Shown in pieces: positions 1-47,039 of a stretch of 47,039 nt of DNA. Positions within the stretch are counted from its first letter, which is position 1; the number at the start of each line of letters is the position of its first letter. The notes below the pieces were generated by a model. The model saw only the letters and a program-made list of their open reading frames with translations. It was not told the origin of the DNA and made no database searches. The stretch comes from a virus. Both the position numbers and the translations under genes were made by a program. Location of the stretch: the IMG/VR virus record IMGVR_UViG_3300045936_000206, positions 1 through 47,039 of that record. One strand, given 5' to 3'.

Positions 1-1984
1 CCGCGCTGTACCCGACGCTCACGGCCCCGTCGCCCGCCACCGAGATCGTGCGGGCGTCCATCGTGGTCGAGGACGACTGCGCGGTGGTGTTCTGCACCGC
101 GTACATCCCGAGCGTCTGGTTCGACTGGGCTGCGGTGTTCGGCCCCGAGATCGTGATGGTGCCGGACGCCCCGTTCAGGGACTGCGACAACGTGATGTTG
201 TTGCCGCCCGCGAACAGGAACCTGACCTGTGCGCCTGAAGCGATGCCCGTCGTGCCGCTTGTGTTCCCCAGGTTCGACATCCCGTGCGACTGGCTTTCCG
301 CGGACTGTGTGAACGCGGAAATGGTGATCGTCCCGGACGCGCCGTTGAGGGACTGCGACAACGTGATGTTGTTGCCGCCCGCCAGCAGAAACCTGATCTG
401 CCCACCCGACGCGATGCCCGTCGTCCCCGACGTGTTCCCGATGTTGCTCATGCCGAACGACTGGGACTCGACGCTCTGGGTGATCCCGCTGATCGTCACG
501 GTCCCACCAGACGCGTTCGTTGACTGGCTGAGCGTGATCCCGTTCCCGCCCGCCAGCACCAAACGCGACCCCGTGATGCCCGTGTCACCGACGGTGTTCC
601 CGACGTTCGAGACGCCCGCGGAGAACCCGGCTCCGCCCCCGGATGCGCCGCTGAACGAGATCGTCATCGACCCCGCGTCCGTCGACCCGGACAGGGTGAT
701 GTTGTTGGTGCCGACCAGCACCAGACGGCCTGTCACGACCCCGGTGTCGCCCTGGGTGTTACCGAGGTTGCTGTTCCCGACCGACAGCTGCGCGGGGCCG
801 AGGATCGAGATCGTCTGCCCGTTCGTGGACGTGGACAGCGGCGCGACAGCGGACAGCACAGACGTTTGCGGGGCCGACACCGTGATCGAGCCGCCGTTCG
901 CGTTCGTCGACTGGGACAGCGTGATGTTGTTGCCTCCGGCGAACACCACGCGCGTTCCGGTCGCGCCGGTGTCCCCGGAGGTGTTGCCCCCCGACACCCC
1001 GGCGGAGAAGCCTGCGCCCCCGCCTGACTGGCCAAAGATCGAGATCGTCTCGCTAACACCGTTGGTGGAACCGGACAGGGTGATGTTGTTCGACCCGACC
1101 AGGACGAGCCGTCCCCCAACGGTCCCGGTGTCGCCGCCAGTGTTCCCCAGGTTCGAGAGGCCCGCGGAGAACTGGGTGCCGGTTTGCGCGACGGGCGCAG
1201 CCACCGAAATGTCTACCCGTTGCCCGGTGTTGCTGCTGACGGTCACGCCGCCCCCAACCCCGGTGAACCGGACGGTGCCGGACGTATACAGCGTGTTCGA
1301 GGCGCTGATCCCGCCCACGAACGTCTGGGTTTCGGGCTGCACCGACTGGGAACCGCTGATGATGATTCGCTGACCCGTCCCGGAGGCGACGGTGATGTTC
1401 CCCGCCCCTGTGAACGTCACCGTCCCCGACGTGTAGGTCGCGTCGGAAGCGACGATCCCGCTGATCCCGGTTTGGGCACCGAGAACGTTCGGCCCCGAAA
1501 TGGTGATCGCGTTGCCGTTCTGGCTGAGCGTGATGTTGTTGCCGCCCGCCAACGTGAGGGTGCCGGACGAGACTTCCTGCATCGCCCCGGCCGTGTTCCC
1601 GTCGAGCGTGAGGTTGAACCGGTTCTGGGTCTGGACGCTCTGCGCGAAGCTGGGCACAGAGATGCTGACTGTGCCCCCGTTCCCGTCCGTCAACTGCGAC
1701 AGCGTGACCGCGCCGATCCCGGCCAGCGCCAGCCGGGAGCCGGTAACGCCTGTCTGCCCGAGCGTGTTCCCGAGGTTCGAGACCCCGGCGGAGAAGTCGC
1801 CTCCGCCGCCCCCGCCCGACCCGCTGATCGTGATGGTGCCGCCGCTCGCGTCGGTTAGCTGCGACAGCGTGATATTGCCAGCACCGGCCAGCACCACTCT
1901 GGTGCCGGTGATGCCGGTCTGCCCATCGGTGTTCCCGAGGGAGGAGACTCCGGCTGAGAATGGGATCTGCCTGAGCGCAACCAC
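1..1984 (-). CDS. Repeat-built tail fibre or minor tail protein (C-terminus beyond the window)
   Basis: The minus frame stays open from a GTG at 1984 to the window edge (661 residues visible). GGAGGG lies 8 nt before the GTG. The protein is almost entirely copies of a unit of about 40 residues of the form SAGVSNLGNT..DTG..G.RLVLAGGNNITLSQS, followed by N.GGTITISG. Such glycine/asparagine-rich beta repeats are usual in trimeric phage fibres; a host-binding or fibre-shaft role is inference. It follows the major tail protein, a place where chaperones and tape measure normally lie, which is unusual. Plus-strand frames here are long only because the repeat lacks antisense stops. Confidence 0.85.
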   Translation of the reverse strand, partial: MVALRQIPFSAGVSSLGNTDGQTGITGTRVVLAGAGNITLSQLTDASGGTITISGSGGGGGGDFSAGVSNLGNTLGQTGVTGSRLALAGIGAVTLSQLTDGNGGTVSISVPSFAQSVQTQNRFNLTLDGNTAGAMQEVSSGTLTLAGGNNITLSQNGNAITISGPNVLGAQTGISGIVASDATYTSGTVTFTGAGNITVASGTGQRIIISGSQSVQPETQTFVGGISASNTLYTSGTVRFTGVGGGVTVSSNTGQRVDISVAAPVAQTGTQFSAGLSNLGNTGGDTGTVGGRLVLVGSNNITLSGSTNGVSETISIFGQSGGGAGFSAGVSGGNTSGDTGATGTRVVFAGGNNITLSQSTNANGGSITVSAPQTSVLSAVAPLSTSTNGQTISILGPAQLSVGNSNLGNTQGDTGVVTGRLVLVGTNNITLSGSTDAGSMTISFSGASGGGAGFSAGVSNVGNTVGDTGITGSRLVLAGGNGITLSQSTNASGGTVTISGITQSVESQSFGMSNIGNTSGTTGIASGGQIRFLLAGGNNITLSQSLNGASGTITISAFTQSAESQSHGMSNLGNTSGTTGIASGAQVRFLFAGGNNITLSQSLNGASGTITISGPNTAAQSNQTLGMYAVQNTTAQSSSTTMDARTISVAGDGAVSVGYSA

Positions 1985-2006
1985 GGGTCATCCCTCCGGG
2001 GGGAAC

Positions 2007-2043
2007 GGGGACGCCGCTGAGCGGTCAGCTAGCAGGCGTCCCC
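2007..2043 (-). terminator. Stem-loop between tail tube and fibre genes
   Basis: GGGGACGCC pairs perfectly with GGCGTCCCC around a 19-nt loop that can itself form GCTGA/TCAGC. No U-run follows on the minus strand, and the fibre ribosome-binding site lies just downstream, so it may be an attenuator or RNA-stabilising hairpin rather than a full terminator. Confidence 0.5.
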
Positions 2044-2066
2044 GCACGTTCTCTGATTTGCCCGTC

Positions 2067-2753
2067 CTAGCTGGCAGGCTCCACCGTCGAAGGCGTGCAG
2101 TTCGACTCGGGCGGATCGGTCGGGGTGTAGAACCACCCGCCGGTCGAGATGTCGAACGCTGTGCCGTAGGTGCTCTCGGGGCCGTCGCCGTACGGGCCGT
2201 CGCCCCAGCAGGAGTTCGTGCGGGTGAAACCGACGAACGACGGCTGTGCGAAGTCGTTCTGGAGGGTCTGCTGACCGTACTGCCACAGGGTCAGCGGGAA
2301 CACCCAGTGGATCCACGGCAGGTCGGGGTCCTGGGCGTCGTTGACCCAGTTCTTCGTCCACACCTCGAACGCGACCGGCAGCGCCTCCTCGCCGCAGCCG
2401 AGCGCTGTCGGGAACGCCATCCCGACCGGCACCGGGCTGGTCGAGTTGTCGTTGAGGACGGTGCCGCCCAGCAGCATCGCTTCGAGCGAAGCTGACTTCA
2501 GCGGGGTGTCCACCTGAAGGTCGTAGCGCTTCAGGGTGTCCGGTGCCTTGAACGAAGCGATCTTGCAGCCGCAGCCGCCGATCAAGGACGTGTCAGCGCC
2601 GGTCTCGATGTTCGGCGTGACCTGCACCTGGATCAGGTCAGCGAGGACGAGCGAGTTGTCGTCCGAGTCGAGCACGCAGCCGGTGTCATCCAGCAGCGTG
2701 ATCCGCATGCGACAAACCCCGAGGGAGATGCCGCAAGGTGTGTCTCTCTGCAT
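2067..2753 (-). CDS. Major tail (tube) protein
   Basis: 228 residues, with the canonical site AAGGAGGAGTA directly before the ATG at 2753. The position two genes after the major capsid gene, the length, and an acidic, aromatic, beta-rich composition fit a siphovirus tail-tube protein. The N-terminal segment contains two CGC/GCGC-type cysteine clusters (SLIGGCGCKIA). The C-terminal part is rich in W, Y and P (e.g. FDISTGGWFYTPTDPPESNC). No enzymatic motif is visible. The assignment rests on gene order and composition rather than a recognised motif; a second head-tail joining protein is the main alternative. Confidence 0.65.
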   Translation of the reverse strand: MQRDTPCGISLGVCRMRITLLDDTGCVLDSDDNSLVLADLIQVQVTPNIETGADTSLIGGCGCKIASFKAPDTLKRYDLQVDTPLKSASLEAMLLGGTVLNDNSTSPVPVGMAFPTALGCGEEALPVAFEVWTKNWVNDAQDPDLPWIHWVFPLTLWQYGQQTLQNDFAQPSFVGFTRTNSCWGDGPYGDGPESTYGTAFDISTGGWFYTPTDPPESNCTPSTVEPAS

Positions 2754-2770
2754 TACTCCTCCTTACGGGG

Positions 2771-3607
2771 TTACGGCGTCCAGTCCACCAGCACTCCGGC
2801 CTGGAGTGCTGTGTCCCAGCCCACGACAACATCGCGCTCTGCGCGGTAGACAACATCGTTGTTCTCACGGTCGAGCGTCTCGGCCACCGTGGCACCGAGT
2901 TCGATCAGTTCCCCGAGTCCGTAGAAGATCGGGCCGGTCGCGTACGCCCAACCTGTGCCTGCCGCGACAGAACTGTCCTCAATCCCGATGAACCCGGTGG
3001 CGACATACACCGGGGTTCCGAGGAACGTTTCGAGGTGGTCACCGACCACCCGCAGCGCACCGTCGAACGACCAGGCGGACACAACACCGGGCGGGGCACC
3101 GATCACGCCTGCACGCCCGGTCTCACCGATCGCGTTCTCCAGGTAGGCCAGCCCTTCGCTGGGTTCGACGCTCGCCCCGCCGTACACGGTGAGGTTCGCG
3201 TCGCTCAGGAACGGCACAGGGGTTCCGCTGGCGTTCTCGGCGAGCGGGTCGCCCTGGGAAAGCTGACGCTCGGCCGCGTCATGCACCGTTGCGTTCAGAA
3301 CCCTGTTCGCCCGGTCCTGGAAGTCATCGAACCGGCCCATGCCCATCGCTGAGCAGCGGATCCCGGAGAGAGCGGTGAAGGCCGGGAAAAACGCGAGCGG
3401 GAGGTCCCAGTCGTCTTGCTTCTCACGGAAGGTGCCTTCCAGGCAGGGATCGTACCCGGAAGGCACCCCCTCCGGATGGCCCCATACCGCGACCCCGGCC
3501 TCCCATCGTCCCGTCAGTTCACGGGCGACGGTGAACAGGTTGAAGGGGGTCTCGACAGGGAGGAGGTCGTCAACTACCGCCGGGGGTGCAAGTCCGATCG
3601 TGCTCAT
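2771..3607 (-). CDS. Head-tail structural protein (capsid-like C-terminus)
   Basis: 278 residues between the capsid and tail-tube genes, with AGGGAGGAGG ahead of the ATG at 3607. The C-terminal part reads GTPVYVATGFIG, then YATGPIFYGLGEL, then NNDVVYRAERDVVVGWD and VLVDWTP. This resembles the end of proteins that follow the major capsid gene in many actinophages and looks like an HK97-type domain. It could be a second capsid-fold protein or a head-tail connector. Ends 17 bp before the tail-tube start, so probably co-transcribed with it. Confidence 0.65.
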   Translation of the reverse strand: MSTIGLAPPAVVDDLLPVETPFNLFTVARELTGRWEAGVAVWGHPEGVPSGYDPCLEGTFREKQDDWDLPLAFFPAFTALSGIRCSAMGMGRFDDFQDRANRVLNATVHDAAERQLSQGDPLAENASGTPVPFLSDANLTVYGGASVEPSEGLAYLENAIGETGRAGVIGAPPGVVSAWSFDGALRVVGDHLETFLGTPVYVATGFIGIEDSSVAAGTGWAYATGPIFYGLGELIELGATVAETLDRENNDVVYRAERDVVVGWDTALQAGVLVDWTP

Positions 3608-3638
3608 TGTCCGACCTCCTCCCTAGTCCTCAGCTAGC

Positions 3639-5402
3639 TCAGTCGCACGTCCGGGCAGTCCCGGCGGGCGGGAACTGACCGTTGGCGCAGAGGTCGCTGG
3701 TGACCCAGTAGGCAGCCTGCTCAGGTCCGACCCGTGCGACGTTCTCGAACGTCTCCCCGAACACCTGGTAGTCGTTCGTGGCGTTCAGCGTCGAGTCACG
3801 CACGATGCCGAGTTCGAACGAGCCGCCGTCCACGTGGATGAACTCGCCCTCGGGGAAGATCGCCCACTGCACGTTGTCGGGCAGCGGGTCGATCGCCGCA
3901 GCGGTCTGCGAGGCGTCGGGAAGCTGCGTCGTGCCCGTGCTGGGCGTGTCGAGGTAGTAGCTCGGGTTGATCCCGCGGTCCCGGAGGTAGCCGGTCAACT
4001 GGGCCTCGGAGCGGAACCGGTCGAACTGGGTCTGCACCGTGTCGAGGGCCAGCATCTCCGGCACCCAGAACGGGATCAGTGCCCGGAACTGGGTGTTCGG
4101 GTTCATGCGGAGGCGTCCGATGATCCCGAACCGGGCCTTCACGATCGCGTCCACGAGGTAGATCAGGGCACCGAGCGTCTCGGCCCCGTTCGTGACGTTG
4201 ATCGAGAGCGTCTTGATCCGGTCGAGCAGGTACCCCTCGGCTGTCCGCGCGTGCGCGGCCATTGTGAGGTCGTTCTCGAACGCGATCGACTCGGGCCACG
4301 CCCGGGCGTTCAGGTTGCCGAACTCGCGGCAGTGGCTGATGATCGTGACCGCGACCTCCGTGAACGTCGAGCAGGTGAAGTCCTGACAGGACTTCGTGGC
4401 GAACGTTCCGCCCTGCGCGTCCTCGGACTCCTCGATCACGGTGATCGCGGTGGTGATCGAGCCGATGATCCCGGGGGCCGGGACGTTCACGCCGCCACGC
4501 TCCGCACGGAACGACGGGAGCGCGTCACGCACGGGGCGTGCCGCGGTCGCGAAGTTCGGCAGCGCGTAAAACGGGGTGAGCGGGGCGCAGAGTCCGCCGG
4601 ACGCGACGAGCGCGTCGCCGGACAGGGTGCCGAAGCCCCAGTGGTCGGGGATCACCTGGCGGATCTTGTCGGTGTTCCGCTCCGCCTCGTCCGCCCGGAG
4701 GATCCTGTCCTCGGGGAACGCGATGTCCGCGGACGCCACGAGGATCCGCTCCTCGGTGCCGTTCAACGACTTCGGGACACGGCCACGACGCCGGATCAGC
4801 TTCATCTCGGCCTCGGCCAGCCCGATCCGGTCAAGCTCGGTCCCGGCGCGGGTGCCGTCGATGCCGGTTGCGGCGACAAGCACCGCGCCGTTGCTGTCCT
4901 CGGAGTTGGCTCCCACGCGGTTGCGGGCCGGGAGCGGCGGGCGGCGCAGGCCAACCGGTGCGGCTGACGCGACCACGACCTCCGCCTCCTCGACGGACGC
5001 CTCGTCGCTGCCCACGGCCGGTGCCTCTTCCTCGTCGCCGTTCTCGTCGTCCGCGTCGTCGCCGTTGTCGTCGCTGTCGTCCGCGGCGGTCTCGACGGTC
5101 TCTTCTGCGGCGACCTCTTCGGTCTCCTCACCGAGCACCTCGGCCGCGAGCGACTCGACGGTGGACTCGTAGTTCTCTACCTCCGCAAGACGGTCGGCCT
5201 GGATCTGCTGGAGCACCTTGACCTGCTCGATGCCCTGGCGAAGCTGGGCAACGACATCGGCTCCGTCACGTCCGGCCGTGAACGTCGGGTCGTTCTCTCG
5301 GATCAGCTTGATGGCGGCAAGGTGCTCGTCCAGCAAGGACGCAAGTTCCTCGTCGCCCAGATCCGCCAAGCTCTCCGGCAGTTCGGGGAAAAGCGGTTCC
5401 AT
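3639..5402 (-). CDS. Major capsid protein with acidic scaffold-like N-terminus
   Basis: 587 residues from the ATG at 5402, preceded by AAGGAGCCAGAG; the frame is open further upstream but without a site. Residues 1-90 are helical (coiled-coil-like); about 90-145 are almost all D and E, followed by a basic GLRRPPLPARNR linker; the rest is an HK97-type shell protein with the conserved phrases RPVRDALPSF, GSITTAITVIEES, CREFGNLNARAWPE and LIPFWVPEML. No separate scaffold gene is present, so residues 1-200 probably act as a scaffolding (delta) domain removed by the protease domain of the gene at 6196-8541. The gene has its own promoter (5499-5526) behind a terminator (5533-5554), as expected for the most expressed virion protein. 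Confidence 0.9.
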   Translation of the reverse strand: MEPLFPELPESLADLGDEELASLLDEHLAAIKLIRENDPTFTAGRDGADVVAQLRQGIEQVKVLQQIQADRLAEVENYESTVESLAAEVLGEETEEVAAEETVETAADDSDDNGDDADDENGDEEEAPAVGSDEASVEEAEVVVASAAPVGLRRPPLPARNRVGANSEDSNGAVLVAATGIDGTRAGTELDRIGLAEAEMKLIRRRGRVPKSLNGTEERILVASADIAFPEDRILRADEAERNTDKIRQVIPDHWGFGTLSGDALVASGGLCAPLTPFYALPNFATAARPVRDALPSFRAERGGVNVPAPGIIGSITTAITVIEESEDAQGGTFATKSCQDFTCSTFTEVAVTIISHCREFGNLNARAWPESIAFENDLTMAAHARTAEGYLLDRIKTLSINVTNGAETLGALIYLVDAIVKARFGIIGRLRMNPNTQFRALIPFWVPEMLALDTVQTQFDRFRSEAQLTGYLRDRGINPSYYLDTPSTGTTQLPDASQTAAAIDPLPDNVQWAIFPEGEFIHVDGGSFELGIVRDSTLNATNDYQVFGETFENVARVGPEQAAYWVTSDLCANGQFPPAGTARTCD

Positions 5403-5498
5403 CTCTGGCTCCTTGTGGCTTCGGCACAACTTGACGCCCCGAAGCCCCACGGACCCGAGTTCCCGATTCCCGCCCTGCGGACGCTGAATCTGCGCGGC

Positions 5499-5526
5499 AG
5501 AATAACGAGGGTCGCGGACGTTGCAA
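5499..5526 (-). promoter_or_regulatory. Predicted capsid-gene promoter
   Basis: On the minus strand TTGCAA and TATTCT are separated by 16 bp, about 97 bp before the capsid ATG and right after a U-rich terminator. Fits a primary sigma promoter (TANNNT -10). Confidence 0.55.
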
Positions 5527-5532
5527 AGGAAA

Positions 5533-5554
5533 GGCCGGTGATCTGGCACCGGCC
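5533..5554 (-). terminator. Rho-independent terminator before capsid gene
   Basis: GGCCGGTG/CACCGGCC stem of 8 bp with a 6-nt loop, followed on the minus strand by TTTCCTTT. It would stop read-through from the glycosyltransferase gene (5571-6203) and insulate the capsid promoter. Confidence 0.7.
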
Positions 5555-5570
5555 TGGCACCATCGTAGTG

Positions 5571-6203
5571 CTACGACCAGTCGTAGCGGCTGGCGTCTTC
5601 TGCGAAGAACAGCGCTCGGCGCTCGTAGTTGCGCAGCTTGATCGTGGACGGCACGTCGTCGGGGTGCTCGAACAGCGACGGCACCGTGGCGTGGATCGTG
5701 TGGCGGCGGGCGCGTCGCCAGCGTCCGATGATCCCGTCGTCCGCGCGGTCTGGGCGCGTGCGGGGCTGCCGTGCCCACCAGTCGAGCAGGTCCTGCGCGT
5801 GTTTCACGGGCCAGAGCATCGCGACGCACGGCACGTAGTCGCGGGAGTGGACCTCGGTGAAGCGTTCCCCGACGGTCATTGAGCGGGTCGCGTTGCGGCG
5901 CGTCAGCACCGGCATGCGGCCGTGGTACATGACGATCGGATCGGCAGCCCTGGACGACGCGGCTATCTGCTCTACCGCCCGGGGGAGGGAAACGGCGGGC
6001 AGCGCGTCGTCCTGGACTACCAGGACATGATTGTACTCGGGAGGGATGTCAGAAAGGCAGAGCCGGTATCCAGCCCATGGAGACGGGGGCGTAGAAGAGT
6101 GCTCGATGACCTCGACAGGTAGGTGACCGAACCCGGGAACGAGACGACCAAGTAGGGCAGCCCGGCTTGGGTGATGTTGAACCCGGACAAGGACGCTACT
6201 CAA
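5571..6203 (-). CDS. Glycosyltransferase-like protein (GT-A fold)
   Basis: 210 residues. The phrase PPEYNHVLVVQDDALP looks like the nucleotide-sugar/metal (DxD-like) site of GT-A enzymes, and PCVAMLWPVKHAQDLLDWW plus DDGIIGRW resemble the acceptor-side region. The only available start is TTG at 6203, which overlaps the stop of the protease gene by 8 nt (no strong ribosome site, so translational coupling is likely). It lies between protease and capsid genes; a plausible job is decorating capsid or host surface sugars, inferred from context. Confidence 0.65.
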   Translation of the reverse strand: MSSVLVRVQHHPSRAALLGRLVPGFGHLPVEVIEHSSTPPSPWAGYRLCLSDIPPEYNHVLVVQDDALPAVSLPRAVEQIAASSRAADPIVMYHGRMPVLTRRNATRSMTVGERFTEVHSRDYVPCVAMLWPVKHAQDLLDWWARQPRTRPDRADDGIIGRWRRARRHTIHATVPSLFEHPDDVPSTIKLRNYERRALFFAEDASRYDWS

Positions 6204-8541
6204 TCGAATCGGTCAGGACGCGGATCTGGCGTAGCTCCCCGGGGGTGTACACGACAGGATCGACGTACTCGGGGATGCCCGCGGCGATCAGCGCTTCGAC
6301 CTCGACCTCGCCGGACGCGGTGAGCGCGATGTGTGCCTCGGGCCGCGGCACCGGGAACCCCGGCAGGTTGACGGCCAGGACGGCCATTAGTTCTCGCCGG
6401 AAGCCGTCCGCGCTGCGCCAGTCGCCTGAAGGAACCGCGGCCCGAAGGGTACGCACGTGCTTCGCGTCGAGGTTCGGGTCGATCGCTCCTGCGATCCAGA
6501 TGCCGTACGTGTCTTCCCCTGCGGTGACCTGGGCGGCGATGGTGCCGGTGTCGTCGTAGTGGGCGAGCGCCCGCTTGTACGGCAGCGACACGGTGGCGTG
6601 GCCGGTGTCGAACGTGAACACGCCGCACGGCACCAGCCCGCCGTCTTCGACCTGTACGACCTTCAGGTGGAAGTAGCGGTAGCCGGTCGCGGAGTGCGGA
6701 GGCTGTTCGCAGCCGGGCATACCGGTGTGGCAGGTGCCCCACAAAGCGACGTGGCCGTAGCAGCGGCCACTGTCCTCGACTGTCCACGGGGTCGGCCCCT
6801 CGAATGCGGGGTTCTCGAACCACTCCCGCGGCGGATGCAGCGGTACCAGTCCGGCACCACTGGCGGTGAGCGCAGGCTCGTCTGGCACCAGCGTGATCTG
6901 GGAGGGCATGAACACCTCTCCGGCGCTCGCGACGAGCGCGACACTGGCGTTCGCGAACGCGGGGTGGGCGACGATCGTGGCTGCACCAATCTGAGCCTTG
7001 ATCGCGGCGCGTTCGTAGCGGCCCCCGAACATCACCTCTGCCGGGTCGAGGTCAGCGGCGTCCTCCACCAGCACCAGTTCCTGGGTGTCCCACAGCCCGG
7101 CTTCGCTGACGCCGAAGTCCACGCTGATGCCGCGGAGCGTGAGGTCACCGACCATGCGGGCGATCTCCTGGCCGAACACGCCTGTGTCGAACACGCCTTC
7201 GCCCATCACGGCCACTGCCCCGTCGGGGAACTCCCCGAGCAGCCCGGCCTCTTCGGGGGTGGCCTTCCAGATCCGGTCGATCCGGCCTGCGACCTCGGCT
7301 CCGTCGTGCCCGTCGTCGGTTTTCACCTGGGCGAGCAGCGTGAGCGGGAGTTCGCGCCAGTCCCAGGCGTCCGCGGCGAAGTAGCGGCCGTCGCCTGTGC
7401 TCATGCCTTCCATCGTGATCACGCCGCGCCAGCGCTGGGCCTCGGTGGGCGCAGCGTCCTGCTCTGTGCCCGTGTCCACCGTGACGACCGCGTTCGTCTG
7501 CTTGTCGGTCGTCATGATCTCGTAGCTGATCTCGGACCAGTCGATCACGGGCTTCAGCACGAGCGTGGCTTCCGTGACGCTGTTGCTGGCGGTCTCGGAC
7601 ATGGTTCCTCCCAGGGTAGGTGCGCCCGCGGACGCCACTAGAGCCTCGGAGTAGCTGAGGAAGCAGCGGCAGTTCGCGATCAGCGACAGCGGGGCGGTCG
7701 GTTCGCCGGGGTACATCATCGCGTACCCGGCCACGTCGAACGGCTCGTGGATCAGCCTCGTTTGGCCTGCGGTGGCGGAGTGCGCGGGCCGCACCTTGTT
7801 GTCGGCCTGCGTCAGCCAGGTCTTGTAAAGCTGGCGGCGCTTGCGTTTTTCCAACTCCTCGGCAGCCCGTAAGCCGCCCTCGTTGGTGAGCGCCGTGATC
7901 TGGGTTTGCGCGAACATCCGCGCCCAGGCCGGGCTTACCTCACCGAGGTGGTCTCGGATCAGGGTGGCGGTCTGCGCGACCGACAGGTTGCTGTCGGCTG
8001 CCTCCCCGATGATCCGTTGAAGCTCGTGAACGACCGCCTGCTCCATCGAGCGTTGCGCCCGCTCGGTCATCGCGGTCAGGAACTCGCTGGTGAAGAACGC
8101 GATCGGGAGCAGCGGATAGATGACCTCCCAGAAGGAGAGCGCGGCCTCGTGCTGGGAGCGACCGGCGCTCTCCTCCGGGATGTCCACAAACCCTTCCCCC
8201 ACGAACGGCTCGTTGAACCCGGCCGCGGTCAGCGCCTGGCGGGTAAAGCGGCTGGCTGCACGCCCACCCGCGCGTTGCAGTGCCGCGAGGTACGCGTCGG
8301 TGAGGGTGTCCTCGTGCTGGAACGCTTTGCGGGTCGCTGCCTCGATCCGCTGGTTGAGCGCCGCGATCGTGATGTCGGTGTCAGCGCGGGCGGAGCGCTC
8401 TGACGCGTACAGGGCGCGGCGCTGCCGTTCCGCCATCTGCCGGGTCGGGTGGCAGCCCTCGCGGCTGCCGTCGCTGTCCTTGATGACGGCCCATGGGCGT
8501 GAAGGGGGGCAGCCTGCCCCGTTCTTCACGCTCCACGGCAT
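6196..8541 (-). CDS. MuF-like head morphogenesis and capsid maturation protease fusion
   Basis: 781 residues; the ATG at 8541 starts one base after the portal stop. Order of parts: residues 1-47, a small Cys/Trp module (PWSV..C..KPW-type, then GCHPTRQMAERQRRALYASE); about 215-295, a MuF/SPP1-gp7-like segment (TQITALTNEGG ... TWLTQADNKVRPAHS ... PLSLIANCRCFLSY); about 372-490, a maturation-protease domain with GDGRYFAADAWDWRELP, a candidate catalytic His in TDDGHDGAEVAGRID and candidate Ser in LRGISVDF. The last 250 residues include Cys-rich CYGHVALWGTCHTGMPGC. The fusion is known from actinophages. It would enter the procapsid with the portal and process the capsid's acidic N-terminus. A strong internal start (7602) could yield protease alone. 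Confidence 0.88.
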   Translation of the reverse strand: MPWSVKNGAGCPPSRPWAVIKDSDGSREGCHPTRQMAERQRRALYASERSARADTDITIAALNQRIEAATRKAFQHEDTLTDAYLAALQRAGGRAASRFTRQALTAAGFNEPFVGEGFVDIPEESAGRSQHEAALSFWEVIYPLLPIAFFTSEFLTAMTERAQRSMEQAVVHELQRIIGEAADSNLSVAQTATLIRDHLGEVSPAWARMFAQTQITALTNEGGLRAAEELEKRKRRQLYKTWLTQADNKVRPAHSATAGQTRLIHEPFDVAGYAMMYPGEPTAPLSLIANCRCFLSYSEALVASAGAPTLGGTMSETASNSVTEATLVLKPVIDWSEISYEIMTTDKQTNAVVTVDTGTEQDAAPTEAQRWRGVITMEGMSTGDGRYFAADAWDWRELPLTLLAQVKTDDGHDGAEVAGRIDRIWKATPEEAGLLGEFPDGAVAVMGEGVFDTGVFGQEIARMVGDLTLRGISVDFGVSEAGLWDTQELVLVEDAADLDPAEVMFGGRYERAAIKAQIGAATIVAHPAFANASVALVASAGEVFMPSQITLVPDEPALTASGAGLVPLHPPREWFENPAFEGPTPWTVEDSGRCYGHVALWGTCHTGMPGCEQPPHSATGYRYFHLKVVQVEDGGLVPCGVFTFDTGHATVSLPYKRALAHYDDTGTIAAQVTAGEDTYGIWIAGAIDPNLDAKHVRTLRAAVPSGDWRSADGFRRELMAVLAVNLPGFPVPRPEAHIALTASGEVEVEALIAAGIPEYVDPVVYTPGELRQIRVLTDSIE
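7600..7612 (-). promoter_or_regulatory. Internal ribosome-binding site and start for a protease-only product
   Basis: GGGAGGAACC precedes an in-frame ATG (7602) located between the MuF and protease domains. Translation from here would give 468 residues starting MSETASNS, exactly the protease half. Seen in sequence; use in vivo is inferred. Confidence 0.5.
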
Positions 8542-8542
8542 C

Positions 8543-10303
8543 TCATGCCCTTTCGAGCAGCGACGGTTTCTGGTCGAACAGGGTGCGGGCCGCGTGATCC
8601 TCGATTCGCGCAACCAGGCTGGTCACGGACGGCTCGTCCATGCCCCAGCCGAGCGCGAGCAGCCGGAAGCTGTCGGCTCCGCCGCGCACCAGCGCCGCCG
8701 GATCGACCATCCCGAGCTTCGCCCACGCCTCGCGGCTGAGCGTCGCGGCGAGGTCGGTGTTCGGGATCTCGGTCATCTCTTCGAGGCACTCGGGGCACGA
8801 GTCGCGGCGGGAGCGGAGCCGGTTCCCGGCCATTTCGCGGCAGCGGAGCACGGCAAGCTGCGCGGCTCCCCACAGCGCGGCCTCTTCCGGCAGGTTCGTT
8901 TGCTCGCTGACCGGTCCTGGCTCGCCCGGGGGTGGCCCGGCCTGCACGTCGCCGGGGCCAACCTCTTCTGCGGCGTCGGGGGACACGGCTGCGTCGCGCA
9001 GCTTGATCGCCAGCCAGTTGAGGTACTCCTCTTCGGGCGGCTCGTCGGTTTCCTTGAACCGTTTCGCGTTCCGGTAGGCGGCGTAGCTGATCGCGCCTCG
9101 GTCCCACGCCTCGTCCGCGTCCTTGGAACGGTCGGGGTTGACGATCACCCCGGTTTCGTCGTAGGCGACGACGACCTCTTCCCAGCCGTCGTAGCCTTCC
9201 TCGCGTAGCGCGGGCCGCAGGTACGCCTCCCCGATGTCGTCGCAGAACTGTTCTGCGATCGGTGCGCCGTGCAGCACCCACATGTCTTCGCGCACAGCCC
9301 AGGCTGACCAGTGGTTCGTGCCTCCGAGGCCCATCAGCGCTTCGGGCGGCATGTCCCAGCCGAGCGCGAGCCGCTTGATCGTCTCGGAGCGCAGGTCTCG
9401 TTCGAGATAGTCGGTCGCGGTGTCGTGCAGCGTCAGGTCGCGGATCTCTTTCAGGTAGTCGGACATCGCCCAGATGATGTAGGGCGACAGCGACGCTGCC
9501 TCCGACGGGTTCTCCAGGGCGCGGTCGAAGTGGTCCGCGAGGTCGCGTTGGAACGGGTCGATCAGCGGGTCGTCGCTGCGGCCGGGCATCCCGATCGGCC
9601 CGGGGCTGATCTCCTGTGGCATCAGCAGCAGCTTCGAGCGCACCAGCCTGGAGGTGGCTGTCGCGTGAACCGACGAGGTGAGCAGCAGAAGCTCGCGGGC
9701 GATGTCGAGCGTGGACAGCATCGGGCTGTCCGGGATCGCTGAAGCCCTGGGATGGGGTGTCCACAGCCGGTAGGCGACCGCGCTGCCCTCCGGGAGCGCG
9801 ATGAAGTCGCTGTCCTCGACAAGGTGGTAGTTGCCGCGCGGCACGGCGGGGGCGAGCATGTGGGTGACGTTCCCGGCCCCGTCGAACTTCAGTTCGTCGC
9901 GCCACACGAACGACCAGTGCTCGCGGCCGTCGTCCATCCCTACCCCGAACAGGTATCCCTCGCCGGTCAGGAACATCAACCGGCCGTAGTTCTTCAGGAT
10001 CGCGGTGCGTCCCCCGCCGGGGTCCTGGATCCGGTTGAGCAGATCGACCGGGGCACCGGTCGTGACCGGCTCAATCCGGTCGTCCGAGATCCTCCTCCCG
10101 GGGTAGATCCGCAGCCGTTGCAGCATCCGGGAGTAGAAGTGCGCCCCGACCCTGACCTCTCCGAGCGCGTCGTAGTAGCTGAGCGCGGCAAGCTGCCCAG
10201 GCTGCTGCAACCGCATCAGGTCCGGCTGGTCAACCTGCCTGACCCTCGCCCCTGACGCTGTGAGCGCCGTGGGCGGGGCTGATCGCGCCCGTGGCAGAGC
10301 CAC
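8543..10303 (-). CDS. Portal protein
   Basis: 586 residues from a GTG at 10303 with AAGGA upstream. Portal-type phrases include LSYYDALGEVRVGAHFYSRML, PVDLLNRIQDP, ILKNYGRLMFLTGEGYLFGV, RDLTLHDTATDYLERDLRSE and RLALGWDMPPEALMGLGGTNHWSAW. The C-terminus has a CRE..CPECLEE cysteine group. It forms the DNA-entry ring at one capsid vertex and recruits terminase. It is preceded by a 35-residue Cys peptide and followed one base later by the MuF-protease gene. Confidence 0.92.
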   Translation of the reverse strand: MALPRARSAPPTALTASGARVRQVDQPDLMRLQQPGQLAALSYYDALGEVRVGAHFYSRMLQRLRIYPGRRISDDRIEPVTTGAPVDLLNRIQDPGGGRTAILKNYGRLMFLTGEGYLFGVGMDDGREHWSFVWRDELKFDGAGNVTHMLAPAVPRGNYHLVEDSDFIALPEGSAVAYRLWTPHPRASAIPDSPMLSTLDIARELLLLTSSVHATATSRLVRSKLLLMPQEISPGPIGMPGRSDDPLIDPFQRDLADHFDRALENPSEAASLSPYIIWAMSDYLKEIRDLTLHDTATDYLERDLRSETIKRLALGWDMPPEALMGLGGTNHWSAWAVREDMWVLHGAPIAEQFCDDIGEAYLRPALREEGYDGWEEVVVAYDETGVIVNPDRSKDADEAWDRGAISYAAYRNAKRFKETDEPPEEEYLNWLAIKLRDAAVSPDAAEEVGPGDVQAGPPPGEPGPVSEQTNLPEEAALWGAAQLAVLRCREMAGNRLRSRRDSCPECLEEMTEIPNTDLAATLSREAWAKLGMVDPAALVRGGADSFRLLALGWGMDEPSVTSLVARIEDHAARTLFDQKPSLLERA

Positions 10304-10411
10304 TTAGGCGTCCTTCGGCTTCTCGGCTCCTTCCGCCGCGACAGGCGCGGGCGGCTCCTGCTGCGGTGCAGGCGCTTTCGGCACCTTCGTCTTACGACAT
10401 CCGCATCCCAC
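10304..10411 (-). CDS. 35-residue Cys/Lys/Pro-rich peptide upstream of portal
   Basis: GTG at 10411 preceded by GAGGAG at a spacing of about 10 nt; reads MGCGCRKTKVPKAP, then a Pro/Ala/Gln/Glu-rich tail, and stops immediately before the portal GTG. Tiny MGCGC-type genes occur in this position in several phages; function is unknown. The tight spacing suggests coupling with portal. Confidence 0.6.
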   Translation of the reverse strand: MGCGCRKTKVPKAPAPQQEPPAPVAAEGAEKPKDA

Positions 10412-10467
10412 GTGATCCCACTCCTCGGTTCAGGTTACGCGGGAAGCGTAGAAGGGATCGCGGACGT

Positions 10468-10665
10468 TCAGGCGTGGCGTGCGTTCTGCCGCTCGCGCTG
10501 CGCCTCGCGCTGTTCCCAGCGTGCCTGTCGGATCGCGGCCTGGTCTTCGGCGTTCTGTGCGGCGATCTGTTCGTCGGTCAGTTCCTCAGGAACTGTCTGC
10601 TTCTCGGCCTTGGTGCTGGACGACTTCGCCCTGGTGCTGCTGGACGTTTTCTTGGTGGTCGCCAT
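10468..10665 (-). CDS. Small charged helical protein
   Basis: 65 residues from the second of two adjacent ATGs (10668/10665), the second being better spaced from AGGGAG. Ser/Thr/Lys-rich start (MATTKKTSSSTRAKSSSTK) and a helical, Gln/Glu/Arg-rich end. Its first 80 nt overlap the end of the preceding gene in another frame. No family recognised; a virion-associated or host-interaction role cannot be told. Confidence 0.55.
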   Translation of the reverse strand: MATTKKTSSSTRAKSSSTKAEKQTVPEELTDEQIAAQNAEDQAAIRQARWEQREAQRERQNARHA

Positions 10666-10879
10666 CATCGTCTCCCTGTTCGCGTGAGTCGAGGTAGGTG
10701 CGTCCCACCTCGTATTCGTGGCGGAGATGATGTACCCGTTCTCGGACGGTTCTCACCGTGGTCAGGTATTCCGGCAGGTCAGCGATCCGTCCCTGCGGCC
10801 CGGCGGATTCGAGGGAGAGCAGCCGGGCCTCGGCCAGTTCGAGTTCCTGGGCGATGTCCGCGAGTTCCTCGGCGTTCAT
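10586..10879 (-). CDS. Small helical protein of unknown function
   Basis: 97 residues. The ATG at 10879 overlaps the TGA of the DUF1360 gene (ATGA) and has AAGGAAGAGGA upstream. Residues 1-60 form a regular amphipathic helix (MNAEELADIAQELELAEARL ...); the last 30 residues are low-complexity and overlap the next gene's start by 80 nt. The long out-of-frame overlap is unusual. Confidence 0.6.
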   Translation of the reverse strand: MNAEELADIAQELELAEARLLSLESAGPQGRIADLPEYLTTVRTVRERVHHLRHEYEVGRTYLDSREQGDDDGDHQENVQQHQGEVVQHQGREADSS

Positions 10880-11214
10880 TCCTCTTCCTTGTCGAGGTTC
10901 TTCGCGGTGAGAGCGACGAGGGCGCTGATCGCCCACGGGGTCGCCGCCACGAGCGTCCATTTCTCGGTGATCTGGAACGCGACCCACCAGGCGATGGACA
11001 GCCAGAAGCCGAGGCACCACGGGCACGTGATGAACAGCGCCCACTCGGTGCGGTAACGGTCCCCGGTGGGGTCGCCTTCTTTCTTCCATTTCTTGTCGAG
11101 CCGCAGGATGTAGCGGCGGGGCCGGTTGAGGATCGTGTCTTCCGCGATCAGCCGGTACACCCGGAACACCGCGAGCGCGAGCAGCAGAAACTCCCACCAG
11201 TCAGGAACTGTCAA
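10876..11214 (-). CDS. DUF1360 family membrane protein
   Basis: 112 residues from a TTG at 11214 (GGGGGA upstream). N-terminal hydrophobic stretch (WEFLLLALAVFRVYRLI), the family signature CPWCLGFWLSIAWW, and a second hydrophobic segment (WAISALVAL). The family is common in phages of Actinobacteria and Firmicutes; its function is unknown, but it is an inner-membrane protein. Overlaps both neighbours slightly, so it is part of one operon. Confidence 0.8.
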   Translation of the reverse strand: MTVPDWWEFLLLALAVFRVYRLIAEDTILNRPRRYILRLDKKWKKEGDPTGDRYRTEWALFITCPWCLGFWLSIAWWVAFQITEKWTLVAATPWAISALVALTAKNLDKEEE

Positions 11215-11413
11215 CGCGTTTCCCCCACTTGTTCGTGCGTTTCTGGATGCCGAAGCCGCGGATGATTAGCCCGGACTTGAACACGATGTAGGCGCGGGTT
11301 TTGCGGCCGTGGCCGCAGCAGGCGTCGATCACGCCGGGGAGCTTGCCGAGGCATGCGTCGGGGCGGTCGGGGCCGACCTCGGCTCCGCACATCTGGCAGG
11401 TGCGGGTGGTCAT
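11201..11413 (-). CDS. Small Cys-rich, probably zinc-binding protein
   Basis: 70 residues. ATG at 11413 overlaps the previous stop (ATGA), with GAGG 7 nt upstream. CQMCGAEVG ... CLG ... CCGHGRKT supplies metal-ligand candidates; the rest reads AYIVFKSGLIIRGFG. Family not recognised; a zinc knuckle in a structural-operon accessory protein is the most that can be said. Confidence 0.6.
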   Translation of the reverse strand: MTTRTCQMCGAEVGPDRPDACLGKLPGVIDACCGHGRKTRAYIVFKSGLIIRGFGIQKRTNKWGKRVDSS

Positions 11414-11568
11414 GGGCACGCCTCGATCTGGCGGGCCTCGATCCGTTGTGTCGCAGCCTGGAGGTCGTCCCAGCCGGTTTGCGCGTCGCTGGTGATGGTG
11501 AGCAGCAGGTTGACGCTGGCGGCGACCGCGGCGACCGCGATCCAGACACGGGCGAGATGGGTGCTCAC
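11410..11568 (-). CDS. Short single-pass membrane protein
   Basis: 52 residues. The GTG at 11568 overlaps the epimerase stop (GTGA); GGAG lies 8 nt before. Residues 6-26 (ARVWIAVAAVAASVNLLLTI) form one membrane span, followed by a polar DAQTGWDDLQAATQRIEA helix. Too short to assign; position rules out the main lysis cassette. Confidence 0.6.
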   Translation of the reverse strand: MSTHLARVWIAVAAVAASVNLLLTITSDAQTGWDDLQAATQRIEARQIEACP

Positions 11569-12488
11569 TCGATCATCTCCATGGCCTGCGCGGTTGGCAT
11601 CCCGTCCTCGTCCAGCAGCCTTACCCAGTCGAGGGTGCGTTCCATGCCTTCCACGAGTTCGACCTCGGGTTTCCAGCCGAGCGCTCGGACGCGTTCGGTG
11701 GAGAGGCGTTTCACGACGGTCTGGTTGGCGGGGGCTTCCATCAGTTCGATCAGCCGGTCGTGGTCTTGCACGCCGGTCATTGCGCACGCGAGCCGGGCGA
11801 TCCCGTGCATGGGCACAGCCACGTCGTCTCTGCCCACGTTGTACGCGCCTTTGCCGCGTTCGATCGCGAGGCGGGCCGCTCGAACGGTGTCCGCGATGTA
11901 GCACCAGGAGCGTTCGGCCCCGACATGCACCGGGATCGGGCGTCGGTTGAGCGCCTGCCACAGCATGTTGATGATCGCGGCCCGGCCTCGTCCGGCGGGC
12001 AGGCCGGGGCCGTAGGGCATCGAGAACCTGAGCACCACGAGGTCGTCGGGGGCGTACAGGCAGGCCACGTCCTCGCCCCAGCGTTTCGAGAGGCCGTAGA
12101 TGTTGTGCGGCAGGCCGAACGGCCCCGCATACTCGTCGCATGTCTCGTTCCCCTGGTCGCCATAGACCTCGCTTGTGGAGGCGTACACGAGCCTCGCGCC
12201 GTGGGAGGCTGTGGCTTTGGCGACTAACGCGGTCATTCCGGCGTTATCCATGATCGTGTCCGCGGGGTTGTCCTCCCCGAACAGCCTGCCGACCTTGGCT
12301 GCGAGATGAACGACGACATCGACGGGGCCGTGCAGGTCGAGCGCCGCGTCGATCACGCCGGGGATGCGCAGGTCGTCGCTGGGCACAAGGGCGTGGTCTA
12401 CGCCCACCACCTGATGCCCGTTGTTGCGTAGCTCCGCGGCGAGGTGACGGCCTATAAATCCCTTATGCCCCGTGATCAGTACGCGCAC
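11565..12488 (-). CDS. NAD-dependent sugar epimerase/dehydratase
   Basis: 307 residues, an extended short-chain dehydrogenase/reductase. Nucleotide-binding loop GHKGFIG at residues 7-13, VVHLAAKVG, active-site STSEVYG and YGLSK (YxxxK), and the late MPYGPGLPAGRGRAAIINML. Likely converts an NDP-sugar for the neighbouring glycosyltransferases. The first 13 codons use CAT, GGA, TTT and ATA, unlike the rest of the gene, and are a recoded copy of an upstream remnant at 12848-12886; the HNH gene lies between the two copies and overlaps this start by 26 nt. Confidence 0.88.
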   Translation of the reverse strand: MRVLITGHKGFIGRHLAAELRNNGHQVVGVDHALVPSDDLRIPGVIDAALDLHGPVDVVVHLAAKVGRLFGEDNPADTIMDNAGMTALVAKATASHGARLVYASTSEVYGDQGNETCDEYAGPFGLPHNIYGLSKRWGEDVACLYAPDDLVVLRFSMPYGPGLPAGRGRAAIINMLWQALNRRPIPVHVGAERSWCYIADTVRAARLAIERGKGAYNVGRDDVAVPMHGIARLACAMTGVQDHDRLIELMEAPANQTVVKRLSTERVRALGWKPEVELVEGMERTLDWVRLLDEDGMPTAQAMEMIE

Positions 12489-12834
12489 GGTGCAGTTCCA
12501 TGTGGTGTTGTCGGCAAAGCCAACGCACGTCTAGTGGTTTGGTGTAGTCGTCGTGGTGTCCCTGCACATCGTCGGGGGTGCCACACACCTCGCATGTTCC
12601 GCGCACAACTTTTCCCGCGCGGACGCCACGCGCCAGAGTGTTCTGCGCTCGATACTTCTCCGGGTCCTTGTACCTGGCTCGCTTTCCAATAGCCCGCCGC
12701 TCCTCGCGATGCGCTTCGTTCCACGCCCGTTCGTAGACGAGTCTCTTGTCGCGGTTCTCTCTCGCCCATAGCCGTTGGTATTCGCGGTTGTAGTCCTTCC
12801 GCTTCTGAGGGTCTTTGAATGGCATGGGTTTCAT
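12463..12834 (-). CDS. HNH endonuclease interrupting the epimerase gene
   Basis: 123 residues. Highly basic helical N-terminus (DYNREYQRLWARENRDKR ...) and a C-terminal nuclease site CEVCG...VQGHHDDYTKPLDVRWLC and HHMELH, with paired cysteines and HH motif. Start is ATG 12834 or 12825; no good ribosome site is visible. The gene begins 13 nt after the truncated copy of the epimerase 5' end and terminates inside the second, recoded copy. That arrangement suggests a free-standing homing gene. Confidence 0.85.
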   Translation of the reverse strand: MKPMPFKDPQKRKDYNREYQRLWARENRDKRLVYERAWNEAHREERRAIGKRARYKDPEKYRAQNTLARGVRAGKVVRGTCEVCGTPDDVQGHHDDYTKPLDVRWLCRQHHMELHRARTDHGA

Positions 12835-12847
12835 CGTACCATGCCAT

Positions 12848-12886
12848 GCCGATGAAGCCTTTGTGGCCGGTGATCAGGATCCTCAC
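12848..12886 (-). pseudogene. Remnant of epimerase gene: first 13 codons
   Basis: GTG at 12886 overlaps the stop of the preceding HNH gene in the GTGA manner typical of intact genes in this operon and encodes MRILITGHKGFIG, then runs into unrelated sequence. The functional epimerase at 12488 starts MRVLITGHKGFIG. The two stretches match at 12 of 13 residues but only 28 of 39 bases. Confidence 0.8.
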
Positions 12887-13302
12887 GCCAGCACTTTCCG
12901 TCGATCACGCAATCTCTGCGCGGCGTCTGCCCGACAGCGACGGCAGTGACGCTTCCCCCGCCACATGTAGGTGTTCGTTTCATCGAACGGGTGCCCGTGT
13001 TCGCACTCGTCTTTCGCGGCGTTCCGCGCGTTGACGGTGTCGCCAGCCAGAAGGTTCTCGCGCTGCGTGACAGCACGTAGATGAGAGAGGTTGACGCACG
13101 CACGGTTCCCGCAGATGTGGTCAATGACCATCCCATCGGGAATGGAGCCGTAGGCTCGTTCCCAAACCCAGCGGTGCGCGTAGGCGAATCCGCCATCGGC
13201 GTAGTAGGCGCCGTAGCCAGCGCCAATGAACGGTCCGTTCCAGACCCGGCAGCCGAACTCCCAGCGGCTCTTGGAAATGAAGTGCTCGTCGCTGCCGATC
13301 AT
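12883..13302 (-). CDS. HNH endonuclease
   Basis: 139 residues. ATG at 13302 overlaps the glycosyltransferase stop (ATGA) behind GGGGGGAGA. Canonical intron/phage HNH order: GCRVWNGPFIGAGYG, YAHRWVWERAYG, VIDHICGNRACVNLSHL, VTQRENLLAGDT, then a zinc-binding CEHGHPF ... HCRRC end. Probably a site-specific DNA nickase or double-strand nuclease that spreads itself between related phages. Confidence 0.88.
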   Translation of the reverse strand: MIGSDEHFISKSRWEFGCRVWNGPFIGAGYGAYYADGGFAYAHRWVWERAYGSIPDGMVIDHICGNRACVNLSHLRAVTQRENLLAGDTVNARNAAKDECEHGHPFDETNTYMWRGKRHCRRCRADAAQRLRDRRKVLA

Positions 13303-13871
13303 TCTCCCCCCATCTTGTGGTAGTACCGCACATCCGCAGAGAGCCTGCTGTCCAATCGTCCCTCTGGCGCGAAGTGATGGTAGAAGGCGTAGTTGCGTCG
13401 GACAATCGTGGGATACCCGACCTGGCGTCCTCGATGTGAGAACCACTGGTCGGTCTGGTAGTGGACCTCTAGCATCGGGCCGATCTTGTCGAACTGTTCG
13501 CGTGTGCCGAACGGGATCCGCGCGATCGTTGCCTCCTCACCCTCGTCGTGCTCGTTCGCGTCCGTACCACAGGACTGCAACGTCCCGTCTGTGTTCAGGA
13601 TCCGTGCCGCTGGCAGTTCGCCGCGGTCAGCGCTCTCGATCCCGGCCTTGTCCCAGCATGACAGGGGTTCGATGTCGTCCGCGGTGAGGTGGATGTAGCG
13701 GCCCCGGGCCTTGGCGATGCCTTCGTTCCAGGCTATGCCGCACGTTGGCTTGTCGCGGATCACGATTGGTTCCCAGTCACCGTGCGTGGTTTTCTCGTAG
13801 GCGTCGAGGCAGCGGTCGAGCCAGCCTGCCTCTTCGCGGACGCGGATCGTGGGGATGATCACGCTGATCAT
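13299..13871 (-). CDS. Family 2 glycosyltransferase
   Basis: 190 residues. GT-A start MISVIIPTIRVREEAGWLDR, then GIAWNEGIAKARGRYIHLTADDIEP (the DD pair matches a metal/nucleotide-sugar site). The C-terminal part includes YPTIVRRNYAFYHHF. First base of the ATG overlaps the previous gene's stop. With the genes at 13868, 14503 and 16356 it forms a transferase set, probably for virion or host-envelope glycan. Confidence 0.8.
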   Translation of the reverse strand: MISVIIPTIRVREEAGWLDRCLDAYEKTTHGDWEPIVIRDKPTCGIAWNEGIAKARGRYIHLTADDIEPLSCWDKAGIESADRGELPAARILNTDGTLQSCGTDANEHDEGEEATIARIPFGTREQFDKIGPMLEVHYQTDQWFSHRGRQVGYPTIVRRNYAFYHHFAPEGRLDSRLSADVRYYHKMGGE

Positions 13872-14506
13872 CGGATGCGGCGGTCAGCCCAGGTCTGCTG
13901 GTAATAGGCGTCGTCCGGTGACTCCTGGCTGATCGGCTGGATGCACGGTTGCGTCACCCTGTCCCATTCCCAGCCCATCTGCACCACCTTGGGTGACATG
14001 AACGAGTCCTCGGTGTAGCCGCGGATCTTGCGGCTGATCTGCGGCCAGGTGCGCTCGTCGTAGCGCAACCCCCGGTCGAACAGGACTTTGCGGATCACGC
14101 AGTTGCCGCCCACGTTGTTGTCGTTGTGCATCTCTTCGTCCGCGGTGCGCAGCCCTAGCTGCCCGAGCAGCGGCCGGTTCGCGAACTGTTCCCACACGTG
14201 GGTGTCCCAGCCGGGCAGGAAGATGAAGTCGTTGTCGGCCCGGTGCAGCAGCGTGGTGTCGGGTGGCGCGAGCTTCCAGCCGTGGTTGGTGGCGTAGCCG
14301 GGGTAGCGGTTCTGTTCGAGCAGCAACAGCCGGTCGATCTCGCCTTTGGCGAACTGTTCGGTCAGCCATGCCTGGGTGCCGTCTGTGCTGTTGTTGTCCA
14401 CGACGACGAGCGAAAACGGTTCGCGCACGGTGTCGAGGTAGCTGGCGACCGCCTGCTTCGTAAGTTCGAGGCGGTTGTAGGTGACCATCACGGTGTGGAT
14501 GTTCAC
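13868..14506 (-). CDS. Family 2 glycosyltransferase
   Basis: 212 residues from GTG 14506, overlapping the previous stop (GTGA). VMVTYNRLELTKQAVASYL, VVVDNNSTDGTQ and LLHRADNDFIFLPGWD (with the expected acidic site) identify a GT2 enzyme. The second half (GGNCVIRKVLFDRGLRYDE, GYTEDSFMS) fits the acceptor domain. Co-transcribed with the other transferases. Confidence 0.85.
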   Translation of the reverse strand: MNIHTVMVTYNRLELTKQAVASYLDTVREPFSLVVVDNNSTDGTQAWLTEQFAKGEIDRLLLLEQNRYPGYATNHGWKLAPPDTTLLHRADNDFIFLPGWDTHVWEQFANRPLLGQLGLRTADEEMHNDNNVGGNCVIRKVLFDRGLRYDERTWPQISRKIRGYTEDSFMSPKVVQMGWEWDRVTQPCIQPISQESPDDAYYQQTWADRRIR

Positions 14507-15123
14507 GCGTGCTCCGGGAATAGCTCGGCGCGGACGCGGAGGTGGGTGGCGACCTGTTCGCGGCGGTCGCGCCACCGGGTTTTGTGGGCGGAGTTCGGGT
14601 TGACGTGCGCGATGTAGATGGCGGTGGGCACGGGGATGACCTGTGCGCCCGCCCGCCAGCATTTCGCCCACAGGCTCCAGTCCTCGAATCCGTGCGGGTA
14701 GTCGCTGAACCCTCCGGCGTGCTTGAACAGGCTTCGGCTGACGAGGGTGCCGATCACGAGGTAGTTGTCTTCGCGCAGGTCTTTGGGGGCGATCAGGTAG
14801 GGCTTGCGGCGGACGCCGCGGCGGACCCATTGCACTGCTGGCTGGTACAGGTTGGTGCCGGACGCGAGGAAGGTGGCTTCGCGCATCGCCTGGAGGTAGC
14901 CGGGCGCGAGTTCGTCGTCTGCGTCGAGGAACAGCAGCCAGTTCTTCTCGGCTTTGGCCGCGGCCTTGTTGCGGGCGGGGCCGATGGACAGGTCGGGGTA
15001 GTGCTCGACCAGGATCTCGTCTTCGTCGGTGATCTGGTCTGCGACGGACGGGAACGCGCGTGACCAGGCGAGGTCTTTCCAGTGGTCGGTGCCGTAGGTG
15101 GTGATCACGACGCTGATGCTCAT
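14503..15123 (-). CDS. Family 2 glycosyltransferase
   Basis: 206 residues from ATG 15123, overlapping the sigma-factor stop (TGATG). MSISVVITTYGTDHWKDLAW, GPARNKAAAKAEKNWLLFLDADDELAPGY (DADD site), then LVSRSLFKHAGGFSDYPHGFEDWSLWAKCW are classic GT2 features including the ED.SLW acceptor motif. Confidence 0.9.
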   Translation of the reverse strand: MSISVVITTYGTDHWKDLAWSRAFPSVADQITDEDEILVEHYPDLSIGPARNKAAAKAEKNWLLFLDADDELAPGYLQAMREATFLASGTNLYQPAVQWVRRGVRRKPYLIAPKDLREDNYLVIGTLVSRSLFKHAGGFSDYPHGFEDWSLWAKCWRAGAQVIPVPTAIYIAHVNPNSAHKTRWRDRREQVATHLRVRAELFPEHA

Positions 15124-15650
15124 CAGAAGAGGGCTTCCTGTTCGAGTTTGCGGCGGGCGCGGAGGCGTCCGTTGTCGTCGCTTTTGCCGGTGAGCGGGTC
15201 TCCGTTGAGCAGGCCCGCGAGCGAGGCCCGTTCGGTTGGGGTGAGCTTGCGGGCAGCCTCGCAGAGGCGGCGGAGGGCGTCGCGGGCGATCACGACGCGT
15301 TCGGTGTCGTGGCCGTCGGTGAGCAGCACGTCCTCGCGGGCGGCGTCTGTGAGCAGCATCTGCTTTTTCGCGAGGGCTGCTTTGAGGATGGTGGTGAGCC
15401 TGCGGTGGATCACGAGCCTGGCGAACGGTGGGAACGGGCCGCGGGCGGGGTTCCAGTTGGCACAGGCGATCCACAGGCCGATCAGCGCTTCCTGATGCAC
15501 GTCTTGGTCGTCCTGCCCGGGGAACCGGTATTCGTTCGCGATTCCCCGGGCGATGGACTTGTGTTTCACGAACAGGCTGGGCGTGGTTATCCGTTCCCCT
15601 GCACGATCCCGTGGCACTTGCCCTGGTAGGCGCGGGTGCCGGGCGGGCAT
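15123..15650 (-). CDS. Sigma-70-like RNA polymerase sigma factor
   Basis: Up to 175 residues. The region-2-like core reads HKSIARGIANEYRFPGQDDQDVHQEALIGLWIACANW, then FARLVIHRRL; a region-4-like end KLTPTERASLAGLLNG ... follows. The ATG at 15650 has AAGGG upstream but lies 64 nt inside the preceding gene, and family similarity starts only at residue 21, where an ATA overlaps the preceding stop as ATAA behind GGGG. A GTG at 15569 is a third option. It could direct host polymerase to the repeated GCTATAGT boxes; this link is inference. Confidence 0.75.
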   Translation of the reverse strand: MPARHPRLPGQVPRDRAGERITTPSLFVKHKSIARGIANEYRFPGQDDQDVHQEALIGLWIACANWNPARGPFPPFARLVIHRRLTTILKAALAKKQMLLTDAAREDVLLTDGHDTERVVIARDALRRLCEAARKLTPTERASLAGLLNGDPLTGKSDDNGRLRARRKLEQEALF

Positions 15651-16321
15651 GGCTTGCCCTTGGGCTTCGGCTTGGGTGCGCCCTTCGGCTGCGCCTTCGG
15701 CTTTGGCTTGGGCTGCTGCTTCGCCTGGGTGGGGGTGCCTTGCGGCTGGTCGCTGGGGAGCGGCCCGGCCGTGGGCGGTGGGGGCGGCGGTGTGGGCGTC
15801 GCGAGCGGCCCTTGCCCGGTGTTCTGGGTTTCAGGCGGTCGCGGCGGGGCAGGCGGGTTCGTCTTCGGGAACTCGCATTCGTCGTTGCCGGGCTGTCCGT
15901 CTTTGCCTGCGGTGGGGGTCATCCCGGGCGGGCAGCGCTCGCCCGAGGGGGTGGTGGGGGTCGGGGTGGTGGGGGTCGTCTCTGTCGAGGTGGTCTCCGT
16001 CGGAGTAGTCGGGGTGGTTTCGGTCGGAGTCGTTTCGGTCGGAGTCGTTTCGGTGGGGGTCGTCTCCGTGGGTGTGGTCTCGGTCGGGGTGGTTTCGTCG
16101 GGCAGGCAGTGGTCTTCGTTGACCCCGCCTTCCTTGGGGCCGTGCTCGTCGCAGTCCTTGCCGTGGTCGGGCTGCGGGTCCGGCTTGCATGGCTTCTGGC
16201 TGTTGCCGTGTTCGCATTCGCCCTGGCCGGGTGGGCTGGACGGTGGGCCGTTTCCGGCGAGCGCGACGCTGGCGAGGAAGCCCACGACCGCGATCAGCGC
16301 GTAGGCGACGTACCTTTTCAT
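15587..16321 (-). CDS. Secreted Thr/Pro-rich protein with Cys motifs
   Basis: 244 residues from ATG 16321 behind GGGGGAGAG. Residues 1-22 are a signal peptide (MKRYVAYALIAVVGFLASVALAG). Then a Cys/His/Asp-rich stretch, tandem TETTPT repeats (about residues 75-120), CPPGMTP ... NDECEFP, a long Pro/Lys tract and a terminal CPPGTRAYQGKCHGIVQG. Likely exported and probably anchored to or spanning the cell wall; may act in exclusion or lysis timing. Promoter at 16355-16363 lies 34 bp upstream. Confidence 0.75.
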   Translation of the reverse strand: MKRYVAYALIAVVGFLASVALAGNGPPSSPPGQGECEHGNSQKPCKPDPQPDHGKDCDEHGPKEGGVNEDHCLPDETTPTETTPTETTPTETTPTETTPTETTPTTPTETTSTETTPTTPTPTTPSGERCPPGMTPTAGKDGQPGNDECEFPKTNPPAPPRPPETQNTGQGPLATPTPPPPPPTAGPLPSDQPQGTPTQAKQQPKPKPKAQPKGAPKPKPKGKPCPPGTRAYQGKCHGIVQGNG

Positions 16322-16354
16322 CTCTCCCCCTTCGGGTGGATTTTGATGCCGGAA

Positions 16355-16363
16355 ACTATAGCG
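16355..16363 (-). promoter_or_regulatory. Phage promoter box CGCTATAGT
   Basis: Minus-strand CGCTATAGT about 34 bp before the secreted-protein ATG; its TATAG contains the stop codon of the upstream glycosyltransferase gene. One of seven copies of the box. Would drive the secreted protein, sigma factor and sugar cluster. Confidence 0.65.
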
Positions 16364-17060
16364 TGCGTTGGCGCGTGTAGGAGCGTCCGCTTACCCACAT
16401 GCGGCGTCTGCGCTGGTAGAGGCGGCGGTCGTCTTTGAAGTGTGCGAGTCCGGCTTCGTAGGTGGCGTCGTGTTCGCCTTTGCCCCAGTGGGGGTGGAGG
16501 TGCTCGATCCGGCAGCGTGTGGCGAACGCCCATTCGCGGCGGGCGCGGGCGGTTTCGACCATTTCCACGTCGCACCAGTTGTGGTGGTACCCCTCGTGGT
16601 AGACGATCCCGGGCTGGTCGATCGCGCCGTGCTCGGTGATGTAGGTCTTGTGGACGAGGCTGTGGGTGGAGTGGCCTCCGCGGCGGACGGCTGGGTTGCC
16701 GAGGTCGTTGGTGCCGATCACGCGGGCGCGGCTGTGGTGGGCCATCGCGAGCGCCGAGTTGAGCCAGCCTGGGTGGAAGAGCAGGTCGTCTGCCCCGGTG
16801 AGCAGCCAGTCTTGGGTGGTCATCATGGTGGCTGCCCGGTTGATCTTGCGGGCGTAGTCGCCGGGGTAGGGTCCTTCCACGATCAGCAGCCCGACGTGGC
16901 CGTGTGCCCGCTGGGTTTTGCGTACCTGGGCGATCTGGGCTTTGTCTTTGGGGGAGCAGACGAACAGGATGCTGGCGTCGCTGGTCTGGGTGACGTTGTC
17001 GGTGAGCGGCTGGACGCGGTGTGGCCGGTTCAGCACCGGCACCGCGACAAGGACTGTCAC
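16356..17060 (-). CDS. Glycosyltransferase-like protein
   Basis: 234 residues; GTG 17060 overlaps the zinc-protein stop. VLVAVPVLNRPHRVQPL, GDYARKINRAATMMTTQDWLLTGADDLLFHPGW (ADD site) and GTNDLGNPAVRRGGHSTHSLV are characteristic of a phage GT-A subfamily; the C-terminal HLHPHWGKGEHD segment is well conserved in such proteins as I know them. Fourth transferase of the cluster. Its stop lies inside the -10 box of the next operon. Confidence 0.8.
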   Translation of the reverse strand: MTVLVAVPVLNRPHRVQPLTDNVTQTSDASILFVCSPKDKAQIAQVRKTQRAHGHVGLLIVEGPYPGDYARKINRAATMMTTQDWLLTGADDLLFHPGWLNSALAMAHHSRARVIGTNDLGNPAVRRGGHSTHSLVHKTYITEHGAIDQPGIVYHEGYHHNWCDVEMVETARARREWAFATRCRIEHLHPHWGKGEHDATYEAGLAHFKDDRRLYQRRRRMWVSGRSYTRQRTL

Positions 17061-17386
17061 GCGACCTGCTGTTCGGGTTCGTCTCCCCAGATCATGGTGG
17101 CGATCTCGCGGAGTTCGCGGGGGACGCCGTGCAGGCTGACGTATTCCGCGACGCTCATGCCGGGCGGCACGACGCAGCCGTAGTGGGTGAGCCACCAGCG
17201 CATGTAGCGTTCGCTGGAGACGCGGCGGATGCGGTGGGGGCTGGTGGTGCGACACCAGAAGCAGAGGCGGGAGTGTTTCCCTTGGTTGATCCGGCGGGCC
17301 TGGCGGGCGGAGACGTGGCGTCCGCGGCGGCAGTCGGGGCAGCGGACGTACACGACGGGTTCGATGCGTGTGGGGGCGACGGTCAC
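17057..17386 (-). CDS. Zinc-ribbon protein
   Basis: 109 residues. GTG 17386 overlaps the terminase stop (GTGA). CPDCRRGRHVSARQ ... CFWC forms a four-cysteine ribbon; the second half (MRWWLTHYGCVVPPGMSVAEY ...) is an aromatic helical segment not recognised. DNA or RNA binding is possible. Sits between terminase and the glycosyltransferases. Confidence 0.7.
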   Translation of the reverse strand: MTVAPTRIEPVVYVRCPDCRRGRHVSARQARRINQGKHSRLCFWCRTTSPHRIRRVSSERYMRWWLTHYGCVVPPGMSVAEYVSLHGVPRELREIATMIWGDEPEQQVA

Positions 17387-18825
17387 GGCTGGCTGACCCT
17401 CCTTCGTCGCCTGAGCGGCCCTGGCACCCCGGGGACGCGGGTGAGGAGGGAGCTTGTGCGCATCGGGACGGCTGAGCGGGTGCGCAGCCAGTTCATCGTT
17501 TGCGAGAACGCGTCCACCTGGTCGTCGTGGCCGGAGTGGCTGCCGTCCGGCTGGAACAGCGCGGCTTCGTGGATCAGGCTGACGGTCATCGCGGGGGTGG
17601 CGCGTTCGTCGGGGCCGGACAGGTCGGGGAGGCCGCGACCGGGGACGTACACGTTGCCGGTTTCGAGGTCGCCGGACGCGGACAGGGCGCGGCTGCCTTT
17701 GTTGCCTTCCGCGCCGGGCGGGATCTTGGTGACGCCGCTGATCTCGCGGTTCAGGTCGATCAGCAGTTCGACGCCGTACCCTGCGTTTTCGATCAGGACG
17801 CGGGTGATCGCGTGCGGCCAGTTGACGGTGGCCCAGCGCCACATTTCGATGACGGCGCGGCGGCACTGGTCGTAGCCCATTTTCGCGACGCGGCTGTCGA
17901 GTAGGTAGCGGTCGGCTTTGTGGACGCCCCAGGCTTGCAGCGCCACGTTGTCGGATGACTCTTTGTCTTTGAGTGGGGTGTCGAGCGACAGCACGATCAT
18001 CGAGAAGATGGGCAGTTGTTCGGTGCGTACGCCCGGGTTGGCGGGTGTGCCGAGCAGCGCGGGGTCGTAGTAGCGCCACCAGCCTCGTTTGAGGAGGTCG
18101 CCTTCGATCTCCGCGATGTATTCGCCTTCTAGCTCTTGGCGTCCCAGGCGGCTGTCGCCGTAGCGGCGCTGGAGGTCCGCGACCGCGAACGGGTCGAGGT
18201 TCGCGAGGTTGTCCACGGTGCGCAACCGGCTGATCGGGACGTGTTCGTCTTCTACGAGGAGGCGGACGAGGCCGTGGCCCATTTTGGGTGTGCCGGTCGC
18301 GATGATCTTGGAGGGCGGGATGCGGACCGCGAACGAGATGGATTCGTTCCAGGCCATCTCCCACTTTTTCCAGAGGGCGATCTCGTCGCACCAGCATCCG
18401 GCGAGGTTCTTACCCTGGATGCGGAGCGCCCCGTCGTCTGCTCCGTCGAGGTAGATGCGGCTGCCGTCCACGAGGTTGATCTCCCCGAGCGAGCGGTTCC
18501 ACCCGTTGGGGCCGTCGAGCACGAGGGGGCCGAGGGCAGCGAGGATGCCTGAGCGCCCCTCGGCGCACACGTCGCGGGCGTCGCCGTAGGTGGGGGCGAC
18601 GATGCCCCAGTCTGCGGGGCCGTGTTTCGCGATATAGGAGGCGAGCGTTTCGCTGCCGGTGCGTGTTTTGCCGGAGCCGCGTCCGCCTTGCAGGTACCAG
18701 ACGCGCCATTCTCCTTCGGGGGGTAGCTGCTCGGGCCGGGCGATCCGTCGCCAGCGTTCGTAGCTGGCTTCCCCGAGGAGCTTGTATTTCGCTTGCTCGG
18801 GCCAGTCCGCCCAGGGTTCGCTCAC
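17383..18825 (-). CDS. terL: Terminase large subunit
   Basis: 480 residues. ATPase: Walker A GGRGSGKT at 47-54, Walker B AGCWCDE at 142-148, coupling motif IIATGTP. Nuclease: LSLDTP near 285 and HDDQVDAF near 448 supply the acidic residues. It cuts and pumps phage DNA into the procapsid through the portal. The GTG at 18825 has no purine-rich site; TATCCT ends 8 nt upstream, so the mRNA may be leaderless. A repeat array fills the 118 bp upstream. Confidence 0.95.
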   Translation of the reverse strand: MSEPWADWPEQAKYKLLGEASYERWRRIARPEQLPPEGEWRVWYLQGGRGSGKTRTGSETLASYIAKHGPADWGIVAPTYGDARDVCAEGRSGILAALGPLVLDGPNGWNRSLGEINLVDGSRIYLDGADDGALRIQGKNLAGCWCDEIALWKKWEMAWNESISFAVRIPPSKIIATGTPKMGHGLVRLLVEDEHVPISRLRTVDNLANLDPFAVADLQRRYGDSRLGRQELEGEYIAEIEGDLLKRGWWRYYDPALLGTPANPGVRTEQLPIFSMIVLSLDTPLKDKESSDNVALQAWGVHKADRYLLDSRVAKMGYDQCRRAVIEMWRWATVNWPHAITRVLIENAGYGVELLIDLNREISGVTKIPPGAEGNKGSRALSASGDLETGNVYVPGRGLPDLSGPDERATPAMTVSLIHEAALFQPDGSHSGHDDQVDAFSQTMNWLRTRSAVPMRTSSLLTRVPGVPGPLRRRRRVSQP

Positions 18826-18858
18826 GGGGGAACAGGATACGACCCTGGGCGGCTGGGT

Positions 18859-18976
18859 TCTAGCGCTCTAGCTTCGCGGTGCTGTCGCCAGTCCCGGCTC
18901 GCTCACCGATCTCGGTGCTCTCCGTGGTCGCGGCTCGCTTCGCTTACACGGTGCTGTCATCTACCGCGGTTGCGGC
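18859..18976 (-). repeat. 18-bp-period array A (about 7 cores)
   Basis: Cores CGGTGCTGTC / CGGCTCGCTC alternate exactly every 18 bp (clear cores at 18877, 18895, 18913, 18931, 18949; degenerate at both ends) with unrelated 8-bp fillers. Runs from the last codons of the ribbon-helix-helix gene, through its stop, to near the terminase start. Confidence 0.85.
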
Positions 18977-19246
18977 CCGTTCGCGGATCCGGGTTTGGTC
19001 GGGGTCGTCGCGGGCGGCGCGTTCGCGGAGGATCTCTTCGACGATCGCGTTGAGTTCGTGGGGCCGTTCGACCCTGATCTGGTAGAGGATGAGGGCGGCT
19101 TGGCGTTCGACTTCTTCGTTGGCGACCTGTCGGAGCCAGCCGGAGAGGCTGAGTTGGCGGTGTTTGCTGGAGAGTTCCCAGCGGGCTTTTTCTTCGGGGT
19201 GGCAGCGGACGGTGAGTTCGATGGAGCGGCGGCGTCTGGGACTCAT
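18944..19246 (-). CDS. Ribbon-helix-helix DNA-binding protein
   Basis: 100 residues; ATG 19246 with AAGGGAG upstream. Beta strand SIELTVRCHPEEKARWEL followed by two helices (SKHRQLSLSGWLRQVANEEVE) matches MobC/Arc-type ribbon-helix-helix proteins. The C-terminus (RERAATAVDDSTV) is formed by array A, whose reading frame continues past the stop codon for 26 more codons. Placed before terminase; could be a terminase-small-like DNA recogniser or a repressor acting on the arrays. Both are inferences. Confidence 0.75.
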   Translation of the reverse strand: MSPRRRRSIELTVRCHPEEKARWELSSKHRQLSLSGWLRQVANEEVERQAALILYQIRVERPHELNAIVEEILRERAARDDPDQTRIRERAATAVDDSTV

Positions 19247-19386
19247 GGGCGCTCCCTTATAAGCGGTGCTCTCTGACCGTTCGGCTCGCTCCGCATATGA
19301 CGGTGCTGTCCTGAGCTACGGCTCGCTTCTATGGCGCGCTCCGCGCTCGCGGCTCGCTCATCTTCTCCGGTGCTGTCGCGGCTCAT
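19243..19386 (-). CDS. Possible 47-residue peptide made from array B
   Basis: ATG 19386 lies 3 bp after the preceding stop, and the TGA overlaps the start of the ribbon-helix-helix gene (ATGA). Reads MSRDSTGEDERAASAERA ... No ribosome site. May only be an array sequence that happens to be open. Confidence 0.3.
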   Translation of the reverse strand: MSRDSTGEDERAASAERAIEASRSSGQHRHMRSEPNGQRAPLIRERP

Positions 19387-19395
19387 GGCTCAGTC
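19264..19395 (-). repeat. 18-bp-period array B (about 7 cores)
   Basis: Cores at 19264, 19282, 19301, 19319, a degenerate one, 19350, 19368 and a weak one at 19386. One 9-bp filler and a 5-bp deletion break the register. Lies between two ribbon-helix-helix genes. Confidence 0.75.
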
Positions 19396-19866
19396 GCAGT
19401 GTTTGCAGTAGCTGCCTGCGGGGATGCGGTGTGGGCAGCGGACGCGGCGGGGCCGTACGGGGCGCTCTACCCTCACGGTGCTCCCGTGATCTTCGGCTCG
19501 CTCCGGGACTGCGGTGCTCTCTCGTTCTTCGGCTCGCTCACGCCTTGCGGTTCTCTCTTGGACCTCGGCTCGCTCCTCGTGCTCGGCACTGTCCGGCTTG
19601 GCGGCTCGCTCCCCGACGGCGGTGCTGTCTGGTTGTTCGGCTCGCTCCCCGCTCACGGTGCTGTCTGTTATCGCGGCTCGCTCTCCTGTTGCGTTGCTGT
19701 CTCGATGCACGGCTCGCTCAGCGTCCATGGTGCTCTCTGCTACCGCGGCTGGGGGGAACAGCTTGCGGACGATGATGTATTGGATGGACCGGTTGTCCGC
19801 GGCGGCTTCGTCGCGTAGCTGTTCGAGTTGCCAGTCTTGGAGGCGAAGGTTGATGGCTGGCATCAC
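19390..19866 (-). CDS. Ribbon-helix-helix protein with ERA/DST repeats and a zinc tail
   Basis: 158 residues; GTG 19866 overlaps the previous stop, AAGGA 6 nt upstream (ATG 19863 possible). Residues 2-38 (INLRLQDWQLEQLRDEAAAD, then NRSIQYIIVRKLF) form an Arc/CopG-like ribbon-helix-helix. Residues 42-136 are array C read as six-residue units alternating ERAxxx and DSTxxx. The end CPHRIPAGSYCKHC looks like a zinc knuckle. The repeat part is hydrophilic and probably disordered. Likely DNA-binding; a role in handling the arrays is inferred. Confidence 0.75.
   Translation of the reverse strand: MMPAINLRLQDWQLEQLRDEAAADNRSIQYIIVRKLFPPAAVAESTMDAERAVHRDSNATGERAAITDSTVSGERAEQPDSTAVGERAAKPDSAEHEERAEVQERTARRERAEERESTAVPERAEDHGSTVRVERPVRPRRVRCPHRIPAGSYCKHCD
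19458..19755 (-). repeat. 18-bp-period array C (17 cores, perfect register)
   Basis: Core starts at 19458 and every 18 bp to 19746 without a slip. Odd cores read near CGGCTCGCTC, even ones near CGGTGCTSTC; the 8-bp fillers share no sequence. Fully inside the coding region of the gene above. Confidence 0.9.
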
Positions 19867-20375
19867 GCGGGTTCCTTGTCGTGTTCAGCGAGCGCGGCGC
19901 GGATCTTGCAGCCGAGTTCCTGCGCGTCCACGGAGATGACGACGCCCCATGCTTCTTCGAGCAGGTCCGCGAGCCTGTCTGCGCGGGCCTCGGCTGCCAT
20001 GATCCTTGGCATGTCGATGGTGTGCATGATCCGCTGCGCCTCGTCTCGTTCCCGTTCGGCTGTCTCCCGCGCGGCCCGCTCTTCAGCGAGGCGGGCATTA
20101 GCCCCTCGGAGGTCTTGCTCCATCATTGCCATGTCATCGCGTGTATCCACGAGTTGTTGTTCCAGCTCCTCACACGGGGACTTCCCGCTGTCGCCCCGGA
20201 TGCAGTGACCGCCCCGCACAAGGTCTTCCAGTTCGTTCGCTCGGGCTTCCAGCGCGTCCAGGGCGTCGAGCCCCTCGTCCCTGGTTTCGTGGGCGGCTTC
20301 GCCAGCGCCCTCGCGGGCCATCGCCTCTTCCGGGCTGATAACTACCCGTCCGCGCTGAATCACATGGTCAGGCAT
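19863..20375 (-). CDS. Coiled-coil protein of unknown function
   Basis: 170 residues, ATG 20375. Continuous heptad-rich region about 20-135 (ARANELEDLV, DTRDDMAMMEQDLRGANARL, ERDEAQRIM), with Cys at 58 and 68. The end (LLEEAWGVVISVDAQELG) may be globular. No family recognised. Co-transcribed with the ribbon-helix-helix gene by a GTGA overlap. Confidence 0.65.
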   Translation of the reverse strand: MPDHVIQRGRVVISPEEAMAREGAGEAAHETRDEGLDALDALEARANELEDLVRGGHCIRGDSGKSPCEELEQQLVDTRDDMAMMEQDLRGANARLAEERAARETAERERDEAQRIMHTIDMPRIMAAEARADRLADLLEEAWGVVISVDAQELGCKIRAALAEHDKEPA

Positions 20376-20661
20376 CGCGGCGCTCCTTGCCGAGGAATGT
20401 CCGTTGGCCGGTCAGCGACTCTCGCTCAACGGTGCGGTAGGAGCGAATCTCCATGAGCGTCGCCCACCAGTCGTTGCCGCCGCCCTCCCAGTTCGCGTCA
20501 ATGGCGTCGGCCCACTTGAACGTGTTGTGCGCCAGACGCACCAGTCGTTCGAGGGCGATCTCGGCGTCACGAGCGACACTCGCATGAACGGGGGCGACGT
20601 AGAGGAACGCTTCTCTGATCGACGCTACGTCCACGTCCAGCCGGTCAAGTTCGCTACTCAT
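20368..20661 (-). CDS. Small protein of unknown function
   Basis: 97 residues from ATG 20661, overlapping the zinc-ribbon gene by 8 nt. Helical (VASIREAFLYVAPVHASVAR, ALERLVRLAHNTFKWADAI) with NWEGGGNDWWATLMEIRSY. Longer upstream frame rejected because it covers the previous gene. Function unknown. Confidence 0.6.
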   Translation of the reverse strand: MSSELDRLDVDVASIREAFLYVAPVHASVARDAEIALERLVRLAHNTFKWADAIDANWEGGGNDWWATLMEIRSYRTVERESLTGQRTFLGKERRDA

Positions 20662-20842
20662 CGCTGTCGCTCCCTCCACACGCGCGGCAGTTGAAGCCGT
20701 CCGCGTAGTCGAATCCGATGTGTGTCCAGTCAGCGCCGCAGACGCCGCACCGCTCAGGCCAGCCATCGGGCTTCTCAGGTTGCGGCTCTGGGCGTCGGCC
20801 CTCGATGCGCGGGTCATTTGGAATCGCCCACGGGGATTTCAC
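20654..20842 (-). CDS. Zinc-ribbon small protein
   Basis: 62 residues; GTG 20842 overlaps the previous stop (GTGA) with GGAG upstream. CGVCGADWTHIGFDYADGFNCRACGG is a textbook four-Cys ribbon. Pro/Glu-rich start. Could bind nucleic acid or a host protein. Confidence 0.7.
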   Translation of the reverse strand: MKSPWAIPNDPRIEGRRPEPQPEKPDGWPERCGVCGADWTHIGFDYADGFNCRACGGSDSDE

Positions 20843-21120
20843 GATGGACGCTCCGGGTCATGGCGCATCCTTTCCGGCCCCCAACCCCGTTTCGGGGTAG
20901 AGTGTCTGTATCCGCGTGCGGCTGCACGGGCGTTCTCCGCGTTAGCTTCGCGCTGGGCGAATGCGCGAATCTTGTCGGCCACCCGCATCCCCTCCTCGTC
21001 GCTGACCCGGTAGGCGTCACGGATCGCGCGTCTGCTTGCTGAACTGCACGGGCACCAGTCGAAGTGACGTGCTCGCGCGGGGACGGCGCACCACGGGCAG
21101 GGACTAGATGCAGCGCGCAC
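20839..21120 (-). CDS. Small protein with Cys cluster
   Basis: 93 residues from GTG 21120, with GAGG 6 nt upstream; overlaps the previous gene by 17 nt. CPWCAVPARARHFDWCPCS near the start is a metal-site candidate, then a helical ADKIRAFAQREANAENARAA. Function unknown. Confidence 0.6.
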   Translation of the reverse strand: MRAASSPCPWCAVPARARHFDWCPCSSASRRAIRDAYRVSDEEGMRVADKIRAFAQREANAENARAAARGYRHSTPKRGWGPERMRHDPERPS

Positions 21121-21358
21121 GGGGCACCTCTTCCAGTAGCGCGAGCACGGTGGGCGGGTCGAACGTCGCGATGAACTCCGCGAACCTGGATGGGCTGTCC
21201 GGGTCTTCGAAACATTCCGCGACGAGCACAACGTCCCCGACTCGCGTGATCCGTTGTGGGTAGGCGTGTTCCCATTCCCACGGTCGTCCTTGATGGTCTG
21301 CCGCTTCCGCGATCCGTCGCAGAGACTCGATGTAGCGGCTCATGGGCTGCTCACTCAT
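21104..21358 (-). CDS. Ea22-like small protein
   Basis: 84 residues, ATG 21358 with GGAGG. The pattern IAEAADHQGRPWEWE ... VLVAECFEDP ... RFAEFIATFDPPTVLALLEEV is typical of a widespread phage early-gene family (Ead/Ea22-type) of unknown function. Its start region is a duplicate of that of the next upstream gene. Confidence 0.65.
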   Translation of the reverse strand: MSEQPMSRYIESLRRIAEAADHQGRPWEWEHAYPQRITRVGDVVLVAECFEDPDSPSRFAEFIATFDPPTVLALLEEVPRARCI

Positions 21359-21377
21359 CGCGGGCCTCCGCGCGGGC
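21349..21377. repeat. 29-bp direct repeat (second copy 21632-21660)
   Basis: Identical 29 bp, 283 bp apart, each holding the ribosome-binding site and first codons (MSE) of one of two adjacent genes. In each case the upstream part of the repeat encodes ARAEARDE in the preceding frame. Recent duplication or a recombination joint. Confidence 0.85.
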
Positions 21378-21641
21378 CTGCTTGTGGTCGACGCAGTACC
21401 CGATCAGCGCCCATGCGAGCTTCCAGGCGTCGTCGTGCGTCAGTACGAGCGTGCGTCCATCGACTGTGAGCCACGCCACGCACGGGTTGCCCTGGTGGTC
21501 GTACACCGAATCAGTGCCGAGCGAAGGAACAGCGGTTCGAATCCGCTCGTCGTTGGCGAGCGTTTCGGTGGACGGCACAGCGGGCCGGTAGCGCAACTCG
21601 GGGAACGGCGGATCTTCCTGCGGCTCGGGCCGCTCACTCAT
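21351..21641 (-). CDS. Small protein of unknown function
   Basis: 96 residues from ATG 21641 behind GCGGAGGCCCGCG. Contains SVYDHQGNPCVAWLTVDGRTLVLTHDDAWKLAWALIGY, a beta-hairpin-plus-helix look. Its end (QARAEARDE) and the leader of the next gene copy its own leader sequence (29-bp direct repeat). Confidence 0.6.
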   Translation of the reverse strand: MSERPEPQEDPPFPELRYRPAVPSTETLANDERIRTAVPSLGTDSVYDHQGNPCVAWLTVDGRTLVLTHDDAWKLAWALIGYCVDHKQARAEARDE

Positions 21642-21679
21642 CGCGGGCCTCCGCGCGGGCGAGGGCTTCGTCCTTGACA

Positions 21680-21841
21680 TCACCACGGCCTCGCGGGCGG
21701 CAGACCCTCCAAATACCTCTGGATCCGCCGGACGACCAACCGGTCCCGCCTCCTCCGCGCCTGCCCCAAACGATCCACCCCAAAAACAACAACCACGGCG
21801 ACAACAACCACACCCAACAAAACCCACAACACACCACCCAT
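21680..21841 (-). CDS. Single-pass membrane protein
   Basis: 53 residues from ATG 21841, behind an excellent GGGGAGG. Residues 3-20 (GVLWVLLGVVVVAVVVVFGV) span the membrane; the tail is strongly basic (QARRRRDRLVVRRIQRYL). A longer frame upstream crosses the 11-bp repeats and lacks a site. Function unknown. Confidence 0.65.
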   Translation of the reverse strand: MGGVLWVLLGVVVVAVVVVFGVDRLGQARRRRDRLVVRRIQRYLEGLPPARPW

Positions 21842-21880
21842 GATCCACCTCCCCAAAAACGACGACAACCACCACCAATA

Positions 21881-21935
21881 ATAGCACCAACCCAGCACCA
21901 CGCTGGCACCAACCCAGCACCAACCTAGCACCAAC
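21881..21935. repeat. Five tandem 11-bp repeats
   Basis: Units ending AGCACCAAC or a near match, each exactly 11 bp (about one helical turn), 40 bp upstream of the membrane-protein start. Looks like an operator array; a sixth degenerate unit follows. Confidence 0.8.
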
Positions 21936-22106
21936 TTCGCACTCGAATACATGCACCACACGAGTTCGCGCGGCCCGGGTGGGTGGGGGGGCGTGGGCGT
22001 AGGGCGGGGCCGTGTGCCCCATCGTTACGCCCCGGTGCCCGGGCTCGGGCGTCGTCGAATCGGGCGGGCACCGAACAGGGCTGTACGCCCACCAGACGGC
22101 CCCTCC

Positions 22107-22143
22107 GGCCCGGCCCCGCCCGGGTGGGCAAGGGGGCCGGGCC
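22107..22143 (-). terminator. Strong hairpin after VWA operon
   Basis: 11-bp perfect stem GGCCCGGCCCC/GGGGCCGGGCC; its loop can form a second 4-bp stem. No U-run, as is common in high-GC hosts. Confidence 0.55.
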
Positions 22144-22171
22144 AACCGCCCAACGGCCCCCACACACAGCC

Positions 22172-22217
22172 TGGTGGCCGGGGGTGGGGGTTGGGGTGGG
22201 TGGGGGTGGGTTGGGGG
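22172..22217 (+). other. G-run tract, possible G-quadruplex
   Basis: At least seven runs of 3-6 G separated by one or two T or GT on the plus strand, just after the stop of the 31-residue gene on the other strand. Confidence 0.5.
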
Positions 22218-22218
22218 G

Positions 22219-22314
22219 TTAGCGTCGGTTGAGGATTAGGGCGAGGGCGTGGAGGATGGCGATTTCTGCGGCGAGGGCGTATGCGACTGTGCTGAGTGTG
22301 AATGTGGCGAGCAT
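22219..22314 (-). CDS. 31-residue hydrophobic peptide
   Basis: MLATFTLSTVAYALAAEI then AILHALALILNRR: a single membrane helix with a basic end. GGAG 9 nt before ATG 22314; starts 3 bp after the preceding stop. Position after the VWA gene suggests an accessory membrane peptide. Confidence 0.5.
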   Translation of the reverse strand: MLATFTLSTVAYALAAEIAILHALALILNRR

Positions 22315-22317
22315 GGG

Positions 22318-22509
22318 TTAGCGCTCCGTTTGGTCGTAGTGGTCGAGGGTGGGGAGGTTGCCGCGGCGGTGGCCGCGGTTGGGTATGAGTGGGAGCCATG
22401 CTCCGGGGTTGCGTGTGTGGTGGGAGGTTGGGTTGGGCGTGGCGCTTTTGGGGGGCGTGGGGGGGCGTTGTGCGCCCCCCCGGTTGGTTGCTGGTGTTGG
22501 GTTGGGCAT
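22318..22509 (-). CDS. 63-residue Pro/Arg/Asn-rich protein
   Basis: ATG 22509 two bases after the VWA stop, with GAGG 7 nt upstream. Pro-rich start (MPNPTPATNRGGAQRPPTPP), tail PGAWLPLIPNRGHRRGNLPT. Low complexity; function unknown. Confidence 0.5.
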   Translation of the reverse strand: MPNPTPATNRGGAQRPPTPPKSATPNPTSHHTRNPGAWLPLIPNRGHRRGNLPTLDHYDQTER

Positions 22510-22511
22510 GT

Positions 22512-23738
22512 TTATTCCTCGTGGGTTAGATGGTGGATGCCGGGCACGCGGAGGATCTGCGCGGTTGCGGTTATTTGGGCTACGTCTAGGTGGAGGTTGG
22601 GGTGTTGTGAGCCGTTGGCCCCGACGATGAGTCCGTCGCTTACCCATACGCGGGGGCCGGGTTGTTGGGCGAGCCATTCGAGGGCGGGGCCGTCGACGGT
22701 GTTTCCGCCATAGTCGAGGTAGCAGTCTTCGTCGGTTGCTCTGCGGCCGTCGCGGGCGATGATGCGGAGCACGCCGCGTGTTTCGTTTCCGGCGTAGGTG
22801 CCGACTGTGACGCCGGGGTAGGTATCGATGATCGTTTGCACGTCGTCGTGTGACAGGCTCATGGACCCTGATTGGTCTATGAGGATTGCTCCTCCGGCGG
22901 GCCGTTTGAGCTTCCGGGTGAACACGCGGCCGTCTGTTGTGAGCCGGTGCCATCCGGTGGGTACGGCACCGGTGTCGGATGCGCGGCGACGGGGTACCCG
23001 GTATGTGCATGTCATCGGCACCGTGAGCGGTGGGGTCTCGACCGTCATTGGCCCCCACCGGCCCCCGTCCGGATCGCCCTCCCGGTACATGTTGTTTGCG
23101 TCCCGCAGCCGCTCCGTCATGTCGGGGTCGTCGGACGGGGGAACCGCGAACGTTGCCTCCACGTCTCGGGCGAGGTCAACGGTGCGGCCCCACGCTGGGC
23201 GACGCTTCCGCAGGTGGCGTGCCCACAGCACGTCGCATGTTGCGGGCACATGCGCGGTTGCGGACAGCCCCTCGAACAGCCGCCGGAGCGGCCGTTCGTC
23301 GCCGGTGCCGACAGTAGCCAGGAACAGCCGGGCCGCCTCAATCGGGGGCATCCGTCCGTCCTCCACCATCGCGGCCATCCGCTCTCGGTCAGCGTCCGAC
23401 AGCAACACCGGGGAACCGTTCGCCATCCCAGCCTCATTCAGCCGCTTGTGGATCCGGGAGTCCTCGCAAGCGTTGAGGGTGGGGAACGGGATTCCGTCCG
23501 CACCCACCAGTGTGACCGGGGTCCACTTCGCGTGGGCTAGCTCGTGCAGCCGAACCCACCGGTCGCGGTCAGATACGCCGAGGGGCACAGACAACAGCCC
23601 CACGCCCGGCCCCCGAGTGACACTCCCCAACCCCTCTTCCACGGCCCACGCGCGCTTGCCGTCGACCGCGGACGGGACAGGGTACGCCCGGGGGGTCGAA
23701 TCCCCCCGGGCCGTTGGAAGCTTCCGCTGACGGGTCAT
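22512..23738 (-). CDS. VWA-domain protein with HExxH metallopeptidase-like N-terminus
   Basis: 408 residues; ATG overlaps the MoxR stop (ATGA). N-terminal half has HELAH at 65-69 and NACEDSRIHKRL at 90-101, the layout of the metallopeptidase-like domain in CobT/DUF2201-type VWA proteins. The C-terminal VWA has a complete metal site: DQSGS at 288-292, Thr in GGNTVDG (about 347) and VSDG (about 367). With the MoxR ATPase this is a chaperone or remodelling pair; the target is unknown. Other examples act in cobalt chelation or complex assembly. Confidence 0.85.
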   Translation of the reverse strand: MTRQRKLPTARGDSTPRAYPVPSAVDGKRAWAVEEGLGSVTRGPGVGLLSVPLGVSDRDRWVRLHELAHAKWTPVTLVGADGIPFPTLNACEDSRIHKRLNEAGMANGSPVLLSDADRERMAAMVEDGRMPPIEAARLFLATVGTGDERPLRRLFEGLSATAHVPATCDVLWARHLRKRRPAWGRTVDLARDVEATFAVPPSDDPDMTERLRDANNMYREGDPDGGRWGPMTVETPPLTVPMTCTYRVPRRRASDTGAVPTGWHRLTTDGRVFTRKLKRPAGGAILIDQSGSMSLSHDDVQTIIDTYPGVTVGTYAGNETRGVLRIIARDGRRATDEDCYLDYGGNTVDGPALEWLAQQPGPRVWVSDGLIVGANGSQHPNLHLDVAQITATAQILRVPGIHHLTHEE

Positions 23739-24448
23739 CGCGCACCGGCCAACTTCAGGGCGTCCAGTACATCCGACGCCCGGTGCCGGAACACTGCCAA
23801 CGCGGCCGTTTCCTCACCGAGGTTTGAGCGCAGGGCCGCGAACGTAACCCACGAGCGGATATCCGCCCGGCACTGCATCGCGGGGTCCAGCCCCGCGGCG
23901 GCCAGACGCAAGTCATCCGGGAGGGCCGCGATCGCGTCCGGATGAGTCTCACCGCAAAACACCTTGACCGCGAAGCGTGAGCCGAGCGCGGCCCGGGGGC
24001 CATCCTCCGCGAACACGACATCGGGATCACTGTTCGTGGTTGCGACCACCCGGAAATCCTCGTGCGGAAACACCGTCTCGCCCGTAGGCAACGTGACGGC
24101 CGCGATGCCAGGGTCGTCGCACAACGTGTGCAGAAAGTCGAGAGCGTCAGCGGACGCATGATCAACCTCGTTCAGCACTAGCGTCGCACCCTCGCGGAAC
24201 GCTCTCATCGCGGGGCCGTCGTGCCACTTGAAACGGCCGTCCTCCGCCGGAATCCAATGGCCGCGCAGCTCCGCGGCCGGGGTCTCGTCGGTCAGAGTGA
24301 CGTTGTAGACCGACTGGCCGAGCGCACGGGCCGCGTTGACCGCGGCCGTCGTCTTCCCGGTGCCCGGAGGGCCAAACAACAGAACTAGTCGCGCGCCCCT
24401 CAGCACCGCTTCCGTCGTGGGCCAATCAAGACATTGAACGTGAGACAC
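23735..24448 (-). CDS. MoxR-family AAA+ ATPase
   Basis: 237 residues from GTG 24448 with AAGGGGA. Walker A GPPGTGKT at 26-33; Walker B region TLVLNEVDHA at 89-98, where the usual first Asp is Asn; sensor-1 VVATTNSDPD; GSRFAVKVF with the arginine finger; predicted C-terminal lid. Couples ATP hydrolysis to the adjacent VWA protein, as in MoxR-VWA systems. First gene of the minus operon facing the divergent region. Confidence 0.9.
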   Translation of the reverse strand: MSHVQCLDWPTTEAVLRGARLVLLFGPPGTGKTTAAVNAARALGQSVYNVTLTDETPAAELRGHWIPAEDGRFKWHDGPAMRAFREGATLVLNEVDHASADALDFLHTLCDDPGIAAVTLPTGETVFPHEDFRVVATTNSDPDVVFAEDGPRAALGSRFAVKVFCGETHPDAIAALPDDLRLAAAGLDPAMQCRADIRSWVTFAALRSNLGEETAALAVFRHRASDVLDALKLAGAR

Positions 24449-24907
24449 AAGGGTCCCCTTTCGTGCCCGGCTGTGAATGAGCCGCTCTCCCCCGGGGCCG
24501 GGCTACGCCCGGGGGGCGGATGGTCTACCTTCTCGTTCCCCCGCGTCGGTTACCCCGCTCTCGCCCTCGCCGCTCTCACCGGGTTGGGGTCTACGGGGCC
24601 GGATATCCCGGGGGCGAGAGCGGGGCGACCCCGTCACGTTGCGGGCCGCACCGGTCGCCCGCGGGGCCGGTGCCGTTGGGTATGTCCGCGGCGCCCGTGG
24701 CGCAGGTCGAAGAATACGCCCCGGTGCGGACGGCGCAACCCCTACCGGCCCTCAACCCTCAACCCCCACTTGACCCCCCGGCCGGGCGTACCCCCGGGGG
24801 GAGGGTGGGTGGGCGTACAGCCCGGCCCCACGCCCCACCCCGCGGCCGTACCCCGCCCGGCCCAACCCGGGCCGCGGCCGGTGCCCCACGCCCGGTACAA
24901 TACGAAC

Positions 24908-25141
24908 ATGCGTACGCACGAACACCCGTCCGGCTACCGAACGGCCGGTAGCACGAACACCCGTCCGCCCGAACGGACGTTCGGTAGCACGAACACCCGT
25001 TCGGTATCACGGCGCGGCGCGGAGGGGCGGGCGGGCTTTGCTGAGAACCACCCCGTCCCAAATTTTTCATGTTGGGCGCAAGCCCCGGCCCCGTGCCCCG
25101 CGCACGTGACGCACGGCCGGGCGCAGCTAACGACCCGCTGA
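24908..25141 (+). CDS. Possible leaderless 77-residue protein
   Basis: TACAAT (24896-24901) ends 6 nt before the ATG, so a transcript could start at or near it. The N-terminal part is made by the direct repeats (STNTRPPERTFGSTNTRS), the centre by the 43-bp motif (GFAENHPVPNFS). May instead be non-coding. Confidence 0.35.
   Translation: MRTHEHPSGYRTAGSTNTRPPERTFGSTNTRSVSRRGAEGRAGFAENHPVPNFSCWAQAPAPCPAHVTHGRAQLTTR
24916..25003. repeat. Three 17-bp direct repeats with interspersed palindromes
   Basis: GCACGAACACCCGTCCG at 24916, 24951 and (one change) 24987; spacing 35 and 36 bp. Between them lie palindromes such as CCGAACGGACGTTCGG. Operator or iteron-like. Confidence 0.8.
25025..25067. repeat. 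43-bp motif, copy 1 (also 25156-25198 and 26889-26932)
   Basis: Each copy has GGGCGGGCGGGC, then (T/C)TGCTGAG, about 12 variable C-rich bases and CCCAAATTTTT. The A/T core is conspicuous in this G+C-rich sequence. Copy 3 is the 3' end of the terminase-small-like gene. Confidence 0.85.
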
Positions 25142-25234
25142 GCGCTCGGGCGGGAGGGCGGGCGGGCTTTGCTGAGGCCGACCCCATCCCAAATTTTTGG
25201 GTCAGTCGCTCAGCAGCGTGTAAACCTCCGCTCT

Positions 25235-25243
25235 TGCTATAGT
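25235..25243 (+). promoter_or_regulatory. Phage promoter box TGCTATAGT (plus strand)
   Basis: Only plus-strand copy of the box, 41 bp before the GTG of the plus-strand operon. No -35 match is clear; TG before the hexamer fits an extended -10. Confidence 0.7.
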
Positions 25244-25283
25244 TGTTGGCGTCAATCCGGCAAGAGGCTCAGGAGGTCAAGCT

Positions 25284-25529
25284 GTGTCTCACTTCTACGG
25301 TGACCTAACAGGCTCGCGCGGCACGACCACGCGAACCGGCACCAGCAACAGCGGCATCTCGGCCCATCCCCGCGGATGGGACGTAGGCGTGCTCGTCAAC
25401 GGACAGGACGACGGTGACGGCGACGTGTTCCACGTGTACGCCACCGGGGGCAGCAACGACCCCGGCAAGCGCGTGCACGTCGGAGTCGACGGGGAACCCA
25501 TCCTCGTCCCAACACGACGGCTGCCGTAA
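25284..25529 (+). CDS. Conserved MSHFYG small phage protein
   Basis: 81 residues from GTG behind CAGGAGG. MSHFYGDLTGSRGTTTRTGT and SGISAHPRGWDVGVLV match a widely distributed small family found in phages and plasmids of several phyla; the function is unknown. Predicted to be beta-rich. First gene of the plus operon. Confidence 0.8.
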   Translation: MSHFYGDLTGSRGTTTRTGTSNSGISAHPRGWDVGVLVNGQDDGDGDVFHVYATGGSNDPGKRVHVGVDGEPILVPTRRLP

Positions 25530-25762
25530 TGGCCCGCAAGCGTAAGCCCACGACAGAACCGGCGGTATCGGGGCCGGGCATCGAGGACCGCTCGGTGCCC
25601 AGCCTCGGCGCGGGCATCTCGCTCGCCTCGACCGCCGCCAGCCAGGCCACGGAAACCGGCACATGGTATGTGCGCGACCAGACCGGCACCGTGCAGTTTC
25701 ACGTCACGAGAGACGACGCCCGCATCGTCACGATCGAGCGGGCACAGGAGGCAACCACATGA
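25529..25762 (+). CDS. Small protein of unknown function
   Basis: 77 residues; ATG shares a base with the preceding TAA. Polar N-terminus, then TGTWYVRDQTGTVQFHVTRD, a beta-hairpin-like stretch. Coupled to both neighbours. Confidence 0.6.
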   Translation: MARKRKPTTEPAVSGPGIEDRSVPSLGAGISLASTAASQATETGTWYVRDQTGTVQFHVTRDDARIVTIERAQEATT

Positions 25763-25995
25763 CCATCCACGTGATCGAGTCCCCCGAATACGGCGAGGAC
25801 GCCAACCGGCTGATGTGGGACGAAGGGATCATCGAGATGGCGCACTCGTTGCGCCAGCACAACCAGGCAAACGCGTTCCTGAACGACCCGGACGCGATGA
25901 TGAAGGCGTACCACGAAGCGAACCGGCGCGGCATCAAGTTCCGGTTCATCGGGTCGCCGCACCGTGCCCTCACCGCGCTACTTCAGGAGGACTGA
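25759..25995 (+). CDS. Small protein of unknown function
   Basis: 78 residues; ATGA overlap, GGAGG before the start. MTIHVIESPEYGEDANRLMW then IIEMAHSLRQHNQANAFLND; C-terminal beta strand (GIKFRFIGSPHR). Not recognised. Confidence 0.6.
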   Translation: MTIHVIESPEYGEDANRLMWDEGIIEMAHSLRQHNQANAFLNDPDAMMKAYHEANRRGIKFRFIGSPHRALTALLQED

Positions 25996-25996
25996 G

Positions 25997-26440
25997 ATGG
26001 CCGAGGCGTACCGTGATTGTACAACGTGCGGCGGCACAGGGAAAGTCACCGTCTGGGGAGAGATCGGCGCGGAAATCGCAGGGATCGACGGCCCCCAGGG
26101 TAGGAACTTCCGACGCTGCCCGGAGTGCCGCGGCGAAGGACGTACCCGTGAGCTTGTCGCCACAGCCATGAGAGGTACGAAGCCTCACAAGACCGTGTGG
26201 CTCTGCGAGACAAGCATTCCGCACCGAAGTGGCTGGACGGAGAAGTACATCTCTGGTGTGTATGCATCGCGGGACGGTGCGGTAGAGGGGAACTGCCTTT
26301 GGCTGACGCCGCATCATGGTGAACCCACCGTCTCGGTGGACGACGACAGCGCCTACATTCGGTACCCGTCTGGAAACTCCGCGAGGATCTGGCGCATGCC
26401 CGTGCAGACAACAAGACCCCCGGCTGACCGGGGGTCTTGA
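25997..26440 (+). CDS. DnaJ-type zinc-finger protein
   Basis: 147 residues from ATG 25997 (CAGGAGG). CTTCGGTGKV and CPECRGEGRT give the CxxCxGxG pair of a DnaJ-like zinc site. The following 90 residues (PHKTVWLCETSIPHRSGWTE ... YIRYPSGNSARIW) are not recognised. The gene's last codons form the terminator stem. Confidence 0.65.
   Translation: MAEAYRDCTTCGGTGKVTVWGEIGAEIAGIDGPQGRNFRRCPECRGEGRTRELVATAMRGTKPHKTVWLCETSIPHRSGWTEKYISGVYASRDGAVEGNCLWLTPHHGEPTVSVDDDSAYIRYPSGNSARIWRMPVQTTRPPADRGS
26413..26438 (+). terminator. Terminator of the plus-strand operon
   Basis: AAGACCCCCGG/CCGGGGGTCTT, perfect 11-bp stem with loop CTGA, then GAAGTGTAGTCTTTCT. Overlaps the last codons of the zinc-finger gene. 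Confidence 0.8.
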
Positions 26441-26490
26441 AGTGTAGTCTTTCTGGGGCATGCCGCACCCGCGGGTGCCCCGGTAAGGCT

Positions 26491-26946
26491 ATGAGCGAAC
26501 AACTCCAACCCGCCGGGCAGTTCCAGCCCGGGCACGGAGCGATCCCCCGCAAACGCGGGATCGCCGGATATGTCCGCGAGGTCTGCGGAGGCGACCCCAG
26601 GAGCATCCTCGGGGTGCTGTACGGGATCGCCGTTGACCCCCGGGCGAAAGACGCTGACCGGATCGCGGCCGGGCGCGAGCTACTCGACCGCGGCTGGGGC
26701 AAAGCCGTCAGCTTGGCCGTGGTCGCGGAAGCCCAGGGCGACGGGTCCGCCCTCGACGCAGCGATCCGCGCGGTGCTCGATGACCTGCGGGGCGCAGAGA
26801 CACCCTCTCTGCCCGACCCGGGCGCAGACGTGATCGACATGCCCACCAAGCCAGCCGCGTCCCTGCCCGTCGGGGGCGCGGGGCCGGAGGGCGGGCGGGC
26901 GGCTGCTGAGGGCGACGCCGCCCCAAATTTTTCAGGCGATGCCTAG
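26491..26946 (+). CDS. Terminase-small-like / DUF5681-like protein
   Basis: 151 residues from ATG 26491 (TAAGG close by). PAGQFQPGHGAIPRKRGIAGYV then AGRELLDRGWGKAV resembles small proteins found before terminases in phages and prophages; DNA recognition is inferred. It is 8 kb from the large terminase and on the opposite strand, so the role is unsure. C-terminal 20 residues are encoded by the 43-bp motif copy 3. Convergent with the next gene, overlapping by 15 bp. Confidence 0.65.
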   Translation: MSEQLQPAGQFQPGHGAIPRKRGIAGYVREVCGGDPRSILGVLYGIAVDPRAKDADRIAAGRELLDRGWGKAVSLAVVAEAQGDGSALDAAIRAVLDDLRGAETPSLPDPGADVIDMPTKPAASLPVGGAGPEGGRAAAEGDAAPNFSGDA

Positions 26947-27234
26947 CTCCCACATTCGCTTCTCGCGCTCGCGTTCGTAGACCTCTTCCTGTTCGCGCGT
27001 CAGGTTCTGGGACATCCAGGCTGACCGGCGTGGCCGTCGCGCCTTGCCCCGCCCGATCGTTTCCGGGTGGAACGCCTGGCGGTGCTGGAACGCCGCGGCC
27101 CTCGTGGTCGCAGCGGTGCCCTCAGCGACCCAGGAGGGGCAGTGCAGGCAGCGAGCAACGGCGGGCTGCATGTCGCGGTTCTCGCGCAACCGTTCCTCCA
27201 GCAGCGACACGGGCGGGTCCGGCGAGTGCGTCAC
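26932..27234 (-). CDS. Small zinc-finger-like protein
   Basis: 100 residues; GTG 27234 overlaps the preceding stop. CLHCPSWVAEGTAATTRAAA followed by FQHRQAFH gives a C2H2-like spacing. The end (LTREQEEVYEREREKRMWE) is a charged helix. Confidence 0.6.
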   Translation of the reverse strand: MTHSPDPPVSLLEERLRENRDMQPAVARCLHCPSWVAEGTAATTRAAAFQHRQAFHPETIGRGKARRPRRSAWMSQNLTREQEEVYEREREKRMWELGIA

Positions 27235-27362
27235 GCGCGGCCACCTCCCCACGCGAACCCGTACGCGGCGACCAGTCCCGCCGCGACGAGCCATGACAGC
27301 GGCCAGATCGCGACGCCAACCAGCAGCACCAGGGCTGCCCTTGCAAACCTGTCCACGCTCAT
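27231..27362 (-). CDS. 43-residue membrane protein (holin candidate)
   Basis: ATG 27362 behind GGGAGGG; hydrophobic through residues 7-38 (ARAALVLLVGVAIWPLSWLV then AAGLVAAYGFAW), enough for one long or two short spans, with a charged start. It follows the lysin-like gene, so holin-type action is possible; this is inferred from position. Confidence 0.6.
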   Translation of the reverse strand: MSVDRFARAALVLLVGVAIWPLSWLVAAGLVAAYGFAWGGGRA

Positions 27363-27380
27363 TGCATGCCCTCCCACCTA

Positions 27381-27410
27381 GGGGCGGGCGGCTTTGGTGT
27401 CGCCCGCCCC
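27381..27410 (-). terminator. Hairpin between lysin-like and membrane genes
   Basis: GGGGCGGGCG/CGCCCGCCCC perfect 10-bp stem. No U-run, and a ribosome site follows, so it may be a partial terminator. Confidence 0.5.
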
Positions 27411-27423
27411 GGTATGCCCTGCG

Positions 27424-28137
27424 TCAGTACCGCGTGCTGGTACCGCCTCCGAAGCGCTGCATGTGCAAGCTGGTTTTGCGGCCCCAGCACGCGTCGCAGG
27501 CCGCATAGCCGTAGTAGTGGTAGGGACTGGTGGCCGAGGGCCACCGGTCAGCGAGGAACTTCGCGTAGAAGCCGATCGCCTCGTCCCATGTCTCGAAGTA
27601 CGGCACATGCCAGATCCCGGTGCAGTTCGCCAACCCCCAGATGTTCTTCGGGTTGTTGCCGCACCCGGCCGCGCCGAACGACGACTCTGTGCCGGACGCT
27701 GCCGCCATGAAATACGGGCTGATCCCGTAGCGACGGCCCGCCTGCTCGAACACGTGTCCCAGCCCGGCCAGCGGGGTTCCCGCCAGGCCACGGTTGAGAC
27801 GCCTGACATGCACACCGATGCTGCTGTTCCACTCCGCGTACGCTGCACGGGCCTGTGTGGCCCTCTCGCGCCACTCCACGGCGCGGCGACGTGCGACCTG
27901 GCACGGGTACCAGACGCGCGGGACGGCCCCGGACAGGCCCATCTGGGTCCTGTGCGTGGTGTACGCCCGCCTGTAGTAGCTGATCCCTTGCTGTGTCCCG
28001 GGGCAACGCACAGGCTTGTCGGTCACCGCCACCCGTTTCGCCCTTGGGATGGGCGCGGCGTTCACGGTGTCCTCCCTGTACTGGATTGCCGCAGCGCCTA
28101 TCGCGCCGATCAGTGCTGTTGAGATGGTGAGCGTCAT
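27424..28137 (-). CDS. Exported lysozyme/glucosaminidase-like lysin
   Basis: 237 residues; ATG overlaps the previous TAA. Residues 1-20 are a signal sequence or signal anchor. The domain at about 130-215 reads FEQAGRRYGISPYFMAAASG, TESSFGAAGCGNNPKNIWGL and TWDEAIGFYAKFLADRW, with the Glu of ESS as likely catalytic acid, as in glucosaminidase/transglycosylase-type domains. Several Cys pairs suggest an extracytoplasmic setting. May cut peptidoglycan in lysis or in DNA entry; it is apart from the NlpC/P60 cassette. Confidence 0.75.
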   Translation of the reverse strand: MTLTISTALIGAIGAAAIQYREDTVNAAPIPRAKRVAVTDKPVRCPGTQQGISYYRRAYTTHRTQMGLSGAVPRVWYPCQVARRRAVEWRERATQARAAYAEWNSSIGVHVRRLNRGLAGTPLAGLGHVFEQAGRRYGISPYFMAAASGTESSFGAAGCGNNPKNIWGLANCTGIWHVPYFETWDEAIGFYAKFLADRWPSATSPYHYYGYAACDACWGRKTSLHMQRFGGGTSTRY

Positions 28138-28733
28138 TACGCGGCGAATTGCCTCACTCCCTCCTGTGGCTTCCCCGGCTCTCGCACCGGGTCGGTCGGG
28201 AGGCCGTTGTGGTGCGCGGCCCCGCCTCGACGCCGGGGCACGTAGCCCGCGGCGCTGATCGCCTGGTTCCAGGTGCCGAACCGGCGAACGACTGTGACAC
28301 CGTGCGGTGCCCAGTCAGGCTTTACGTGGGGTGCCCACTGTTCCATCTTGGGCGTGGAGCCGTGCTCTGCGACCCAACGGTGGATCGCTGCGAGAATCAC
28401 CTCGTCTGTCCATTTCGTGTTGCGTCTCGCCTGCTCCCGGTTTCGCGCGACGAACATCTTCGTCGAGCAGGCAAGGCAGCGGAGCGAGACCTTGCCCGGC
28501 TGGTAGTTGCTGTACTGGGTGGGGCCACCGCAGTCCACGCAGGTGCCGCCCCGCTTCAGCTTCGCTTTCCTGGAGTTCTCGATGTCACGGGCCGCGTACT
28601 CCGGGTCGGTCCAGCGCCGGATCGTGGACTGCGTGACGCCAAGCTCGCGGGCGGTAGCCCGCTGGCTCATGCCCTGCGCAAGCATCCGGGCCGCTCTGTT
28701 CCTGCGGATCTTCGCCTTCTTGCGTGGCCCCAT
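28137..28733 (-). CDS. HTH and zinc-ribbon DNA-binding protein with HNH-associated repeat
   Basis: 198 residues, ATG 28733. Residues 14-42 (MLAQGMSQRATARELGVTQS) are a resolvase-type helix-turn-helix; CVDCGG ... CLAC a zinc ribbon; about 107-165 (WTDEVILAAIHRWVAEHGST, then FGTWNQAISAAGY) an HNH-associated DNA-binding repeat. No nuclease site is visible. Perhaps a homing-nuclease relative turned regulator. Confidence 0.75.
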   Translation of the reverse strand: MGPRKKAKIRRNRAARMLAQGMSQRATARELGVTQSTIRRWTDPEYAARDIENSRKAKLKRGGTCVDCGGPTQYSNYQPGKVSLRCLACSTKMFVARNREQARRNTKWTDEVILAAIHRWVAEHGSTPKMEQWAPHVKPDWAPHGVTVVRRFGTWNQAISAAGYVPRRRGGAAHHNGLPTDPVREPGKPQEGVRQFAA

Positions 28734-29212
28734 CAGCGCCTCCGGCGGATCTGGACGTACACGTTTTTCTCCACCTTGCGAGAATTGTCCTGCATAACCC
28801 GGTCGTACGCGGGGTTCGCCCCGGCCGCGCGTTTCATCTCGACGGCCCGCACCTTGTACGACACGCGTTCCTCCACGATCTCGCGGATCCGTTCCTCGGG
28901 CATCCCGAGCGCCCGCAGCGCCTCCTCGATCGCTTCGGCGTCGTACTCGGTTTCCTCTTCGCTCGACAACGACGCGACGCGCCCGTCGGGCAGATACACC
29001 GTCTTGGTGCCCAGCACCTGGGTGCGTGCCCTGAACGCGTCGGTGAGGATCGCCTTCGCTTCCTTCACCAGCGTCTCGAAGTTCCGTAGGTCAACCAGCG
29101 CTTGGGCGGTCGCAATCTCGTCTTCGAGATCGACCAGCACGCCTGTCCCCGGGACCGCCAGTTGGGTCCCGGGGGCAGGCGAGTGGTCAGGGGAGAGTTG
29201 CTCGCCTGTCAT
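28733..29212 (-). CDS. Phage protein of unknown function (leaderless)
   Basis: 159 residues. The ATG at 29212 lies 7 nt after CGCTATAGT and has no ribosome site. Helical: LEDEIATAQALVDLRNFETL, EAKAILTDAFRA; then TKTVYLPDGRVASLS and ERIREIVEERVSYKVRAVEM. Resembles small early proteins of actinophages that I cannot name. First gene of the lysin operon. Confidence 0.6.
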   Translation of the reverse strand: MTGEQLSPDHSPAPGTQLAVPGTGVLVDLEDEIATAQALVDLRNFETLVKEAKAILTDAFRARTQVLGTKTVYLPDGRVASLSSEEETEYDAEAIEEALRALGMPEERIREIVEERVSYKVRAVEMKRAAGANPAYDRVMQDNSRKVEKNVYVQIRRRR

Positions 29213-29219
29213 GGCGGCA

Positions 29220-29228
29220 ACTATAGCG
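29220..29228 (-). promoter_or_regulatory. Phage promoter box CGCTATAGT (leaderless)
   Basis: Followed after 7 nt by ATG; transcription would begin at or next to the start codon. Confidence 0.7.
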
Positions 29229-29237
29229 TGTCAGGGG

Positions 29238-29576
29238 CTAGGCTGCTACCCGGTTGAGACGGCGCTCGCACTCCAGCCTGCCCTGCGGGTACGGGTGGTG
29301 GTGGGTGCAGGTCTTCCAGACCGGCTCGCGGTGCTCCAGCATCGCCCGCCGGAATGCATGCAGCTTCGGGTGGTGCGAGGAGCAGACGGTCAGCACCCCG
29401 TCGAGGTCGGGCACCTCGGGGCCACCGTCCGTGATCGGGATGATGTGGTGGGCGATGAGCGTGGAGGAACATCCGCCTCCGAAGAGGCGACCCAGGGTGC
29501 AGCGGTTACCGTCGCGCTCTAGCGCGAGAGCGCGTAGCTTTCGCCACGCGGGGCTGTGATACAGGTACGTGCTCAT
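29238..29576 (-). CDS. HNH endonuclease
   Basis: 112 residues; AGGA 7 nt before ATG. WRKLRALALERDGNRC ... LIAHHIIPITDGGP ... LDGVLTVCSSHHPKLHAF is the full HNH order with supporting Cys residues. Nuclease in DNA packaging or homing. Confidence 0.85.
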   Translation of the reverse strand: MSTYLYHSPAWRKLRALALERDGNRCTLGRLFGGGCSSTLIAHHIIPITDGGPEVPDLDGVLTVCSSHHPKLHAFRRAMLEHREPVWKTCTHHHPYPQGRLECERRLNRVAA

Positions 29577-29784
29577 GGGCCATTCCTGAACTGATGGTAT
29601 CCATAGGCACGGATGGCAACGCCTCCGGGAGGGGCAAAGAGGAACTGATGTGCCCGTTGCGGCAGCGCCACCAGAAGAACGCCAGTTTCTGATCGAACCG
29701 CCGCCCCACGACCGGCTTCATAAAGGACCCGCAGTCGCAGACAACCCTCTTCCCGCGCACCGTGTACCCCGTTTGGGTGATCAT
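29506..29784 (-). CDS. Small Cys/His protein
   Basis: 92 residues, ATG 29784 overlapping the previous TGA; GGGAGGGG upstream. VVCDCGSFMKPVV ... WWRCRNGH resembles a zinc ribbon. The basic tail (KATRSRARARR) overlaps the HNH start by 71 nt. Confidence 0.6.
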   Translation of the reverse strand: MITQTGYTVRGKRVVCDCGSFMKPVVGRRFDQKLAFFWWRCRNGHISSSLPLPEALPSVPMDTISSGMAHEHVPVSQPRVAKATRSRARARR

Positions 29785-30083
29785 CGAACCCCTCCCAGGT
29801 AGGCGCATGTGTCGGGCCGGTGGATCAGCAGGTACTCGTTCAGGCGGCGTTTCGTGTCCGCGTCGTGAGCCTCGATCAGCCCGTGGTGGCCGGTGGTGCC
29901 GGAGCCGCACAGCATCACGAGGTTCGCTTCCACGTCGTCACGGGGATGCTTGCGCACATGGTGCAGCGACAGGTACGGCACGCAGGTGTCATCGGCCAAG
30001 GCGCAGGTGCGCCAACGCAGATGCAGCCGCCGCATCAGTTCGGGGTCGCGTACCCGTTTCGGGGGACGCGGGTCAGCGGGCAT
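29781..30083 (-). CDS. HNH-type endonuclease
   Basis: 100 residues. TCALADDTCVPYLSLHHVRK, then DDVEANLVMLCGSGTTGHHGLIE: His-His pair, Asn and final His of HNH nucleases as used in a compact actinophage family. Starts inside the end of the previous gene (11 nt overlap). Confidence 0.75.
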   Translation of the reverse strand: MPADPRPPKRVRDPELMRRLHLRWRTCALADDTCVPYLSLHHVRKHPRDDVEANLVMLCGSGTTGHHGLIEAHDADTKRRLNEYLLIHRPDTCAYLGGVR

Positions 30084-30285
30084 CGAGCAGGCTTCCTTGC
30101 CCCGCCCCGACCCCGTAGGTGCGTTTGCGGTCGCAGTCGCCGCACAGGACCCGGCCGGTTTTCACCTGGTGGTGAACGTGGTTGGTGCCGCCTTTGCGGC
30201 CCCGGTATTTCACGAACCCGGTGACCTCCTCCAGTGTGTCGTGGCCGTACGGGTCGGTGGGCTTGCCGCAGTCCATGCAGGTCAT
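30073..30285 (-). CDS. Zinc-ribbon protein
   Basis: 70 residues; ATGA overlap. CMDCGKP ... VLCGDCDRK four-Cys ribbon with NHVHHQVKTG between. Could be an HNH-like remnant or a DNA-binding adaptor. Confidence 0.65.
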   Translation of the reverse strand: MTCMDCGKPTDPYGHDTLEEVTGFVKYRGRKGGTNHVHHQVKTGRVLCGDCDRKRTYGVGAGQGSLLDAR

Positions 30286-30899
30286 GCGTGCTCCATGTCC
30301 GTCAGCAGCTTGTGCATCTCGACCCGTTCGACCTTGTAGAACTCCGGGCCACCGTCCTTCAGCAGCTTGCGCAGCCGGGTGCTGATCGAGGAGACCGTCA
30401 CGGACGGCTCCTCCACGGGGGGCAGAACCGTCTGCTCCGCGCCCCCGTCTTCGTCGTCGTCGCGGATCGCGGTGGCAAGCTCCGCCCGCGACCAGTTGTT
30501 CTCGCTCGCGCGTTTCAGCCAGCGTTTCTGCTCGGCGGGTTTCATCGCGGCCACGAGGGCGTGCGTCGAGAACGACAGGCCCGGCACCCTGCGCTCGTAC
30601 GGGATCGCGTTGCACACGTACACGCGGTTCATCAGGGTTTGGGGGGCGAGGCCGAACGCGTCAGCGATCTGCGCGTACGTCTCCCCGAACCGGTTCTCGC
30701 TGTAGATCAACAGGTCACCGACCACGAAGGCTGCGTGGTGGATCACGGTGCCGTACATGCGGGCCAGCGCCTCGCACTGCACGAACGTGAACTCCACCTT
30801 GTCGAGTTCGATCCCGGTGTCGCTGACCGCCCCGGTCTTCTCCAACTGGCGGATCAGATGCAGCCCCTTGCCGATCGCGGTCGGCTCGATCACGCTCAC
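30282..30899 (-). CDS. Helix-turn-helix DNA-binding protein, ParB/KorB-like
   Basis: 205 residues, GTG overlapping the previous stop. ETYAQIADAFGLAPQTLMNR is a clear helix-turn-helix; FSTHALVAAMKPAEQKRWLK and NWSRAELATAIRD resemble the second helical domain of ParB/KorB proteins. No nuclease domain. Possibly a transcription or replication regulator. Confidence 0.65.
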   Translation of the reverse strand: MSVIEPTAIGKGLHLIRQLEKTGAVSDTGIELDKVEFTFVQCEALARMYGTVIHHAAFVVGDLLIYSENRFGETYAQIADAFGLAPQTLMNRVYVCNAIPYERRVPGLSFSTHALVAAMKPAEQKRWLKRASENNWSRAELATAIRDDDEDGGAEQTVLPPVEEPSVTVSSISTRLRKLLKDGGPEFYKVERVEMHKLLTDMEHA

Positions 30900-31183
30900 C
30901 GCTCGGCTCGTTCCGTGATCACGCCTTCCTTCTCCGCCTCTTCGATCACGTCATCGACCGTCAACTGCGACTTCGGCAACGGCTTCCAGCGCACCACAGG
31001 GGGGCGCTGAACGACCTCGGGTGCCCCGGCCTTCCAGTTGCGCTCCGGGCAGGCCGCGTACAGCCGGTACGGCTGGCTCTCCTGAGCTTTGCGCAGCGCC
31101 TGGTCCGCGCCGCTGGCACGCATGTCACCGAGCGAGTGCCAGGTGATGCCGTCGTTCGAGCCGAACAACAGGTATGTCCTCAC
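30896..31183 (-). CDS. Small protein of unknown function
   Basis: 95 residues, GTG 31183 with AAGGGGA. Starts MRTYLLFGSNDGITWHSLGD, a beta-hairpin module common in phage early genes; tail DDVIEEAEKEGVI. Confidence 0.6.
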   Translation of the reverse strand: MRTYLLFGSNDGITWHSLGDMRASGADQALRKAQESQPYRLYAACPERNWKAGAPEVVQRPPVVRWKPLPKSQLTVDDVIEEAEKEGVITERAER

Positions 31184-31341
31184 GACTGTCCCCTTGGTTC
31201 GATGTCGTTGCCGGAAGGCGGCGTCTCGGGCTTGCGCCCGAGCGACCGCACTGTCCTACGGAACATCGTCCGTAGGCCGAGAAAGGTGGCGATCCCGGCC
31301 AGGGCGCTGACCCCGACCAGGAGTTCCACGATCCGCGCCAT
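31180..31341 (-). CDS. Single-pass membrane protein next to SPFH gene
   Basis: 53 residues; ATG shares a base with the SPFH stop. ARIVELLVGVSALAGIATFL spans the membrane; tail basic. Likely works with the SPFH protein (inference). Confidence 0.6.
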   Translation of the reverse strand: MARIVELLVGVSALAGIATFLGLRTMFRRTVRSLGRKPETPPSGNDIEPRGQS

Positions 31342-32327
31342 TACCGGTTCCCTCCTCCGATCGGCCCGATGCTGTTCGGCACGCAGACCGTGTTGGGCGG
31401 GCAGATGATCGTCTGCACGTTCGGGTTCAGCTTCTGGATCGCCTCCAGTTGCACGAGCAGCGGAGTGAGCGATCGTTGCCGCAGCCGGTTCGCGGTCGCT
31501 TCGCCCCGGGCGCGGGCGACGTTCGCGTCCGCCTCGCCCTTCGCCGCTGCGACCTTCTGGCGGGCCTCCGCCTCGACCTGCGCGACCTTCGCCTGGGCGC
31601 GTTGCGCGTCCTGCACCTGCTTCTGCTTCGCCTCGATCGAGTCGGTGTACACCTTGCTGAAGCCGAGGTTCGTGACGAACACGTCCACGACACGGATGTC
31701 GTACGGCTCTAGCTCCGCCGCCAGCCTCGTGCGTGTCTGCTCGCGCACCTTCTCACGGTTCGCGGTGATGTCCTGCGTCTGGTAGGTGGCGGTGACCTCT
31801 TTGAACACCTGTGGCACGCGGGCGTCCACGATGATCGTTTTCCAGTTGCGCCCGACGCGGCGGTACAGGTCAAGCACGTTGCCTGCGTCCACGGCGTAGT
31901 TGATCGCGAGGTTCGCGAACACCTTCTGCTGGTCAAGGGAGACGGCGCTGTTCTGCTCACCGAAGTTCCATTCCTCGTGCTGGATCCCGATGTTCTCCTT
32001 GTCCATGTGCGCCCACGGGGCGATCGTGGTGACGCCCTTGTCGCGTTTCCCGGCGATCGTGCCGGAGAAGTTGTAGACGATCCCAACCTCGCGTTCGCCC
32101 ACTGTTTTCACCATCAGCCCGGCTGTGATGAACAGCCACAGCAGCATGGTGACTCCGGCGAGCGCCCAGCCGAAGCGGCCGTAGTTGGTGGGCGCGTCGT
32201 GTTGCTGTGCGCCCCGTTCCTCCCATGCCTTCACCTTGTGCGGCCACACCGCTTTGCTGTACAGCGCGTAGCCGACAGCGGGGATGGCTACGCACAAGAC
32301 GAGCACTGTGAGCACGATCCAGCCCAT
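31341..32327 (-). CDS. SPFH/band-7 (stomatin/prohibitin-like) membrane protein
   Basis: 328 residues, AAGGGATC before the ATG. Two N-terminal membrane spans (residues 3-25 and 52-75), then the SPFH domain (VGEREVGIVYNFSGTI, SLDQQKVFANLAINYAVD, YQTQDITANREKVREQTRTR, EPYDIRVVDVFVTNLGFS) and a long Ala/Gln/Glu-rich coiled coil (about 230-285). The last stretch IICPPNTVCVPN carries two Cys. Forms ring-like membrane scaffolds in cells; in a phage it might protect or remodel the membrane or hold host proteases. Unusual cargo. Confidence 0.9.
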   Translation of the reverse strand: MGWIVLTVLVLCVAIPAVGYALYSKAVWPHKVKAWEERGAQQHDAPTNYGRFGWALAGVTMLLWLFITAGLMVKTVGEREVGIVYNFSGTIAGKRDKGVTTIAPWAHMDKENIGIQHEEWNFGEQNSAVSLDQQKVFANLAINYAVDAGNVLDLYRRVGRNWKTIIVDARVPQVFKEVTATYQTQDITANREKVREQTRTRLAAELEPYDIRVVDVFVTNLGFSKVYTDSIEAKQKQVQDAQRAQAKVAQVEAEARQKVAAAKGEADANVARARGEATANRLRQRSLTPLLVQLEAIQKLNPNVQTIICPPNTVCVPNSIGPIGGGNR

Positions 32328-32345
32328 GATCCCTTGGGTTCCTTT

Positions 32346-32684
32346 CTACTTCGGGAGCTTGCTGCGCCGCTTCGCCGGTTTGACCGGCAACTCGAAATGC
32401 TCGGCCAGCGCCTTCAACACCAGACCGCCCTGGGTCCAGCCGTTCTCTGCGGCCTCGATGCGAAGCAGCCGGTGTACCTTCGCGGGTAGGCGCAGGTACA
32501 GCTTGCGGCTGTTGGTGCCGGGGTAGTAGCGCGGCGCGGTCGGGTCGCACACCAGCCCGTAACGGGTGCAGAGCACCCCGACCACCACGTCGTTGATGCT
32601 GATGCCGCCCTTGCGGGCCTCCTGTTGCAGCGCCCGGCGTGTGCGAACAGGTACCGCGTCGATCAACAGGTCACTTTTACCCAT
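32346..32684 (-). CDS. Ribbon-helix-helix protein (leaderless)
   Basis: 112 residues from ATG 32684, 7 nt after CGCTATAGT. Two possible ribbon-helix-helix segments: RTRRALQQEARKGGISINDV and KLYLRLPAKVHRLLRIEAAE, and a basic end KRRSKLPK. Likely an early DNA-binding regulator. Confidence 0.65.
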   Translation of the reverse strand: MGKSDLLIDAVPVRTRRALQQEARKGGISINDVVVGVLCTRYGLVCDPTAPRYYPGTNSRKLYLRLPAKVHRLLRIEAAENGWTQGGLVLKALAEHFELPVKPAKRRSKLPK

Positions 32685-32691
32685 GCCGCCT

Positions 32692-32700
32692 ACTATAGCG
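32692..32700 (-). promoter_or_regulatory. Phage promoter box CGCTATAGT (leaderless)
   Basis: 7 nt before ATG 32684. Overlaps the end of the upstream gene (32693-32959). Confidence 0.7.
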
Positions 32701-32959
32701 AGCACTCGTGATGGATCCGTTCGGCTTCCTCGACCAGCGGCCGGAGCCGGTCAGCGAGGGTGCGGCCCAGCGCAACCCCGAACTCGCTGCTTACGTTGCC
32801 CATCACATCGTCGATCTGTTCCCATTGCGGCTGGGCCTCCAGGATCCTGATCGCGTCCTGTCTCTCCTCCTCGGTTGGAGGATCAAGCGGCAAGCCTTCC
32901 ATGCGACGCAGCGCCCGCCCCCAGACAGGGCGCGGAGTGCTCCGCTCAGTCGTCTCCAT
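32693..32959 (-). CDS. Small protein of unknown function
   Basis: 88 residues; GGAAGAG upstream of ATG 32959. Contains LDPPTEEERQDAIRILEAQP and LADRLRPLVEEAERIH helices. Its end carries the next promoter. Confidence 0.55.
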   Translation of the reverse strand: METTERSTPRPVWGRALRRMEGLPLDPPTEEERQDAIRILEAQPQWEQIDDVMGNVSSEFGVALGRTLADRLRPLVEEAERIHHECSL

Positions 32960-33143
32960 GATCTCTTCCCTCCCAGTGGTCGTGCCATAGCTCTTCGTAC
33001 TCGACGCAGTAGCCGCACACGGTGCGGCCGTTCACGATCCTGCGTCCGCACCATGGGCAGCGCCGTGGCTCTAGGTGCGGTTCATCCGCTGGAACGCCTT
33101 CACGAACTCCTTTTCGCTGAGGCTTTCCGCTTCGGCCTGCCAT
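32946..33143 (-). CDS. Zinc-ribbon protein
   Basis: 65 residues. CPWCGRRIVNGRTVCGYC is a clear ribbon. GGAGG precedes ATG 33143 but lies 73 nt inside the previous gene; no later in-frame start exists, so this one is likely. Confidence 0.6.
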   Translation of the reverse strand: MAGRSGKPQRKGVREGVPADEPHLEPRRCPWCGRRIVNGRTVCGYCVEYEELWHDHWEGRDHGDD

Positions 33144-33535
33144 GCGCCCTCCGGCATCATCTCGACGGTCAGGTCACCGAAGTCTCCCTGTTCGGGGAAC
33201 CGGCGGTCGTCTCGGGGTTTCCCCCATCGTTCGTACAGCAGCCGGGCGCACATCCAGCGTCGCACCCACAGGGGCATGGGCGTACGGGTGGGCTGTTTGA
33301 CCGGCATGGTTGGGCGCAGAAGCCGTCTCTCTGCCCCGTACAGTTCGGTGAACTCCGCGATCTTGGGCGCGTACGTGACGGTTTTGACCGCGCGGAGCAC
33401 GACGCTGGTGGCGACCTCGGCGTCCATCCATTGGATCGACTTGGCGTACGCGTCGATCTGGTCTTCGGTCCAGTCGCGTACCTGCCAGTGGTTCACGATC
33501 ATCTGCACGATGTCGAGCGACTCGCTGCGAGTCAC
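33071..33535 (-). CDS. Replicative-helicase loader-like protein (G39P-type)
   Basis: 154 residues from GTG with AGGAGA. SLDIVQMIVNHWQVRDWTED, then YAKSIQWMDAEVATSVVLRAV and YAPKIAEFTELYG match the three-helix N-terminal domain of G39P/helicase-loader proteins. The Arg/Pro/Trp-rich rest would contact helicase. Implies use of a host or outside-window helicase. Confidence 0.65.
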   Translation of the reverse strand: MTRSESLDIVQMIVNHWQVRDWTEDQIDAYAKSIQWMDAEVATSVVLRAVKTVTYAPKIAEFTELYGAERRLLRPTMPVKQPTRTPMPLWVRRWMCARLLYERWGKPRDDRRFPEQGDFGDLTVEMMPEGAWQAEAESLSEKEFVKAFQRMNRT

Positions 33536-33837
33536 GTCTCTCTCCTAAGCCTTTCGATCGCCTGCTCCTGCTTCGAGCCGCCGGGGCGTTCCGCCACGAC
33601 GCGAAACCAGTGCGTCGCGAGCGCCGTGGGGGTCAGCGTCAGCGACGGCCACTTGTTGCGGTACGCCTCGGCGCGAAGCTCGATCTCGGCGGGCAGCCCA
33701 GCAGGCAGCCCGCCCTCACGCTCCCAGCAGATCCGGATGGCTTTCAGCGCGATGTTCAGGCGTCCGCGTTCCATCTCCGGGTTCGCGTTCGTGACCCGCA
33801 CCAGCGCCTCCCACGCCTCGTCAGGCTCACGGCTCAT
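33532..33837 (-). CDS. Replication-region protein of unknown function
   Basis: 101 residues from ATG 33837 (AAAGG). RLNIALKAIRICWEREGG and WPSLTLTPTALATHWFRVVA resemble segments of phage replication or loader proteins. Overlaps the loader-like gene by 4 nt. Confidence 0.55.
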   Translation of the reverse strand: MSREPDEAWEALVRVTNANPEMERGRLNIALKAIRICWEREGGLPAGLPAEIELRAEAYRNKWPSLTLTPTALATHWFRVVAERPGGSKQEQAIERLRRET

Positions 33838-34030
33838 CCTCGCTGCCTTTCCCGAACCCGGTTGCGAACCAGTCGGACACCGACCTGATGCGCTCCAACG
33901 TCTCGGCGTTGCGGTCATCCTGCGCCTCTGCCCGGGCGTTCCTTGCTTCCAGCGCTGACGCGATCCGCTCCGCCGCCTTGCGCAGAAGCTCTAGCTCCCA
34001 CGCGATCCTCGCCGCGTAGTTCGCGTCCAT
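33827..34030 (-). CDS. Small helical protein
   Basis: 67 residues from ATG 34030 (GGAGGGG; GTG 34033 also possible). One long helix (ELELLRKAAERIASALEARN ...) probably a coiled coil, then a Phe/Gly tail. Confidence 0.55.
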   Translation of the reverse strand: MDANYAARIAWELELLRKAAERIASALEARNARAEAQDDRNAETLERIRSVSDWFATGFGKGSEDEP

Positions 34031-34251
34031 CACAGCCGCCCCTCCCGGATCTGGCTCGCCAACTCGCTGATCCCCTCACGCGCCCGAGGAGAGATGTGCT
34101 CGCCCACCGACTCCAACACCACGTCCAGCACCGCAGCCGCACCGTCGAGCATCCCCTTCTCGTACGCCCGCTTGATCGCATCCTCAACCTTCGTGCCAAG
34201 TTCCTCGAACCTGTCCGTCACCTGCTGCTCGAAGCCGTTCACAGCCGTCAC
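34030..34251 (-). CDS. Small helical protein
   Basis: 73 residues from GTG with GAGGAAG. Helical throughout (QQVTDRFEELGTKVEDAIKR, AVLDVVLESVGEHIS). No family recognised. Confidence 0.55.
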   Translation of the reverse strand: MTAVNGFEQQVTDRFEELGTKVEDAIKRAYEKGMLDGAAAVLDVVLESVGEHISPRAREGISELASQIREGRL

Positions 34252-34497
34252 CTTCCTCGCTTGCCTTCGTCACGGGTCACATAGCGCTGCCTGCTCTCCT
34301 TCTCTCTCATACGCGACGAGCGAAGCGAGGAGCACGAGCGAAGCGAGTGTGCCTTTTCAGGACGCACTAACCCCATCCGCCCGTTCAAAAAACAGACAAC
34401 ACCCGCTTTGTCCCCACCAGCTAGGAACCCCAGGAAAGGCCAGGGCTGCTGACAAGGAAGCCGCCTCCCGGCGCGCGACCCACGGATGCCTATCGCA
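34252..34497. other. Intergenic interval with an 18-bp-spaced palindromic repeat
   Basis: GAGCGAAGCGAG occurs at 34318 and 34336, spacing 18 bp, the same period as the main arrays though the core differs. No gene found in the remainder. Confidence 0.5.
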
Positions 34498-34737
34498 CTA
34501 CCGTGGGCGCTTCCCTTTACGTCGCTTGCGCTTCCGGGCCGGAACCCTCGCTGCTGCCGCTTTCGGTCCTCCACCTCCCGGACTAACCGCATATCCACGC
34601 TTAGACAGCGTGCGTTCGGACGGCACGCCCGTCGCTGACACCTCTTCCAGTCGCTGCTTGTTCTCGCGCAGCGCGCGTTCAGCACGCTCGATCTGCCGTT
34701 TCCAGTGGCGGCCGGGCTGGTGCTGATCTGGTGCCAC
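34498..34737 (-). CDS. Small basic protein
   Basis: 79 residues from GTG 34737 with GGAGGT. Helical RQIERAERALRENKQRLEEV, then a Gly/Ala segment and a very basic end (RKRKRRKGKRPR), which suggests nucleic-acid binding. Confidence 0.6.
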   Translation of the reverse strand: MAPDQHQPGRHWKRQIERAERALRENKQRLEEVSATGVPSERTLSKRGYAVSPGGGGPKAAAARVPARKRKRRKGKRPR

Positions 34738-34821
34738 AAGCTACCTCCGGGGTGTGAAATCCGCACCGCCGTGGTAAGCTCACGACGGTTCGTACGAGCG
34801 CGAGCCACGCTATGCCTTTGG

Positions 34822-34845
34822 GGGCCGAGAGTCAAGTCTCGGCCC
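34822..34845 (-). terminator. Hairpin at end of recombination operon
   Basis: 9-bp perfect stem GGGCCGAGA/TCTCGGCCC, 6-nt loop, overlapping the stop of the 34832 gene. No U-run. Confidence 0.55.
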
Positions 34846-35065
34846 TCTCTGGTTCTACGGAATCCTCGATCTGCACGACGCGGCCCCAAACGGCCGTCTC
34901 CCCATAGCCGTTCGTCAGCACCCGCTGCGCTGCCTCCGGGTCCTCGTACGTCAGGGCGGTACGCAGCGTTGGTGCCCACCCGAGCGCGTCCTTATACATC
35001 CCTGCGAACAACGGGGCGTCCTCCTCCGGGAAATCGAACCTGATCGCGAATGTCCCTCCGCCCAT
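34832..35065 (-). CDS. Small protein of unknown function
   Basis: 77 residues from ATG 35065 behind GAGAGGAGG. GTFAIRFDFPEEDAPLFAGM, then ALTYEDPEAAQRVLTNGYGE. Last gene of the ERF operon. Confidence 0.6.
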   Translation of the reverse strand: MGGGTFAIRFDFPEEDAPLFAGMYKDALGWAPTLRTALTYEDPEAAQRVLTNGYGETAVWGRVVQIEDSVEPERAET

Positions 35066-35079
35066 CACCAAGCCTCCTC

Positions 35080-35292
35080 TCACGTCTCCACGGTCCCCAG
35101 GCCACGAATCCCGATCATGAACGGCAACTCCTGCGCGTTGCAGTCGTACAGCAGGCACAACCGGCGGATCACCGGACGCACCGTGTTCGGTGACAACCCG
35201 AGGTCCTCCGCGATCTCGTCACGGGACATGCCCCGGGCGACCCGCTCCGCCACCGACCACTCACGCAACGTCAGCCGCGGCTCGGCCGTCAT
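35080..35292 (-). CDS. LuxR-type helix-turn-helix protein
   Basis: 70 residues; ATGA overlap. LTLREWSVAERVARGMSRDE then IAEDLGLSPNTVRPVIRRL is a GerE/LuxR HTH domain standing alone. Likely an early regulator. Confidence 0.75.
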   Translation of the reverse strand: MTAEPRLTLREWSVAERVARGMSRDEIAEDLGLSPNTVRPVIRRLCLLYDCNAQELPFMIGIRGLGTVET

Positions 35293-36119
35293 GACGGCGC
35301 ACCCTCTTCCGGCCACGGCACATCGTCGTCCTCGGGCGCGTCCGGCTCCGCCACGTCCGACTCTTTCCTGACCACCGTGACTGCCTTGCCCGAGAACGCG
35401 TACGCGAACCCCGCCACGATCTGCTCGTCCGTGATCGGCGGCATCGCGTCCGGCGGAGCAACACCCTGCATCCACGTCACCGCGTTCGCCAACCGGCGGA
35501 AGAAGTCGGTGCGCTCCTTGCCCTTCAGGTCACGCCAGCCCGGCTCGACCTCCTCCAGCACCACGCCCCACTCGACATGCGGCCAGCTTTCAGCGAGCGC
35601 CTTGGGCGCATCCGCGGGCTTCACGCCCCCCGGCATCAGGTCCGTCTCCGGGTCGAACGGCCTGACCGTCTCCTCCGGTGAATGCTGGTCGGTGTCGTAG
35701 CTGGCTCCCTCCGCGGTAGACACCGCGAACACCTGCGCCAACACGTTCTTGAACGCCATCGTCATCGCCTTGTTCGTGGACTTGTCACCCGAGTCGGTAC
35801 CCTCGCCCCACGCCGAGGCCCGCACGAAATCCCCTCCGGCCCCGTAGAACGTGTAGCCCACGTGCAGGTTCACCTCGTACATCACGCCGCCCGAACGCGT
35901 CTCGCGACGGCCCTCCAGCCGGTGCAGCACATCCGGCACCACGAACACGCCGTGCTTCGCGAGCAGCGGGTTCAGGGCGTTCAGCACGTCATCGTGCCCG
36001 CGGTACATGAACTTCTGCTGCTCGTTCCGCTGCGTCTTCCCGATCGCGGGAAGCTCCGACAGGATCGCCACGAGCCGCTCGTGGATCGTGGGCACAAAAG
36101 CCTCCTCCTTGCCCGCCAT
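35289..36119 (-). CDS. ERF-family single-strand annealing recombinase
   Basis: 276 residues from ATG 36119 (GTG 36122 possible). TIHERLVAILSELPAIGKTQ, FMYRGHDDVLNALNPLLAKH, VNLHVGYTFYGAGGD, GEGTDSGDKSTNKAMTMAFK (the conserved ERF lysine-rich core) and an acidic tail DAPEDDDVPWPEEG that could bind SSB. Anneals complementary strands during replication-recombination. The middle insertion (WPHVEWGVVLEE) is not recognised. Confidence 0.9.
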   Translation of the reverse strand: MAGKEEAFVPTIHERLVAILSELPAIGKTQRNEQQKFMYRGHDDVLNALNPLLAKHGVFVVPDVLHRLEGRRETRSGGVMYEVNLHVGYTFYGAGGDFVRASAWGEGTDSGDKSTNKAMTMAFKNVLAQVFAVSTAEGASYDTDQHSPEETVRPFDPETDLMPGGVKPADAPKALAESWPHVEWGVVLEEVEPGWRDLKGKERTDFFRRLANAVTWMQGVAPPDAMPPITDEQIVAGFAYAFSGKAVTVVRKESDVAEPDAPEDDDVPWPEEGAPS

Positions 36120-36868
36120 CACAGCTTCACCAGAGCCTTCGCCGCCCGCCGCAGGTTCACGCCGATCGACCCTGACCCCAGGTCGAACTGAAGCTCCCGG
36201 GCCTTCGTGGTCAGCTTCACCGGGGTCGTGTGCGACAGCTTCGTGCTCATCTCGTCACTCACGAACGCGTCGCCCTGCTCGATCACAAGCCGCGTGATCA
36301 GCCGCAGCATGTTCACCGACACCGCAAGCCTGTCCTCGGTGCCCCACGCGTCACGAGCAACGACCAGCACGTCCTCGACGCCCTTCTCCCCGAGGTTGTT
36401 GTACACGTAGTACAACGTCTCGACCGCCTGGATGTTGTTCGGCCCCTTGCCGCCACCGAGCAACGTGAACCCGGTCTTCTCGACCGACCGCTCGATCGCG
36501 AGCGCCGCGGGATCCTCCGCGATCAGCTTCGCCTTGTGCTTCTCCATCGGGCCAAGCTGCTTGCGCAGCACGTTGATGAAGTCGAACACCTCAGCCTCGG
36601 TCTTCAGCCCGTTCGCGGGGAACACCGCGGCCGGGACAAGGGTGGGCGCGTCCTCCATCATCTTGACCGCCGCAAGCCGCTGCTGGCCGTCAGCGCAGTA
36701 CAACTCCCCGGTCGAACGCTCGAACACGGTGAGCACGCCGAACGCGGGCCACGAGAAGTCCGCGGCAATCGCGTACACCAGCGACGCCTTCTCGTCCCGC
36801 TGGTACCGATGATCGACCTTCACTCCGAACGGGTCGATCTGACGAACGGCTCCTGTCCACGCTTCCAT
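36119..36868 (-). CDS. ParB-like N-terminal-domain protein
   Basis: 249 residues from ATG 36868, with AAAGGG. IDPFGVKVDHRYQRDEK and GELYCADGQQRLAAVKM match the ParB/Srx-like domain with DGQQR. No classical ParB HTH; the rest is alpha-helical with KGPNNIQAVETLYYVYNN. Such phage proteins may be nucleases or CTP-binding regulators. Confidence 0.75.
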   Translation of the reverse strand: MEAWTGAVRQIDPFGVKVDHRYQRDEKASLVYAIAADFSWPAFGVLTVFERSTGELYCADGQQRLAAVKMMEDAPTLVPAAVFPANGLKTEAEVFDFINVLRKQLGPMEKHKAKLIAEDPAALAIERSVEKTGFTLLGGGKGPNNIQAVETLYYVYNNLGEKGVEDVLVVARDAWGTEDRLAVSVNMLRLITRLVIEQGDAFVSDEMSTKLSHTTPVKLTTKARELQFDLGSGSIGVNLRRAAKALVKL

Positions 36869-36875
36869 GATCCCT

Positions 36876-37352
36876 TTACCTCGTTTCTTTCGTGACACGC
36901 AGCCTCGCCTTGTGCGAGCGCTGCTCCAGATCGGCACGTGCCTCGGTCAGCGTCTCGATCAGCGCGTCGATCACCTCGACCCGCCTTCGCGCCTCCCGAG
37001 GGTTCACGTGCGTGAACTTGAACTCGCGCCTCTGCCACCCCGCGAGGTAGCGGCGCAACGGCGCTATCGCCTCGTTGAACGGATCCCCCTTCCCGAACAC
37101 AGACCCGAACGGCACCTTCCGGTCGGGCCGGTTCACGATGCTGGGCAACTTCGCCGCGTACCCGACCGCGTGCATCGAGGCAAGCTCGCCCGACGCGATC
37201 CCTTCCACGACCGACGGGTCACGGCGAAGCGCGGCCCTCATGATCTCCACCGCGCTCTTCCCGATCCCGATCTGCGCGGCAGCCTCGCTGCTGTCGAGCG
37301 TCGGGAAGTCGTTCACTGCCCGGAGCGCTTTCTGTGGAAGTGTCTCGCTCAT
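36876..37352 (-). CDS. ParB-like helix-turn-helix DNA-binding protein
   Basis: 158 residues; AAGGGAGGCGACGT before ATG 37352. SSEAAAQIGIGKSAVEIMRA is a helix-turn-helix; SVVEGIASGELASMHAVGYA resembles the second ParB helical module. The end is a helical dimeriser-like segment. Array D lies immediately upstream of its promoter, so it is a candidate reader of the array (inference). Confidence 0.7.
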   Translation of the reverse strand: MSETLPQKALRAVNDFPTLDSSEAAAQIGIGKSAVEIMRAALRRDPSVVEGIASGELASMHAVGYAAKLPSIVNRPDRKVPFGSVFGKGDPFNEAIAPLRRYLAGWQRREFKFTHVNPREARRRVEVIDALIETLTEARADLEQRSHKARLRVTKETR

Positions 37353-37386
37353 ACGTCGCCTCCCTTGGGCGTCGTCAACACAGAGA

Positions 37387-37395
37387 ACTATAGCA
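37387..37395 (-). promoter_or_regulatory. Phage promoter box TGCTATAGT
   Basis: 35 bp before ATG 37352. The leader resembles that of the promoter at 38882 (shared ACGACGCCC and GGCGACGT). The box overlaps the last core of array D. Confidence 0.7.
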
Positions 37396-37798
37396 TCGCT
37401 CGACCTTGGCGGTGCTCTCACGGCATGCGGCTCGCTCACCTCGGTCGGTGCCCTTCGGTGCTGCGGCTCGTTCAAGGTAGACGGTGCTCTCTGTGGAGAC
37501 GACTCGCTCACCGATCGCGGTGCCCTCCCAGATAACGGCTCGCTTCCTTTCTCCGGTACTCTCAGTTCCCATGGCTCGCTCCTGAACCTCGATGCTTTCA
37601 TGCAGGACGGCTCGCTCCTGTGTCACGGTTCCCTCATCGAAGTTGGCTCGCTTCGGCACCCCGGTACGCTCCCGTCATACGGCTCGCTCGGGTCATGCGG
37701 TGCCCCTCTCTGCCCACGGCTCGCTCTGACTTCACGGCGCTCTCGCGTTCTGCGGCTCGCTCACCCATTGCGGTGCTCTCGCGGTAGGCGGCTAACGC
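37392..37798. repeat. 18-bp-period array D (23 cores)
   Basis: Cores at 37392 and every 18 bp to 37698, then after a single 9-bp filler at 37717, 37735, 37753, 37771, 37789. Same two alternating cores as A-C. Begins in the stop codon of the 37792 gene and ends in the promoter of the ParB-like gene; otherwise no supported gene in 37396-37791. A frame at 37375-37659 is open but has no ribosome site. Confidence 0.92.
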
Positions 37799-38622
37799 CC
37801 CGTGACCGTGCCGTTCTTCCAGTTCGGCGGCTCGATGTAATGCGTGTGCCCGCCGTGCTGGATGATGTACGGCTTCGGCGGAAGCTCCCCGAAATGATCC
37901 TCGTACATCACGTGATGCAGATGCGCGAGGAACAGCTTCACCGCGTAGCGCCGGGCACGGAGATCCAGACGCCCGGCCGGGAGCCGCCCCGCCTCGTAGG
38001 TGGCCTTCAGGTCCTTGTCACGGATGTTGCGGGTCGCGAGCGAGTGCGCGGCCTGGTCAGCGAACAGCCCTGCCTCGTTCCGCTCGACCTCCAGCTTCTT
38101 CCGCTCGACATACACCTTGCCGTAGATGTCCTTCTCGCGGGACTGCTGCTTCACGAACGAGTCCCCGATCTTCCAGCACAACACCTTCAGCTTCGCGTTC
38201 CACGGCCGCTTCTGGCCCTTCTCCCACACCGTCGTCGGGTCAAGGCCAGCGAAGCCCCAGATATGCCCAACCGTCGGTGCCTTCGTGATGTCGATGTGCG
38301 CGAGCAGACCGGCCGCGATCACGGGGCCGATCCCGATGATGCTCTTCGCCCACAGACCCGGCGTCTGCTTGTTCGTGTAGATGTCGAGCGCCTTCACGAT
38401 CTCGCGCTCTAGCTCGCTCGTGCGATCCGCGAGCCACTCGCCGATCACGAACGACGCGTCGTCCGTCTCGTGCGTCACGGCCCGTACCTGGCCGGTCGCC
38501 TGGATCCGGTAGTCCTGGATTGCGTAGTAGTAGTCCACGAGCCAGCGGGCCTGCTCGGCGTTCAGCCCGGCCGCGATGTCCTTCAGCGCCGGGGTCTCGA
38601 TCGGGGTTGCCAGAACAGTCAT
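37792..38622 (-). CDS. Protein resembling the C-terminal part of IS110-family transposases
   Basis: 276 residues from ATG 38622 (AAGGAG). LWAKSIIGIGPVIAAGLLAHID is a helix-hairpin-helix as in Transposase_20; HIWGFAGLDPTTVWEKGQKR continues as in IS110 C-terminal domains. The N-terminal RuvC-like catalytic domain of IS110 enzymes is absent; the first 100 residues are a different helical domain. The end ARRYAVKLFLAHLHHVMYED is a phage-specific segment. Probably a DNA-binding protein, not a transposase. Confidence 0.7.
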   Translation of the reverse strand: MTVLATPIETPALKDIAAGLNAEQARWLVDYYYAIQDYRIQATGQVRAVTHETDDASFVIGEWLADRTSELEREIVKALDIYTNKQTPGLWAKSIIGIGPVIAAGLLAHIDITKAPTVGHIWGFAGLDPTTVWEKGQKRPWNAKLKVLCWKIGDSFVKQQSREKDIYGKVYVERKKLEVERNEAGLFADQAAHSLATRNIRDKDLKATYEAGRLPAGRLDLRARRYAVKLFLAHLHHVMYEDHFGELPPKPYIIQHGGHTHYIEPPNWKNGTVTGR

Positions 38623-38846
38623 GTCGTCTCCTTGATCGGCCACTCGCCAGGCTGCGTGAGCGGCGTCCTGACGAAGAAGTCATGGAGCGCCTCGTCCTGC
38701 CCGCATTCCGAACAGATGTACGTCTTGTTGTCCGCTCGGCTCAGGGCCGGTAGCGCAGGCATGCTCGGCTCCCAGTCCACGCCATACGGCGTGAACCGGT
38801 TCTGTTCACACCGAGGGCACAAGACGGTCAGGTCTTTGGTTTCCAC
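38619..38846 (-). CDS. Zinc-ribbon phage protein
   Basis: 75 residues from GTG behind GAAGGAGG. VLCPRCEQNRFTPYG ... SRADNKTYICSECGQDEALH is a family common in actinophages: two CxxC pairs and the ADNKTYICS.CG.DEAL signature. Function unknown. Confidence 0.8.
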   Translation of the reverse strand: METKDLTVLCPRCEQNRFTPYGVDWEPSMPALPALSRADNKTYICSECGQDEALHDFFVRTPLTQPGEWPIKETT

Positions 38847-38881
38847 GTCGCCTCCTTCGGGCGTCGTTGGTGACGCAGATA

Positions 38882-38890
38882 ACTATAGCA
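38882..38890 (-). promoter_or_regulatory. Phage promoter box TGCTATAGT
   Basis: 36 bp before GTG 38846; leader shares ACGACGCCC and AAGGAGGCGACGTG with the promoter at 37387. Confidence 0.7.
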
Positions 38891-38894
38891 GAGG

Positions 38895-39137
38895 CTAGGG
38901 AGCCTGTGCCGCCCCGCGTTTCTCGCGGAACGGCGTCACGATCCAGCGGCCAGTCCTACCGGGCACAGGACGGTCCAATATGCCCACCGTGTCCCTGCGC
39001 CCGAACTCGCCCTCCTCATGCCACGTCACGAGCGCCAGCCCGATCCCTTCCGCGGTGTCGGTGGTGCCCATGATCTGCAACTCGCCCTTGCGCAACCGGT
39101 AAATCCGGTAGCGGCAATCATCGGCCTGCCTGGTCAT
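38895..39137 (-). CDS. Small protein of unknown function
   Basis: 80 residues, ATGA overlap, GGGGGA upstream. YRIYRLRKGELQIMGTTDTA, ALVTWHEEGEFG; mixed alpha-beta look. Confidence 0.6.
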   Translation of the reverse strand: MTRQADDCRYRIYRLRKGELQIMGTTDTAEGIGLALVTWHEEGEFGRRDTVGILDRPVPGRTGRWIVTPFREKRGAAQAP

Positions 39138-39430
39138 CGAGAGTCCCCCTCTGCCCACCGCTCGTGATACGTCGGGTGCTTCGGGTCGTCAGGCTCGTAC
39201 GCGTCCTCGTCGGTCAGATAGACCGACCCTGTGACCACTGGGTACGAAACTCGGCTGGTGACGAGCGCCTCGCGCTCGCGTTGCATCCGCACGATCTCAG
39301 CGAGATGCCGGTCGGTGCGCCTCTGCGTCCGCTCGATCTGACGTTGCGTCTTCCACGTCCAGATCATCGTGACCCACGTGCAGAACACCACCAGCCACGT
39401 CCCCACATAGATCCAGTCCACCACACTCAC
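39134..39430 (-). CDS. Membrane-anchored helical protein
   Basis: 98 residues; GTGA overlap. Residues 3-26 (VVDWIYVGTWLVVFCTWVTM) span the membrane, then a basic helix (KTQRQIERTQRRTDRHLAEI) facing the cytoplasm. Confidence 0.65.
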   Translation of the reverse strand: MSVVDWIYVGTWLVVFCTWVTMIWTWKTQRQIERTQRRTDRHLAEIVRMQREREALVTSRVSYPVVTGSVYLTDEDAYEPDDPKHPTYHERWAEGDSR

Positions 39431-39879
39431 CGCCGCCTCCCTCCATGAAACGCACGTCCCGCCCGCCGAGACCGGTTCCCCGAGCCGGTGTTCTGTCGTT
39501 CAAGCCTGCGCAGCCGCTTCAGATCGGCAAGCTGCTCGTCCGACAGGCGCGGCAGCGTCGTCTTCACCGTCCACGAGATCCCGAACTCGCTGCGCCTCTC
39601 CGAATCCTCATGCGGATCCTGGACGATCGGGTAACAGCGCGTCTGCGCCTCGTTGAACACGTACCGCTCGCTCCGGTGCCGCCAGCTCGGGTGTCCGATC
39701 CGGGCGGCCCAGGACGGCAGCTTCGACAGCCTGCGCCCCTCCTTCAGCGCCTGCTGCACCTCCTTGTAGATCAGCCCCTTGATGTCCCAGTAGGGCACCT
39801 CGTCAGGGAACCGCTCGTAGAACCGCTCGACCGCGTGGCCGGTGATCTTCACGCCCACGGGCTTGCGAAACTCGTTCAC
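39427..39879 (-). CDS. Protein of unknown function
   Basis: 150 residues from GTG 39879, with GAGGAGG 10 nt upstream. KITGHAVERFYERFPD recalls a motif in small toxin-like phage proteins; then a helical segment, WTVKTTLPRLSDEQLADLKR and a basic, probably disordered end. First gene after the promoter at 39950. Confidence 0.55.
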   Translation of the reverse strand: MNEFRKPVGVKITGHAVERFYERFPDEVPYWDIKGLIYKEVQQALKEGRRLSKLPSWAARIGHPSWRHRSERYVFNEAQTRCYPIVQDPHEDSERRSEFGISWTVKTTLPRLSDEQLADLKRLRRLERQNTGSGNRSRRAGRAFHGGRRR

Positions 39880-39909
39880 GAAGCATCGCCCTCCTCAGGT
39901 TGAAATGTG

Positions 39910-39938
39910 GGAGGCTCGAACCGCAGACCCGAGCCTCC
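39910..39938 (-). promoter_or_regulatory. 5'-leader hairpin
   Basis: GGAGGCTCG pairs with CGAGCCTCC (9 bp) between promoter and ribosome site; its loop contains GGTTCGA. It could modulate translation. Confidence 0.5.
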
Positions 39939-39949
39939 TCACGCAGACA

Positions 39950-39958
39950 ACTATAGCA
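39950..39958 (-). promoter_or_regulatory. Phage promoter box TGCTATAGT
   Basis: 71 bp before GTG 39879. CCTAGC lies just upstream, as for the box at 38882. Confidence 0.7.
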
Positions 39959-40048
39959 TGTGCTAGGCTCCGCTCAGGCGGGCCGGAGGCCACCGGTTAT
40001 CTCCCAGACAAAGAAGACCCGGGGCTACACACATGACCGCCGAATGTT

Positions 40049-40077
40049 GAGAGGGGCTGCGTGGGGCAGCCCCTCTC
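40049..40077 (-). terminator. Terminator of the tail/lysis operon
   Basis: Perfect 12-bp stem GAGAGGGGCTGC/GCAGCCCCTCTC, 5-nt loop, right after the 29-residue gene. Separates late from early genes. Confidence 0.75.
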
Positions 40078-40078
40078 T

Positions 40079-40168
40079 CTATGAGGTTATGTCGAAGCCG
40101 AATAGCACCGCGACCCACAACGCTGCCGCGACCGCGATCAGCGCCATCTCACCTTTGCTGACGTTCAT
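40079..40168 (-). CDS. 29-residue membrane peptide
   Basis: ATG 40168 with AGGAG 8 nt upstream; MNVSKGEMALIAVAAALW, then VAVLFGFDITS: one membrane helix. In the lysis cassette, so a holin or antiholin candidate (inference). Confidence 0.55.
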   Translation of the reverse strand: MNVSKGEMALIAVAAALWVAVLFGFDITS

Positions 40169-40182
40169 CGAGACGACTCCTC

Positions 40183-40491
40183 TCAGTCCAACAGGCATGT
40201 CCAGACTGTTGTCTGGCCCCCAGGGTGGTTGATAATCAGACGGCCCGCGGTGAAGCCGTTCGGACAGCCACCACCCGCCGGGCCGGGTGGGCCTTGCTCG
40301 CCGCGTGCGCCCTGTTCGCCACGCGGGCCAGCCGGTCCCGCGGGACCCTGCTCCCCACGGGGGCCGGTCGCGACGTTCACGGTGACGGTGCGTACCGGCG
40401 CTGCCCCGCTGACAGCGTCAGCGATAAAGAACCCGGAGGTGCCTGCCAGCAGCAGCCCGGCCCCGGCAAGCGCGAACGGCAAACGTTTCAT
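40183..40491 (-). CDS. Membrane-anchored collagen-like protein
   Basis: 102 residues; ATGA overlap. Signal-anchor at 3-30 (LPFALAGAGLLLAGTSGFFI), eight or so Gly-X-Y triplets (GPRGEQGPAGPAGPRGEQG ...), then CPNGFTAGRLIINHPGGQTT and a final Cys. This end is a known actinophage motif. Probably surface-exposed; function in lysis or exclusion unknown. Confidence 0.75.
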   Translation of the reverse strand: MKRLPFALAGAGLLLAGTSGFFIADAVSGAAPVRTVTVNVATGPRGEQGPAGPAGPRGEQGARGEQGPPGPAGGGCPNGFTAGRLIINHPGGQTTVWTCLLD

Positions 40492-40652
40492 TTATGCCCC
40501 AGGCTGAAGCCCTCGTGGATCGCCCGTCTGATCTCCTCGATCCGACGGTCGCATTCCCTGTCCATCCGTTTGCGCTGAGACCGCAACGCGTACCACGAAC
40601 TGAGCACCGCCCCGATCCCTGACAGGAACGCGCCGAGATGGGTGATCGTCAT
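40488..40652 (-). CDS. Holin-like small membrane protein
   Basis: 54 residues; ATG directly after the lysin stop. THLGAFLSGIGAVLSSWYAL spans the membrane, then a charged helix RKRMDRECDRRIEEIRRAI. Size, topology and place next to the lysin fit a holin. Confidence 0.6.
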   Translation of the reverse strand: MTITHLGAFLSGIGAVLSSWYALRSQRKRMDRECDRRIEEIRRAIHEGFSLGHK

Positions 40653-41498
40653 TCACACCGCGGGGGGGATGTAGCCGGGCCGCACTACGAACATGAACTC
40701 GGACGGGTAACGCGAATAGGTCGCGAGCGTCACCGCGTCCGGCCCCGACTCCTGCCCATGCGATGTCCACTTCGCGGTCTCGATGTTGCCCGCCTGGTGA
40801 CACCAGAGCACATGCCGTTCGCTGTGGAAATGGGCTGCGTCACCGACCCGGAACGGCGACCCGATCTTCGGCCAGTCGTCCTCGTACTCGTCGGTGTTGC
40901 CCCACCCTGACCAGCCCTGCTTCGACGGATCCTGCACGGTGCCCATCATCCCGGCCTTGCGCCGCGCATAGTCCGCACACTGGATCCCGAACCCCGAACA
41001 GTCCGAGTGGACGCTCCCGGCGGAAGGGTTGATGTTCAGCTTCACCGGCCTGCCCTGGTCGTAATGCCAGTTGTCCTCGTTCTCGATCGCGAGCTTGCAG
41101 AACTCGGTGAAGTACCGTTGGAACACCTCCAGTTCGGTGCTGTCGGAGGTCGCCCCCGCCTCGTCCTGGATCAGCTTCTGCCCGTACGAGTCCAGGGCAT
41201 ATTCACCCGCGTGCTGCCCATCCACACGCGCAGGCATCGCCCGCAAACGCTCCCAGCGGCCCTTGCCGTAGCCGTTGTTGCCGGTCAGCCCCTGCTTCTG
41301 GTCCCACCAGTCCCACGCCTGCTCGACCTTCTGGTTGTAATGCTGGTCGAACTCCGTCCACGGCAGGCTGGGCGCACCCGCCCTGCTCAACGCCCGTTTC
41401 ATCGCTTCGCAGGTCGGGCCTTTCGACTTGTGGCCGAACGAGTTGTTCGCGAGCGCGTACGGGCCTGTCCAGGGAACCTGTTTCTCAGTGAGCGGCAT
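40653..41498 (-). CDS. NlpC/P60-like endolysin
   Basis: 281 residues. N-terminal peptidoglycan-binding-like part (GPTCEAMKRALSRAG), middle EYALDSYGQKLIQDEA, and the peptidase core VHSDCSGFGIQCADYARRKA with the catalytic Cys and VGDAAHFHSERHVLWCHQAG with the His. Cleaves cell-wall peptides at the end of infection. Holin-like gene follows at once. Confidence 0.85.
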   Translation of the reverse strand: MPLTEKQVPWTGPYALANNSFGHKSKGPTCEAMKRALSRAGAPSLPWTEFDQHYNQKVEQAWDWWDQKQGLTGNNGYGKGRWERLRAMPARVDGQHAGEYALDSYGQKLIQDEAGATSDSTELEVFQRYFTEFCKLAIENEDNWHYDQGRPVKLNINPSAGSVHSDCSGFGIQCADYARRKAGMMGTVQDPSKQGWSGWGNTDEYEDDWPKIGSPFRVGDAAHFHSERHVLWCHQAGNIETAKWTSHGQESGPDAVTLATYSRYPSEFMFVVRPGYIPPAV

Positions 41499-42396
41499 CG
41501 TGGTCGTCTTTCAGGATCTGCAACGTTCGTTGCAGCTTGTCCCACGCCTTCCACTGGTCCAAAGGCACCGTGCTGAGCGACGACAGCGGCGGCCACTTGC
41601 CGCCCGTTTTCACCAGCAGGGTGCCTTGCGGGTCGAGGTCACGGAGCCGGTTGCACCCGGCCGCGATCCCGTCGTTAGGTCCGATCGGTGTCATCCCACC
41701 ATTGTGATGTGGGCACGGGACGTAGCTGGTTGCCCCGTCGTAATCCCATTTCGCCCAGTCGGTCGGGGACGACCCGATGTCGTCGCCAGTGTAGAACGAA
41801 TGCGCGGCCGACAGGTCATAGGGGGGGCTGCCGTCCGGGCGTGCTACCTCTGGGGGATAGGTTCCGTATAAGAACGACAGCATCGCGCCGTCCCCGATCT
41901 CGCTGCACGCGTGCTCGACCAGCGCCGCCCGGTTGTCAAAAATGTGGTTCCAGGACGGGTCGTAGGGGAAATACTCGATCGCGAACGGATGTTCGCGCAA
42001 AGCTCCCCAGCCTTGCCCGTTCGGCAGCCACGGCAACACGATGATCAGGGCATCGCCTCCCCACTGTCGCAACTGCGCCGCGATCGCGGGCACCGACAGG
42101 TTGTCGCCAAGCACATCCTCGACGTTCACCCCCGCCAAACGGGTGCCCCACGAGTTCGCCTTCGCGAGCAGCCGGTCAAGGTCGCCCATCCTGCGCACAT
42201 GCAGCCACGGGAAGGCAGCCACTCCCGCCTGGGCGCACAGGTGTCGCATCCGCACCCAGTCCGGGTCGTGCGCCGCCTCCGCACCAATGTTGAGGGCCGC
42301 CCACTCGATCACGTGGCCCCAGGACTCCGGGTGCTCCAGGTTGCCGCCCGGGTTCACGAACAAACAGCCGGTGCGCTCGAAAAGACTGCTGCTCAC
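41485..42396 (-). CDS. Tail-associated protein, possible glycoside hydrolase-like fold
   Basis: 303 residues from GTG 42396 (GTG 42459 also open; neither has a clear site). LFVNPGGNLEHPESWGHVIE, then AGVAAFPWLHVRRMGDLDRL, AGVNVEDVLGDNLSVPAIAA and DALIIVLPWLPNGQGWG suggest a TIM-barrel. The family was not recognised. Between tail protein and lysin; may aid adsorption or wall entry. Confidence 0.55.
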   Translation of the reverse strand: MSSSLFERTGCLFVNPGGNLEHPESWGHVIEWAALNIGAEAAHDPDWVRMRHLCAQAGVAAFPWLHVRRMGDLDRLLAKANSWGTRLAGVNVEDVLGDNLSVPAIAAQLRQWGGDALIIVLPWLPNGQGWGALREHPFAIEYFPYDPSWNHIFDNRAALVEHACSEIGDGAMLSFLYGTYPPEVARPDGSPPYDLSAAHSFYTGDDIGSSPTDWAKWDYDGATSYVPCPHHNGGMTPIGPNDGIAAGCNRLRDLDPQGTLLVKTGGKWPPLSSLSTVPLDQWKAWDKLQRTLQILKDDHDAAH

Positions 42397-42422
42397 ACCT
42401 GGAGCGTACGGGGCAGAGCGGA

Positions 42423-43721
42423 CTACCGTACGCCCCGCCCGCGCTTCTGCGGCCACCACCGGTACATCTGCGGCACCCAGCCGAACTCCAGCGGCCCGAA
42501 CCCGTGGTAGATGCCCGACACCTGCCCCCCGGCCTCGGTCGTCACCTCGTAGGTCGCCCCCTGGATCTCCCCCGACGCGTACCGTGCCGCAGCGGACGTG
42601 CAGGTCGCAGCCATGTACTGCCGCGACTGGAAGAACGACCCGTCGTCACCAAACACGGCGCAGCCCTGGTAGTCCGGGTGCAGCACCCCGACCCCGAAAC
42701 GCAGCTCGGCGTTCGGGGTACCCGCGAAGTCGCCGTTGATCGTCGCGAACATGATCAGTTCCCAACGGTCGAACCACGCCGGGACACTGACCGAGTTGGT
42801 GTTCCCGACCACGGACGGTGACTCGAACCCGTCCGACAAGCCCTCCGCGCTCGTCCACGCGAACAACGCCTGCGTGTCGAGAGAACCGCCGATCGCGAAC
42901 TCAGGCTCTGAGCCATGCAACGCTGTCGGCTCCACGACCCAGACGGAATCAACCAGGGCCGGGCCGACACTACCCAGGCCGCGCACCAGACGGTTACCGG
43001 TGGTGCCGTTCGTGGCGAACACCTCGGTGAACCCCTGGTCACCGAGCACTGTCCCGGCCTGCAACCCCGTGTGGGCCTCTGCTGCCCACCGGTCGTCCAG
43101 AGTCAGGCCCGTGTGGGGATAGTGGACGCCGCCTTCCCAGAGCCACGAGTCAGCGTTGCTGGTCGCCTCCGTGCCGAACCCGGCGGCCGGGCCGCTCAAC
43201 GCGATGATCGAGCGGGCCGGAAAACCCCCGTCATATGCCGCCGCGACGGTGCCGCTGTAGTCGTCCAGCGATGACGCCCACACGACCTGGTCGGAGCCGC
43301 AGGCCCACCACGAGATCGGCCGGTCATCCGGGGCCGCGTTCGTGACCGTGATCGTGAATCCGTCTGCGTCGAAGGTGATCGCGTTGGCGCGATAATCGAT
43401 GTTCGAGGCGGACGTGTCGTCCTGCATCCGCACCGGCAGCTTCGCCCTGGTGAAGCCCTGGCCGCCCCCGGCCTCGGAAGCACCCGCTGCGCTGATGCAG
43501 AACGAGTTGATCTGCCCGTCCGTCGTGTAGTCACGCGCGTTGTACGAATAGAAGATCCCGGGCCGTCCGTTGGCCCCTCCTGTCAGGCCGGTCAGCAGCG
43601 TGTCCTCGGCCGCCTGGTTCGAGCCGAACATCACCACGATCTGCGGCTCGAAGCCCACGCCTGTGACGCTGAAGTCGCCGGTCGAGGTGGGGAAGAGGAA
43701 GCTGCCTGCCGCGTACGGCAT
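42423..43721 (-). CDS. Minor tail / receptor-binding protein
   Basis: 432 residues; ATG directly follows the previous stop. FPTSTGDFSVTGVGFEPQIV and MFGSN open a beta-rich domain seen in phage tail proteins; ANAITFDADGFTITVTNAAP, then RPISWWACG. Two similar halves of about 200 residues are suggested by the recurring W/F/G pattern. Host recognition is inferred. Confidence 0.75.
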   Translation of the reverse strand: MPYAAGSFLFPTSTGDFSVTGVGFEPQIVVMFGSNQAAEDTLLTGLTGGANGRPGIFYSYNARDYTTDGQINSFCISAAGASEAGGGQGFTRAKLPVRMQDDTSASNIDYRANAITFDADGFTITVTNAAPDDRPISWWACGSDQVVWASSLDDYSGTVAAAYDGGFPARSIIALSGPAAGFGTEATSNADSWLWEGGVHYPHTGLTLDDRWAAEAHTGLQAGTVLGDQGFTEVFATNGTTGNRLVRGLGSVGPALVDSVWVVEPTALHGSEPEFAIGGSLDTQALFAWTSAEGLSDGFESPSVVGNTNSVSVPAWFDRWELIMFATINGDFAGTPNAELRFGVGVLHPDYQGCAVFGDDGSFFQSRQYMAATCTSAAARYASGEIQGATYEVTTEAGGQVSGIYHGFGPLEFGWVPQMYRWWPQKRGRGVR

Positions 43722-44198
43722 CTAGAACCCGCCGAACGTGAGAATCACGCCCAGCCCCTTTGCCCCGGTGCCCGCCGCGTCCACGTCGAGCGCGATCAGG
43801 TTGCAGGCATCGACGCGCTGGTGGTCGGGGTCGATGTCGGCCGCTCCGCCGCAGTCGGAGTTGAAGTCGCCGCTCGCGATCGTGACCGGCGTCAGCAGCA
43901 TGTCGTTGTCCCCGGTCGAGATGTTGCGCACCATCACCTCGGTGGCGCTGCTGCCGGAGGTAGTCACGAACGCCTGCACGTTCAGCAGCGCCGCCCCGTC
44001 CAGGTCCACGTCGATCGCGAGGACGAAACGGTCGTCCCCGACCACGACCTGGGAGATGCTGCCCCAGATCGCGTCGGGGAACAGCTTGATCTCGAACACC
44101 GCCCGGGGCGGGATCCCCTCCAGACGCCTGACACGGGCGACCAGGTCACGCAAAACACCGCCGAGCGACTGGCGGGTCGGGACGGTGTAGGTGCTCAC
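43722..44198 (-). CDS. Structural tail protein
   Basis: 158 residues, GTG overlapping the Gp37-like stop. Helical start SLGGVLRDLVARVRRLEG, then beta-rich (VVVGDDRFVLAIDVDLDGAA, LLTPVTIASGDFNSDCGG). Probably an attachment piece between minor tail protein and fibre. Confidence 0.7.
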   Translation of the reverse strand: MSTYTVPTRQSLGGVLRDLVARVRRLEGIPPRAVFEIKLFPDAIWGSISQVVVGDDRFVLAIDVDLDGAALLNVQAFVTTSGSSATEVMVRNISTGDNDMLLTPVTIASGDFNSDCGGAADIDPDHQRVDACNLIALDVDAAGTGAKGLGVILTFGGF

Positions 44199-46357
44199 GC
44201 CTCCTCCGGCGAGAGCAGCACCTGCTGTGGCAACTCGTAGTTGTTCTCGTCGATGCTGACGACGATCCCGTAGATCCGCTGGAACGCCGCGATCGACTGG
44301 CGCAGGTTGCTGGACGCGAACACCGGCACAGTGTCACCGAGCCACCACTCCGTGAACAGGAACGGCATCCGTTCCGGGGCGGGAGTGAACGCGTTCGTTT
44401 TGATGCCGTCCGCGAGCAGCGCAAGCTGAAGCTCCGCGACCGCCGCAGCCGCTTCCTCCACCCGGGACGGGTAGAACTGCTGGTGCCACGTCTGCCCGTA
44501 CTTCGTGATCGAGGTGGGGTCGGTGAACGGGGCACCAGCGTTGACTGGTTGCCCACCCTGCTCCTCGTAGTAGCGGATCGCGTTCGCCCGTTTCGTGCCA
44601 TCCTTCAACGGGTTGATCATCGTCAGGTTCCGGGACGGCTTGTCCCACGCGAACACCGCTTCGTCCGCGACCCGTCCTGCCCGCTCGTAGATCGAGACTT
44701 CGGCCTGGAAGCCCGGCCGGTTCACCGGGTCATAGATGGGCGTCAAGAGGATGTCCATGCCCCCGTCCTCCAGGATCTGCTGCCACACCTCCCCGACCAT
44801 CATGCCCTGCTGGAAGTTCGTGTCGATCTGCGTGGTCGTCTCGTACTCGCTGTGCGTGCGGCCCGACCACACAGCCTTGTAGGGGCTGCCCCACCACTCG
44901 GTGCCCGGCATCAGGATCACCGTCGCGAACGTGTCCTGGCCCATGTCGATCCCGACCTCGCCCTGGTGGATGATCGTGTTGCGCAGGAACGTAAGCGCCA
45001 TCACCCCGAACTGGGTGTCATCGAACGAGAAGAACCCGGCCTCGTCAGGGAACGTGTCCTCGATGTCGATCATCGGGCGCTGGAACAGGATCTGCCACGG
45101 GTCGTACGCTGTGACGAACGTGCGGGCGTCCTCGGTGGCCCCGTTGTCCTCGACCTGGAGGATCTTCCCGGCGAACCGGCACTGCCAGATCGGCCCGTCA
45201 CCCTCCCGCCGGAACCCGTACAGCAGCCGGTTGCCTTCCGCCACGAACGGCTCCCCGTCGGTGTGCAGAATGTTGACCTCGGGGTTCGCGGACGGCACCG
45301 ACAGTTTCGCGGTCGAACCCTGGTTCAGCCCGTACGTGACTGTGACCTCGGCCGCGAGCTTGTCAAGGAACGTGATCGTGTTCGAGTTCAGGTCGGTGAC
45401 GAGCCAACGCCACGGCGGCCCCTGATAAAACCGGATGCCAGCCAGACCGCCGGACGAGAGCGGCGGCAGCGGCACCCCCGGGCCGATGGGGCTGCCAGGA
45501 GGGATCGTGGGCGGCAGCGACGGGGGCACAAAGGGAGGCAGTTCGCCCTCGACCAGGTTCACGTCGTTGATCAAGGTGCCGAAGCTCGCGAACGGCACCT
45601 CCAGTGCGAACGACGGAGCGAACATCTCGACCCCGATGTTCAGGAACTCGGGGTCGATGTTGACCGCTGCCGTGAGCAGCGGCGACAGCGGGGCCGCGAA
45701 CGCCTGGAACGGAGGCACGTCAGGTTCGAGCCAGGTGGTTCCCGTCAGGGTGGAGTTCGAGGCGGCACCCCACAGGTCGCGCTCGACGCCTGCTCCGAGC
45801 GGGAGGTACGCGAGCAGCGAGTCAGGGTCAACCGAGAACGGCTCTCCTGCGAGGGCATATAGCTGTGCTACCTGCCCACCGGTCAGCGCGTTGTCCCACA
45901 GCGCGACCCGGGCGATCGCCCCGTCCAGCCACCGTTCGGTGGTGCTGCCGCCTTCGCGGAGGTTGCCGCCGATCCTGAAGTTAGCGGCCCCGTAGCCGGT
46001 GAACGTCGCCCCGGCCCCCGCCGATCCGTGCAGCCGCCCGTCGATGTAGAGCGCACTGCCGCCGCCACCGACGGTGCCGAGCACATGGTTCCAACGTCCC
46101 ACCGTGAGCGGCAGCGACGAGAGGCTGTTGACGATGACGTTGCTGCCGTCGAAGACGAACCACGCGACCCGCCCGTCGGACAGCAGATGCAGCGTCTTGT
46201 CGTGCGCCCCGGTGCCGTCCTGGAACCCCGCGATCGCCCCCGCCACCCCGGGCAGCGTGTACGGCTTCACCCAGCACGACAGGGCGCAGGCCGCGATGTT
46301 GTAGGTGGTGCCGTCCGCGAGCAGCCAGCCGGTCGAGCCATCGAACCGGCGTGCCAT
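44195..46357 (-). CDS. LamG-domain and Gp37-like minor tail fusion protein
   Basis: 720 residues. 1-180: LamG/concanavalin-like lectin (TYNIAACALSCWVKPY, VGRWNHVLGTVGGGGSALYI, WLDGAIARVALWDNALTGGQ). About 200-300: Pro-rich linker. 310-715: siphovirus ReqiPepy6-Gp37-like domain (GLAGIRFYQGPPWRWLV, GEPFVAEGNRLLYGFRRE, AGKILQVEDNG, MVGEVWQQILEDGG). Acts at the tail tip; the lectin part likely binds sugar. Confidence 0.85.
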   Translation of the reverse strand: MARRFDGSTGWLLADGTTYNIAACALSCWVKPYTLPGVAGAIAGFQDGTGAHDKTLHLLSDGRVAWFVFDGSNVIVNSLSSLPLTVGRWNHVLGTVGGGGSALYIDGRLHGSAGAGATFTGYGAANFRIGGNLREGGSTTERWLDGAIARVALWDNALTGGQVAQLYALAGEPFSVDPDSLLAYLPLGAGVERDLWGAASNSTLTGTTWLEPDVPPFQAFAAPLSPLLTAAVNIDPEFLNIGVEMFAPSFALEVPFASFGTLINDVNLVEGELPPFVPPSLPPTIPPGSPIGPGVPLPPLSSGGLAGIRFYQGPPWRWLVTDLNSNTITFLDKLAAEVTVTYGLNQGSTAKLSVPSANPEVNILHTDGEPFVAEGNRLLYGFRREGDGPIWQCRFAGKILQVEDNGATEDARTFVTAYDPWQILFQRPMIDIEDTFPDEAGFFSFDDTQFGVMALTFLRNTIIHQGEVGIDMGQDTFATVILMPGTEWWGSPYKAVWSGRTHSEYETTTQIDTNFQQGMMVGEVWQQILEDGGMDILLTPIYDPVNRPGFQAEVSIYERAGRVADEAVFAWDKPSRNLTMINPLKDGTKRANAIRYYEEQGGQPVNAGAPFTDPTSITKYGQTWHQQFYPSRVEEAAAAVAELQLALLADGIKTNAFTPAPERMPFLFTEWWLGDTVPVFASSNLRQSIAAFQRIYGIVVSIDENNYELPQQVLLSPEEA

Positions 46358-46358
46358 T

Positions 46359-46844
46359 CTAGGTCACCGTCGCGTAGACACCCTGGTATTCGACCACGTG
46401 GTCGGATCCGGTGCCGCTCAGCGCGGTGCCGAACTCGTTCAGCACCACCACTCCCCAGCGGGACGGCATCTTGCCGCCGTACAGCCGCGCAAGCGACCAC
46501 GGCCCAGCCTTGTAGGTGGTGTTGATCGCCGCGGCGTACACGACCCCGAGCAGCGGTAGCTGAGTCGGGCTGTTCAGCGTGATCGCCGCATCGGTGCCTG
46601 TCACCGTGTCAGGCCACTCCGACCCCGCATCCACCGTCCCGTACGCGTACACGAACGCCGAGGAGGGCGCGACGATCGACCCGGAGTTCTGGGTCTTCAG
46701 CTTGCAGGTGATCAGCACGTCGAGAAACAGGTTCGACTCGTTGCTGATCGCGGTGGACTCCCGCGCTGACGCGTCCGCGAGCGAGGTCAGCGTGATCGTC
46801 AGCGCTTGCCCGGAGGAGCCATACGCAGTCTTGACATCACTCAT
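46359..46844 (-). CDS. Structural tail protein
   Basis: 161 residues. GSSGQALTITLTSLADASAR and SNLFLDVLITCKLKTQNSGS, then FVYAYGTVDAGSEWPD: a beta-sandwich family present in many phage tail modules, sometimes bound to fibres. Ends one base before the LamG fusion start. Confidence 0.75.
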   Translation of the reverse strand: MSDVKTAYGSSGQALTITLTSLADASARESTAISNESNLFLDVLITCKLKTQNSGSIVAPSSAFVYAYGTVDAGSEWPDTVTGTDAAITLNSPTQLPLLGVVYAAAINTTYKAGPWSLARLYGGKMPSRWGVVVLNEFGTALSGTGSDHVVEYQGVYATVT

Positions 46845-46847
46845 TAC

Positions 46848-47039
46848 TCAGCATCCTCCCAACTCAAAGATCCCGCTGGCGTTCCACACGATCGACGCGT
46901 CCGCCCCCGAACTGGAGTATGGCGCGGCAAGCTCGATGTAGGCGATCAGCGGCGAAGCTCCGTCCGCCCCGAGGTCTGCGGCGATGATCACCGCCTCGAT
47001 CGTCGCTGTGGGCACCGTCGTGACCGTCTCGTTGTTCGC
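46848..47039 (-). CDS. C-terminal end of a structural protein (start beyond the window)
   Basis: 63 residues visible, ending IVWNASGIFELGGC. Beta-rich, hydrophobic; only 3 nt before the next start. The upstream part is cut by the window edge. Confidence 0.65.
   Translation of the reverse strand, partial: ANNETVTTVPTATIEAVIIAADLGADGASPLIAYIELAAPYSSSGADASIVWNASGIFELGGC

Follow-up and report, generated by a model that had tools for sequence, protein, structure and literature searches.

Mobile elements that bring a foreign end of the gene they invade have been described in fungal mitochondria. In Glomus, endonuclease elements called mobile ORFs (mORFs) bring foreign C-termini to atp6, atp9, cox2 and nad3; the endonuclease ORF adjoins the foreign 3′ end and the native 3′ end is left beyond the ORF (PMC3630166), in line with a preliminary description of the sequence studied here, which stated that fungal mitochondrial homing elements can replace the 3′ end of a gene. 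In Glomus atp6 the native and foreign ends are 63.5% identical in DNA and 91% in protein, and the first mORF case is cited there as that of Allomyces macrogynus atp6 (PMC3630166). The 'introns with N-terminal duplication' of Tremella fuciformis have, at the intron's 5′ end, a fragment that resembles the following exon (PMC7315562). In phages, SegF, SegG and MobE of T4 are free-standing endonucleases associated with marker exclusion, and the divergent sequence that flanks them is spread by co-conversion (PMC2988022).

The process is known, then, at the 3′ ends of fungal mitochondrial genes, and the open-licence literature searched yielded no phage gene with its 5′ end replaced in this way. Here we describe a probable case of such a 5′ replacement in a stretch of 47,039 nucleotides of viral DNA (IMG/VR record IMGVR_UViG_3300045936_000206, positions 1 to 47,039), hereafter the window.

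Organization of the locus

On the minus strand the genes follow each other in the order glycosyltransferase, HNH1, epimerase remnant, HNH2 and complete epimerase. The features are as follows, the related contig being IMG/VR 3300049734_000332 (L001/L221), in which the epimerase is uninterrupted.

13299..13871, minus strand: glycosyltransferase-like gene, 190 aa, upstream in the operon (ORF; Pfam Glycos_transf_2 slightly below cut-off)
12883..13302, minus strand: HNH1, a separate free-standing HNH gene (Pfam HNH_3, 8.6e-21; phrog_826, 5.5e-43)
12848..12886, minus strand: remnant, native epimerase codons 1-13, GTGAGGATCCTGATCACCGGCCACAAAGGCTTCATCGGC (37/39 bases as in the related contig)
12450..12847, minus strand: 398-bp insert, HNH2 plus a putatively foreign 39-bp epimerase 5′ end (delimited against the empty site of L001)
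12819..12847, minus strand: 9-bp perfect inverted repeat, ATGGCATGG-N11-CCATGCCAT, beginning at the insert's first base
12463..12834, minus strand: HNH2, small HNH-type endonuclease (phrog_2340 endonuclease, 3.8e-25)
12490..12594, minus strand: HNH2 core with CxxC, GHHDDY, LCRQHH and a final H (alignment of 36 relatives)
12450..12488, minus strand: replacement codons 1-13 of the functional epimerase, the new start, GTGCGCGTACTGATCACGGGGCATAAGGGATTTATAGGC (27/39 bases as in the related contig, against 37/39 for the remnant)
11565..12488, minus strand: complete NAD-dependent epimerase/dehydratase (SDR), 307 aa (Pfam Epimerase, 4e-38; phrog_540)

The TAA stop codon of HNH2 lies within the new epimerase start, and the two genes overlap by 26 bases. 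HNH1, which the preliminary description leaves unmentioned, is of the HNH_3 type and unrelated to HNH2; it sits exactly between the glycosyltransferase stop, with which it has an ATGA overlap, and the native epimerase start, with which it has a GTGA overlap. Two endonuclease genes have thus settled at one gene start, within about 850 bases.

As in the Glomus mORFs, an endonuclease gene stands beside an apparently foreign version of one end of its target, with the native end stranded on the opposite side, the two ends show low DNA but high protein identity, and an element-free gene is present in a close relative. Native and divergent copies flank the endonuclease, and the site is occupied sporadically, being empty in the related contig. 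However, the mORFs replace a 3′ end, in mitochondria, and carry a LAGLIDADG ORF in atp6, whereas the present locus belongs to a phage, has an HNH gene and concerns a 5′ end. The Tremella fuciformis elements likewise carry a fragment homologous to the host gene and lead to partial gene replacement (PMC7315562), but they are mitochondrial and, despite their name, we read the geometry described there as replacement of the 3′ end. The T4 systems are similar in that a free-standing phage endonuclease adjoins its target gene, divergent sequence is co-converted and start-site hairpins are known; they differ in that the endonuclease gene lies between genes and cleavage occurs hundreds to thousands of bases away, usually far, nor is a leftover copy of the target's end described for them (PMC2988022). 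In phage Aeh1, mobE is likewise an HNH gene inserted within a coding region, that of nrdA (PMC2988022).

Two copies of the epimerase 5′ end

The first thirteen epimerase codons were said to stand on both sides of HNH2, in copies agreeing in 12 of 13 residues but only 28 of 39 bases, and both statements hold: the copies are at 12886-12848 and 12488-12450 on the minus strand and encode M-R-I/V-L-I-T-G-H-K-G-F-I-G. Apart from the start codon, nine of 12 codons differ, and in register no exact match exceeds 8 bp. When the peptide RVLITGHKGFIG was searched in all six frames of the window, these two copies scored best (63 and 62, the next match reaching 32), and the flank-pair score at this locus is 68, where mismatched flank pairs from about 90 HNH2-family loci have a median of 29. 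An artificial join made during metagenomic assembly might be suspected, given that the arrangement comes from a single IMG/VR virus record and a single assembly. However, at most 8 in-register exact bases are common to the copies, too short for the usual assembly join, and on either side the reading frames and overlaps are undisturbed, which makes such a chimera very improbable.

The empty site in relatives

It had been predicted that a relative lacking the HNH gene would have a remnant-type 5′ end running straight into codon 14, and the related contig (44.7 kb; 80% protein identity) is such a relative. It is collinear with the window over two glycosyltransferases, the epimerase, a small conserved gene and the portal; the glycosyltransferase ortholog is at the equivalent place (4432-5004 in L001), its stop overlaps the epimerase GTGA, and neither HNH1 nor HNH2 is present at this site. 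Of the first 39 bases of its epimerase, 37 are those of the remnant and 27 those of the window's functional start; from codon 14 on, the window's epimerase is 75.8% identical to L221 in nucleotides. Another, short contig (L002/L222) matches L001/L221 exactly here. Against this empty site the insert boundary falls at AAAGGCTTCATCGGC|AGCCACCTC, with an ambiguity caused by the common GGC. Since the 5′ end of the relative is remnant-like and continues into codon 14, the remnant is the native 5′ end and the functional start the newcomer, with the junction after codon 13.

The same comparison bears on the possibility that two complete adjacent epimerases once flanked HNH2 and that most of the first was deleted, a history in which a 5′ remnant would likewise be expected on the upstream side of HNH2. 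Two complete epimerases side by side, which the preliminary description had named as the case against replacement, were not seen: about 40 orthologs have a single epimerase 5′ end each, and no repeated 5′ end was found upstream of the epimerase start in any of them, down to 47% identity. Moreover, the gene is native from codon 14 onward and its 5′ end is not, a hybrid that deletion alone leaves unexplained, and we consider a deletion scar highly unlikely.

Removal of 12847-12450 would restore the native reading frame, so HNH2 could in principle lie in a splicing intron or a bypassed segment, native codon 13 being joined to codon 14 and the second start being incidental. No group I or II intron matched an Rfam intron model in 12300-13400 at thresholds up to E = 5, and an in-frame second start with 12 of 13 matching residues would have no role under such a scheme, which is the least probable of the readings considered here.

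Age and origin of the new start

Among codons for residues identical to those of L221, 1 of 11 differs in the remnant, compared with 8 of 10 in the new start and 101 of 220 elsewhere in the gene, and the remnant's rate of codon change is below that of the gene body (p = 0.012). The remnant being nearly unchanged, the insertion would be recent relative to the split from L221 and the new start would have been divergent already when it arrived, on the assumption that the remnant has not been kept by some other selection.

These counts are also the chief argument against the idea that HNH2 was inserted with a tandem copy of the native 5′ end and that the downstream copy later changed synonymously. 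Both copies do encode nearly the same peptide, the variable HK residues included, and in the gene body itself 46% of the codons for residues shared with L221 are different, as gradual drift would have it. It is the stranded copy, however, with no obvious coding constraint, that is the conserved one (1/11 versus 8/10, p = 0.002), and it changed at less than the body rate; for drift to account for the pair, 9 of 12 codons must have been altered in the functional copy and hardly any in the remnant. Duplication followed by drift appears unlikely.

The A/T-ending codons of the new start are, as had been noted, rare elsewhere in the gene, the remainder of which contains no TTT, no ATA, two GGA and three CAT. 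Third-position GC falls from 92% in the remnant and 85% (251/294) in the gene body to 66% in HNH2 and 58% (7/12) in the new start. By this measure the new start can be told from the gene body (Fisher p = 0.026) but not from HNH2 (p = 0.54). With so few codons (12), these composition tests are weak, and 16-19% of 12-codon windows in the long ORFs of the window, a set that includes some spurious frames, are equally unusual. The unusual codon use of the new start is real but modest.

The 5′ end had been described as recoded, a word that suggests design. Its composition matches HNH2 and similar natural starts exist, so that the best reading of the new start is a natural, unexceptional allele from a foreign epimerase, carried along with the endonuclease gene; purpose-made recoding was rejected in favour of this reading. 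The similar starts are in SDR genes of unrelated phages of lower GC and match at 31 (L156), 30 (L211) and 29 (L287) of 39 bases; an HNH gene was not seen directly upstream of any of the three. The closest natural alleles thus stop at 31/39, over 13 codons that are too few for a phylogeny. The simplest reading is a single source for HNH2 and the new start, a phage whose HNH2 gene overlapped a divergent epimerase at its start.

Searches for the donor and for further cases

In IMG/VR an exact 23-mer of the new start had no matches, and a relaxed pattern of it recovered one unrelated phage SDR without an HNH gene upstream. HNH2 had only a partial match among the GTDB species genomes, in a Paceibacterota MAG, and the DNA search of INPHARED returned only a short match to HNH1. 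No donor allele and no second copy of the element was found in these three collections; the nearest relative of HNH2 is 46% identical and sits at another locus.

A scan of about 90 HNH2-family loci for a gene end repeated across the HNH gene gave no convincing second case, nor did its extension to 108 HNH1/HNH2-family loci with duplicates removed. The other high scorers in the scan were HNH tandem copies or low-complexity frames and were rejected. Among the matches listed for viral contigs encoding GHKGFIG (at least 120 stretches, about 90 loci examined), none had the arrangement of a remnant and an HNH gene. In the collections searched, then, the arrangement is known from one locus in one metagenomic virus record. 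Another locus (L092, around 1660-2480) has the HNH2-family core motif twice in tandem.

A model for the insertion

The insertion point lies within the motif GxxGxxG by which the epimerase binds NAD, in the codons for GFIG. Conserved sites of this kind are what homing endonucleases use as targets. At the GFIG site 30 of 36 orthologs have TTCATCGG, and the new start has TTTATAGG. We propose that HNH2, as a free-standing homing endonuclease, invaded the epimerase at codon 13 within the GxxGxxG codons, and that it arrived as a 398-bp segment ending downstream in codons 1-13 of an epimerase allele that was foreign and divergent. The left end of the break would have kept native codons 1-13, which became the stranded remnant, and the right side would have been joined at codon 13/14, giving a hybrid gene with a foreign 5′ end and a native body. 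Whereas Aeh1 nrdA is left in pieces by mobE, the gene here would be restored by its replacement 5′ end.

We give this account as a whole, a homing insertion of HNH2 that brought a foreign 5′ end and restored the gene as a hybrid, a probability of roughly three in four. The sequence itself shows how the locus is built, which start replaced the other, a relative in which the site is empty, and a new start already divergent on arrival. That HNH2 is active, cuts the native GFIG region and was moved by break repair we infer. Had the element carried the gene's own 5′ end, the right junction would have rebuilt the target across codons 13/14; the divergent TTTATAGG would avoid that, and it is plausible that the new start cannot be cleaved by HNH2.

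A bolder reading is that the 398-bp unit acts in phages as a natural, mobile home-and-rescue cassette, homing into the conserved GxxGxxG codons near the beginning of SDR genes and restoring each with a resistant 5′ end, and this we regard as possible but doubtful. Synthetic home-and-rescue gene drives also join a nuclease to a recoded piece that restores the cut gene, but they are engineered and CRISPR-based, and the analogy is one of logic only (PMC7968924). If the replacement account is right, a phage endonuclease gene could invade a conserved coding site without an intron or intein by supplying the part that it displaces. This would be a route to phage genes that are mosaic on the scale of codons, with the remnant and the hybrid gene left as a readable record of the native sequence.

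The HNH2 nuclease and the left edge of the insert

The HNH2 start codon is the ATG at 12834 or that at 12825. In 36 relatives C79, H91, H92, Y95, P98, V101, W103, C105 and H109 are invariant, and C82, D94, H108 and H113 are kept in at least 90%; HNH2 is without the N-terminal Cys4 stretch found in many of its relatives. No Pfam HNH model was reached. The AlphaFold2 model is confident (pLDDT 95.5) and has a predicted fold of four helices followed by two strands and a helix at the CxxC, GHHDDY and LCRQHH region. Among solved structures none matched significantly by sequence and none by fold below E = 1, the weak fold matches including HNH nucleases. HNH2 has the conserved catalytic and zinc residues of an HNH-type nuclease, and since there is no significant solved relative, its predicted nuclease role is drawn from motif and family.

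The inverted repeat at 12847-12819 covers both candidate HNH2 start codons (z = -2.38; 5 of 200 shuffles fold as well). Since several T4 homing endonucleases are controlled by hairpins over their start sites (PMC2988022), translational control of HNH2 by this hairpin is possible. At the left edge of the insert, 12859-12819 on the minus strand contains two overlapping inverted repeats that could form mutually exclusive hairpins, one of which pairs GGCTTCATCG of the remnant with CGATGAAACC of the insert at 9 of 10 positions. The frame of the remnant stays open for 136 codons across HNH2, out of frame with it (12886-12476, minus strand), which GC-rich DNA may produce by chance or which may reflect translational coupling to HNH2. 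Elsewhere in the window, an ORF at 16321-15587 on the minus strand contains a threonine/proline/glutamate repeat tract (TTPTETTPTET...).
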